Source of the DNA: Cloeon dipterum
Taxonomy: Eukaryota; Arthropoda; Insecta; Ephemeroptera; Baetidae
Assembly (NCBI RefSeq): GCF_949628265.1
Contig: NC_088786.1
Span: 37,965,681 to 38,029,680 of the forward strand
Length of the DNA: 64,000 bases
Direction of reading: 5' to 3'
The notes beneath the pieces are model-generated. The model ran no database searches. It had not been told where the DNA came from and saw only the letters and a list, made by a program, of their open reading frames with translations. Position 1 is the stretch's first letter. Each line of letters starts with the position of its first letter. A program made the position numbers and the translations under genes. This document shows, piece by piece, positions 1-64,000 of this stretch.

Positions 1-2528
1 TATTTGAAAATTTTATATTTTCTTTTCGCGCGCCGCTATTACTTGGAAAGTTTGAGACCAAACAAAATTTTAAGAACACCACTGGAAAGCTCGTTTATTT
101 TTCTAGGTAATCATATGCATAACATGTGGGGTTACAGATCAAATTGCGACGTAAATTACGAAAGTAAAATCGCCAGATGATGTTGTCGTCGTGCCGGACA
201 CGAATTCTTAAATTCAAAATATCTCGCGATCTATTAGAGTCTTTATCGATTTCTCTTCACCATTCGATTCTACGCATTCAGGGCTCCATTTTTTATGTTT
301 TCATGAAAAAAATCCGGGGGGCGTATTTTGCGATATTTTTAATTGAACATTTAGCATGCGAATTTGTGACCTTGACCTTTGACCTACAAAATTTTGACCA
401 ACGGCAAACTTGTTCTACTTAAAAAGTTACGTCTGGAGGTGAAAAAATCTTATCAAAATTCCAATCTGGACCGAAGATAACTTGATATTTCGGATTTACT
501 ATCTGAAGTTTTCGATTTTCGAAAATCGCGATTTCCCAACAAAAGCCCCCGAGTTTTTTGCTCAAAATTGCACACTATGAAACATCCCTAACAACATATA
601 TGTAAAATTCAGGATGGGCAAATGAAGTCGGTAAAAATTGACAATTACCTTTAATCCTATCGCGAAAATCGTCGAAAGTTAAGCCAGAAATAATGTAAAT
701 TGTGCTATACCGATCGTCTGTATCAGATTAATTTTTGAAATGAATTAATATGCATATCAAATTATTCCAAATATAGTGGATAAGAAAGAAAATGCTTGCA
801 TCTTCTAATCGTAATAATTTATTTTATTTTTAGAATCTCGATTATTTTGCGAGTTATGTTTAAATCCAATTTCAAAAGTGTTTATTTTTATGAGGGTAAT
901 TAAGGCCAATTTCGCGATTGAAAGTCTGTTTAGAGTCACTCTGAATAATAAACCAAACAACCTAATTTTTAAGCCCAAATCTCCGCTGCTTGTCTTTCTC
1001 TTGACCAGTAGCATAACGTGAGGCGCTTCCCTATCTTCCTGGGTAAAAAAATCGCCAAAAACTGTCGTATGGTGGCTGCCGACCCTACCCTGGCTGCCTG
1101 AGTATATCCGTGTTAACCTGATAAGGAGTTATTCTAAACTCGACGATCAACGTGTGCGGTAGCAGCAAATATTGCTCCCTTGGCCGCACATTTTAGGAGT
1201 TCGTTCGACCATTCCCCATAGTCGGATCGCCGCCAAACCCGGTTTGCCGACGCACGGGGGTGCGCGATGAAGATTCAGATGGGCAAAACCACCACCATCT
1301 TGCCCATAGGTGAATTAATAAAAAAATAAGAACGAAATTCCACTTTTTACGGCCATTTTGCTGCGACGGGGGTTGCAGGGGGAGGACAGGGGTGGCATTA
1401 GTTTTGATCCTATGCAGAATTTTGCAGCAAACACGGAGAACACCGGTTTTTGATCGTAGGACAAACAGGAGCCAAGTTATTCACTTTTAAAGTGGAAAAA
1501 ACACGAAATGGACATTCCACAATTTCGGTTTTCGGGGTCTTGCCGCGGCCCCGTGGAAACACGGACGGGCTTTGAGAAACCAAAAAATTTTTCTTGGCAG
1601 CGCGCATTTGGGCATGTGCAGTTTTGCAAAATCCGAGCATTTTTAGAAAAACCGCGCGACTTTGAAGTTGCGAATTTTTGCCAAAATCGAAATGTCGCAT
1701 TTTCAAACGCGATTTCCGCAAAAACCGAGGTTTTCCCAGATATGACACCTATGCCCAGTTGCTAGGCACTTACTTTTAAGTGTTTTTAAAATAAACTCAA
1801 TTTTAGCAAAGCCGAATTAACCCCTATTTCGACTTTGGAAAATCGTGTAAATTTTCCGGGAAAAAAATCGAGTAAAATTCTCGATCGTTGCACGAGCAAT
1901 TTATCTGCGAACATTTTGACCCCAAGCACGACCCAATCCTATGGATATTCTTGCCGCGGGCTCATTTTGAAAATTGAAAAACGTGGTTTTTTGCAATTTT
2001 GCCATAAGCGCAGCACGCAAAAATGGAAAATTCGCCAATTTTTCCACGGATCGACCCGAATCGAGATCTTTGAAAATTCCGCAGCATCGGCATTCATGCT
2101 GCCGGTGTGCAAACCAAATTTGAGCTTTCTGCTGCCCATAGAAAAATTAAAATTGGGATTTTTCGATCTTTTTCGTGCTTTCTGCACACGAGCGTCACAG
2201 TGACGGTCACCGTTTCGCATCAATTCAACGGATTGATCGATTTCAACCCGCGAAGTCTCAATCGATTCGTCTCGACCAGCCATGAAACCTGACCTACCCT
2301 GACGACCTTTTTCTCAGGGTAAGTCACCCTGAGTTCGGCATCGGCCCAACTTTTCGCGGTTTTTCCAACGCCATCGCCGCACTTAGCCCTGCAGACAGCG
2401 CCGACCTTTTTGACCCCGCCGCTCGCCATTTCGTAGACTCTCGACGCGATTCGCTGGAAATGATAAGGATGAACATCTTGCGAACGTTCTGCCCGCCCGC
2501 CTCGCTGGTCAGTCGCCCGCAGGTCGGC
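1..2528. other. AT-rich intergenic DNA, no gene recognised
   Basis: Only short overlapping open frames on both strands, none with a family motif I recognise. Around 1280-1312 there is a small inverted repeat (ATGGGCAA ... TTGCCCAT). The stretch 1390-2300 has many short T- or A-rich words typical of decayed repeats. Nothing else can be supported. Confidence 0.6.
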
Positions 2529-2530
2529 AG

Positions 2531-2571
2531 GCGCCGCGGGGACCTCCGTTTCGCTCCGGTCCCCGCGGCGC
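2531..2571. repeat. GC-rich perfect hairpin
   Basis: A 14-nt perfect inverted repeat (GCGCCGCGGGGACC at 2531-2544 and its complement at 2558-2571) with a 13-nt loop. It lies in a short GC-rich island (about 2440-2620) surrounded by AT-rich DNA. It could be a fragment of a structured RNA gene such as an rDNA spacer or a transposon end; neither can be shown from sequence alone. Confidence 0.6.
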
Positions 2572-2828
2572 GCGGAGCCGGTAGGCCCGCGGGGCCGGAC
2601 GGTGCCAAGCGTAGCACGTTTGTTTATTTATAATAATTTGATGTTGTACTCTTTTGGAATATATTTTTCTGTGAGGGTTAGTTCGACTGATCTTGTTTGG
2701 GCCCTTATTCTAACCGATGAAGGAATTAGAGCAAAATTGTAAGAATTAATTGTCAATAACTGAGAGACGGTTGATCGTGAGAGACAGCCGCCGCGACCGA
2801 TGAGTTAGAGGGATGGCTCGGCGCCCGG

Positions 2829-3159
2829 CAGGGTTCCGAAAAACCCGGGGATTTTGCCCGACCCACCTGGGTTTTATTGGGTTTTTTCAAATTTGCTATT
2901 CACTGCATTTTTCAAGAAACGAAGAAATTTAATCCTCATGCCCCGAGACTTGCCAATTTTTCAATGTGCAAAAATGCAGCACTACCTTTTTAGCGTTAAA
3001 CGAATAGCCAAAAAACGATTTTTTTATTTTCCAGCATTTTTTTAATTATGATACTAAAAATATTGGAGCCTTGAGTAAAATATAGTGGGTTTTTTAGCCT
3101 GGTTAAACCCGATAAAACCCGGGGGGGTTTTATCCGGGTGGGGAAAATTCGGAACCCTG
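2829..3159. mobile_element. Short inverted-repeat (MITE-like) element
   Basis: The segment begins CAGGGTTCCGAA and ends with the reverse complement TTCGGAACCCTG. Both ends continue into similar ACCCGG / GGGTTTTAT words pointing inwards. It is about 330 bp with no coding capacity. CAGGG-type ends are common in hAT elements, so a non-autonomous hAT-type MITE is plausible. I do not see a clean 8-bp target duplication, so the class is uncertain. Confidence 0.5.
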
Positions 3160-5978
3160 TTCGGAGGCAGCGAGAAGGCTCGGCAAGTTCTGCGGGCTTT
3201 AAGCTGAGGGGTCGGAGCTTGCGCTGCAAGGGGCTCGCGCTGGCGTTTTTAGTCGGGTTTTGAGGACGTTTTATATGAAGTGCTTTGTCCCCAAGTGGCA
3301 AAAAGTTCGGTAATAATGCTATGCGTGATCAACGTTTCAAGTTTTTGGGCCAAGGCTCTTCATGAGAAGCAAAAGTGGCCGGCCGAAGTTTGCTCTCAAA
3401 GTGAGACGACATATGTTGCCCTCACTTGAAAGCCGATTTTTTCGTCTCAAAGTGAGAATTTTTTCTTTGAATGTGGTGTTTATGAAAGTTAAAAAAAAAT
3501 TATTGCCTGCTCCAAGCGGTTTGATCGGATATGCTGGTTTTTGTTCTTAAAAAATTTTGCTAGATAAAATTGTTCCGACAGAGGAGCCAATGCCGAAAAA
3601 TGAATATTGCCGAAAATTTCGACATTTTCGATTATTCGGCCTACGTGCTTAAGCTAATTTTCAAATCGAAGCGCGGCTGTTATTATTCGTACAAAAAACA
3701 CGCCTCAAAATTATTAGCAGTGAGAAGTACAGGGAAGGAACTTTCCTCCGACTGCGGGGCTTCGCGTTTTAAAAATGAAACTTTACCATTTATGTTGCTC
3801 TTGCTGTGCAGGTGCAGGAGGTTTCAGAAGGAACAGCAGCACCCCGTTAGGATGTGGCGAGGGGTAAATCACGACTGCGTGGCTTCCCTTCTAGGGGAAA
3901 ATCTGCAGGGGGAAACAAATTTTCGGTTGGGTATGATGACAAAGGTGCAGGTGCCAGCTGTGGACTCAAAAACATCAAAACACGTACACTGTAGCAAAAT
4001 GAACGTGAAAGCTCTCCTTTATCTGAGCGTTCCTTTTACTCAGTTTATGCTCCCTACGTCTTCTCCCCTTGCATTCCAGATAATTTTCGGGATTTTTTGT
4101 TATTTAACCATAAAAGCAACAAAAGACCCTCCTCACACAATGTGACTGACCCCTCAGCGGGGAAATAAAGCAGGATGCTAGAACATTCTCCCCGTATTTA
4201 CGTTCGCATGTCGGTGGCAAGGGTGCAAGTTAAATTTTTGTGTAACGAAAATTGTAATACTATTATCGCACAATTTAATTAAATGTGGTCTGAGGGTAAT
4301 TAATTTAAATTATTTTGTGAAAAGACAAAGAAAAATTCATTTGCAAGCAATAAAATTTATTTCATGTGAAAGCACACTAGTCAAAATGAAATGTTTGCAA
4401 TTAATGCAAAAAATTGGCGATAGTTTTTTTGGTTTTTTAATGTGATATCGCTGAAGGCAAAGAAACCGCTACTCGAGTAGATAATGATACACATTAATTG
4501 AAGAACTTTTTTATATTAAAAATACACGAAAATGTGAAGTTTAAATAATTCTTTGATTTTCTGAAAGATAATCGCATTTCAAGGTTAAAATAAGACAATT
4601 TATAGATTACAATATGCTTTATACACTTCTTAAGAATGTTCCCACTTAATTTTTGGAATTTTGATCCGTCAAATCATAGAATACTTGCAATAATAGTTGA
4701 CGCCATGTTCATTCACGACTGTAAGGCGGGTCCGTTCTTTTTGCCTGTGCGGATTTTACGATGGGAATTCCTAAAATATCTATTCTCCATATACTAACAT
4801 AGCAAAAATCATGGGCAAAGAATTTTTTTAAAAACAATTATTCCTATTTTTTGGCTGGAAAAGGTTGCGCTAAGCTTTTTAGTCGGAATTAAAATGTCCA
4901 CTTCACCTAATTTTTATTTAAAATATGTAAAATTTAAAAAATCTTATGCGTACAAATTAAAATAAAAAAATTTGACAATTTTTTTTCTAAGCGACAAAAA
5001 CGGAGAGCTACGACCTGGCAGTAAGTGGAAAGTTAGAAAACAGAAAAAAAGCTATTTTAGAATTTCCCAGACATTGAAAAATTATGGAAATTATTTTTTT
5101 TTGTGTATTTTTTGCTCTTTTTATCCCTGTCCGAGGACCGGAGGACCGGGAAGGGCGCGCACTGCACTAGCACGAATGCTGAATTCCGAGTGCCAATAAC
5201 ACCGCGAACGGATAACATGGGCGCACCAGGCCGCACAGGGACCCCGCCCACTCAAGGGCCACTTGCCTCCGCACCGAGGACTGCTTTGAAACGCTAGACA
5301 TTCGTCCCGTGAAGCCAAATCACGCATGCTGGAAAGGTGCAAAGCAGCAAGTAGCGAGTCGGCGCCGGTGCGCCTCCCAGCCCGTTGAGCAATTTGAGCA
5401 ATTCGAGTCACTAAACTAACCACTTTTTGCCATCTCTGACATTGGGTAGCCAGTATTAGATCTCCGAACTGCTCAAATACCTCTCATTGCTTTGACACTC
5501 CTGAGAGTGCCTTAACAATGCGAGCCAACATTTTAAATTTATTTTTATAGAAAAAATAAGAAATATTTGTTGCTTTCTGCCATTAAATTCACCTTATTCG
5601 CCTACGCTTTAACTAAATAATTGAGAAAAAATAAATATATATTTGATTTTCTAATTATTATTTAATTTCGGGAACGTAAAAATGTGCAAGTTATCCGCAT
5701 TTTTCTATTTTCTTTATTTTTGAGTGGTCCAAAAATCTAGCTCAATTAACAATTTGGGGAGAGACCGGATAAAAATTTGTCTGTCGCAAATTCGGGCATG
5801 CACAGTTCGTAAATTTTCGTGCTTGACTCTAAAATAAGGATTTTACGAGTAACTTCGTTGAGTACGCAAAAATATGATAGACGTTTTGCAAAAAGGTCAT
5901 TGATAGGAAGTTTGTTTTACACATGCCTCATATAGATCCAGTCTAATCATTTTGGGGAGAATAGGTCATGTGTGTTGT
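3160..5978. other. Intergenic DNA, no supported gene
   Basis: Contains an open frame of 181 codons from an ATG at 3600 to 4145 with no recognisable domain, signal or splice context; it is not called as a gene. From about 4200 to 5100 the DNA is very AT-rich. A GC-richer island at about 5120-5420 has no coding signature I recognise. Confidence 0.5.
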
Positions 5979-6050
5979 GTATCCCGTCTCGAACCCAGAC
6001 CTATGTCAACGCCTCGTGCGTTAACCTACTGAGCTGGTCTGGCTCCCCAT
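5979..6050 (-). repeat. tRNA-derived SINE head or tRNA-like pseudogene
   Basis: Read on the minus strand, this stretch has an A-box-like word (CCAGCTCAGTAGGTTAAC, 6019-6036) and a B-box-like word (GGGTTCGAGACGGG, about 5984-5997) at tRNA-like spacing. These are the two internal promoter boxes of RNA polymerase III. The 5' bases (GGGGAGCC) do not pair with bases after the B box to form an acceptor stem, so a functional tRNA is unlikely. A tRNA-derived SINE, with its body extending towards 5880, is the best reading. Confidence 0.55.
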
Positions 6051-6619
6051 TACACCCTGATATATTGAAGGTTACTCTCCCTTCACAAAATCTCAACCAA
6101 GAACCGCTGCTCTGCTAATGCGGATGCGAGTACAATTTAACGGCTATAGGGATGTGCAAAAATAGTCGATTTGGCAAAGAAATAATCGATTTTATTACAG
6201 TCGGAAATTTAGAGGCAAATAATCTATCAAATGATCGGTTTCCTGTTCCTATTGGTAAAAAGTCTACAAATTTTTCTCTCAACATTTTTTATAGGCAAAA
6301 GGAGCTGGTTAAGGATATCGAAATTAATACAATTTTTTCAGAAAACCATTTTTATATCGATATTAGCTCTTATGGAATGTTTTGAACGTGTTTACTTTAA
6401 GTATTTTAGTTAGACAGTTAAAATGTAAGCAAAGTCGAGAATCGATTGCTTTGCTCAGAAAAGACGGTCTTTAATTATCAGTAAAAACTACAAAATGTCA
6501 TTAATTTTATTTTTTACTGCAGGATAGCATCGTATATGGAATCCTTAGAAAAAAAGATTGAACAAAAACGAGATGAAAAATTAAATCAAATAAAATGTTT
6601 TAGCACCATTTCCGAAAAT
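6051..6619. other. AT-rich intergenic stretch
   Basis: No gene, RNA or repeat boundary seen. Short open frames at 6152-6413 overlap each other and show no family signature. Confidence 0.5.
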
Positions 6620-7891
6620 CTACAGCTGCAGTTTGACATCTGAGCCGGCTGAGCTGCGCCGGCCAGCCAGCCACCCGTAATATTTTTATCTTTATCGTTT
6701 TTTTTTATTTTCGCGTGCCCCAAGTTAAAAAATTGCGCGCTGCGTTCTTTTTTCACGGAAATTTTGTCTCAAGTACATATTTCATACTCAATAAGTCGAT
6801 TGCCTTAAAAACGGTTTCTTTCGTGTTATTTGCAAATTTATGTAGCTCGCAAGCAGGGTTCGCAAAACCGAATTTTGTAAGAATTAAAACCCCCACTGAA
6901 GTGCAACAAACTGTTTTAAGCGGCTTTGCATGCAATTTTGCGCATTTTTTTCAAAACAAATGCATTTTTATGGAAGATCAAAAATTTTCACGATGGATAA
7001 CCGAAAATATGAATTTTTTACAAAATCAGTATATGATTTCACCAAGAGACCGAACATTTTAACCCTTCAACCATCATAATTTTCATAATTTTAAGCTTTT
7101 TACGGCACGAAATATGCTGACTCTTTCGGGGATTAAATTAGGAAAAATGCGGTAAACCCCAAAACTAGTGGTGTAACCAGCTCTGATTTTTTGCACATTG
7201 CGAAATTAGCGAAGCCTGTTCCGACAGGGAAACCAATTTCTTAATCAATTCACTTCTTTTACCTGAAAATTACATCGCTCCTCAATTCGCTAAAATATCT
7301 AAAATATAAACTTCAATTTAGAAAATGCGACTGAAAAAATTGTTAATTTTCGTCAATTTTGTAGCACAAAACGCAACTTGTAGCTCACCAGGGATCACCA
7401 ATTTTGCAACTGTAAAAATAACCATTGGGGAACCAGGGGGAACATCCATCAGTTTTAGGTTTTACTGAATTTTCCGAGAAGGTCACATTTTGCGTCAAAA
7501 GAGTAAGGAATTTTGGAAAATTATGATGACAGTTGAACTCCTATTGATAAAATTTTTAGATTTTTTGCTGCTTTTCTAAAAATTATTTTTTTTTTTGTTA
7601 TCTAGCATCATGAGCTTGACTAAAAATGCACGAATGTGTTTAAAAAGAATCGGAAAATTGCAGAAAAAACGCAAAAATTGAGTTTTTTGAGTGGCAACGC
7701 AGTGTGTTTTTCCGAAAAAAATGCGGGTTTTTGCGATCTGTGCAGTTTACAGCGTGTGTTACAAATAAGTTATGAGTTACGATTTTTGAGTTGTGCAGTC
7801 TTCAAAAACACAGCCGCCAGCCGAGCCGACGAAATTTTGCCAGCCAGCCGCTGATGTCTGTGTTGACGGCTCGGATGTCTAGCTGCAGTAG
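6620..7891. mobile_element. Non-autonomous element with diverged terminal inverted repeats
   Basis: The left end carries CTGCAGTTTGACATCTGAGC (from 6626). The right end read inwards on the opposite strand carries CTGCAGCTAGACATCCGAGC (from about 7889), 3 mismatches in 20. TA dinucleotides flank both ends. No transposase is encoded. The interior (about 6900-7050) resembles 10,950-11,070, so a related family occurs twice in this window. Confidence 0.45.
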
Positions 7892-9866
7892 AAATAAGGG
7901 AATCAAATCCTTCATTTCCATGTACAGAGTAAACAGTCAAATTTATTCATGTCTGTTAATATTATAATTTATAATTAATTTATCCAAGTTGGGATTTATA
8001 CTTCTTGCTGCATCTACAACTCGACGCTGCAATCCCTTCAAAAATACAATCTTGATTTTTATTTGAAATGCCAGAAAGCAGTTTAATCGGTTTGATTATT
8101 TAATTTAAAAAATTTCCTTCGTTGCACGCGCGCGCGGCAGCCTCTTATTCTTGTGAAACGCACTGCCAGGACCAGGAGCGGCAAATAGACACGCCGCGCA
8201 CTAAAAATTTACTTATAATTTAGAAAAAGAAGCTCGCAATTAAGGGTTGAACCTTAAAAATAAGTGTATCATTTAACGAAATTAAAGGCGAATTTTAAAT
8301 ATTATTTATTGCGCTTGGTAGTTATCGAAATCGGATTCAAAGTTTGAATAATTCATTAAAATTTGAAATATTTGAAGAAAAATATTCATTGCTTCATTCA
8401 TACAAAAATTGTAACAATTTTAGTTAACATGTAATGTTGTCAAGCCACTCTTCGTCCATTTATTTGGTTGACTTTTTCTTAAAATAATTGTAAAAATGGC
8501 GTTTTTTATTATTATCTTGGCTCCTGTTGGATTTAGCTAAATGTTGAAAATAACTTAAAAGGTTTAAAATATAAAATGTTTCAAATTCGAAGTGTCTACG
8601 TTGATTAACGCCGGAGTTACAAATTTTTAGATTTTGAAGAAAAAAATCTGTCTGCTCTTGCATGAGAGCAAAAAGCGGCTTGCATGAGGCACGAAGAGCG
8701 TTGATTTTATTCAAAATATCAATTTTGCCCAATTTCCTCGTTCTCTATCATATTGATTTAGGTGATATTTTCACACAAGATTTATATCAAAATTCTCTAT
8801 CGAAAAACTCCTATCGATTTTATTGAATAAAGTTCAAACTTTTTAGTTATTTTGAATTTAATTTTTTGAAGTGAAGTTATTGGCTGTTTTAGTAGATTCA
8901 ATAAATTTTGCGGACAGCACGAATATGTGGGATCAAAATTCAAGGGTTGTTTTCCCAATCCTTATATTGCTCAACTAAAAATTAATTAAATTAAATACTG
9001 AAAAATCGGGACGAACATGAAAAGCTGTTGGGCAATAAAAAGCTATTGGATTAACACCATTTTAGTCAATTTGAGTTTCAATTCGAATTTGGAAACGACT
9101 AATAATATTTTCATCCACCTCCGAGGTCAAGGTCAGCCGCTGCCCTCTTGACAAATTCTACGCCCTTATTTTTTTAATATTCGGGCATTCCATCGAAACA
9201 GTTCTTCTAGTCATATTTAAATTGAATTTTAATTAACCACCCTGGAAATAGTTGATTTTGAGATAAAATTGAACTCGAATGTAACAAGCAGTGCTGGCTT
9301 GAGAAGGGAGAAAGGAGCTGCACTTGTCCCTTCGTGCGGCTCTTGGGCAGCTCGCCTGCATCGCAGCAGGTGACAATAAAAAAGGCTCTGTTTCGCCGCG
9401 CATCTGGCGCATTGTGATTGCTGGCAAATCGGCCTAAAAGCGGCCACACGCCTCATCGAGGGTTGTTTGAAGGAATAACAATTTTGCCAGGGATGTACCG
9501 ATTGTACCGGCCGGCCAGATGCAACAACACCATTCAATTCAGTTGCTTTCATTGAGTTGCATGAAGCAAGATGTGTGTGTGTCGAAGCCGGCCTCCCGGC
9601 TCCCGCGTTTTGCCGGATCAGTTTTAGCGCTCAAAAATGGTTCCGCAGAAGAGCATACATCGCCAGGCTTATTCTCTTCAAGTTAAGAACTTTTCACCAA
9701 TCGGACTTAAAAATTATTTTGAGCTTCGCCATGAACAGAAAGGAGAAGAAAGAAGAAGGTTTCGTTTTGCCGCTCATCGTCGCACCCGCGACAGGTTGCA
9801 CATAGGAGCCACCGCGGCCCGGCAGCAGACCCAGCTACGCTCTTATCTGAACCCTGACCGGCCGAC
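7892..9866. other. AT-rich intergenic DNA with one GC-richer patch
   Basis: No recognisable gene. A GC-richer patch (about 9280-9560) has overlapping minus-strand frames without motifs. An alternating CG/GC run lies near 8126. Confidence 0.5.
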
Positions 9867-9929
9867 CCTGGGATCCTACCCTGACGAGAAGGTAAAAAAA
9901 CCCCGTGTTTTTAATTGCACTGTCAGAAT
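9867..9929 (+). repeat. 63-bp direct repeat, copy A
   Basis: Nearly identical to 11564-11626; both start CCTGGGA and end TGTCAGAAT. The two copies bracket a 1.63-kb insertion-like segment. Far too long for a normal target-site duplication. Confidence 0.8.
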
Positions 9930-10822
9930 TAGAGTGTATTTCAATACCAAACTTTTGTATTGTCTTCTTGACGAAACTGGTATTGTTCTGGTTATTGTTT
10001 CTAAAAGGAATATTCAAAATTTTCTTGTCTTGTATTGTTTTTCAATCCTTCTTGTTTTGGTATTAAATTGCTTTTCTGACCAAAAAAATCTTGTTTCGGT
10101 ATTGTTTTTTTTTGACTTTTTTCTGGAAGACATCTTTTTTAAGTTTTGTATTACCAAATCTTGATTCGGCATTTTAATAAAATTGTCATTTTGCTTGATA
10201 AATATATTTTAAAACTGAAACTAGAGAGAGGGGACCAGGGACAGGGATTACGGGATTCCCGTCCCGTCCCTGAGGGACGCGGGTTGAATTTTTTATTTCA
10301 AGACAGGGATGGGACGAGACTGGGACAATAATCTTCAGCGGGACGAGGGACAGTTTTATCGACAGCAATGGCAAAGTGCAGCATTAAAAGCCTAAAGATT
10401 CTTAACTTTGTCAACTTGAGGAGGAAAGAAAGCAATCCGTGTTCGCCAAATTTGCAATACCGCAAAAATACAACAGCAACACTGTTTTTTTACGCGAAAA
10501 TTAACAGCTGGAAAACACCTAGTTTTGTTTTTGTCCGCAAAAACACGCATTTTTGCGGGAAAAAACTTTTTTGCGGATGTTTCTGCAATTTTTATTGAAA
10601 ATAAAAAATGTACACGACCAAAAATAGGGATTTTTAAAAATTAGAAGAATTTTTCTATGGAAATTTCTCTACCACCATGAAGAATTCAGGAAAAACAATA
10701 TTCTTGTATTGCCTTTTCCAGTATTGTTCTGGTATTGAATTTAGAAAAAAAATCCGGCAAAACAAGAACAATACCGGAAATCCGGTATTATTTTTCGGTC
10801 TTGTTCTTGAAATACACTCTAG
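9930..10822. mobile_element. Element with TA-GAGTGTATTTCAA ends
   Basis: The left end reads TAGAGTGTATTTCAA (from 9930) and the right end, on the opposite strand, reads the same word up to about 10822. TA lies at both outer edges, as expected for a Tc1/mariner-type target. The interior has many GGTATTG / CAATACC words in inverted orientation. No transposase is present. It interleaves with the next inverted-repeat pair rather than nesting in it. Confidence 0.4.
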
Positions 10823-11562
10823 TGCTCATGCTCACTTTTGAAAAAACGATGGTGGAGACAGTGACTTATTTTTACTATTATATCCAGGGCTCGCAAAAAT
10901 TTCATTTTCCAGAAAACATCGCTCTATGGCTAAAAACTGTTTTTTTGCGGTGTTTTTTTTTTTGCAATTTTGCGCTTTTTTCCGAAACAAATGCATTTTT
11001 TTGGAAAATAAAAAAAAAATTACCTGCTGGATGAGCAAAAATAGGAATTTTACAAAATCAGTATAAAAGCCACTGGTTGAGGGTTCATCAATTTTGCAAG
11101 CAAAAATGCACCACTGGTTTTTGGCACATAAAAAAAATCGAGTTGGAGGAGTTTTTTCCCGAATTTAACCCCAAAAAGGTCACATTTAGCGCTAAAAGTT
11201 TCAAAAATTTTGTAAAATTGCGGTTTGTTTTACAATAATTGGCTGTCTTTTGGGGAAACCAGTGGCGTTTTTACTAATTTTTAAAAATCCTTATTTCTGG
11301 TCATCCATCTTTAGAATTTTAAATTTTCAATAAAAACGCATGTGCTTCGAAAAAATGCGCAAAATCGCAGAAAAACCTGAAAAAAGCAGATATTTTGCTG
11401 AGACTCTGTAGGCTTTTAATGCTGCAATTGCTGCCGATAAAACTGTCCCTCGTCCCGCTGCAGATTGTCCCTGTCCCGAAATAAAAAATTCGTCCCGTTC
11501 CCGAGGGATTCCCTCAGGGACGGGACGGGAATCCCGTAATCCCTGTCCCTGGTCCCCTCTCT
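10223..11562. mobile_element. Element with about 160-bp inverted terminal arms
   Basis: The left arm (10223-10393) begins AGAGAGGGGACCAGGGACAG. The right arm (11410-11562) is its inverted counterpart, with about 80-90% identity by eye, including the words ATTACGGGATTCCCGTCCCG and CAGCATTAAAAGCCT. The arms contain self-complementary GGGAC/GTCCC words. The centre is AT-rich and non-coding. A fold-back-type or MITE-like element is the best description. Confidence 0.55.
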
Positions 11563-11563
11563 A

Positions 11564-11626
11564 CCTGGGACCCTACCCTGACGAGAAGGTAAACAATCCC
11601 CGTGTTTTTAATTGCACTGTCAGAAT
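11564..11626 (+). repeat. 63-bp direct repeat, copy B
   Basis: Partner of 9867-9929, lying immediately outside the right inverted arm that ends at 11562. Confidence 0.8.
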
Positions 11627-12065
11627 CTCCCCCCTGCCCAAAGAGAGCAGGCCGAACGGGATGTGATTATTGTCGGACACCCGCCTACGCTCTGCCCGCC
11701 TGCACGCGGTGCGCGATTTAGCTGAAATATTTCATCGGCGCTAAAGTCTCTGTCGGAAGGCTGCTGGCTATTGATATGCGCAAAAAACCGATGTTTGATA
11801 AAAAGGGTTGTACCAGCAATCAGCCAAAGTTGCCCGATAAGCCGCCAAAGTCTGGCCAAAGTAAAAACTCAATTAAGCATTTGATGCAACTTCACTAGAA
11901 AATTCATAATTCAATAAGGTTTTTGTTTTATAAAATAATGATAAATAAAGGCACTAGACCATTAGAATATTTTTTGCATAAATTTTTACATATTTTCTGA
12001 TTAATTTATAAAATTATTTTGATAATCTTTGTGTCCATGATTTATATTTCCTCTGTTACTTACAG

Positions 12066-12163
12066 GTTGCTACTCACTGACGTAAAGGAGTACAACCCTG
12101 AGAAAATGTGCCAAATTACTTTTTCAACAACCTGCCCAAACGACTCAAAAACTATAAAAGTAG
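12066..12163 (+). CDS. Exon-like unit, copy 1 (unrecognised gene fragment)
   Basis: A 98-nt open segment bounded by a good acceptor (TTACTTACAG) and donor (GTAG|GTGAGC). In one frame it encodes a 32-residue peptide beginning LLLTDVKEYNPEKMCQ and containing two cysteines. A near copy lies at 13328-13425, with matching intron flanks on both sides. The two copies differ at four nucleotides and all four change the amino acid. Exon phase is 2 in and 1 out, so including both copies together would create a frameshift and a stop. I do not recognise the family and see no upstream exon; it may be a relic. Confidence 0.4.
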
Positions 12164-13327
12164 GTGAGCTTTTTTCCCTTGCAGAGGAATGATAGTGAAT
12201 TTCCCCGCATAATCCTTTAACACACATACAGATTGGGTCCTAAAAATCATGTAGTTAAAAAAATAGATAGGCAGCACTGTAAATTTTGGAGAAAATCGGC
12301 ATCAAACTTAGCATTGTTTTAAATGGAGAATTTTCAACGGAATTGTGTAATCACGATTTTCTCTGAAATTCCGCATTTCCCAAAAAAAAACCTCTGGATT
12401 TCCCATAGATCTCGATGAGAGGATTCCAAATCATGTGAGAAAGCATGGTGCAGCACTGTAAATTTCGGAGAAAATTGGCAAAAACAATCTGATTGGTCAG
12501 CGCCCAGCGCTGCTGGCCAAGAGAGGGGGGCGTTTCACGCCGTCGCTTCTGGTTGCATTACAGAAGGTGGCCGGCGCGCAACTCAATTATCATTTTAATT
12601 ACGTTTCCATGATCAGAAAAATTTGAAATTTTCGTACATGGTAACCAATGAATCTGTCCTTGAAAATCAATGAAAATTTTATTTGAATTATACGCAGTCT
12701 CTGATAGCCATAAGGGTCTGAGTTTGCCTCTGAAAATCATTGAAATTATTAAAATGAAAGAAACATTTTTTCTGAGATGATTCTTGAATAAATTAACTTA
12801 ATTTTGGGTATTTTGATTTCCAAAAAATTTTAAACGTTCTTTAACGGACACCTGAAATTTTCAGACGAACTTTTTTTCAAAAATTTTAAATTTGAGAAAA
12901 TTTTGCTGATTTAGGGAAAACTGGAAATTTAACCAGCTCTCTGCATTTAGTCAGTATTTAACGCTACTATGAACTAGTAAATTTTAATGAAGCCAAACAG
13001 ACCTCTTTTGAAAATTGCAATTTTTGAAAAAAAATAAGAATTTCTTTTAAGACTCAAAAGCACTATTTTTTATTTTCTCACTATTAAATTTTCATAAATT
13101 TTCTCACCACGGAAGCAATTAATTTCCTATGCTAAAAAAAGAGGGCGAAAATTGGATTTTGGGGCACTTTTGGTCAGAAAAACATGGGAAAAATAGGTCG
13201 GTTACGGTTAACTTTACATGAAATTTCATTTTTTTAAAATAAAAAATCACTATCATTCCACTTTAAATTATAAAATTATTTTAATATTATTTGTGTCCAT
13301 GATTTATATTTCCTCTGTTACTTACAG
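12164..13327. other. AT-rich spacer between duplicated exon units
   Basis: Contains a short direct repeat (GCAGCACTGTAAATTT at about 12271 and 12449) and no gene. It is the spacer, or intron, between the two near-identical exon units. Confidence 0.5.
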
Positions 13328-13425
13328 GTTGCTACTCATTGACGTAAAGGAGTACAGCCCTGAGAAAACGTGCCAACTTACTTTTTCAACAACCTGCCCA
13401 AACGACTCAAAAACTATAAAAGTAG
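13328..13425 (+). CDS. Exon-like unit, copy 2 (unrecognised gene fragment)
   Basis: Second copy of the 98-nt exon unit, encoding LLLIDVKEYSPEKTCQ and onward, with acceptor CTTACAG and donor GTAG|GTGAGC. It joins in frame to the short terminal exon at 13595-13617, giving a C-terminus ending KTIKVAFVMGCS and a stop. Together these make a plausible 3' end of a small, cysteine-containing, possibly secreted protein. The upstream coding part was not found, so the gene may be partial or dead. Confidence 0.4.
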
Positions 13426-13594
13426 GTGAGCTTTTTCCCTTGTGAAGAATTTCGCAAGAAAATAAATTAATGCACGTTTAATTTTTGTACTAAAATTGTG
13501 ACGATAAATTGTTAATTATATTGCGTTAACCTCTCTTGAAAGCAGAATAAGTTTTAATTTTTAATTTATTTCTAACGGAACAATTTTTTTTCAG

Positions 13595-13617
13595 CGTTCG
13601 TGATGGGCTGCAGCTGA
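13595..13617 (+). CDS. Putative terminal coding exon of the duplicated-exon gene
   Basis: Follows a strong acceptor (a T-run then CAG at 13592-13594). In phase 1 from the preceding unit it reads AFVMGCS then TGA. A poly(A) signal (AATAAA, 14006-14011) lies downstream. A later open stretch (13797-13889, with acceptor-like TTCATAG) ends in an in-frame stop and could be untranslated or an alternative end. Low confidence because no homolog is recognised. Confidence 0.35.
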
Positions 13618-14103
13618 TTGAATTGCAAACCTGACAACATCAACGCAATAACCATCACTATGAAAAAGGAATCTCGCTACAAATGAGAGAAAATAATATA
13701 AGAACGACCCAAAATCAAAAGGAAATTTCTACAAAGGTAATTAAAAGAATTGCATTGATCGTTAATATTGATGCTAATAATACTAAAAAATTCATAGAGC
13801 GCTCGTGTTGTGACACTTCTTCGTCGGCCCCAACGCCACCGACCGCAACCCAGGACACCCAGGAGCCGTACTACTTGATAATTAATTAAGGAAGACCAGA
13901 AAAGTTAAAGTTTGGCAGACTATTGAATGTTAAAATTGTTCTGCACTGTTTAATTTTAAGCCATTTTATCTAGTAACTTTAAGGCTGGTTTTGTGAAAAT
14001 AATTTAATAAATTCTTGAATTTTAATTACTTTTTTACAAAATTTGGAATTTATAAGGTAAATAAAATCACAAATTTTATTCATGCAGTCGAAGCGCTTTC
14101 GAT

Positions 14104-14109
14104 TTATTC
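14104..14109 (-). terminator. Candidate Hsp70 poly(A) signal
   Basis: AATAAA on the minus strand about 175 nt after the Hsp70 stop codon. A second AATAAA lies at 14077-14082. The 3' UTR between is AT-rich and unremarkable. Confidence 0.5.
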
Positions 14110-14283
14110 GCAATTAATATTGTATACATTTAATTGCAAACAAGCGGCAGGAAATGGCACATATAAACGCAAAATGAAGTTTTTCATCTATATACACACT
14201 TATCATCTATAATAATGAAAAGGAATGGTTCAAGTCTCATATTTCTCTCGTGAATTTATATACACAGAAATCAGGAATTTGAA

Positions 14284-16367
14284 TTAGTCGACCTCCTCGA
14301 TGGTAGGACCCTGGCCGCGGCCACCCTGACTGGCCTGCTGTCCGCACGACTGGAAGGGCTGGGGGCCTCCGCCCTGTTGCTGTTGCTGCTGGTACATCTT
14401 GCTCATGATGGGCATGCACTCCTTGTTGAGCTGCTCGTAGCGGTGCTCGAACTCCTCCTTGTCGGCCAGGTTGTTGTTATCGATCCAGCTCAGGGTCTCT
14501 TCCGCCAGCTTGGTCACCTTGTCCTTGTCCTCCTGAGACAGTTTGTCTGCGGCGTCCTGGACGGCCTGTTTGACCTGCAGGGCGTAGCCTTCGAGCTTGG
14601 CCTTGGCCTCGATGCGGGCCTTCTGCACCTCGTCCTCGGCCTTGTACTTCTCGGCGTCGGCGACCATGCGTTCGATCTCCTCCCTGGACAGCCGCCCTTT
14701 GTCGTTCTTGATGGTGATGTTCTTGCTGTTGCCCGAGCTCTCGTCCTTGGCCGAGACGTTGAGGATGCCGTTGGCGTCCAGGTCGAAGGTGACCACAATC
14801 TTCGGCACGCCCCTCGGAGCCGGAGGGATTCCGGTCAGGTCGAAGGTGCCCAGGAGGTTGTTGTCCTTGGTCATGTACCTTTCGCCTTCGAACACCTGGA
14901 TCGTCACGGCGGGCTGGTTGTCCGAGTAGGTGGAGAACGTCTGCTGCTGCTTGCAAGGGATGCGGGTGTTCCTTTCGATGATCTTGGCCATCACCCCTCC
15001 GGCCGTCTCGATGCCCATCGACAGCGGCGCCACGTCCACCAGGAGCACGTCCTGGATCTGGCTGCTCTTGTCGCCGCTCAGGATGGCCGCTTGCACCGCC
15101 GCTCCGTAGGCGACGGCCTCGTCAGGGTTGATGGACAGGTTCAGGGTCTTGCCGTTGAAGAAGTCCTGCAGCAGTTTCTGGACCTTCGGGATCCTGGTCG
15201 AGCCTCCGACCAAGACGACGTCGTGGATTTGGTTTTTGTCCATTTTAGCGTCCTTCAGGGCCTGCTCCACGGGGACCAGGGTCGACCTGAACAGGTCGGA
15301 GCAGAGTTCTTCGAACCTGGCCCTCGAGATCTTGGTGTAGAAGTCGATGCCCTCGAAGAGCGAGTCGATTTCGAGACTGGCCTCAGAGCTGCTGCTCAGG
15401 GTGCGTTTTGCCCTTTCGCAGGCGGTGCGGAGCCTCCTCAGGGCCCTGGGGTTGCTGCTCAGGTCCTTCTTGTGCTTGCGTTTGAACTCCTCGATGAAGT
15501 GGCTGACCATCCGGTTGTCAAAGTCCTCACCGCCCAGGTGAGTGTCTCCCGCAGTTGACTTGACCTCGAACAGGGACCCTTCGTCGATGGTCAGGATGCT
15601 GACGTCAAAGGTACCGCCTCCAAGGTCGAAAATGAGGACGTTCTTCTCGCCTTTAAGGTTCTTATCCAAGCCGTACGCCAGGGCAGCGGCCGTTGGTTCG
15701 TTAATGATCCTCAGGACGTTCAAACCTGCGATGGCGCCGGCGTCCTTTGTCGCCTGGCGCTGAGCGTCGTTGAAGTACGCAGGAACAGTGATGACGGCGT
15801 CCTTAATGGTGGTGCCCAGGTACGCCTCGGCCGTCTCCTTCATCTTGGTCAGGACCATCGAGCTGATTTCCTCAGGGTTGAAGCGTTTCTCCTCGCCCTT
15901 GAACTCCACCTGCAGCTTGGGCTTCGTGTTCTCGCTGACGACCTTGAAGGGCCAGTGCTTCATGTCCGCCTGGATCTTGGGGTCATCGAACTTGCGTCCG
16001 ATCAGGCGTTTCGCGTCGAAGACTGTGTTTTTCGGGTTCATCGCCACCTGGAATGACAAGAATTCGGACTTGTAAGCATCTCGAAACTTCCAGAAATTTA
16101 AAGAATGTTCTGGACAAATCGTTTTTGTCTAGAAAATTCTTATGTAGAGCATGGAAATTAAATAAATGTCGATTTTAAAACAAAATTTCAGCCTACCTGG
16201 TTCTTAGCGGCGTCTCCGATCAACCTTTCGGTGTCCGTGAACGCCACATAGCTGGGGGTGGTGTGGTTGCCCTGGTCATTGGCGATGATTTCCACCTTTC
16301 CGTTCTGCCAGACGCCCACGCAGGAGTAGGTGGTGCCCAGGTCAATACCAATTGCTGGTGCCTTCAT
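14284..16367 (-). CDS. Hsp70: Inducible-type cytosolic heat shock protein 70, two coding exons
   Basis: ATP-dependent chaperone of the cytosol and nucleus that binds exposed hydrophobic segments of client proteins with J-domain and EEVD-binding co-chaperones. Exon 1 is 16367-16197 (57 codons, starting [18 protein letters not shown]); exon 2 is 16047-14284. They splice in phase 0 (KNQ|VAMNP) to give 644 aa, normal for the family. The actin-like ATPase motifs are visible: IDLGTTYS at the N-terminus, [12 protein letters not shown] near residue 196 and [13 protein letters not shown] near 335. The substrate-binding and lid domains follow, ending SCGQQ...GPTIEEVD, the form seen in insect heat-inducible Hsp70. 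A glutamine run precedes the tail. The 149-nt intron inside the coding region is noteworthy because classical Drosophila inducible Hsp70 genes lack introns; it carries an HSE array. No frameshift or lost key residue is seen. Confidence 0.98.
16081..16139. promoter_or_regulatory. Seven-unit heat-shock element array inside the Hsp70 intron
   Basis: Alternating HSF pentamer cores lie in strict 5-bp register: GAA 16083, TTC 16088, GAA 16093, TTA 16098 (2 of 3), GAA 16103, TTC 16108, GAC 16113 (2 of 3). A further GAA/TTC pair sits at 16132 and 16137. Five of seven units are perfect, stronger than the minimal three-unit HSE. It lies about 400 bp downstream of the TATA box, within the 149-nt intron 16048-16196. 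Confidence 0.75.
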
Positions 16368-16501
16368 GTTGCTGCTGTTTTCTGTTCTCTTCAGCGACTG
16401 TAAATAAAGACTTGGATGAGCGCTGTGGCTGTGTAACTCTCTGCGTCTGCTTCTCGTGTGCTTGTCTGTGAGTGACTAATGCCGAACGTGGGCCTGCCGC
16501 G

Positions 16502-16509
16502 CTTATATA
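16502..16509 (-). promoter_or_regulatory. Hsp70 TATA box
   Basis: TATATAAG on the minus strand, about 135 nt upstream of the Hsp70 ATG. Transcription would start about 25-30 nt downstream (near 16475), leaving a 5' leader of roughly 110 nt. Confidence 0.8.
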
Positions 16510-16529
16510 CGGTTTGAATATTACCGCCT

Positions 16530-16554
16530 AGAAAGATCACGAAAGATCTGGAAA
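16530..16554. promoter_or_regulatory. Proximal heat-shock element of Hsp70
   Basis: Five pentamer units in register: perfect GAA at 16531, 16541 and 16551, with inverted units reading ATC (2 of 3 matches to TTC) between them. It lies about 20-45 bp upstream of the TATA box, the usual position of an Hsp70 proximal HSE. Confidence 0.8.
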
Positions 16555-16559
16555 GAAGG

Positions 16560-16610
16560 CCAATCGGAGCGATCCTATTGGCCGAGACCAGCCGAGACCG
16601 ACTGACGTCA
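16560..16610. promoter_or_regulatory. CCAAT boxes and CRE in the Hsp70 promoter
   Basis: CCAAT occurs in both orientations (CCAATCGG near 16560 and ATTGGCC near 16577). A perfect palindromic CRE/ATF site TGACGTCA is at 16603-16610. These are common basal elements; function is inferred from motif and position. Confidence 0.55.
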
Positions 16611-16647
16611 CGAAGGAGGCGGCGCTTGTTTACGGATTTTGCGGCAA

Positions 16648-16662
16648 AGAAATTTCCAGAAT
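16648..16662. promoter_or_regulatory. Perfect HSE interrupted at its edge by the transposon
   Basis: GAA 16649, TTC 16654, GAA 16659 in perfect 5-bp register. The transposon's target duplication (16654-16661) is the TTCCAGAA core of this element, and the transposon begins at the next base. Confidence 0.8.
16654..16661. repeat. Left 8-bp target-site duplication of the hAT element
   Basis: TTCCAGAA, identical to 22710-22717. Eight bp is the diagnostic duplication length of hAT elements, and T at position 2 with A at position 7 fits the nTnnnnAn preference of Ac-type hATs. Confidence 0.88.
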
Positions 16663-16719
16663 AGACATGGTCAAAATTTTTAAGGCATCGCGATATTTTC
16701 GATGTCGATGTTTTCAAAA

Positions 16720-16782
16720 AATATCGATAAATATCGATATTTATCGTGCAAAAAAAAATATCGCCGGAAAATATCGTCGATA
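16720..16782. repeat. Left subterminal TATCGATA repeats
   Basis: Two perfect TATCGATA words, 10 bp apart (16722-16729 and 16732-16739), followed by further TATCG/CGATA half words to about 16782. The octamer is the DRE sequence known to bind the BED-finger, hAT-related factor DREF in Drosophila. Likely binding sites for an element-encoded protein; that role is inferred. Confidence 0.65.
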
Positions 16783-17017
16783 TTTTTTAAAAAAGGCGCT
16801 TCCGTCCAAAATTGTAACCAAGGCTACAAACTAACGAAAATCAGCCGCAAAGTTACGCCCCCACCCGCAACTAAAACTAACAAACTAAGCAATCATGCTT
16901 GCGTTCTCAATTCTTCCTATATACAACCAAGTCAACTAAGAACAACTTATTTAACTAAATAAGTTTCATCTCTCTCCAAGAATAACAAACGAAATTCACG
17001 ATTCACGTATTCACAAA

Positions 17018-19519
17018 ATGTATACACAGAAAGGAAAATTGACCCCTGTGGAGAGAGAAATTTCTGCGAACTTAACAAGAGAGCAAGTGAAACTTTGCTT
17101 TGAAAAAGTCGACAGTCTTCACAAAAAGTGCATATTTTGCGGTAAAACCTACAAAACAAACGGGAATACCACGAACGAGAAGACTCACTTGTTGTCGAAG
17201 CACAAAGAGGTCCTTCTCTCACACGTCCGCAAGGTCAAGAAACAAAATGTAAGTTGATTTAAAAGAGTTTTGAAACCTAATAATTCTCCAAACAAAACAA
17301 ATTTAAAAAGCTTAAATAAATTCGTCTAAAAAAGCTTCTGAAACATATAAATGTGTTTAATTTATCTTTTAATGACTGCTGGATGGTTTGAATCGTTAAA
17401 AATATCACGAGTAGAGTAATAATTGAATTATATTTACATTAAAAAATGCATCCTAGGAACTCAAAAAGATATAATTAGAAAATTTATTAGTAATTACTAA
17501 AAGTACCGAATTTTTTTGTACTTCCAGTCCAATGATCTACCATCTACCAGCAGTGCCTCGCAAGGAGAAAGCCAACAACAAGAATTATTGATTAGTAACG
17601 AAGATGCATGTGCAAAAGCAGGTGAAGCTCAACCAACAAAGAAAAAGAGAACGATGGATGAATTTGTACCTAGTACAAATATGAAGGGACCATCAACTTG
17701 TATCAAAAAGCAAATTTCTTTAGAGGAAGCCGTCAAAAACGCCAGAAAAAATTGTACGTAAAATATGCTTCTTTTTTACAATTTAGGCGTCATCCGTAAA
17801 TATTTTTCAGTTTCAGGCCAACAATCATCTCAGGTTTTGAGAAACGGATTGATCCGTTTTCTTTGCAAACTAGGCGTGCCCTTGTGTTTGGTTACAAAGG
17901 AGGATTTGGAAGCGCTTTCTCATCCAGCATATTTAGGAATCGAACCATTTGATAATGTAAGCATGAATATTTTTCGTAATTTTACGGGTATAAAACAAGT
18001 TAAATGTTATAGCCTGCCAGCAATGAACTGAATGAAATCGCCACCACCTTGAAATGTGAAATTTCGAGTAGAGTGATTGAGGCAGGTACTTGGGCAGCTG
18101 ATTTCCAAGTATGGCATCTCAACAGAGACAAAGTAGTCGCTGCTCTAGTTGTGCATTACTATGGTTTGTTTACTTTTTAAATTATTAAAATTTCAGAAAA
18201 TGTAATATTGACTCTTTTTAGATTACTCAAAGGATGGAATGCAGTCAGCAGTTCTGTGGGCCATGGTTGAGTCGACTCAGACAATTACCAACAGCCCTGA
18301 AATCATGAGCATGAAGTTGAAACACGACATCGAAGACATGGGGATCTCATGGAAAAATTTACGTTGCGTGTTAAATCAGTCAGATCTTTCCACCAAAGTC
18401 ATGAAGCCCCTACTTCCAACTGGTGCTCGAATGTATGACTGTGCTTTGTCACTGACTGACAGGATTATCTCACATTCGATGTCCTTGGAGACTGTCCAAC
18501 AGCTTAAATCTAAGCTCAAGCGTTTGCATGAAGTCGCCAGAAAGCACGAATCATCGTTCATTTTAGTGGCGAAGAAAGCAAACTCATTTGAAGAGGCTAG
18601 AAATTTTTTGGTAGCCAGAAGCTCTCAAGATATCCTTGAGCATTTTGTGCATTGCTCAAAATTGATGAATGATTTTCTCACTTTGCCAGAAATCTCAAGA
18701 GAAAATTTAAGTCTCAACCACCAAGATATTGCTTGTTCCAGGGAAATTGAATCTCTGCTGAGTGTGATGAAGTCAGCAACAAGAAAGATTGACTCAAACA
18801 CACAATTCCTCGCCTCACAAACCGCACCATACATTTTCATGACTCTGGAGAAGTTAAAAAGAACCATAATTTTAACTGGTTCAGCAATGACAATGAAGAG
18901 AGACTTAATTCAACAGCTCGAAGCATGGAAATCTACTAGAGGTGATGAGGAGCCCTTCGTCAGCTGCCAAATATTTGATCCGCGTTACAAAACAATGTGC
19001 ATTGGTAGCCCAGAGAACCCATTCATCTTGATGAATGCGACCAACGCTTTAAAAGGAAAATTGAAGTCTTTTGTGTCTGACAAAATTAATTCTGACAAAA
19101 AAAGACAACATGCTCTAGTCAGCAATGCTGCACAACCTGAAGGGAGAGAAGAGTTAATAAGCAGTGAAGAAGATGATCCTACTCCAGAAGACGTTTTTGA
19201 CTTTCGAGCCTACACAAATACATTCCAGACTCAAACTAGAGCATCTGCTGTGAATCCTGAGGACAAGGAAATAAACTTGTTCTTGAACTACGTCAAGGAT
19301 CCTACGTTGGAAAGCGAAGACCTTGACGTGTTCAAATTTTGGAAGAAGAGGGCTGGAGTTGAAAAATATTTGAGCATATTTGGTGTTAGTTGTCTTGCGG
19401 TACCAGGAAAGCGTGTACTCAAAATTTCAAAATGTTTACATTCAAGAATGATTGAAGAAAAAGAAATTGAAAGTGTGTTGATTTGTGCTTCTGCACCAAA
19501 TAACTTGTGGAATTATTAA
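17018..19519 (+). CDS. BED-finger, hAT-fold protein with degenerate catalytic motifs (five exons)
   Basis: Exons 17018-17248, 17528-17753, 17817-17956, 18013-18163 and 18222-19519 splice in frame to 681 aa. The N-terminus carries a BED-type zinc finger (CIFCGKTY ... HLLSKH, residues about 38-63). A basic patch (KKKRTMDEF) suggests a nuclear signal. The rest follows the hAT fold: the slot that is VVALVVHYYDYS aligns with the family's TAHYID segment, CQIFDPRYK aligns with the LDPRYK segment, and FKFWKKR opens a C-terminal hATC-like region. The TDGGANM motif of the partner transposase aligns here with LNQSDLS, the C-x2-H motif is absent, RWNS is lost, and the hATC signature (PASSTASER) is missing. 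It is therefore probably catalytically dead. Likely an accessory DNA-binding protein or repressor of the element; a DREF-like role is an alternative. Confidence 0.85.
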
Positions 19520-20242
19520 AAAATAAAAAACTTTAATATTAATCTTGCGTGATTTCATTTATGTCTATCATTTAAATTGAGATTATTTAAATTGTTTCAA
19601 AATAAAATTTTGGTTGGTCCTTTACCAAATTTGAACGCGGTGTATTTTATATTCGAAATTGAAATTCCTAAAATAATTATTATATTTGATTTTGAAATTA
19701 AAGTTAAATTGGTTAATGCATTATGTAAAATATAACTGGGTTTGATTTTACTTTTTGTCAAATTTTGATTGGAATTGATTTCAATATTTTGTCAAATGAA
19801 AATTGAAGTTACTAGATTTAATATTAAAAACACCAGATACATTTTTATTTCTACCACTTACATCCTAAAAATACATACTATGTAGACCTAAATACAAGCT
19901 TAATAATTGTTACGAGTAATCAATTTTTAATTCCAATCAAGGAGCAATTCCAGGCGAATATGGAGATCGATTTGACAGGATTTTTGCATTCAAATATTAA
20001 GCTGACAATTAATTTATTTTCTTTGATTGTGCTTGTTAATAAGTGGTTTTTTTATTTTTTGATATGAAGAAAAAATAGGGAAAGCACCTGAGCTCAAGCC
20101 AAGCCTTTGAGTTTCACCATCTGTTAAGTAATTTATATCAGTTTAATTAGGTGTCACCTTAAAATTACTCACAAAATTTCAATTATAATCGTCCTCCAAA
20201 GTTAGCCTGGATATATTTTAGAATTTACAATCAGTCCACATT
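19520..20242. other. AT-rich spacer between the convergent transposon genes
   Basis: No open frame of note. AATAAA-type poly(A) signals occur on both strands near each stop (plus strand about 19524 and 19602; minus strand about 20051), consistent with convergent 3' ends. Confidence 0.6.
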
Positions 20243-22167
20243 TTACGGGCTGATAATTTTCCAATGTTTTTTGTCAAGACATTTTAAAAATACGAGAATG
20301 TCAACATTTTTCTTCGTCAAACGCGCTCTTTTTTTTACTGCAATTAGATTTAAAGCAGAGACAGCTCGCTCTGATGCTGTTGATGAGGCTGGAATCAATA
20401 GAGCCCTCAAAGCTATTTTGCTTAGAAATGGAGAAAAGCCTTCGATCCTGTTTTGCCAATATTGAATTGGATTTGCATCAAAATCTTCAGTAGGACAGTT
20501 CAGATAGTGTTTTAGCTCTCTATCATAAGAAGTACTCCATGCTTCAATTTTCTCCTTAATCTGCTGCACCAAATAGGGCTGGAAAATACTCCCATCCTAT
20601 AAAATCATAAATTATATTTGATAATATGTTTAATTATTCTAATTGTGGTACCATCAGAGAAGCATCGAGTGAATCATCCGATTTTGATCTTTCTTCCTTC
20701 AACAATGAGTTCACGATTTCAACAGCTTTAGCGTTTGCTGAAACATCTAAATGGTCAGACCTATATCGGGGATCAAGAAGAGTAGCTTTGATATGGATTC
20801 TGCTCAAATGCAATTCATTTAACAGAGCCTGGAGTTGTTTAATCAAACTATCTTTCATGGCTTTTCCTTCTTGAGTTTTAGCAGCAAAATTACCCATTTT
20901 GTACATGGCGTACTTAAGGCCTGGAATAACCAGGTTGACTGAAATGAATTAACAAAATTTAATAAGATATCAAATTAATCTTAATTTTACAAATTTACCA
21001 GTCGGGTATTTTTCACCGGAATACATCGAGGTCAACTCATACATCACAGCTGTGATGCCAATGTAGTCTTGCAAATGAGTTACTTCATCCTCGTTTAAGT
21101 TTTCGTGATCGGCGTCATCCTCAAGTGCTTTGTTTACATAGCATTCCATGTCAAGGTAAGATTTTGCCGAAAGGTACTCGCTATTCCAGCGAGGTTTGAT
21201 AGCCCTTTTTAGGTAAGTTATGTTGCTGGGGAGGACTCCACATTCCTCTTGAGAATTGCGAAGTTTGTCCATAGCCAACGTGCTGTGCTTGAAGTAGGTC
21301 ACTAACTTGTGCAGTTTTTCAAAAGTTGACGAAAGCTCTTTTGAATCTTTTAGAGATCTCTTAACAATGTTGTGGATTGTATGATTTATGCAGACGATGT
21401 GTTGATCTTTGCCCACCAGCATCCTCATAGCTTTAACCATGTTGGCACCTCCATCAGTCACGGCACCAACTATTTGTTTTGTTTTCAGGCCAAAGTCTTC
21501 AATTATGAGGCACAACTGGCTGTAAATCTCATCAGCTGTGTGTCTGCAGTTCAATTGCCGTGCTGCGAGGGTGACAGAGTCAATCGTTGATTCAGCTTTT
21601 TTTAAATAAAGAATATTAGTCACGATTTCACTTATTTAATGGCGTGATACACTTTATTACCAATATAATGTGCTGTCATCACAAGGTAGCCCATTGTTGT
21701 GGTGGTTACTGTGGCTATATCTGCAGTTACGACCACTTCCTTATTCCTTAAAACTGTTCCTACTAATATCCGAGCCTTCAAGCCAAGATTGAGGATCATT
21801 CTAGTAAGCTATAAACATTGATTATTTTAAAATCAATAATTAAAAAATAAAAACAAACCGATTTAGAACTTGGAGGTAGGTACGCTGGGTCAATGACTTC
21901 TCGTAAGAGGTTAACAAATCCCCATTTATTCACTTCGTGAAGCGAGTGACCCTCCGATGCTATGAAAACCGCAAGCTTTTCCGCAACTCTTCTGTGTTTT
22001 AAGCTTCCTATATGTATGGGAGGATAAATAATAAAATCAGATTTTAACCAGTAATTCGTACCAATAGAGCCTCTAGTTTTGTAGTACTTTCCTCTGATTC
22101 TTTTTACAGGTACACCAAGCCGCCGTTTATTTTTGCGGGTTTTCTTTTGGACAGAAACCCTGGACAT
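20243..22167 (-). CDS. hAT transposase, five exons, no BED zinc finger
   Basis: Exons 22167-21859, 21808-21661, 21595-20999, 20938-20652 and 20596-20243 splice in frame to 564 aa. All introns are short (46-65 nt) with GT-AG ends. The basic N-terminus (KKTRKNKRRLGVPVKRIRG) replaces the usual BED finger. Then come, in family order: VAEKLAVFIASEGHSLHEV (early hAT segment); VVVTADIATV ... GYLVMTAHYI, with the first catalytic Asp; AVTDGGANMVKAM, with the second; a C-x2-H motif (CINH); PRWNS; LLDPRYR; and the C-terminal hATC dimerisation signature LIPASSTASERAVSALN ... RLTKKNVDILVFLK. No stop or frameshift is seen, so it looks active. It cuts and pastes the element at its ends. How it recognises them without a BED finger is open; the partner protein may do so. 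Confidence 0.93.
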
Positions 22168-22639
22168 CTTACTCCGTATATTAAAACACGTTATGATAAG
22201 TGAGAACCGCGTGGAGTTATCTTATTCCGCTTGAAATGTGTGCTTCGTGTTCAGTCATTTAGTTTAGTGTTTGTTTACTTTTATGTGTTTTGTTATTGTT
22301 ATATGTCAAAACAGTTTTGCCACCTAAACCCTAGTAGGTGTTGGTTATTGATCATAGAGGAAATACAATAGCATGGTTGACGGCGATTGGTAATTCTGAC
22401 TTTAGGGGTGGGCGGATCCGCGGATGGGCGATGGGCTGTTCGGCTGTTGGTAGTTCGTATCGTATTTTGGTTGTACGGGAGTATGTTCGTTCTGGTTTTT
22501 AAATTATAATTTTATTTCTTATGGCCAGCAGCCTAGATCAACAAAAAACGCGGCACAAGCAATTGACATAGAATGCTAACACGGTTTAAAAAAAATCGCA
22601 CAAAAATCGCGAAAAATCATCGATAATTATCGTTTTTGT

Positions 22640-22695
22640 AAAAAAAATCGATAATATCGTGCCGAAAAAATATCGATTTTAAATATCGATATTTT
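22640..22695. repeat. Right subterminal TATCGAT repeats
   Basis: TATCGATA at 22684-22691, TATCGATT at 22671-22678 and ATCGATAATATCG around 22648, in inverted orientation to the left cluster. They mirror the left subterminal array and share the neighbouring word CACGATA/TATCGTG. Confidence 0.65.
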
Positions 22696-22709
22696 TTTGG
22701 CCATGACTA

Positions 22710-22717
22710 TTCCAGAA
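22710..22717. repeat. Right 8-bp target-site duplication of the hAT element
   Basis: TTCCAGAA, identical to 16654-16661, directly after the right end (GGCCATGACTA). Confidence 0.88.
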
Positions 22718-22735
22718 TGACATTTATCCCGTTAT

Positions 22736-22759
22736 ATTCACGAATGTTCCAGAACGTAC
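22736..22759. promoter_or_regulatory. Distal HSE displaced from Hsp70 by the transposon
   Basis: TTC 22737, GAA 22742, TTC 22747, GAA 22752 in perfect 5-bp register, then TAC (2 of 3). Before insertion this lay about 75 bp from the HSE at 16648-16662 and belonged to the Hsp70 upstream region; it is now about 6 kb away. Confidence 0.75.
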
Positions 22760-23453
22760 TTAAATAGAACAGTTAATTAACGGCCAAATGAGTTATTATT
22801 TCACGATTTGAAAAAATTCTCGAGAAAATTCATGCAGTTTTAAGATGATCGACGCGTTTTCATTAGAATTTGGATAATAATTCGCCGCGAATTTTGGGAA
22901 TTTTGCTGATTTAATGCCGAATTCTTTTTCCTGTGCAACTTACAGGAGTTCAAATTCAAATTAAATAGATTTATGTCGTTACAACCCAGTACAATCTTGA
23001 AAATTCTTGATTGCAATTCCGTTTTGCAGTTAAAAATTCAAAATTCTTTGCTCTTGTTACATAAAATGTAAAATTCTTGCTTGTAGAAAAGCCGTTTAAT
23101 GAATTAGAACAGCTATAATTACCGGCAGAATTGTTAAGAATTATTTCCAGAGTTGGAGGAATTAAAATTCTTTGAGAGTAAATGATATTTTTGTGAATTT
23201 TTAACAAATTAATCATGGTGTTGGACTGGGTTGACTCAGCAGCTCAACGGAACTGAAGAATTCTGGAAAATTCGCTGCGAAACGTTCTGATTTTTATAAA
23301 TCGTAATAGATTCAGGTTCCAAGGCGTGAAATCCAGCTAAAAATGTTTAAAAATTCCTGATTTCGAATTTTAAAAAAATTCTTTGCTCTTTTCTAACTCA
23401 ATTTTTGAATTAAAAGAAACTTCTTACTTGTTTACAAAAGCCATTTATTATTT
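22760..23453. other. Former Hsp70 upstream / OSGEP downstream spacer
   Basis: AT-rich DNA without genes. One further perfect three-unit HSE-like match (TTC 23261, GAA 23266, TTC 23271) may be fortuitous given the many GAATTC-like words here. Confidence 0.45.
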
Positions 23454-27736
<4,283 letters not shown>

Positions 27737-28260
27737 TTTTTCAGTTTCAGAATCAGAAATCTTGTTAAAGCGGCTGGAAAGATGTAAACAAACACCAACA
27801 CATGGCCAAGCAGGGAAACACTCTGGTGGCGACAACCGGAACTACGAAATTATGTAATCTAAAATCAGTGCGTTTCGCGACGTTTGAGGCGAAGAATATT
27901 TTCCGCCTAAATCCCCAGAAGGAAAAAAGGCGAAATAAACATTTGACACCGGTTGGAATGCTGGAAAATCTGTTTTTCATCAAGAATTTCTAAATCAAAT
28001 GCGTAATGCATCGTAGTTCAGATCACCGCCATTAGGTGGCAGGAGCGAGCATTTACGGTAGGGCATGTTTACGTCGATGCGCCCTCTAGGGATAGCAACA
28101 GAGCCAGCGCCGACCAATGAGCGCACGTTTCGGTCTCTGCTGAGCCAATGAGCGCGCGTCTCTACGGCCCGCTACCAGCTAGTGCGCTCAGGGTCAAATC
28201 ACATTTTGCTGGCACACGATAGAAACAAGTCGAATACGGCTGGTCGGCCATATTGCTGTT
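27737..28260. promoter_or_regulatory. Divergent promoter region between OSGEP and taiman
   Basis: About 0.5 kb separates the OSGEP start codon from the GC-rich taiman first exon. Two CCAAT boxes sit in the same 11-bp context (CCAATGAGCGC at 28114 and 28145). A YY1-like GCCATATTG lies at about 28247. A 63-codon plus-strand open frame (27802-27993) lies here with no recognised homolog and is not called. Confidence 0.5.
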
Positions 28261-28593
28261 CGCGCCGTGCTGCGAGTCGCCCGAACCGTCGCCACAGCGG
28301 GATACACATGTCAGTGGAGTGAGTGGTGAGTGTCCGCGAGTGACCAGGTCGCGTCCGAGTGCCGTGTTAGTGCGCCGAGCGCGAATCCAGCCGAAATCGC
28401 AGGCGTCGCGGGCGCCGTGGAAGCAGCCGCCGCCGCCGTCGCCGCAGAAGCAAGCGCAAGCAGCAGCCCTCAAGGCCTTGGCATTTTCTTGCGTCGCTCG
28501 CTCGGATTCAGTGATCGGCCCTACCGAAATGGATGTGTGAATCGCCGAGTTGTGCGCCCCGCATTATGCCGAATTCGACACCCTCTCGAGCAG
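28261..28593 (+). other. tai: Putative taiman 5'-UTR exon 1
   Basis: GC-rich, CpG-rich segment ending at a good donor (CGAGCAG|GTAGGT, 28593/28594). Its last 28 nt open an upstream reading frame (ATG at 28566) that, joined to exon 2 at 51380, stays open until a TGA overlapping the main start codon. The 5' boundary is approximate and the exon is inferred from composition, donor and position. Confidence 0.5.
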
Positions 28594-31570
28594 GTAGGTC
28601 CTTTCGGCTTTTAGCCCTGCGCTCGTCGCCACAGCGGCGCCTCCCACTTTTATCCGCTCTCTGCCAGGGCAGCGGGGGCCTCCGCGGGGGCCGCACGCCC
28701 CCGAACACATTCGCACGCAGCCCCAGACCTGCCCCCGGCTGACACAAGAGGGTATCGGGTGTCCGTTCGGCCCCGAGGAAGGTGTCCCAAGGTAATTAAT
28801 ATGCCCGTACGCCGACACAATTATTACGTGTGTGTGTACACACACACACTCACTCACACACGGACACTGAGGATCGGGATTGGGCGGGACGCGGCCGGCG
28901 TTGCGGAATAGAATCACGGATTTTATTATAATTCGCGAATAACAACCCTCACGCCTGTTTAAAGCGCGGAAAGGGGCGGATAATAACCTCCAGAAGACCT
29001 TAAGAGACCTGGAAATGGAATTATCGGAAATTTTGGTATTTTTATTCGTTGGAAATCTTTAAAAATTCGAAAATTAGGGTAAAATGCAAATGTAATTACC
29101 CCCCACGTGCATGGAAAGCGACTAGAATGGACTGAGTGAGAGGGTAATGGCCGCCACCCCCATTTCGTGAAAGTAGGGGAGGACATTTAACGGACTCACC
29201 TGAGGTCGTTTCCCCTAGACGCTTTGATTTTCTCACTTTGAAAGAATTAAATCCAGAATTTTGACAAGTAAGGGGAAGTTTTTCAGGGCAATATTATTTT
29301 TCGGGCATTTAATCGTCTGTTGTTTGTTTTAATTCCATCTAACGATTAGATAAAATAATTTAATCACGTTACGAAATCGAAAAGTGCTTCGTGAGAATTA
29401 ATTAGGCCTAATTAGAGCTGCGTGTGTGTGTCTGTCTCGAGTCTCGACACTCGGCTGGCCTGCGGTCTGCTTTCCGAGTTTCCGTTCCGAGCCCTGAGGA
29501 AAAGTGGGTGCGCGTCGAGTGGAAAAAATCGAAGCGGGCGAGTTGCGCGCGGCCGCGACGACGAAATTGTGCCAAGAGCGAGCGGTCCTTTGCAAATTTA
29601 TGCCGGCCGGCCGGCCCCAACGTCTGCGGCGGCGGGAAAATCTGCAAGGGAGATGGACAGCGGTGCGAAACTGGGTTAGCAGCCACTTGGAAATTCGTAA
29701 ATATTGCTATTATTGCAGCCCCACCGGCCACGTGAGTGCTCAAATCGAGTTTTCTAATTTATTTCCAGCTCAAGTCGGTGTTTTTGTTGTATTAATTTGG
29801 TTATTTGACTATTTACACCTGAAAAGCCTCCCCTCTCCTTTTAATTCCTGTCCTTAAACCCTTCTCTGAATCTCTGCGATGATTCGAATTATTATTAATG
29901 TATTTTCAAGGGATTCAATTAAATTTATTTAAATACCCTGAGTCCCCTCCCCTATTTTGAATTGAATATTTTATATAAATTCAATAATTTTAACCATTTC
30001 GAACCCGGAATTAGATCAAAGGCTGGAGCCCATCCACCTATCCTAACAAAGTTAATGTTTGCTCAGGTGCATGTGTCAATTTAGGATTTGTTCCACCTGA
30101 AAACTCCCCTCTTCTTCTATTTCCGGTCCCTAAAACCAATCCTGGGATGATTCGAATTAATTATTTATCTGCATGGGTCTTTTTTATTAAAAAATAAAAT
30201 TTATAAAAATACCCTGAGTAACCTCCCCTATTTTTTGTCAAATATTTTGAAAAAATCTAAATTTTTCGAATGATTTTTGATAGTATTTGAATTAATATTA
30301 AAATTATTAATATTAATTTAATACCCTGAGCTCCCTCCCCTAATTTAAATTTGAATTTTCATTAAATTGAACTAAATTAAACATTTAAAACGTGGATTTA
30401 GGTCAAAGGCTTGAGTCCACCCACCAATTGAAACAAATGTTTACTGATGAGGCGTTTTTAAAGCGACTCAGCTAATTGCATTGCAGATTTCCGACCGTCC
30501 CGAAATAATCTCAAATCCAGCATTAAATCTGGCGACAGAATAAAACGAAACAAGGGACCCTTTGTCCGTGTGACACAGGAACCGCACGTCAGGCGTTTAA
30601 TTTCACTGCTGAGTGTAATCACAATCCGTTGCTGCGTATCTGAAACTTATTTCAAAAGGTGACGTCACACTGGAAGTATTTTCTATTTTCGATAAAGAAT
30701 TTAATGGAGCGGCTCGTCGATTGATTTTTTCTTTTAAAAAAAATCGCCGAGCCGAATGAGGCGCAAAAAAGGAAAGTCAAGGCTGCCGTAAGAACGCGGC
30801 GGCAGCAGTTTGTTCGTTGCATAAGCCTCCGCCAACTGCCGAGAAATTCCATTATGCAAATTTCTCCGTGTATCTCTTTCGAATTTCGCGAGCAGAGAGA
30901 AAGAGCATGGCGCACTTCCTCTCTTGCCGCTAATTAAATCGGTGGAAATTAGCCGAGCGCGCCCACGGCCGCGAATTAAAGCCAGGCAAGCTAATCATCG
31001 ACTTTTCCAAGGCGACTGCTGCGAAATTGCATTCTCGCCATCGCTCGATTACTATACTTATTGTTTTTCTTCCAATTGGAATTTCCAGCTGACTGTTTAC
31101 TCGCTGGCCAGACTAAACAGACCGTTTTCGTCCAGATTAAAGGCTAAACAAGGAGAATAATTGATGCTCTGTCGACACATTTCGTAATGTGAACGAAACG
31201 ACGGCTTGAAAAATAAATTCTAAGAGTTTTGAACCAAAAGATTTAATTTTTATCTCTTTTAGAACCTAAAATTTGGAGTTAAAAATTTTTCATGTCGTTT
31301 TTACTTAAGTTTTATTGAAATAAAAATTAATTTTCGAATAAAAACCTCGAAATAAATGCTGGAAATTTGTCTAAATGATGTCATTGATTTATTTAAAATA
31401 TTTACCAACAAAAAATTATGACAAAAAAATCAGGAATAATTTTTTAACATTTTTAACGGCGAAGGAAGTAAAGAAATAAATATTTATCGCTGTTTGGAAA
31501 CAAAAAGCGACGCGAATAATGAACAGCGGCGTTTACGTTTGCGGGAACAATGCGTGGCGCGCCGAAAATT

Positions 31571-31604
31571 CTTTCTCTTTCTTTCTTTCTTTCTTTCTTT
31601 CTTC
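31571..31604. repeat. (CTTT)n microsatellite
   Basis: Uninterrupted run of CTTT units in taiman intron 1. Confidence 0.9.
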
Positions 31605-32049
31605 GCGACTTTGGCACACAATGAGTTGCATCAGCGCACAAAACAGCGTGCTTGCCCAATAATTCGACGCCGATTGTTTCCTCTTCTCGCAGCCTAACGG
31701 CACCGATAAAACCGACTTTCCACCGGAAAAGCCGGGCACGTCGCCTGTGAATAGCTGCTGCCTCCCCTCCGCGCGAAAAAAAACTGCGTTCGCGAACCGG
31801 AAAGCTGAAAATCAAAATGAAGCAGGCGGGCAGGCAAGCACGACGATTGACACTCGAGCAGCAACGACAGGTGCACGCCGCCAGCGAAAATGGCTGCCAA
31901 GGCTCTTCATTTCTCAACCTTGCAATTTTTATTTGTAAATAAAATAGGAAAAAATAAATAAAAATTGCATATAATTTGGATTTTTAATTTACAATCAATT
32001 TTTAATTCTGAAAAATTTATTTCTGCCGGAAAATTGCTGAATTTAATTG

Positions 32050-32645
32050 GATTTTGCAGGAAAATTGCTTGAAAACAGCTCGTTTTGATTTATAATAATT
32101 TAGTTGAAGGCGCTGAAAATTTTTAAAATCTCAAATTCGCTGTCAGACTGAATTTTTAAATTAAAAATAATTTTTATAATTCCAAAAAGTTTATTTTTCA
32201 AGGAAAAATGCTTGAAAACAGCTGGTTTTTAGTTATGAAATATTATTTAAAAGTGCTAGAAAATTTTAAAATGCTGTCAGACCAAATTTTTAAATTTAAA
32301 ACAATTTTTTTTATTTAAAAAAAAATATTTTTGCAGGAAATTGATTTATTAATAAATCATTTATAGGCACTGGAAATATTTAAAATGCTTTCAGACCGAA
32401 TTTTTAAATTTAAAAATTATTTCTGCTAGAAAAAAATGTTTAAAAACGGCTGTTTTTAATTTATTAAAAATTATTTAAAGGTGTTAGAAAATTTTAAAAT
32501 GCCGTCAGACAAATTTTTAATATAATAAATAATTTTTAATTCAAAAAATAATATTTGTGCAGGAAAATTGCTTGAAAACGGCTGTTTTTAATTTAAATAA
32601 AATCATTTTAAGGCGCTGGAAAATTTTAAAATCTAATATTTGCCT
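32050..32645. repeat. Decayed tandem array, about 90-140-bp units
   Basis: Five diverged copies share GGAAAATTGCTTGAAAAC, GGCGCTGGAAAATTTTAAAA and GTCAGAC words, at about 32057, 32198, 32331, 32423 and 32556. Non-coding. Confidence 0.6.
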
Positions 32646-33472
32646 CCAGACTAAATAAATAAATTTCTCCTGACATTTTAGGATTTGATTTCTCTATCAG
32701 GAATTTTTTATTTGGCATTGCGGCTTCTGATTTCCTTCCAGCTGTGCTCGTTCGCTTTGTGCGTGTGCCGGTCGTCAAGCAAATCCGTGGGGTCGGCAAC
32801 ACGCACGTCACTCCTCCCGTATGTGTATTGTGTGTGCGGCGAGTGTTTGTTGTACGTAGGTACGTACGTATGTGTCGCCGCGGCTGCTCTACCTGGCCTG
32901 GCGAATGCAACGGGACTGCTGACGTCACGCCCGGCAGCATGCTCGCCGATCAAATGAAAAAAAAAGCCAGCAGCCATTCACGCACCGCGCTGCCTGCCAA
33001 TTTTATTGTCGCTGCCTTTGATCGAAAATGATGGAAAATCTCGTGTGTGTGCGTGGCCAGATTTTTAGTTTTGTTTTTAATTAGCAGTTTTCCCCTGCGA
33101 AAAACTCGACTTCCGGACCCAGCAGAGCGTGAAAACTATACAATATCTTTTTTAAAAGATGCTTTTTGCACGTTTTTTGATGTTTTTATTAATTTAAAAT
33201 TAATGCCAAGCTGGAAATGTTCTTTAAAAAATGTTCTGCTTAAGGATAATTCATAAATTTTGTATATCTGATAAAGAAAAATTCATATTTCGATCGATTA
33301 AAATTTTTAAAATCCTCCTTAAAGGAAATTTATATTTAAAAATTAAATTTTTAAATTTTATTTTGCGGAAAAATTAAAAAAAAAATGCTTGTGAATCCTC
33401 AAAATTTCATTCCAGCCTTTCAAAGGGTTTAAAAAATCGATATTAAAGCCTAATTAGGCTAATTTTGTTTCT

Positions 33473-33535
33473 GGAGGCGCCACTGAAGCTGGAACTAAAG
33501 CGCGGGAATTTTAAAATAGGGGTGTTTTTAAGGAG
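33473..33535 (+). repeat. Isolated copy of the GGCGCC repeat
   Basis: CTGGAGGCGCCACTG followed by CTGGAACTAAAGCGCGGGAA, the signature of the tandem array at 35.1-36.3 kb. Confidence 0.6.
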
Positions 33536-33958
33536 TTGACCAAAAACTCGGAAAACAAGGCATAATCCTGTAATTTAATCACAGAAACAATTTTTTTGTT
33601 CATAAATTACTGTTATAATTTATTAAATAAATCCTTTTACAACCGTAATTTAACAGAAATTAAAACATAAATCCTTGCCGAGTGTGCGAATTTCGTTCAG
33701 GCCGGGTGTGTGAGAAAGCGAAAGCAGTCGTGATACTTTATTTGACGGCAGAGTAATTTTGGACGCGCGTGGGCACGGGCTGAGCCTTTTTTTATTTCGC
33801 TGCGGCGTGTTTTGGTGTGCGATGGCGAGAGATAAGAAAGAGGTGGCATAACAACAATGCGTTGCCTCACGCAGGAAACGACAGTTCACTTGTCGCTTTT
33901 TCGCCGTAAAACCTATCTATCTGGAATCTGGATTCCCTGCTCGAGCCCCTAATTATTA

Positions 33959-33982
33959 TGGCTGGCTGGCTGGCTGGCTGGC
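33959..33982. repeat. (GGCT)n microsatellite
   Basis: Short GGCT run in taiman intron 1. Confidence 0.85.
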
Positions 33983-35147
33983 GTGCCTGGAATTAATCAA
34001 ACTCGGGATTGATTCGGCTCCCGCGGGCCCACTGCATGATCAGTGCGTGCAATTCTCATCTCGACACACGCTACGCAGAAATATGGCGGCCGTGCCAATT
34101 ACGCGGCTCCCCCGGGACGCCGGGCGTGCGAGCGCCTCCCAATTCAATTACCCCTGTTTTGCGTCACAAAAAATGACAATAAACAAACAGAATCCCCCGA
34201 AAAACACCTGGCAACTGCTAAAAATAGCCTTTTCATGCAGGAAAATTGGAAAATAATTTTTTCAAATTGTTTTATCAACTTCCACGAGAAGAAAATCTTT
34301 CCAAATTTTATTAGTTTTGTGAAAAAAAAATTTCTGAGGGAACCAAACAATTTTTTCTCAGCCTAATTTACAACAAAAATGGATAGAAATGAGGAAATAT
34401 AAATTCTATTTGTTCATTTATTACCAAAAAAATAGTAAATAAATAATTTCCTTCAATTTAGTCTCAAAAGTTTTCCATTCTTGGAGCAAAAACGTGCCAT
34501 CGGTGGTGGAAAAGAATCAGAGCATGGCTGCTTGGTATAGATGTGCATTAGAAGCCTCGGCGGGGGAGCCACCCCCGTTCCGCCCCGTCCACCCCCGCGC
34601 GCACATTGCATTAGCAGCCCAAGGCCGGCTCGTCAGCTTTTATTCGTCAGCGGTGAAATGAGAAAATGCAGCTGATGACTGTAGTGTGTCCGAAGCGTTT
34701 CCATGTTCGTTCGGTCGTTTGCCGGCGTCAGCAGAATGCACTCGGCCTCGCCACGAGGCTGTCGCTTTGTTGCGAAACGAGCCCTCGTTCGCACCAAACA
34801 CCCCCGTGTCCCGTTTCCGCCATCTTATTCCTCTTGGAAATAAAGTTTGAAGAGAAGAAAATGAAATGCTAATCAAAGGAAGGAAGTTAATTAAGGCTCG
34901 CAGTTCCGATCCTCCTTTCAATTATTATTTTCTCTCTCTCTCGCGAATGTGATTATGACGGCCTAATGAATTGCGCGAATTAATTACGCGAACCACTGGC
35001 GTGGCACTGCTCCCTTTGGCTCTCGGCCGGCGTTTCCCGGCTGCACTTGAGAGCTAGCGCTGCTTGTCGTCGTCGCCCCTCTTTCTGTGCCAAGGCTCTG
35101 CTCCTTCGCGGCAACAACAACAACACTACTTCAATCTTTCCGACCTC

Positions 35148-36330
35148 CTAGATGCCGCCACTGGCGTTTCAAGCATTCTCAAAACCCTTAATCAAATAAT
35201 TTCAGGCCTGTGAATGATTGAAAAATCGTTAAAACGGCTGATTTTGTGACTGGAGGCGCCACTGTAGCTTAAACTACAGCGCGGGAATTTTTAAAATGGG
35301 GTGAAAGTAAAGGAATTGCCTCTAGGAACCTGAAAAGGGGGCGTAACCATAAAGTCACTAGTAAACAGCAATAATAACATCAGTTATTAAATTTATCTGA
35401 CGCCCTAGATGCCGCCACTGGCGTTTCAAACCTTCTCAAACCCTTTATCAAATAATTCCTGACCTGTGAAGCACAAAAAAACCGTGAAAACGGTTAATTT
35501 TGTGACTGGAGGCGCCACTGTAGCTTAAACTACAGCGCGGGAATTTTTAAAATGGGGTGTAGGTAAATTAGTTGCCTCTAAAAACCTTAAAAGGGGGCGT
35601 AACCATAAATTCACTAGGAAACAGTAATAATAACATCAGTTATTAAATTTATCTGACGCCCTAGATGCCGCCACTGGCGTTTCAAACCTTCTAAAACCCT
35701 TAATCAAATAATTCCTGACCTGTGAAGCACAAAAAACCGTGAAAACGGTTAATTTTGTGACTGGAGGCGCCACTGTAGCTTAAACTACAGCGCGGGAATT
35801 TTTAAAATGGGGTTAACGTAAAGGAGTTGCCTCTAGGAACCTGAAAAGGGGGTGTAACCCTATTGAATTCACTAGCAAACAGCTCTTAAAACATTAATAA
35901 TTGAATTCATCTGAGGCCCTAGATGCCGCCACTGCCGTTTCAAACCTTTTCAAATCCTAAATCAATTAATTCCAGCCCTGTGAACAACAAAAAAATCGTT
36001 AAATCGGTTAATTTTGTACCTGGAGGCGCCACTGTAGCTTAAACTAAAGCGCGGGAATTTTGAAAATGGAGTTTAGGCAAAGGATTTACCCCAAGGGGGC
36101 GTAACCCGAAGGAATTCACAAATAAATAGCAGCTATTGAATTTATCTGACGTCATAAATGGCACCACCGGTATTTCTAACCTTCTCACCTTCTGAAACCC
36201 TGATATCGCTTTAAAGAATAAAATTCTAACTTCAAAAAATTCTTTCTGGAGGCGCCACTGGAGCGCGGGACTTTTGAAATTGGGGTGTGAGTAAAGGATT
36301 TAGCCATCAGAGGCGTAACCACGACTAAAT
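35148..36330 (+). repeat. Tandem array of about 257-bp units
   Basis: The word CTAGATGCCGCCACTG recurs near 35148, 35404, 35661 and 35919 (spacing 256-258 bp), with a degenerate fifth unit at about 36151. Each unit also holds GGAGGCGCCACTGTAGCTTA followed by ACTACAGCGCGGGAA; CTGTAGCTTAAACTACAG in it is an imperfect palindrome. Units 2 and 3 look more than 90% identical by eye. Non-coding. Confidence 0.88.
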
Positions 36331-38254
36331 GAGCTTGAAATTCAAGCACAGAACTAAAAAAATCTATTGTCACGCTCAAAAGCCCCAAATTGTAAAGTGC
36401 AATTTCGACGGTGGCGCCGTCTGTGCGCGAAATTAGCCCGAAATGTAGGCCGTTGGCTTAAGTGGGCCACGGCTTTGGAATTAGCACACACACAATTCTC
36501 GAAAGGGAATGCCGCGCACTCGCCGCGTGTGTGCAGAATAAAAATATTGAGCAAATAATGCGCGCGGGGCGTGTTTTTCGGTACTTTGCGTACTTGGCAT
36601 GCACCCAGTTGAAAGGCTTCGCGCTCGAGGGTTGCAAAAGAACCCTCGAGCGCCCAAAAAGTGCGAACGGCAATCACTGCCTTGCCTGCACTTTGATGAA
36701 AATATTCCATCGCTGCTGCGTGGCTTTCGCTGGCTCGAAAAAAATGTTATTTTCGAGTCAAAGCGCGTCCATTAGTATGGTTCACGATAGGCACTAGACT
36801 GTCGCCATCCCTAAAAGCCTCCCGATTAATTAATCTTTCCACCGAGTTTTTAAAAGGTATCATGGCCCTCTTTATTTAAAAGGTCTGTCTCTACGGATGT
36901 TATTCCGTCAAATTTCACAATTTAATTGTTCCAGACGAGTTAGAAAATATTGTTTAATGCTCAGAACTCGCTCTTCTGCCTCGTTTTGTGAAATGAAATC
37001 GTTTTAAACGACAATTTTGTTTCCGGAGGTGCCACTGGAGCTGGAACTATGCGGTTTTGGAAAAGGATTTGCACCTAGAACTTGGAGCTTCTGTACAAAG
37101 ACCCCTTTAGAATTTAAAATTAAATTTTAACTCGATTCAAAGATCTGAGCACCTGTTGTCGCGTTGGAAACGTGTCGGATGAAACTGTGGAGAGCAGAAA
37201 AGGGCATGCGTACTTATCTGCCGTTGGAAGCGTGGCGACGCGAATGCCGCAACACACTCCAGATTAGATAAGCCAATTATGCTCTCTTTCTCCGCCTCAC
37301 TCGGACTGACTCGGAAAACGAGCGAAATGATGATAATAAAAATAAAAGAAACAAAAGTGCAACTCCTAAGCAAACACTCGACTTTATTGTTTCTTGCGAA
37401 ACGTGTTCTATTCATTTTTTTATTGCTTCGAAAAGCAAAAAAACCCGCCCCTTATCTGCCGGAATAGACGTCATTTTTCGCGAATTGACCAATAAGCCGA
37501 TAACTGCTCCAATTTTGGCCGTGACGTCACGTTAAATAATTTTTAATTTCTCTGGCAAAGAATATAAAAAACAATTTCCGGCAAGTGTAATTTATTTTCC
37601 CATGAACAATCGATCAAAGGAGAGGAAATGAACGATTGTATCGAAGGAAAAGCCTTGGTTTGCTTTTCCAGCAGTTGCTGCGACTGGCTGGCGCTTTGGC
37701 TTTCTGGCTGCTCGGCTGAAAAGGTTTCGCCAAGTGACGTCACGCGTTGCGCAAGGTTTGCGTACCTGATAGCGTCCTTTGAAACTTTCTCTCTCGCCTT
37801 GCTTGCCTGCCGCCGCCGACTCGGGTTTGCGTGGCAATAAACAACACCCAGCCAGCACACGGATCATCGCTTTCGGTCTCGTTGATTGCTAATCCATCCA
37901 TCTCTCTTTCTCCGTCCGATTCCATTACGTGTATTTATAAATATATACGCATCCGATCGGATCGATATCCGAATCGAAAGCAGCAGCCGACGCTTGTGCA
38001 ACCGTTTCGTTCACTCTCAGCCTCGTTGAATAACTCTTTTTGTAACCCTGTGAGCCAAGGGCCTTTGATTTATTTCAATTCGGGAAAAAATTGCCGGGGA
38101 AATATTAAAAACAAGGGAATTCCAGGCATTTATATTTCTTTAATGCGGTTTAACCTAGTTAAAAATTCTTAGAATTTGAATAAACACATTTTTGTCCTCC
38201 TTTAGAGTAGTAAAAAATAGTTAATTCATTTTAAAACGCCTCTAACTCGTTGTA

Positions 38255-38565
38255 ATCACAGCTGGGAGGTCCTAACAGCCGCCATCTTGCCTGTATGACT
38301 GGTAGATTTCAAAATTAATTTGTTGTGACACCCCATTGATTTTATTTTTAATTTAGTTGTAATGAAATTGCTTTAAAAACGAAGAAGAAGCTTTACAAAA
38401 ACCGTTACAACGACTGTTTAGGCTTATTTTGTTTCTGGAGGCGCCACTGGAGCTAGAACTACAACGCGGGAAGTTTGAAATTGGGGTGTAGGTTAAGGAA
38501 TTAGACCCCAAAACTCTAAAAAGAGGCGTAACCCCATAGAATTCACAATTTAAAGAGCTGCAAAT
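38255..38565 (+). repeat. Left arm of a 300-bp inverted repeat pair
   Basis: Contains AGCCGCCATCTTGCCTGT and then CTGGAGGCGCCACTGGAGCT. The same sequence recurs in inverse orientation at about 39660-39935, at roughly 75-90% identity by eye. Part of the GGCGCC repeat family. Confidence 0.7.
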
Positions 38566-39659
38566 CTTAAAATTGAAATACAGAAAATAATTCGTTGTGA
38601 ATTTCTTTAATTTTTTTCAGTTATCATATTTTGTGCTTTAAAAATCGTTTTTTATTTCAATTTCATATCCAATTTTTTATCGAAAATATTAAAAAGGAAG
38701 ATTTTAAAATTAATTTTCCTTATTAAAAAAATGAAGAAAATAGTGAAAAAATATTTTTCATTCACTTCGGGAATTTTGTGCAAGTTCTCCTTCTAAAAAT
38801 GATGAGATTTCGTCAACAATGAAGAAACGAAGCGAAAGAAAGTGTTTGTTTTGGGTTTGAACAGCTGCTGCTCGAATCCGTGCGTAGATCGAATTTAAAT
38901 TGCCAAAGGTCGGGGAAGGCCAGGCCGGCTGGCCGCGGACGGGAGAAGAAGATTCGAATTTCCTTGCCACCGCGTGTGTGTGTGAGTGTGTGTGAGTGTT
39001 GGATAAAATCAGCCAGCGCTGGGAGCAGCAGGTGTGCATCGAGTGAGTCACGGCCGACCCTTCCTTTTGCGCTATTAAGCCGAAACAAACGGCTGGTTAG
39101 CGCCAATTTCTGCCCGGCCCATTAATCTCGCTCGCGCTCTTTCGCTCTCGGACAAAAGGCCTAGGCCAACAGCAATAAAATAAAAGCAGTTACGCCTCCG
39201 CATCTTTGTCTGCAGCCGCCGCCGCCGCCGCATAATCCGCTCACGCAACAAACACACACAGAATCGGTCCGCTTCGCAAAGGCGGCCGGCCGGCCGGCTG
39301 CCGAGGGGGCGTGGCCCCCGCGCTATGTTTAGCCAGCCTCTGACCCAGTGACCCGAAAATCGACTCGCTCGATCGTGCTTTGCTTTTGCGCCTCTAATTG
39401 TTTGTAAACAGGGAAATGAGAAAATTATTTATATTAAATTTATTCCGACAATTTCGCCGGAAATCCAATTCCGAAGAGTTCGGTATCGACGCTTCTCATT
39501 GAGGTGGCAGTTTGTTGTCGTTGTTTGTGGACGTCGGCTTTTTTACGCGTGCTAAAATTTTTAAGGGTTTATTTATTAAATATATTCGCCTTATTGTAAA
39601 TTCATTTAAACCAGAAAATAATATAAATTCACTTTCTGTGTTTCAATTTAAAGATTTGG

Positions 39660-39935
39660 AGCGCTTTAAATTGTGAATTCTGTGCGGTTACGCCTCTTTT
39701 TAGAGTTTTGGGGTTTAAATCCTTTACCTACACCCCCATTTCAAACTTCCCGCGCTGTAGTTCTAGCTCCAGTGGCGCCTCCAGAAACAAAATAAGCCCA
39801 AGCAGTCGTTTTAACGGTTTTTTGAAGTTGTTCTCGAGGCTTTTTCCCCTTTTTAAATTAAATTTCATTAAAACCAAATCGAAAAAAAATCAACAGGCAA
39901 GATGGCGGCTGCTAGGAGCCCCATCTGATCAAGTT
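39660..39935 (-). repeat. Right arm of the 300-bp inverted repeat pair
   Basis: Reverse-complement partner of 38255-38565; the arms are separated by about 1.1 kb. Confidence 0.7.
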
Positions 39936-40300
39936 GGTGAAATTAAAACGAGTTCGAGAGGGTTTAAAATTATTTTAATAATTTTTTACATCACCAAGAA
40001 TGATAAAAATGTGTTATTTCAGATTCTAAGAATTTTTTTCACCAGGATATTTACTAAAATTCGATGGTTTTTTAATATTTTTCCAGATTTTTAATTCTAA
40101 ATATTTATTTTTCAAAATAAACAACAGGCCGCCTGTAGAATAAGTTGCTTATTTAATCAAAACTAGAAAAATCTAGCGTGTGACGCGTCCCTGGCCCGCA
40201 TTGTCGTTTAGCAAGCGCGAATTCGCCAGCCAGCATCAAAATGGATGCATTGCAGCTGCTGACACTGACCCGTAGGCAGACAGCAGCTAGGATAGGAATG

Positions 40301-40319
40301 CACACACACACACACACAC
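40301..40319. repeat. (CA)n microsatellite
   Basis: Short CA run in taiman intron 1. Confidence 0.85.
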
Positions 40320-41904
40320 GCCGGCCAGGAGAACAACTACTCAAAACTTTCACTTTTTATTGCACAGCAGCAGCACCAACTGGCCGGGGCAAAGAAAATA
40401 AAAAATTAAAACCACGCCGCATCATCTGCATTTTTTTTTGTATTCACTCGGCCGAAGGACGGACGCGTGAATCACTGTTTGCGCTCAGCTTGAGTCAAAG
40501 AAAAATACCGGCTACGCAATAAGAGGTTGGAATGAAAACAAAATTTTAAAATTTACAAATTATTTTCAATGTCATTTTAATAAAAAAAAAAAAAATCGAT
40601 AATGGCAGTGGAGAGGAAGGCGTTGGAGCAGCAGACGAGACGGTTGGTTTCCCCTTTTGCCGGCCTCGACGCGAACAAAAGTGGCGAATTCCGCTTGTCG
40701 CTGCCTCGCAGGAAGAATAAAGCGTGCAAAATCGAGCTAATTGGCGTCGATTTCCGAGCTGCAAGCTGATCGATCGTCTCTCGTTATTTATGAAAACGCA
40801 CGCGCCTCCTCAGTTTGAGTGTGTGTGTGTGTGCCGAGAACTCTGGCCATTCTATACTTATACGGCAAGGTAACCTGATTATTCGCTCGCTCGCACGCTC
40901 GAGAAAGTAAAAGTTAAATCTTCTTTCATAACAGCAGCAGTGCAAACAGTTTTCCGCCGACACTTTCTTGCACTTCCTTGCACAACGCCGAGCTATTTTT
41001 ACCCTCGCTGCTTTTTCACTGCGTAAAAGCGGCATTTAATTAATTTAAATCGAATAAATTCATTTCCCTCCTCCCCCCGCCCGAAGAAATTATTTTTCAA
41101 TCGAATAATGCCCCAATTTGTGATTTGGGGACAGCGGCGCATTAATTTTCCAGGCGGCGAGTCGCGTAATAGGCGCCGCGCCGCATTCGACGAAATAATC
41201 AGATGCAAAAGAAGCTGCCGGCGCTGCTGACATTGGTAGGCCTGACGCGGAATTGAGGTCGCGGCGGAATCTAAGTGGGTCACCGCCGCCACAACACACG
41301 CGCGCACTGCTTCACCATTGTGATTGACTCGAGCAACAAACACTCAAAACACTAAAACACTCGGCTGGGCAGGTGCTTTCGGCTCGGAAAATCGCAGGAA
41401 GTCGACTCATTCCGTTTCCCTTTTCCTAACGAGTTGCAAACCCCTTTAAATTTACTCGACGGGGGATTTTTATTGCTAAATTCAATTTGTAAAAATTAAA
41501 AAATACCCGAATTAATTTAAATTAATTTGTGCATTAAATTACTAATTTGTTAAGCGATCCCACGTGGCTGTCGTCGTGTCGATTGATTTTTGCAACGTCG
41601 GACGCCTCTGCTATTTGGCGCTTCGCTTTTGCCGATGAGTCAGCCCGACGAGCGCACTCGAGCGTGGCCCGCGATTCGCCGCGATTCGACGCGGCGGCTC
41701 CCGTCGTTTTTTCGGGGTTCTTTTCGGGTTTCGACTTCGCCTCGCTCTCCGCAGCGGTGAAAGTGAACCAGCGGCGCGCCGTGTATTTATCGCAGCCGCG
41801 ATCTGGCACTGGCCTTACGCTCTTGATAATTAAAACAGCCGCTTTATAATCGCACCAGCACCATTGCACACTAACAACACGCCGATTTTTCGCTAATTTT
41901 TATG

Positions 41905-42915
41905 TAATAAAGCGGAAATTTCGGATAGGGGGCGCGCCGAGAAACGAAATACTGATTATTCCCTTGAATTCTGGCTCCTGCCACGCCTTCTTTTTAAATC
42001 AACTCTGATTTTAATCAAAAATGCAACACAATTTTTTTTTTAATAAATAAATCCAGTCAATTAAATGATTATTATTACGATTTTTATGTATTAAAGCGGG
42101 AATTTTGAAAAGGGGCGTGGCAGGGAACAAAATACTGACTATTCCCTTGAATTTTGGCTCCTGCCACGCCCCCTTTTCAAATTGACTCTGATTTTAAGGC
42201 TAAAATATCACACAAATTCTTTTAGAGTAAATAATCCTGCCAATAAAATGATTTTTGCGGTGTTATTGTAGTAAAGGGGGCGTGGCGGGGAGCAAAACAC
42301 CGATTATTCCCCTTGAATTTTGTCTCCTGCCACGCCCCCTTTTCAAAAATCCTAGGATTTTCAGCAAAAATGTCGCACCTATTCATTTAGATTAAATAAA
42401 TCCCGTGAATTTTATGATTATTTATGTAATATAGCGATAATTTTGAAAAGGGGGCGTGGTTGGGGAACAAAATACTGATTACCTCCTTGAATTTTGTCTC
42501 CTGTCACGCCCCCTTTTCAAATAAACTCTGTTTTTAAGCAAAAATGTCGCACACATTCTTTTAGAATTCATAAATCACGTCGATAAAATTAATATTAATG
42601 TAATAAAGCTGGAACTTTGGAAAGGGGGCGTGTTTGGGGAACAAAATACTTAAATTTTGTCTCTGGCTACGCCCCCTTTTCAAATATCACAGCATTTTAA
42701 AGACAAAATGTCGCACACATTCTTTTAGATTAAAAAAATCACATTAATAAAATGATGATTTATGTAATAAAGCGGAAATTTCGATAAGGGGGCGTGGCAG
42801 GGATCAAAATACTGCTTATTCCCTTGAATCTTGTCACCTGCCACGCCCTTTTTAAATGTCCTAGGATTTTAAGTACATGTCACACACACATTCTGCTTCT
42901 GGAATAAAAATTTCC
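41905..42915. repeat. Tandem array of about 172-bp hairpin-bearing units
   Basis: Six units, marked by GGGGGCGTGGC-like words near 41927, 42112, 42276, 42450, 42624 and 42788. In most units AAAAGGGGGCGTGGCAGGGA is followed about 35 bp later by its near-complement TCCTGCCACGCCCCCTTTTC, so each could fold into a stem of about 20 bp. Between stems the word ATGTCGCACACATTCTTTTA recurs. Non-coding. Confidence 0.87.
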
Positions 42916-43835
42916 GTCAGTAAAATGATTAATTTCGGTTCCGAGAAGCGTGGTTCACTCTCGATTGTCGCTCGGGGCGCATTCCTGCGATTCCAGTGTC
43001 TCGATTAATGGTCAATAAACAAATTTAAAGGCCGAAAAGCAAATTCTGAGCCGCGCCACCGGTTAATACGGACTAATTTCGGCGGCACATTTGGAAATAA
43101 TTACGGCCCGGGGCGGAAAGTAAAACTTTCTCGCCGCGCGTCTTATGTAACTGCGGCGACGACGACGACGATTTGCAATCGCGCAGCCTTCCATTTGAGT
43201 AAAAAAGACCGGTCTGTGCGCAGCGCATGCAGCCGCAGCCGGAGAGAAGCGGATGAAGATCTTTTTCAGCCAACTCTAGACTCGTCTGCCCTCTTTTTCA
43301 GACGCGAAACGCCGCAAAGGAAATAAAATAGCGATTTTCCGGCTCTGCCTGCAATCAAGGCCGTTTTACTCGTGAAAAATCTTTAATTACCATTTTTTTT
43401 ATTATTTTACTTTTGAGTGATGAAATTCTCACTGCCGCCTTACGAAACATCCTCGCGGCACAGCTTCTTTTTTTCTCTCGCTGAATTTCCGTGCTCCGCG
43501 GCGTCGGAATGTACGCCGCAAATTGTCCTGCTCTTGCGCAAAAATAATAACGCCCCTGTTCCTTCTCGGAATTTCTCGCTCAAGAGTGAAAATTCACAGG
43601 TGATACTAAAAAAAATCACCCCTAAAATAGAGGCTAGAGAAAGAAAGGAAAAAAGTCTGTTTGTCGCTTTTTTGTCCACTCCGGAATGTTTGCTCTTTGA
43701 TAAGTTTATCAACTCCGCGACGAACAGAGGCGGTAAGTGGCTTGACACACAAATAAAACCGGCGAAGCAATCTTTTGAAAAGAGACGGCTGCAAAATAAT
43801 TTTTATTTTGAGTTAAAAATTAATTATTTTAAATC

Positions 43836-44340
43836 ACCGGGGGCCAGGATGCGATCTTGTTTGGTTCCCGCCAGTCAGAAGTCAATATGGCGTCGAAATT
43901 TATATATATTCGAATTTTCGCCCATTTTGAAGCTGCGCAGTAAACTTGTGCGCATCTTAAGCATGCGCAGTAGGTTCAGATCGCTTTGTCATCTCACTGG
44001 AATGTTTAAACTCATCACTGCGCATGCGTGAGCCAAATTAAAAACTTCTGCGCAGTCGAAATTCCCATCGGGGCCCTGGATTGCGATCTGTGTTGGTTTT
44101 CCCGCCGGTCAGAATTCAATATGGCGTCGAAATAATGGCGGCCAATCAGGAGACAGTCCAGCGGCCAATCAGAAGTGTCAAAAAGGGGCGTGCCGACCTA
44201 ATAATTTCATTCCCGCGCATTTTTTACATATTTTCCTTTAGCCTGATGAGCCATCTAACGGTCGATTCGCAAATTAACAGCGTAATCAGCTGTTAGTTAG
44301 GAAAAACAACAAAAACACTACCAGACGCCATGTTTGCGCG
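43836..44340. promoter_or_regulatory. Intronic promoter-like island (NRF-1, YY1, CCAAT motifs)
   Basis: NRF-1-type words GCATGCGCA (43961) and TGCGCATGCG (44019) plus CTGCGCAGT words; two GGCCAATCA CCAAT boxes (44142, 44165); ATGGCGGC/ATGGCGTCG YY1-like words. A short duplicated segment, CAATATGGCGTCGAAAT, occurs at both about 43882 and 44117. The combination resembles a TATA-less promoter or enhancer inside intron 1. Function is inferred. Confidence 0.4.
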
Positions 44341-45619
44341 TGGCATGAATGCAGCCCCCCAGTGATTTTAACGAGGTCGAGTGATAAAAATATTTATTGC
44401 AGAAATGTCACGTGAAAATTTGCATTTTTCCGGCTCAGTCTCTCTGGAGGGAAGAATTATTTGCACATTGCACCGAGTCCGTCGAGACGCGCCGCGCCGG
44501 TCACATGGAGAGAAAAAAGCGAGCACGTAGCCGTGCATGTGCATCCGCGGCTGGTTTGCTTATCCCCTGTTCTCATTATTTCGACACCAAGCAGCTAGAA
44601 AAGCATCATTTCCGACGCCGAAGCACCTCAAGCGTCCGTTCAGCCGGAAAATAATCGATCCTTTTTTATCTGCTGGCTGGCTGGACGGAAAATTTAAAAC
44701 AGGCTTTGAATTTTCTCGAATTTTTAATCTAAAATTCAAATGGTGTCATCCTGCTTGGAATTCATTTATGGCGTTAGTTCTAAGTGAATAGTTAAACGTG
44801 TTTCCCCGAATTTAAGGGTCACGAGCCTGCGAGTGTTGTTTATTTTTTATTTGCCCGCTTTTTTCCGCATTGTAATTTGGCTGTTGGCTGCAACGAACAA
44901 CGAACAACACACGGAAGCCTGCCTGTTCTATCTTTCTGCTACGAATATATGTAATAATACGGCGTTTCGCCGCCTACGCTGGAAACAAGGCCTGCCTCTG
45001 TTTCTTTCTGTGTGTGTGTGTGCTTGTGCCACCAGAACCAGATTTTAATCACGCTGCGCTAATAGAGCGCTAAAGATTCGGATCGCCTTTCCATTTCGGG
45101 ACTGCTGGAATCCAGCTCCTGCTCGTTCGTGCTTCGTGCTCAGCTTTGCTTTAATTTAATGAAATGCTAAAGCCGTTTGTCAAAACGAGATTATTTAAAT
45201 TAGGCTCCATCTTCATAAATTGAAAGTAAAAAAAAACTGTTCTCGTAAAGAAATGCTTTTTTCTCTCTGCTGCATTTTTTTCTATACATTTCTCACTTTC
45301 TGGAGACCACGTAAGATTTGATTTAATTAATAATTGCAACAAATATTTTGGAACTTACTGAATTTCAGGAATTGTTGAGTTTATTATTAAATTTCGAATT
45401 TCTCAAAAACAGCCGGACTAAATTTTGTCTATTTATGGAATAAAATATTCACCTAAGTGTTTGTAACAAGCCTGGAAATTTTCAGGGTGGTGAAACATTC
45501 AGGTTTCGAGTTACAGAGGGTCAAATGTTAAAAAAGACTATTTTTGCTCCGGTAAAAATTGAAAAAAAATAATCAAAATTGCATCATGGCTTGGTATTTA
45601 CCCTTGGATCATGTTTGGG

Positions 45620-45855
45620 GCGCCCTTGAGGTCAGATAAGACGATATCAAGAGGTAAGAAATCGAACCCTGTCGTCAGGGTAAAGCATTCAATCTCCATT
45701 TGTGGCCACTTTAACGATACCTGACGAGCTCTGTAATGGTTCGATTTGCAATTTTTGCACACCGTTGGAACGGCCAAGTCGAGAGCTGTTGGAATATGTT
45801 CATTTCGACCCTTTGGAATCTATCAGGGCGCTCAGAAATGAGATTTTTTTGGGCA
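45620..45855 (+). repeat. Interspersed repeat, copy A
   Basis: About 230 bp similar to 50590-50840, sharing CTCTGTAATGGTTCGATTTG, TTTGCACACC and AGTCGAGAGCT. Not recognised as a known family. Confidence 0.7.
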
Positions 45856-46025
45856 CAGTAGGAAGTTTCAGGACGTTTTTTTGCTCAATAAAAAATTCCT
45901 AGGTTCTTCTTAAATATTTAATTTAAAAATCTCTCTGGAGGGACAAAAATACGGCCCAGAAAAATTAAGAGGTCATTTAATAAAATTCACCATTTGAAAA
46001 AAAATAATAAAAAAATGAGCTTAAA

Positions 46026-46456
46026 TTCACCAGTTGCATAAACCCTAAGTGTTCAAAGCCGCCAACAGATGGCGCCACCACAGACTTTCGACTTTAAGGC
46101 ACTTCCGCTGCGATTTCAGACTCAATCAAGCTACTGTGCATTCTTCAATTAATTTGCTAATTTTTGATGTGCTGAAAACCAAAATCGGTTCAGCCAATCG
46201 CCGTAGAATCGTGAAAAACTATTTTTTGAAATAAAAAATCTTTTCCAACGTTTCTACGGCGAATGGCTGAACCGATTTTCGTTTTCAGCACGTCAAGAAA
46301 AAAGCAAATTAATTAAACAAAAGCTAAATAGCTAGATTGAGTCTGAAATCGCAGCGGAAATGCCTTAAAACCGCTTAAAACAAAATTTTTAAGAAAGTCT
46401 GTGGTTGCGCCACCTGTTGGCCACTTCAATAACTAAGGGTTTATGCAACTGGTCAA
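46026..46456. mobile_element. Nearly palindromic fold-back MITE with TTAAA duplication
   Basis: Two arms of about 200 bp are reverse complements almost throughout. The left starts TTCACCAGTTGCATAAACCC and the right, read inwards, starts TTGACCAGTTGCATAAACCC. TTAAA flanks both sides (46021-46025 and 46457-46461). TTAA targets suggest a piggyBac-type non-autonomous element, but 5-bp TTAAA is equally compatible. No coding capacity. Confidence 0.8.
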
Positions 46457-47224
46457 TTAAAAGAATTTACCCTTTTAGTTGAATATGACGTTTCCAATTT
46501 TTTAATTTCTTCCAAGATGCATTTTTTAAAAATTTTCTATTAAGAAGTGATAGATTATGGAGCCGTTCTTCTACAGTTTTTGGCTTCTTGAATTTCCATT
46601 TCAGAGCCTATCCTGCTGCTGTACATTTAGGATTTAGGGCGTTAAAAGATTCTAACTAACGTGCTGGAAACTGTTGAAATTCTTTTTAGCCACTTTAAAT
46701 TTGTTTTTAAATTTGTTAAAATTTTTGCATCTAGTTTTGAAGCTCAAATTGATAAAAATTGTTCTGTAAATCAGGTAAAAATCCATTTCAAGTTGAAGTG
46801 AATTTTTACAAATTATTAATCCGGTGGCCAAATAGGATTTAATTAATTTGCCTCTTTTTAAGAAAAAATTTGTTCATTTAATTTTATTTAAAAAGCAATT
46901 TTTTATTTTTATTTCCACATTTTAATGATTAAAAATATGTTAGTGGATTTTTTTTTTAAGATTTGCAAAAAAAATCCTGCTCTCCGCTCTCTCAGCAGCA
47001 AAGCATTCGTTTTTCAAGGGCTGCAGATTTTATTTTCTACATATTTCGCAGTGTAGCGAAGAGATGCGATTGGAGAAGCGACTGGAGGCCGTGAATGGAT
47101 CAAAGGGCGGCTGGCTGATGGCTCGTTCTCATGCACACGTTTATCAATGAGCATGGTCGTGCCTGCTGCCTGGCGAGTACGCCTGCCTTTCAGCCAACGA
47201 GCAAACGAGAGATTTCCCTCTTCG

Positions 47225-47345
47225 CTTCCGACAATAATGCAATTTTGCTGGCGGCGATGGCGATGGCGGCGGCGGCGGCGAACGGGACGGGGGCGACGAC
47301 GCCACTCCACGCCACGCCACACTCGCGGCCGGCGCAAGGTGTAGA
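47225..47345. repeat. GC-rich (GGC)n-containing island
   Basis: Runs of GGCGGC and GGCGATGGC in a CpG-rich patch (about 47200-47520) of intron 1. No gene recognised. Confidence 0.5.
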
Positions 47346-49309
47346 AATTTAATGCAGGCGGCGGCGCTTGCGCCCCGACTCTCTTTCGCGTCTTTCGCGA
47401 GCCAACTCGCGTGTGTGAGTGTGTTTGAAGCAAAAGGTGAACGTTCGACGCCGAGGCCGTGCTGCAAAACGAGCAAGGACGAGCGCGCCCCGCGCCGCGC
47501 AGCTCCTCTGTAAACACCCTAGCTCCAGTGACAGTCAGAGCGAACTTGGCAAATTAATTGTGTTTTAATTTATAACCCCGAGGCAGCAGGAGAAAAATAT
47601 TTGCGCTCGGCCAGAAGTGCAGAGACGCGCGGCCTATTGTTCGCAGACAGGGGATTTTCCTAGAGCGTTCTAGTTCGAAATTTATGGGTGGTTGTGAATT
47701 GCGGTTTCAAGTTCAAGCAGGAAAACATGCGTTGAAATTGGTTGCCACGAGATTTCTCTCCGTTTTAATTTTTTACGCGGGTTTTTCGGTAAATTTCTGT
47801 TCTTAGGCTAGTTTTCTTCGCTTTTTTAAGATTATTTCATGCGAAAAATATTTTCTTTCGATATAAATGGCAAAACTAGTAAATAAAAACACTGCTCTAC
47901 AAATTTGGGAACTTCCTAGAGATTCCCAACCCTGATTTAGTCGGGATTTGAGAGAATTTTTAGCATTTCGCTCCATTAAAAATTGAGCAGATTTTATTTA
48001 ATTCAGTTGCTGCTCAGAAAAATATTTTTTTAAATGTTTAAAACCAATTTAATTTATTTTTACTGATTGAAATTAAAATATTTGGACTGTGGCAGACTTG
48101 ATAATTATTTTTTTCAGACAGGACTGCTCAAGTTTTGGTCCCCTGAAAATTTTTCTAAAGAAATTATCCCATTTGCAAACTTGAAAATTGTTTCTGAATC
48201 CAGAAATAAACATAATTGAATGTTATAGCCAGGCTTTGAGGCAAATTTTAACAAAACCAGGCTAATTTTGCTTCCAAATTGAGCAGTTTGCGCTCAAAAG
48301 TATTTATAAAAATTCGAAAACGGTCAATTTTAAATTTAAAAAAAATTATTGCAGCTTGATAATTTCTAATTCAATTTACAATTTTAAAAAAGGTCATTTC
48401 TTCAGCCTGGACTGTTCAAGTTTTGGACCTGAAAACTAGAAAATTAAGTTTAAGGCGAAAAATACACTGAATTGAAGTTTACAGTCCTGCCTTTTGAGAA
48501 ATTTCAGCAAAAATGTCCTAGTTTTGCCTTCAAATTGAACAGTTTTTTTTAAACACTGGTCAGGGGTGAAAAAAAACAACAAGAAAATCCAAAGTTTTAA
48601 ATTCAAGCAGCAGCTGAATTATTTTTCCAACCCTAAAATTAAATTTTTGACCTCTTAAAAATATTTTAACGAGTTAATTAATTTCTTTCGGTCAGGTCTA
48701 GAGGGGATTTTGGCTAAAATTACCCAAATTCTATTTAAAATTGAGTTGTTTGCGCAAGTGCTGGTTGAGGAAAACACATTAATGTATTTTTAGACGGAAA
48801 AATGTGGTTTCAACGAGGAAAACTACTCATTTTTCAGTGAAAAAAACCAACCACTAGCAGATTTCTAATTTTAATAACCAATTCGGCCTTAAAAATTCTT
48901 TTCAAAACTTACGCACTGTAAAAATTTAAAAAGGAACCTTGAAAACAAGTAAATCAGACACGTCAGCTTTAGGGGTATTATGTCGTAAAATAAATAGTCC
49001 AAGCCCGAAAATACAAACAAAAACAACAAAAAGCTACCTGGGGCTGTATTATGTTACGAATTTCTTGCGCCAGAGATTTATCTGGAGCTCTTTAGAAATA
49101 TTTATGAGAGCAGAAATTCGTCACGAGTAATTCTTTTGTCAAAATAATCCCGAAAAACGGCCTGTCATAATTGCGACCCACCAAAGGAAGGAGGAAGAGC
49201 CGTAAACAAAGCCGCGACATTGGTGGCGTCGATATTCGGCTTTTTGGGGGCCGGTGGAGTCGAGGTGGGGGGTGGAACGCGCGCAACCCTGGGAAGGTCA
49301 GTGGCGGCT

Positions 49310-49416
49310 CGGGGGTTGGTCGGCGGCGGCGGCGGTGGCGGCAGCAGGCTGCAAGCCGCCCTTGCCTATCGATTGTCGGTGGCGGCGGCGGCGGCTGAGG
49401 ACGGGCGGGCGGGTAG

Positions 49417-49447
<31 letters not shown>

Positions 49448-49510
49448 CAGCGAGAGAACGAGCGAACGCGAGTGTAACAGTAGCCTAGGTCATTGCCCTG
49501 TGACGTCACG
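49310..49510. repeat. CpG-rich island with (GGC)n, (CCAG)n and a CRE
   Basis: GGC repeats at about 49320-49400, a CCAG run at 49418-49444 and a perfect CRE TGACGTCA just downstream (about 49500-49507). A possible alternative taiman promoter; not proven. Confidence 0.45.
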
Positions 49511-50589
49511 ACGCCAGGCGACGCGCTCTGTCACTACGTCCACCACCGCACCGCAGCCAGCAGCTCGTGTGCAGCCATTTCTTCTCTCTCTCTCTCTTTC
49601 AAAGATGCGCGCCAGAGAGAGATCCACTAGCTCGTTTCGAAAATTAATTAATTAATTACACACTCACTCACGAGGGTTGCAGCTTCGAATTACCTGCCAC
49701 CACCACCCCTAATTGGTTTCGCCGAAGATCGAATGACAAGGCGCTGAAATGCAGAATACTCGTGAATAGGGGTTGTTTTTAGAATTAATGTTTACATTAC
49801 ACCCCGTTTGGGTTTTGCGTATTTTCAGTGAGTTGTTTTAAAGTTCAGCTTTGGTTTCGATCTCTTCCTTGTTCTATTAATAGACAGATGGCAATGAGAA
49901 CCGTTATCCTCCGCTTTTTATTGCTGCCCTCACAGCCATAAATACCTCACACTCAGATTCTCTGTGAAAATAGTAGAAAAATTAAACTAACAAATCGTTA
50001 TTAGAATTATTTATCGTATTTAATAAAGCAGTCGCCTTTTCTTGGCAATGTTTTCGAATTCCTCAAACGCAGTGATAAGCGATCAAGCGGAAAATCGAAA
50101 GGGGGAATTATGCATTTATCACAAAAGCGAGAGCAAACAAAAGCGTCAACGCCGAGTTAACTGACCTCAATGCGTAAACTCAAGGTGCTTAATATAATTT
50201 GCTCCAAAGCACTCGGTAAATAATCACAAAAACCTGCAAACATGCAAGACCAAAGTGCTGGAAAAATCTAAACGCTGCTTTTAATTTAAAAAAAATGTAA
50301 TTTTTTCTAAAGCTTAAAGATAAGCAAACAAAGACAGTTGAATTCTAGAAAATTCAGTATTTATTTATATTTTCCTGCGGGAATGAGGAATTTTTATAAA
50401 TAATTTTCTCTTGTTTTCTTGCCAAAAATGCCAAAAATTGATTATTCTTGGCCACTGATCGGTCAAAAAGCGCGGGAATTTAAAAATAATGGGATTGGTT
50501 TTGGAAAAAGGGGCGTGTCAGGTCTCGAAATATTTTTTAATTCGAGTCATAATACAAATAAAAATTTCGCGATCGGCCGAAAATCTTTT

Positions 50590-50840
50590 TGGACCACCTC
50601 TAAGGTCAGACAAGACCATCAGGAGGGGTAAAATAATCTAACCCTGGCGTCAGGGTAGCCCTGGATTGAACAAAATCATTAAATTCTCATAAATTGCCAC
50701 TTTATCGGCACCTGACGGGCTCTGTAATGGTTCGATTTGCATATTTTGCACACCATTTTAACGGAAAGTCGAGAGCTTTCAGAAAATGTGCAATTCGACC
50801 CTTTTGGAAGCGCTCACGGCGCTCAGGAACGAGATCAGGG
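50590..50840 (+). repeat. Interspersed repeat, copy B
   Basis: Partner of 45620-45855. Just upstream, 50440-50530 has its own duplicate at 51020-51100 (GGCCACTGATCGGTC ... AAAGCGCGGGAATTT). Confidence 0.7.
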
Positions 50841-51379
50841 TGTTTCAGGGACATTTTCTTCAAAATAAATATTTTAATTTAATTTTTTTCTGCGGCCATT
50901 ATAATGACAAGGAAATGAGACAGTTGAATTCTAGAAAATTCAAAAGTTTATCGCATTTTCCTGCAAGTAGGAGGAATTTTTAAATTCATTTCCGCGTGTT
51001 TTCTTTTAAAAATTCAAATATCTGATTATTCTTGGCCACTGATCGGTCGAAAAGCGCGGGAATTTCAAAATAATGCGAGTTGTTTAGGAAAAGGGGGCGT
51101 GTCAGGTAACGCGATGTACAAATTTGGTGATTCGGGCAATTCTAAACTGTCCCTGAGGGTCAAATTTTGGTACGACGTCCAAAAATATCGGCTAAATGGA
51201 AAAAACCGTTACTTTGGCGGTTTTATGTTTGAACTGAGGGGGGCGGCTCTCTGATTGCAGCGCCACAACCGTGTTTCCAATAAGGGGGCGTGGCTCCGTA
51301 AAAATAAAAATTCGACAGTCCTACCAACAAAATTGTCCTGATTCGTTTTTGAATTAATTTTTTCGAATTTTTGTTCCAG

Positions 51380-51550
51380 GCCGTGTAGCCAGATTTGAGC
51401 GAGTCATCGGAAGGGTCCAGGCAGTGAGCGGGCGTCTCGCTGCGGGACACCCTCTGCCGTGCGCCCTCCCCTCACAATGAGCAGCAGTGCGTTAGCATCC
51501 GCCACCAAAAAGAGGAAAAAGACACAGGACAAAGCACAGTCGCAACAATT
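51380..51550 (+). CDS. tai: tai exon 2: start codon and basic N-terminus
   Basis: Acceptor TTCCAG|GCC. The first 97 nt are leader. The main ATG (51477) begins [20 protein letters not shown]; the exon ends in phase 2 at donor AATT|GTGAGT. The TGA of the upstream frame starting in exon 1 overlaps this ATG as ATGA. Confidence 0.88.
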
Positions 51551-54500
51551 GTGAGTCTCCAAGTCCACTGAGGGCCTCTTTTTCCGGTTTCCTCTCTCTT
51601 CATTCGTAGCCTGTCGAAATTTTGGTTGAGGCTCTTTTTTAAAATTAATTCGACCGCTCAGAATTTCAGCAGTTTGTCGTTGTAATGTTCGAGACGAACT
51701 TGTGTGAAATAAATTTCGCAGAAACAAGTGCCTGAACGAGAAGCGCCGTCGGGAACAGGAGAACACCTACATCGAGGAGCTGGCCGAGCTCATCAGCGAA
51801 AGTTTTGCGGACATGAGCTCATTGTCTGTCAAACCCGACAAGTGCGCGATTCTCCAGGAAACAGTAAGCCAGGCAAGTCTCTGCTTCTGCTCCTCGCCGA
51901 ATCGAGACGCCGCCCGCACGAGCTTTCTTTGTTGTTGTTTTTTATTTTTTCATTTTATTTCATTGCTGCCCGTCGAGCAGGTTGCGCAACCTCCTCGATA
52001 ACGACGCTCACTCTGCTTCTTGTTTGCTTTTTTCCCTCTCGCGGGGGTCACGTGGTGCGCTTTATCTGCACGCTTGATTGTCTTCTTCAAAAATTAATCC
52101 GTGGAAAGGCCACGCCGGCCAGCGCCCCTTCCGCCCGGAAAACGAAGCTGTATAGTAATCACGCAGGAATTTTTCCAACTCCTAAGTTGGCGCCATTGTC
52201 TGGTGGTGGCGAATTTTGGTTATTTATTCGCATTCCTTCGTGTGCGTGCTGCTTCGCTTTTCGACCGGCAGAGGCACTGCAGACTCTGGATTCGAACTAA
52301 ACGCTTAATTGGCATTTTTCTGCTAAACTTTGTTGGTTGTGCTTTTCAGCAATTTGTCACATATTGCTGAAAAATTTGTTTTGTTGGATGGATAGGCTCT
52401 CTAAAATTCTCAAATTCAAATTTGGTTGGCACTAAAAATTGCTGTCAGGTTGGTAAACCTGATGGTCCAATTGGAATTTTCGTGAAAATCTAATTATTAT
52501 TATTTTACTGACATGAGGTCTGGATTTTGTGTGAAACTTTCAAACCTGGTATAATTTCCCGCCTTTTTGCGATACCGGCTCCACTTCAACCGCTGACCTC
52601 CGCCATTTTTTGTGACGTCGTTAATCAAAATTCTTCTTACCGTTGGAATTCCATTGAAACCGAAATAAACAAGATTTTGGCGGGAAAACATCCAATGTTT
52701 ACATTGACGCGTGCGCCATCTGCTTATAGAGACTAACGCTGACGTCAGATGCAGGTTTAACTGTTGCCATCCAGTGGCGCTGCGGTCGCTGTTTTGATGT
52801 TTTCCCGTCGAAAATGGAAATTCTTTGTTGTTTAAAGCTGTTAACTGAATATGCCACAGTAAATTTGCGATTTTCGGTGCTTTTTCCGATACAATCCTGC
52901 TTGTCAGCATTCTTGGCGTTGCAAGATTGCTCAAGACACGCTCAAAACCATAAATCGGCCCAGGAAATCTGGCAGAAATGGAAAATTCTTTGCTTTTGGC
53001 GGTTGGCAACTTCAAAAATTAAGAATTTTTCCAATTGTTGAGTAGATTGTCTCCACTTTTTAACAAAAAATAAGGAATTTCCACCCGTTGCTTGGTTTGG
53101 GTGCCACGCCCCCTTCCTTGGCCAAGCCAAATGGTTGAGAAAGGGGCGTGGCACCTGGACCTAGAAGGATCTACTTGAATTCCTTCATTATTTACAATTA
53201 TTTTCAAAACGCTTGACGCTGGTGGTGGAGGAATTCGGCTTGAGTGGCGCTCGCATCGCTTGTTTTAAATGGCGGCAACTACTATATCGTTTGCCTTGAG
53301 ATGCCGCGTGCTGATTTGGGTGGCTGTGTTCTCAGATCCGCCGCATCAAGCAGCTAGAAGCGCAGTCAGGTGATGCCGTGCAGCAGGGCGAGGTGTCGTC
53401 CAGCAAGCCGGCTCTGATCGGACACCAAGTGTTCGGGCCGCTGTTGCTCGAGGCGCTGGAAGGGTTCGTGTTCGTGGTCACCTCGGAGGGCAAGGTCGAG
53501 TTCATCACGGACACGGTGTCGCAGTTCACGCGCTTCACCAAGGAGGACGTGCTCGGCAAGAGCATCTACAACTTCCTGCACCACGGCGACCACGCTCGCT
53601 TCAGCTCGGGCCTCCTGCCGATGACCCTGGGCTGGCAGCCCGAAGGCACCGCGCGCAGCCGCACCTTCAACTGTCGTCTGCTGATCAAGCCGCCGGACGA
53701 CCAAGACGAAACTATGGAAGAGAAGCAACAACGCGTCTCCAAGTACGAAGCCATGCAGATCTCGTCCATGCTGATCTCGTACCCGCCCGCCGCTTCCGCC
53801 GCCGCCGGCGGCGCCTCGGCCGCCTCCTCCGCCGCCCAGGGCGCCGCAGACCACGACCAAGTCGAACCCGAGGGCGGCCCCTCCATGATGTGCGTCGCGA
53901 GGCGCATGCCCCAGGCCGACTTCTGCCCCCAGTTCACCACCAAGCTCGACAAGAACGGCGTCGTCCTCAGCGTCGACTCGAGCGGCGTCGGCCTCACCAC
54001 CTGCCCCGGCGTCAATAGAGTGAGTTCCAAAATGGCCGGCACAGGAGAAAACCCCGAATGACGCCATGTTTGCGCCGAGGGCGGGAAATTCGAACTTTTC
54101 GCAGAATTCTTAGCCATTTTCAGGATTTTTCTCTTAACTCTACTAACACATGCATGTTAATTTTATTAAGGCTGGGAAGAAAAACAAGATGGCGGCCGTC
54201 AGGGTTCCGCGAATTCCATTTCCCAGCCTTAAATAGAAAACACAGTTCTAGCCTAACACCTAACTCGGCTTTTACTATCTCTTTCCTCAAACTGCACGGG
54301 TTTTACCCCAAAAAACTCCATTCTAACGTTAACCGCATTCCTCAGGACCTCATCGGCAGGAATCTGCATCAGTTGGTGATGCAGTGTGACGCTCCGAGAC
54401 TGACAGCCCACATCAACGACGTCCTGGCCAACAACACTGCGACCAGCGAAATTTACCGGCTGGCCATCAACCCGACCGGCCCGCCCGTGTCCATCCAGAC

Positions 54501-57500
54501 CAAAAGCAGGCTGTTCAAAGGCAGCAGCAGCCTCGCCAGCCCCCCGAGTCAGTTTGAACCCGACTTTATTATGGCCACCCACACCGTCATGACTAATCTG
54601 TAAGTTGTTTCGCATGTCGTTCTTTTAAGTATGGACTCCAAATCGCAAATTATTGCTATGCGTCCTTTAAAAAAATATTTTTTGGTAAAATTTGTATTGG
54701 AAATTCGGTTAAAAGAATTTCTTTTTGATCTAGAGCGGTAACCAAACGATAAAAATTGGTGTTTATTCTATTTTCAGCCAATTTTGATGTGAATGTAGAA
54801 ATTAAAAAAAAAATCGGGATCTTAGCCAGCTGAAAAAATCATAATTTTAAATACAAATTAATATAATTTGTTTTCCTACTTAATATTACCAATTTCCTGT
54901 GCAATAAAAGATGCCAGAAATTAATTTCTCCATTTTTCCCCTGTGAAATTCTAAAATTTGCGTCGGATGGGTCCAATTTCTTCGTTAAATTGCTATTTTC
55001 TCCGTCAATTTCTCCTAAAATATATCTGAATATTTTTTATGTTGAGGTAATTAACAAATAATTAGAAAATTATTAAAATTTAGTCAAAAACCTTGTCTTC
55101 AAGATACTGGTAAAAATATGAAAAGGTTTTTTCCATTTTTTTGCAAGCCTCTAAATGTTTTGAACGAAAAAATACTTTGCTCTTCGTTTAATAAAAAAAT
55201 CCAACTTGAAATTGAAAAAAAAACATGATTTTGGTCCCTTGGTGGCATAAAATCAAATTTAATATTCCGATGTTGATGCAACGAGTCAAATTTGTCTTCT
55301 CATAAAATATTCAACGCAGTATTCATTATTCTGGCACGTTGTAGATTAATTTTAAATATTTATATCCGTCATTTTTGATTTAATTTTTCGTCTCGAGTGG
55401 CTTCCGAGCGATTTATAAATCTATTTTAGTCTTTGTTGACTTACGAGAAATAATCTGAAGCAGATAATTTTATTGTTTTTGACGTTTTACGTCCTATTGA
55501 TCAGTGTCTGAACTGAAAAATCATTTCGGTTTTTAACGCAGCATTAAATTTACGGCAGATTTTGAACTTTCTGCCAAATTAATTCTTGGGAAATAATTTT
55601 TAAAAAAGAAATGAACATTCTGCGAAGTTTTAAATTAATTTAAATCATTTTCTCTTAAGCATTTCATCGTTAACCGTTCCAGAGCGATGTCAAATTTAAT
55701 AATAAGCTATTTAAAATAATTTTTTGTACCCAATTATCATTAAAAATATTTTCTTTGGTATATTTTTTTATTTTTAAATATTTTTCTACCTTTCATGAGC
55801 AGCTTTTGATTAAAATGTATTTATTTTGGTGAGTTTTCGGCAACATTTTTGCGTTAGAAAAAAATATAATAAGCAGAAATCAATCTTGAAAATTACTTTT
55901 TTTAATAAAAAATGGAAGAAATTGCTCCATGTTAGAATAATTTAAATTATTTCCTCTTTTACTTGTCATCTCAAACAGCGAAACAGTTCCAGAGTGATTT
56001 TAAAAAATACGTAGTTAAAATTTAATTTAATATAAATTAAATGTAATGAAATTTACACAAAGTTACCTCCTCATAACAAAATAATTTCCCCATTGTATGT
56101 ATTTTTTGTCGTTTTTAAATATTTATTTACATATCTTGAGCAGTTTCTGAGCAAAATAAATTTATTTTACTCTTTGCCGACTGTTCTTTTCATTGAGGAA
56201 AAACAAGGTTTAAAAAAAACGCGTTTTTTAGCTGTTGTAAAGAGTGTTTTTCTTTTATTTTCTTGCAAGCAATGTTTGCATCTCGGTTTTTAAGAGAATT
56301 TTCCGGAGAAATTGCATTTAAAAGAAGACAAATCTGCACAGGAAAGAAAATTTTGACCTTTCCGACCAACATTTCAGTTATTCACATGGATAAAAATGGA
56401 ATAAATTCATTCCTTGCGCAAAAAAAAACGTAAAAATTTTGTGGTAAAACCCTTGGAAAATATATTTCAAATCCAGCCAATTCACAAATTGTCGGCTGGT
56501 GCTCGCTCAGCTGCTTCATTAGCAGCTAATTATCAGAAAAAACGTGCACTGTATTTACTTTTCTTTATCTAAATACAGTGCGCAGTAAAATAATTGGCGT
56601 TAAAATATAAATAAAAAATAGATAAGCTTTAAAATAATTTTTTACTTCACTATTGAACATTCTGCCTCATAAATTAATTTAATTTAAATATTTTCACCCT
56701 TTCCTGTTGTGTTAAAAAGATAAATTATTAATATACAATTTGTTTCCGTTTTGCAGGGAGGAGTTGAATCAGACGGACAGCCAAATGCTGTCGGCGTCGA
56801 CGGTGACCTCTCCAGCGATGGTGTGCGGTGGCGGCAGCGGCGAGTCGCTGGACTGCTCGCCGCAGTCTCGGCACGCAGGCTCTTCGCAGCAGGCCATTCC
56901 GACCTACGCGACGGAGCTGCTCGACTTCGAACTGTTCAACTCGGCGCAGTCCGAGTGGCCGACGGGCGCGTCGACCGCGTCCGCCGGCAGCGGCAGCAAC
57001 TGGAGCAGCCCGCCGCCGCCCAAACCCAGTCCGCAGCAGGTGATGGCCCACCAGACGCCCACCTGGGACCGCGCCACCCCCTCGCCCCGCAACCACCCCT
57101 GGGAGCAGCACTCCACGCCCTGTAGCCCAGTGGTAAGATGTCCTTGGACGTCGCTAAAACCTGCTTCTCGCCTGGTAAAACCTAATCCTCTCCTCCGCTT
57201 AACAAAATCAACCTTTTGGCTGGGTTTGTCTCGAATTTTGAGGTCGATTCGACGAAATTTGTTGGCGAAATTGAAAATTTATGAATTTTTCATCGCAGGA
57301 TCACTTCAGGTACAGACCCTGAAGGTCGATTTCGGCCTTCCTAGGTCTACCCTAGGTCCTCTTGGTGTTTTTAAGGGAAAAAATGCAGATAAAATATTGA
57401 ACTTTTGTAGACTGAGATTTTTTAAACGAAAGACGAATTACGCATGCGTTTTAGAGCAGATTTTTTAATTTTCAAATTCGAATTGCAGCCAATCTATCGC

Positions 57501-60500
57501 AATTACACCTTTGAAGCTTGATGGGCTTGTGCAGAATTTCACGGGCTACATTTCTGCCTTTAACCCTGATAAAATTGGAGGGGGTTATCATCCCTTAATT
57601 TTGAATTTTCTGCAAAAGTTCGCAAAAGGTGACCTTGCCCTTTGACCTGCGAATTTGTCGTAAATTGAAAAGTTGTTCAGGATCAAAAATAAGGTTGAGC
57701 AGTGAAAATTTCAGGGTGATATCTCAACCCGGTTAAGAGTTAGTTAATAATTTGATTTTTGGGGATCTTCGAGTTACCATAATAATAGGGAACGCCCCCA
57801 TTTCCTAGCTTTAAACCTAAAATAACACCAGCTTTATCAAACAAATATTTTAACGCCTAAATACCCCGTCCAATTGACCTCCAAATTCGCGTTGAATTGA
57901 ATTAAAAATCATCGATCACCTCCAAAACTCATTGTCATTCCATTGTTATAAATTTTCTCAAATAACATTGTTTCTCACCCTCGATTCAACCCTTCAGGGC
58001 GACGAAGAGATGCCCGGAAGGCAGGCAGAGCAGTCGGCGTCGTCGTCAAGCAAGGACTCGGCCCGGCTGCGCAATTTGCTAACAAACCGGCCCTCGCAGC
58101 AGCAGCAACAGCAGCCGCAGCAGCATCAGCCGACGGCTTTGGCGTCGAGTGGCACGCCCCCGCGCAACAGCCACCTCATCCTGAAGGGCCTGCTGAACCA
58201 GAACGACGACGAGGACGACCTCGATGCAAGTACCGAGTCCGCCATGCACATAGCTAGCAGCACGAACGCTAGGCCCGCTAGCAATAGCTCCGCCGCCGCC
58301 GCTTCTTCTTCCACCAGCAGTAACAATATGCTACTCAAGGTAATTTCAATTTAATTCCCACGCTAGCTAAATTAAATCGCCAATTATGCTCAGAATTACT
58401 GAAAAAAACATGAAAGACTAGGCTGGGAGCGAATCTCAGGTCGGGGTACCCTGAATAAGCTCGTTTTGAGTACCGCAGGTCAAAGTCCAATCAAATACCT
58501 GTCCAATGAGGGGTCTTGGTTGTCAATTGGACAAAGGGCCGAATTTTAAGAAAAATAAAACCACTTTCAAATTAGTCGTGAAGCCAGAAAAATGGGAAAA
58601 AATTAATTAAAATTTTTCTATGGGCCTGAAAAATCTGAAAATTGGTCTCCAAATCAGTGGTGGTTCTTTACGTTAAATGAAGTCAGCAAATTTAGCTTCT
58701 TGTAATATGACTTACGATTTTTTGACTCTCCATGTAATCCTTATGGAAAAATTGCAAAATTCCCGTTCTTGGAAGTTCAAAATATATCTATTTCCACGAT
58801 GAATGATCCTAGACAAATTTTGCGTCGACTGTAGAGCAATAATTCGAATTTTTGCCCTGTACCGGAGATATTTCACCCAAAGTCATTAAACATTCAGACT
58901 TTCTCAAAAAATCGGCAGAAAAAAATCGTTAAAAATTCGAAAAATGGTCGTATTTTGGAAAACCAAACACGGGCGGATGCTCCTTACCAAGGGGCATCGA
59001 TTGGTACTTAAACCAGCACCGTCCGGCCCATTGGGCCCCGCCTGGGCCTCTAGAACCACAGTTCACAATTGTCTGAACTCGTTTTTTTCTCTTCTCTGTT
59101 GCTTAACTAACAAACAAACAAATCCACAGCTCCTAAATGACAAGACGGATGACGACGAGGGCAAGTCTGACTTTCAGAGGAAAAACGAGCTTCTGAACCA
59201 GCTGCTCATCAAGGATGACGAGTCCGAGAAGAGCTCAAAAGTGGTTGATTTTCCATTTGTACGAGCACCCGAACGTCAAATATTCTCCTCCCCTCAGGTC
59301 GATCTGTTGCATTGCCTGGGTTTTAGTAACACGAGTCCGTCGTCATCGCAAGTCGGGGAGTGTAGCTCGGTCGGCTCGGGCACGAGAAAGCGTCCCAGTC
59401 TCGAGTCGGACGATGGCGCCGGCGGCAAACGCCTCCAGCAGGCGCCCATGAACCAAAGTCCAGTGAATTCGCTCGGAGGACCCAGCACCTCCGTCTCCTC
59501 TGCACCCTCCCAGGTCCGTTACGTTTTATTCTGCAAGAGAATACGTCGTTAATGTTTGTCTGATAAATAATGCACATTTTTATTTAGCTTAACTAACGTT
59601 TTGTGTACCAGGGGGAAATATAACGTCGCCTCAAGCAAAGTCCAATTTATTGAGATTTGGCCGATTGTTCGCCCCTCCCACTTTTGTAACTCTCTGAGTA
59701 AACTTATCGGAGAGATGTCAGTATTCATAGAGGTTTACCACATGGAGCTAACTTCAGTCCGATCAAGTGGGCGTGGCGACCGATCGGCCAAATTTCTACT
59801 GCGCGAACGAAAAATGCTTATCTAGGCAGAGTGGTCTCTTAAAACAATCATTTTTCCAAATATTTTGTTTCCGAATTCAGGTTAGTTCGACCGGCAGAAG
59901 CTCAAAGTTGTGTGAGAGGAACAAAATGCTGGCGTTGTTGCTGGCACAGGAGCCAAGGGCGGTCGAAGTGCCGCGCGACGCTTCGTCGCTGATCCACCAG
60001 ACGCCGAATCCTCGCGAACGGTTGTTGAAGGGCATCGACTCGACGGCGTCCGTGGGCCGCAACGACCCGGTGGTCGGGAGGCAGTCGACGGTGTCGCGGC
60101 AGCTGGGCCAAATGCAGCAGACGCAGCAGCAGCCCAAGGTGTCGCCGGGCAGCACGTCCGTGGTGGCGCCTCAGCCGCCGCAGCCGCCCATCTCGACGCA
60201 GCCCAACGTCAGCATGCCCCTCGAGGGCACCGCCGGCCCCTCGCAACGCATGGAGGCTGCCGACTCGAGCGGAAACACCATCAACAGCAGTAACAGCGGC
60301 CCTTGGGATGCGAATAATGACAAGTTGCTCTCCGACATCCTTGACTCGGTCATCGACATTGTGCCTGATGGCGCTGGTGAGTCAACTTTCATCCTTGCTC
60401 AAGGTTTTTTAATGTCTTTACCGGTATTTTTAACTTTGTTCACTTCATTTTAAATAAAAATACCTGCCAAACATTGAGAGAATATTTTTCACGATTTTCA

Positions 60501-63500
60501 GCGTCAGGTTCACTGCCTGACTACATGGACTCGATGGACTCCCTACTCACCAGCGAACTCGGCAACGCCAGTCGAATGATGGGAGGTTCTGCGAGCAACG
60601 CGGACACCTCTGGCCCTAACGGCGAGCTCTCCAAGAAGATGGCAATCAGTGCCATCCAGAAGTCCCTAATTGAATACTGCGAAAAGGCCGTCAAAAGTCC
60701 GCCCCAGTACACAGCGCCGCCTATGGTGAGCATTTTTGGACAAAAATAGTTATGTGATATTTATTTTTCGCCCTTTAGCAACCTCCGTCGGTGTTCCCGA
60801 CCCAGGCTGAGCAGAGGATAGCTCTTAACTACGGCCAACCGCCGCAAGCACAGACCCAGAACCAGCAGCCAGTGCAGCCAAATACGCTTGCCGCGGCGGT
60901 GCGGTACGCGACTCAGGCGTCCATGACGCAAGTTGGCACCCAGGTACGATTTTCGCCCTCTTCTGACCTTAACTCACTTCCCCTTAATCAATGGAATCTT
61001 CCCTACACATTCCCATTTTGCTGAACTCTGATTTAAGTCTCAATATCAGCTAATATTTGCCTGTCATACCTCCCCTTTGAAACCTTTACACCTGCCCTAC
61101 CTTTCCTGAATTGTTGACCTTGTCACCTCTATTTACTGCTACAAACCGAAATTCTTATTGTTATTTAGCACATCCATCCACAGTTTCACACTTCCCCTTT
61201 TGACCTTTCAACCTCCCCTAGCTCTCCCGAGTTAGAAATTCCTACTAACAACCTTATGCCACCTCCCCTTTTCCCTTTTCCGGGCATCAAAACTCAATAT
61301 CAATAAATCATCCACTTAAAATCTCCCCTGCCGACCTTTTCGCCTCCCCTCTGGGCTTGTACGCCCTTTTTTTATACATCAAAAATCAAACTTAACAGCG
61401 CCGAAAGCAGTTGAGCCAGCAGCAGCAGTTGCAAAAGCAGCGTCTGCTGCAGCAGCAGCGCAACACGCAGGTCCTGCTGACGCCGCACGTGAAGCAGGAG
61501 CAGCCCAACATGGAGGCGCTGATCAGGAACACGGGCATGCCGCCCAACGTGACCCTGCAGCGCTCCGCCAGTGTACCTGACAGCCAGATGTCGCCTGGCT
61601 ACTCCCCTCTCAGCCCCTCCCAGCAGCGGCCGCCACCGCCGCAGCAGCAGCAACAGCAGCAGCAACAACACTTTCACGCTTTCAACTCCGGGTGAGCACC
61701 TGAGAAAATCAGGGTAGGGGTTATTACTTTGTATTTTTTTCCGCAGATTCGCTCCAAATCAGGTGACGCGCCTTTCGCCGCTGCCCGGCGCCGTTGGGAA
61801 CAATGCTCTTCCCAATTTCCAGCAGCAACAGCAGCTGTCGCCCAGGGTGGGCCAGCAGGGCATTCCTCAGCAGCAATGGGCTGGTCAGGAGGGCGTCGGT
61901 GGTGTGGCAGCTAACCGATTGACAATGCAGCAGCAGCAAAATCCTATGCTAAATGCTCAGCTGACGGTAAGTTCTAAATTTTCTCAGCTCATTTATAATT
62001 AAACGCAAATCTCGAGAGATTTTATTCTTTTGTAGTTAGAAAATTCCATCATAATTATTTATTAACATATTATTCGAATCTTCTTTTCAGTCTTTGTACA
62101 ATTTGCACAAGCGTCAACGAATGCAAAATAGCACTCGTAATGTCATGAAAAACCGACATGGTTTTCAGGGTGCGTACCCGCAGACAGGCGCGCGGATGGC
62201 GCCGTACGGACAAGTGCAGCGGCCGGCGCTGGGCGGCGGCGCCCGCAGCTCGCCGTTCACGCCTGACGCGGGACCGCCGTCGTCGCCAGGGTCTGCGGGC
62301 ACCTCGTCGCCAGGTCTCTTCCAGGCGGGCTTCCCTGGCGCCTCCGCCGCCGCGCAGCAGCAGCAGCAACAGCCTGCGGCCGGTGGGGGCGGGGCCGGCG
62401 GCTTCAACCCGCAGATGCAGATGCAGCTGCAAATGCACCAGCAGCAGCAACAGCTGCGACTGCAGCGTGCCATGAGCCACCCGGCCGGCGCCGCCAGCAA
62501 CGGACCCCAGATGCAGAACGTGGCCGGTGAGTACGCGTCGAATAGACCTAGTCCTTCAGTAGACAGTCGCGTGTTGGCTTTTGACTAGCTCGGCCGGGCC
62601 AAAGCACGACCTTTTTTCTGACATCCTCCTTGACTACTTAGCTTAGTGATTGCTGGAATGACTCGGTAGATTATTGAGTGTTGATTTGCTCACCTCCCTC
62701 CAACCCCTGTTCGACCAGCAATCCTCCAAGAGCTCCTAGAGCTTCGAAAAATACTCTAGGATAATTTCTGGAGACTTAGGTAGACTTTCTGTGCCTTAGA
62801 GCTTATCCACGGTACTCTCAGGGACTTGGTGAGGTCCTCATGAGTGTTCTCTAGACCACTCTGATTCATCAGAAGTCTCTAAACTTGATGAAAAATCTCC
62901 TAGAATCCTTAAAATTTATCTGGGAGTTCTCCTTGGAACTTTTTGAGAGTTTGTTTAACTCTCTGAGAGCTTTTTGGACCACCAAGAGCTCAAGGGAATG
63001 TTCGGGTTCTCCTAGATCTCTTTGGACTTCTCCCAGAGCTCTTAAGACCTCCCTTCCCTCTCTAAGAGCTCAAAGCTCCATGGACCTCTCAGAGAGCTCA
63101 ATGGAATCTTTGGATCTCTTTGGACTTCTCCCAAAGCTCTTTTGACTTCTCTGAGAGCTCTTTGGACTTCTCTGACAGCTCATGGAATCTCTTTGGACCT
63201 CTCCGAGAGCTCTTCATGACCTCAGTTGTGTCTCCGGTATTTTAAACTCCATCTAAAACTTTCCTGGACCTCAAGAAGACCTCACCCAAATCTCCAGGTG
63301 CTTCGATGACTTTTCCAGAAAATCTCAGGCTCCTAGGAGCTCTTGAGACCTCACGTGCCCGATTCCCGTAGAAACCTCCTTGATAGTTTATACCTCCTTG
63401 AGTCCCTCCCGCCATTGGAGCGTCAACCAAAGTAGCCCGAACCTTCCAGGACCCCCCTCCGTGATCTCTTGCAGAGCCTCTCCGGTTTTTCGTCGTCCGA

Positions 63501-63867
63501 ATCTCTATTTTTCTCTCAGTCTTATCTCTCTTACTCTGTCTCTGACACTCCCCTCCCTTTTACTGAGTTGCGTTGATTTTTAATCTGACCGGTGCCCTGT
63601 GTCCCCCTCCCCTCCGCCGCCCTTGTGATCTTGCAGGTTGGCACGCAGCCGGTCTGATGGGCTACTCGCCTCCGCAGCAGCCGCCGCCGCCGAAGCACCA
63701 ACAACACCACCACCAACACCTGCACCACTACCAACAACAGCCAAACTCCCCGCTCCCCTATGCCCCGGCAGCTACCTCAGAGCACAGTTCCTACGACCAC
63801 CCCTCCTCACCGTACCAATACCCTCCTCCTCCTCCTCTACCTCACCGGACCACCCAGCTCTCGCCAG
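51477..63867 (+). CDS. tai: Taiman / NCOA-type p160 nuclear receptor coactivator (3' end outside window)
   Basis: Nuclear coactivator that binds liganded nuclear receptors through LXXLL boxes and recruits CBP/p300. In insects it serves the ecdysone receptor and, as a bHLH-PAS partner of Met, juvenile hormone signalling. Coding exons: 51477-51550, 51722-51872, 53336-54019, 54346-54599, 56757-57132, 57998-58339, 59130-59513, 59881-60376, 60502-60725, 60779-60943, 61399-61691, 61747-61966, 62091-62526, 63637-63867. Phases agree, giving about 1,443 residues so far. Domains: bHLH (about 25-85), PAS-A (about 105-170), PAS-B (about 265-385), five LXXLL boxes (537, 574, 625, 649, 772), a CBP-binding-like acidic helix near 905, then Q/P/H-rich regions. 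The ATG has an A at -3 and begins [15 protein letters not shown]. The frame is still open at the last donor (63867). Confidence 0.96.
51722..51872 (+). CDS. tai: tai exon 3: bHLH
   Basis: Encodes [20 protein letters not shown] then the loop and second helix to [10 protein letters not shown]. The [10 protein letters not shown] core is typical of p160 coactivators. The donor that preserves [10 protein letters not shown] is a GC donor (CAG|GCAAGT, 51873); a GT donor 9 nt upstream (ACA|GTAAGC, 51864) is also in frame. Confidence 0.9.
53336..54019 (+). CDS. tai: tai exon 4: PAS-A and linker
   Basis: Starts [14 protein letters not shown] follows ([20 protein letters not shown] ... [15 protein letters not shown]). 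An Ala/Pro-rich linker precedes [17 protein letters not shown], the conserved block that opens PAS-B in p160 proteins. High GC. Donor AGA|GTGAGT, phase 0. Confidence 0.95.
54346..54599 (+). CDS. tai: tai exon 5: PAS-B end
   Basis: Encodes [19 protein letters not shown] ... [12 protein letters not shown] ... [11 protein letters not shown], the conserved C-terminal half of PAS-B in NCOA proteins. Ends in phase 2 at CT|GTAAGT. Confidence 0.93.
54600..56756 (+). other. tai: tai intron 5, AT-rich
   Basis: About 2.16 kb of AT-rich DNA without recognised genes or repeats. Confidence 0.6.
56757..57132 (+). CDS. tai: tai exon 6: Ser/Pro-rich linker
   Basis: Encodes [19 protein letters not shown] through [18 protein letters not shown] to [10 protein letters not shown]. 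Low-complexity transactivation-type linker after PAS-B. Donor GTG|GTAAGA, phase 0. Confidence 0.88.
57998..58339 (+). CDS. tai: tai exon 7: LXXLL boxes 1 and 2
   Basis: Contains LRNLL (about residue 537) and LKGLL (about 574), separated by a poly-Q/His stretch, and ends NNMLLK. The last residues form half of a third box completed by exon 8. Donor AAG|GTAATT, phase 0. Confidence 0.92.
59130..59513 (+). CDS. tai: tai exon 8: LXXLL boxes 3 and 4
   Basis: Begins [12 protein letters not shown], completing LLKLL across the junction, then [15 protein letters not shown] (LNQLL). A 57-nt in-frame segment, 59241-59297, begins GTGGTT and ends CCCCTCAG, so it could be a tiny intron; it is kept as coding because the frame is open. 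Donor CAG|GTCCGT. Confidence 0.85.
59881..60376 (+). CDS. tai: tai exon 9: LXXLL box 5 and CBP-binding-type helix
   Basis: Contains [10 protein letters not shown] (LALLL, residue about 772), a Q/P-rich middle and [18 protein letters not shown] near its end. The last resembles the AD1 helix of NCOA1-3 that binds CBP/p300. Ends in phase 1 at GCTG|GTGAGT. Confidence 0.92.
60502..60725 (+). CDS. tai: tai exon 10
   Basis: Encodes [20 protein letters not shown] and then [20 protein letters not shown] ... PQYTAPPM. It continues the acidic AD1 region. Donor ATG|GTGAGC, phase 0. Confidence 0.9.
60779..60943 (+). CDS. tai: tai exon 11
   Basis: Encodes [20 protein letters not shown] and a Gln/Pro-rich stretch to TQVGTQ. 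Donor CAG|GTACGA. The intron upstream is only 53 nt. Confidence 0.87.
61399..61691 (+). CDS. tai: tai exon 12: Gln-rich
   Basis: Encodes [15 protein letters not shown] ..., then [20 protein letters not shown] and a Pro/Gln run ending HAFNSG. CAG-rich coding repeats at about 61417-61465 and 61641-61670. Confidence 0.87.
61747..61966 (+). CDS. tai: tai exon 13
   Basis: Encodes [20 protein letters not shown] and Gln-rich sequence to NPMLNAQLT. Donor ACG|GTAAGT, phase 0. Confidence 0.87.
62091..62526 (+). CDS. tai: tai exon 14, 5' boundary uncertain
   Basis: From 62169 it encodes [16 protein letters not shown] ... with Gly/Gln/Met-rich sequence. The first 78 nt (62091-62168, [12 protein letters not shown]...) are AT-rich and end TTTTCAG, so a second in-frame acceptor at 62168 may be the true start. 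Donor GCCG|GTGAGT, phase 1. Confidence 0.75.
62700..63400. repeat. AGAGCTC-rich intronic minisatellite-like stretch
   Basis: Irregular repeats of about 25-35 bp built from CTCTGAGAGCTCTTTGGACTT-like words (unit core AGAGCTCTTTGGAC). The AGAGCTCT core is self-complementary, so local hairpins are likely. Lies in tai intron 14. Confidence 0.65.
63637..63867 (+). CDS. tai: tai exon 15: His/Pro/Gln-rich, last exon in window
   Basis: Encodes [20 protein letters not shown], a His/Gln-rich stretch and [18 protein letters not shown]. Donor CCAG|GTAAGA, so the gene continues beyond the right edge. Confidence 0.87.
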
Positions 63868-63916
63868 GTAAGACCCCCGGAGGTCAACAGAACACCGCCG
63901 ACACATACACACACAC

Positions 63917-63938
63917 TCTTTCTCTCTCTCTCTCTCTC
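63917..63938. repeat. (TC)n microsatellite
   Basis: CT-dinucleotide run in the last visible tai intron. Confidence 0.85.
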
Positions 63939-64000
63939 AGTCTCTCTGCTCTCATCCCCCAACGCCACCACTACATCTAACGCTTCCGACATCCCCTATT

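Follow-up and report, generated by a model that had tools for sequence, protein, structure and literature searches.

Two-gene hAT transposons of Cloeon dipterum: a candidate lineage that may separate end recognition from catalysis

A hAT transposase is regarded as one protein that both locates and cuts the transposon ends, and in known hATs a BED finger and the catalytic core lie in one protein. This is the case for Tgf2, whose transposase, once its finger was deleted, no longer bound the ends in vitro and excised imprecisely (PMC4890040). An element at positions 16662-22709 of a 64,000-nucleotide window of Cloeon dipterum DNA (the window being the whole stretch analysed) departs from the one-protein architecture; for it, the original prediction had proposed a division of DNA binding and catalysis between two convergent genes.

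This region holds a single, intact-looking hAT element with an exact 8-bp target-site duplication (TSD), TTCCAGAA (Table 1). Its terminal inverted repeats (TIRs) match at 12 of 14 positions, and none of 200 dinucleotide shuffles of the flanks was as good when AG was required in positions 2-3 together with an exact 8-bp TSD (best shuffle 9 or 10), which bears out the predicted inverted ends and duplication. Both ends carry subterminal arrays of CGATA, with nine motifs on the left against a dinucleotide-shuffle mean of 1.35 and seven on the right against a mean of 0.97; these counts were reached in 0/1000 shuffles at either end, and at most three motifs occurred per 129-bp window tested outside the element. 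The left 210-212 bp recur at two further places (86-87% identical) and the last 67-70 bp of the right end at tens of further places (84-91% identical), and a 3.4-kb relative has the 8-bp TSD CTCGCGAC. The element shares with the hAT superfamily (Hermes, Ac, hobo, Tol2/Tgf2) the hallmarks of an 8-bp TSD, short TIRs, repetitive subterminal arrays, an RNase-H-like core with D/D/E, CxxH and RW motifs and an hATC domain, but differs in that a second, convergent gene encodes the finger, joined there to a decayed hAT body.

Table 1. Features of the two-gene element, in positions of the window.
Feature	Position	Strand	Remark
Left TSD TTCCAGAA	16654..16661	.	exact copy at 22710-22717
Left TIR TAGACATGGTCAAAA	16662..16676	+	start 16662
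Left subterminal array	16691..16782	.	16662-16790 contains 9 CGATA motifs, counting both strands
BED-partner exon 1	17018..17248	+	start codon, BED finger
BED-partner exon 2	17528..17753	+	
BED-partner exon 3	17811..17956	+	first base uncertain by 6 nt (17811 or 17817), frame kept either way
BED-partner exon 4	18013..18163	+	shared 151-nt phase-0/1 exon
BED-partner exon 5	18222..19519	+	degenerate hAT core and C-terminal region, stop codon
Spacer	19520..20242	.	separates both convergent 3' ends
Catalytic exon 6	20243..20596	-	hATC domain, third catalytic residue E505, stop
Catalytic exon 5	20652..20938	-	LDPR motif
Catalytic exon 4	20999..21595	-	second Asp D182, C203/H206, RWN 270-272
Catalytic exon 3	21661..21808	-	first Asp D115; 148 nt, resembles partner's 151-nt exon
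Catalytic exon 2	21859..22007	-	
Catalytic exon 1	22062..22167	-	short basic N-terminus instead of BED finger; identical to NCBI model P0001
Right subterminal array	22621..22691	.	7 CGATA motifs within 22590-22709
Right TIR TAGTCATGGCCAAAA	22695..22709	-	reverse strand, ending at 22709
Right TSD TTCCAGAA	22710..22717	.	

The minus-strand catalytic gene consists of six exons encoding 546 aa, and its product is identical to NCBI LOC135948493 isoform X2 of Cloeon dipterum. Pfam analysis detected Dimer_Tnp_hAT (45.8 bits) and the protein matches Hermes structures at about 1e-23, in keeping with the predicted catalytic core and hATC domain. No C2H2 or BED pattern was found in one frame on the minus strand within the element, a search that an intron-split finger would escape, and an overlooked upstream BED exon of this gene was rejected on this basis.

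The plus-strand BED-partner gene comprises five exons, the number originally predicted for both genes and incorrect for its neighbour, and encodes 683 aa with no internal stop. The longest stop-free run is 435 codons, compared with a maximum of 197 in 200 shuffles. The sole Pfam match of the BED partner at E<=1 is zf-BED (23.2 bits, cut-off 20.6), while the protein body is homologous to hAT cores in both hhalign (probability 96.6, E 5e-10) and hmmsearch (E 1.9e-11 with the database size set to 1000; the best of 200 shuffled BED-partner sequences gave 1.6). The gene is single-copy in the genome, and its protein had no match in a protein collection that included the annotated Cloeon proteins, in a search whose exact-word seeding reaches fairly close relatives only. 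The catalytic gene is annotated by NCBI; the BED gene of the window has no annotated Cloeon protein and its expression is putative. For Cloeon, PMC7250882 describes 37 RNA-seq sets. A single-sequence structure prediction of its exon 5 (pLDDT 35) was discarded.

A genome search with the window catalytic protein at E<=1e-3 recovered its own family and three others (C2:3.05, C1:24.38 and C2:36.77), 23-28% identical; the four families are defined by this threshold and further families are possible. A convergent BED gene lies beside the catalytic gene in all four families examined, and each pair is enclosed by one TIR pair and an exact 8-bp duplication (0/200 shuffles each). Further elements with both genes, which the original prediction had suggested looking for, are present in three related families. 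Their TIRs match at 11 (C2:3.05), 11 (C1:24.38) and 12 (C2:36.77) of 14 positions, and their TSDs are TCGGTTTC, GTTGTTCC and CAGCCATG. For C1:24.38, an alternative pair with a higher score (12/14, duplication TTGATATA) lies inside the terminal array and does not start with TAG, and the outer TAG pair (11/14) was preferred. Terminal arrays are found in 4/4 families, with words that differ between families (the most frequent words, picked after the fact).

zf-BED exceeded its cut-off in all four partners and was unmatched at E<=1 in all four catalytic proteins (for C2:36.77, judged without a known gene start), and Dimer_Tnp_hAT was matched in the four catalytic proteins and in none of the partners. 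D115, D182, C203, H206, RWN and SER are invariant across the catalytic proteins. The four partner models, which are rough for the three other families and in two cases include a junction without an intron found, lack RWN, the His of CxxH and the Glu at 505. The two Asp positions are unsure in some partners, which may retain one or both of these catalytic residues. This agrees with the predicted BED finger on a hAT fold lacking catalytic motifs, the Asp residues apart. In the C2:3.05 family, the BED gene of two copies is open in 634/634 codons compared, with a dN/dS of 0.215 (Fisher p 0.0008). A zf-BED match at C5:29.27 Mb proved to be a C2H2 gene rather than a hAT partner, and a fragment at C2:37.05 Mb encodes 48 aa that are 48% identical to the catalytic protein of C1:24.38.

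A similar exon (148-154 nt, phase 0/1) is readable in all eight genes of the four families. Because of this exon and the hAT-core homology of the partners, the sequences suggest that both genes derive from a single ancestral hAT gene, presumably one for a BED-hAT transposase. The original prediction of an ancient duplication is upheld to this extent, but not in locating that duplication inside the element, since the BED genes take no settled place in the tree and the partners show weak matches to the four catalytic proteins by themselves (E 1.5e-5, 0.41, 0.14 and 0.02). The C2:3.05 partner (bed_C2_3) is tied to hATs only through that of C1:24.38 (bed_C1_24, E 8e-58), the likeness between partners from more distant families lies mainly in the finger, and the BED body of the window is at least as close to outside hATs as to its own catalytic partner. 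In a tree with six outgroup rows, the four catalytic proteins form a group at 93/95 support; when BED rows were added, this grouping was neither recovered nor rejected (p-AU 0.27) and the BED genes took no resolved position.

From these sequence comparisons, we favor, with a probability of roughly 0.6, a lineage of two-gene hATs in which the BED partner recognizes the ends and recruits the BED-less transposase. After duplication, catalysis would have been lost from the copy that retained the finger, and the finger from the copy that retained catalysis. At either end, the BED partner would bind the array of repeated motifs (CGATA/TATCGATA for the window element); its hAT-like body would recruit or orient the catalytic subunit, which would cut and integrate, making the 8-bp target duplications. 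The CGATA/TATCGATA word has been described for two BED-finger proteins, BEAF and DREF. For BEAF-32B, CGATA is given as the motif (PMC5021357). More tentatively, and at somewhat less than even odds, the four families may belong to an old group of hATs that depend on two subunits for transposition: a pseudo-transposase whose BED finger reads the terminal arrays specific to its family, and a catalytic subunit that has no BED finger. Since the array of the window family uses this word, the insect regulatory codes of BEAF and DREF could be relics of such end-recognition partners.

The main rival casts the BED partner as a regulator or repressor: a dead transposase sitting on the terminal arrays, where the promoters may lie as well, would curb transposition or control transcription, and the catalytic protein would locate the ends by itself via its core and basic N-terminus. 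The catalytic residues lost in the partners and the short basic N-terminus of the window catalytic protein fit such a role, as does the finger-less Tgf2 transposase, which still gave 21-25% gene transfer compared with 56% for the full protein (PMC4890040). If the catalytic protein finds the ends alone, however, the absence of the finger from 4/4 catalytic proteins and its presence in 4/4 partners would have to be put down to chance. Known elements also have repressor forms, and these usually have their DNA-binding domain in common with the transposase, and we consider a regulatory partner unlikely, though still the most serious competitor. Capture of the BED gene from another hAT or from a host BED gene, as a passenger with no role in transposition, would sit well with a window BED body whose likeness to outside hATs is no less than that to the catalytic protein of its own element and with BED genes unplaced by the tree, but is improbable given that 4/4 families examined carry the gene, that it is under purifying selection in one family and that its exon phase and length are similar to those of the catalytic gene.

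Nested or adjacent independent insertions that came to lie tail to tail by chance are the least probable explanation. A copy of the window family at C2:36.06-36.08 Mb with the catalytic gene alone might speak for them, but this copy is truncated: it starts at about 19879 of the window, no left TIR was seen and the 8-mer of its right flank is missing from the left-side locus. Its coding exons contain length changes and it is split by LTR-like and other inserts. With its left end missing, these length changes and these inserts, it was rejected as a one-gene family member, and as a truncated copy it is therefore uninformative on ancestral gene content. Two genes within one TIR/TSD in four families would be a very unlikely coincidence, and the nested reading was rejected because the arrangement is common to all four. 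Of the one-gene or nested arrangements that the original prediction had set against itself, this truncated copy was what was found, and three related families share the pair.

The partner proposed here to recognize the ends for a BED-less transposase resembles DREF, in which a decayed hAT body likewise bears a BED finger. Cloeon dipterum has a gene of this build at C3:19.158-19.162 Mb, a putative DREF. Domesticated BED-hAT genes (DREF/ZBED1, DAYSLEEPER) are built like the partner but are host genes outside transposon ends, whereas here it is the transposon that encodes the decayed protein. Literature searches found no hAT with this two-gene architecture. MuDR (Mutator) of maize also has two convergently transcribed genes, the mudrA transposase and mudrB of unknown function (PMC3440606), but belongs to a different transposase superfamily. 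PIF/Harbinger (Nuwa), likewise of a different superfamily, has a transposase and a separate DNA-binding protein, which is a Myb/SANT protein and not a decayed transposase, and hAT7 of rust fungi is a hAT with an extra gene as well, in that case a TET/JBP dioxygenase, and with TSDs of 7 bp (both PMC12730594). If the two tasks are split between two transposase descendants, these elements would be a natural separation-of-function system, in which recognition could be studied apart from catalysis and the joint change of end arrays and fingers followed between families. It would also become possible to ask how decayed BED-hATs such as those of the DREF/ZBED type turn from partners of a transposon into regulators of the host. 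Second genes occur in MuDR and Harbinger too; here, the ancestry of the second gene is visible.

The two genes of the window element share a single set of ends, as originally predicted: the terminal inverted repeats (TIRs) TAGACATGGTCAAAA and TAGTCATGGCCAAAA bound positions 16662-22709 and an exact 8-bp duplication, TTCCAGAA, lies on both flanks. When the flanks were dinucleotide-shuffled 200 times and searched likewise, no shuffle matched as well. The conceptual protein of the minus-strand catalytic gene agrees at all 546 residues with the database entry 'uncharacterized protein LOC135948493 isoform X2 [Cloeon dipterum]', features a Pfam Dimer_Tnp_hAT match (45.8 bits), matches Hermes structures (E about 1e-23) and has no Pfam BED match at E<=1, which agrees with the predicted hAT core and hATC domain without a BED finger. 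Likewise, a scan for C2H2/BED patterns in one reading frame found none on the minus strand inside the element. The convergent plus-strand gene, or BED partner, encodes 683 residues with a zf-BED match of 23.2 bits, and its residues 207-655 align to a seven-protein hAT profile (probability 96.6, E 5e-10), bearing out the prediction of a BED finger on a hAT fold. Five exons had been predicted for each gene; this stands for the BED partner, while the catalytic gene has six in our model. When aligned to ten hAT proteins, the BED partner has GKR in place of SER, CALS in place of CxxH and no RWN, and Gln occupies the first-Asp column with an Asp two residues earlier. The predicted loss of catalytic motifs holds for SER, CxxH and RWN but perhaps not for the second Asp, which may be retained (NQSD versus TD).

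The element lies upstream of a minus-strand hsp70-like gene, whose start codon is ~295 bp away (flanks 16362-16661 and 22710-22754). The motifs GAAATTTCCAGAA and TTCACGAATGTTCCAGAA, found either side of the insertion, are of heat-shock-element type, as is the duplicated target TTCCAGAA.

A genome search with the window catalytic protein (E<=1e-3), in which BED genes played no part in selection, gave matches in four families: the window family and those named by position as C2:36.77, C1:24.38 and C2:3.05 Mb, the last also represented by a copy at C2:36.27-36.29 Mb. In all four, the catalytic gene faces a BED-finger gene, 3' end to 3' end, and each pair sits within a TIR set of its own that is flanked by an exact 8-bp duplication, so that further elements carrying both genes, which the original prediction had proposed to look for, exist in three related families. 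With AG required in the TIR, none of 200 shuffles equalled the observed match for any of the four elements (best shuffles 9 or 10 positions versus 11 or 12 observed). For C1:24.38, an alternative TIR pair inside the terminal array was one position better and was set aside for the outer pair because the latter starts with TAG, as in the other families. Between its convergent genes, this element also contains a partly inverted tandem array of ~172-bp units (locus L038, about 7054-9210).

Coordinates and sequences of the paired genes and of the related elements (window positions for the window genes; L-numbered loci have their own coordinates)
Feature	Coordinates	Strand	Sequence
Window catalytic gene, six exons	22167-22062, 22007-21859, 21808-21661, 21595-20999, 20938-20652, 20596-20243	minus	
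Window BED partner gene, five exons	17018-17248, 17528-17753, 17811-17956, 18013-18163, 18222-19519	plus	
BED finger, window partner			CIFCGKTYKTNGNTTNEKTHLLSKH
BED finger, C2:36.77 partner			CLKCKKEYRTGGGTSNLRKHFFTKH
BED finger, C1:24.38 partner			CLVCNVVVLGENTSNLWSHLKNKH
BED finger, C2:3.05 partner			CLKCPGAKKVRGSNTSNLWHHLEKHH
C2:36.77 element ends	L079+L037 1186-9106		duplication CAGCCATG
C1:24.38 element ends	L038+L078 4104-13316		duplication GTTGTTCC
C2:3.05 element ends	L039+L077 3394-10626		duplication TCGGTTTC

The catalytic models of C1:24.38 (549 aa) and C2:3.05 (548 aa) comprise six stop-free exons each and compare with 546 aa in the window, while that of C2:36.77, which has no defined start, gives at least 497 aa. 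The BED-partner models of these relatives are rougher, with a junction lacking a detectable intron in two. Among the three relatives, Pfam (E<=1) placed Dimer_Tnp_hAT in every catalytic protein and in no partner, and BED in no catalytic protein and, above cut-off, in every partner. D115, D182, C203, H206, R270-W271-N272 and S504-E505-R506 (window numbering) are common to the four catalytic proteins. In the alignment, all four partner models lack RWN, CxxH and a Glu at the E505 column; at the first Asp they carry Gln, Gly, Lys (with a Glu two positions earlier) and Asp, the last suggesting that the C2:36.77 partner may keep this residue.

Genome-wide, a convergent BED match lies within ~5 kb at five of 13 hATC places (window, C2:3.05, C2:36.29, C2:36.77 and C1:24.38). 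Another (C2:36.07) is a truncated window-family copy, one (C3:19.16) has a same-strand upstream BED, and six (C5:29.28, C1:38.82, C4:33.36, C2:13.85, C1:36.83 and C2:36.67) have no BED listed within 5 kb, which is weak evidence of absence because 150 of 596 candidates were scored. At C3:19158491-19161960 (L081+L002), a BED finger and a degenerate hAT body are on one strand; this looks like a DREF-like host gene. BED-like zinc-finger matches are also densely packed in long open frames at C4:28.77-30.8 Mb, possibly a C2H2 gene cluster.

The ancestry of the partner was addressed by profile, exon and tree comparisons. The C1:24.38 and C2:3.05 partners share 27% identity along the greater part of the protein (E 8e-58), compared with 44% between their catalytic proteins, so the partner seems, from these sequences, to change faster; between more distant families, partner likeness is mainly in the finger. 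Using hmmsearch with a profile of ten hAT proteins, a set that includes the four catalytic proteins, three of the four partners matched (E 1.9e-11 for the window partner, against 1.6 for the top scorer among 200 shuffled BED-partner sequences, then 3.4e-7 and 1.5e-6) and the fourth is reached through a homologue only. With hhalign, single partners matched the four catalytic proteins alone weakly (E 1.5e-5, 0.41, 0.14 and 0.02); the C2:3.05 partner (bed_C2_3) matched no profile and the C2:36.77 partner (bed_C2_36) did so marginally (7e-4). The first-Asp stretch can be read as a single 148-154-nt exon with a phase-0 start and a phase-1 end in all eight genes, seven from the initial models and the C2:36.77 partner with an acceptor picked later from five, four of them in phase. 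This is evidence that both genes may derive from one hAT gene bearing such an exon; by eye, the stretch seems to sit in a longer open frame in the DREF-like gene. In a tree of ten catalytic proteins the four group together (support 93/95), and all eight group when the partners are added (71/97). This second tree neither recovered nor rejected a four-partner clade (p-AU 0.29) or a four-catalytic clade (p-AU 0.27). Thus, of the in-element duplication originally proposed, common hAT descent is supported by the exon and the in-element step is not by the tree; duplication within the element would be the simplest reading.

One further copy of the window catalytic protein was found, at C2:36.06-36.08 Mb (DNA 95-98% identical). 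It starts at the equivalent of window position 19879 and has the right TIR, with no left end seen, large inserts, and three coding exons with length changes, two of them altered in frame; it is therefore neutral on the two-gene arrangement. At C4:31.5535-31.5569 Mb (L042/L047), a 3.4-kb element carries 212 bp of the family's left end and 130 bp of its right end with an exact duplication, CTCGCGAC, and no transposase gene was recognised by eye in its sequence, read in all but a 40-bp gap between the two loci. A further left end lies at C2:3.97 Mb, and no second copy of the window BED partner gene was found in the genome. The right TIR is common to short elements (79 genome matches listed, several per place). 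In loci L048-L073, 18 of 26 tested combine an exact 8-bp duplication with a left end starting TAGACAT, 16 of these being 173-184 bp and the others 297 and 400. These short elements form a MITE family with the right TIR of the window element and the left end TAGACATCACCAAATG or similar.

Across the 4.6 kb compared, the two C2:3.05-family copies share 99.0% identity; in the second, the catalytic gene is stretched across about 20 kb and no ends were found within the 5 kb examined. All 634 compared codons of their BED gene are open, and the changes number 11 at 401 synonymous sites and 9 at 1501 non-synonymous sites (dN/dS 0.215, Fisher p 0.0008), in a comparison that follows open frames and may include some codons outside true exon ends. 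Comparing the window catalytic gene with its dead copy gave dS 0.024 and dN 0.009 (p 0.049). On these figures, selection seems to have maintained the partner as well as the transposase.

CGATA occurs nine times in 129 bp and seven times in 120 bp at the ends of the window element. The 5.8-kb interior has two copies, and no 129-bp window tested elsewhere has more than three. For the other families the array words are the most frequent words, chosen after counting: ATATCA in C1:24.38 and C2:3.05 (24 and 28 per 500 terminal bases, ~0.4 expected from the interior), and AGTACCGA (seven times, none in the interior) and AAAGTAAT (eight times) in C2:36.77. The DREF site is TATCGATA. CGATA clusters are bound by the BED-finger protein BEAF-32B (PMC5021357), and Tgf2 transposase without its finger showed no end binding in vitro and imprecise excision, with some gene transfer left (PMC4890040). 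From the arrays and these two precedents, we infer that the BED partner would bind the terminal arrays and that its hAT-like body would recruit the catalytic subunit. Alternatively, the BED partner may be a regulator.

Searches of the open-access literature brought up no hAT whose BED finger sits in a partner protein of its own, in keeping with the predicted novelty of the split architecture, and what was consulted of the Cloeon genome paper, which gives a transposable-element share of 5%, has no mention of two-gene hATs (PMC7250882). The nearest known systems to the Cloeon pairs, as far as these sources extend, include the two-protein Harbinger/Nuwa elements and rust hAT7, a hAT with a TET gene (PMC12730594), as well as MuDR, which has convergent genes (PMC3440606).
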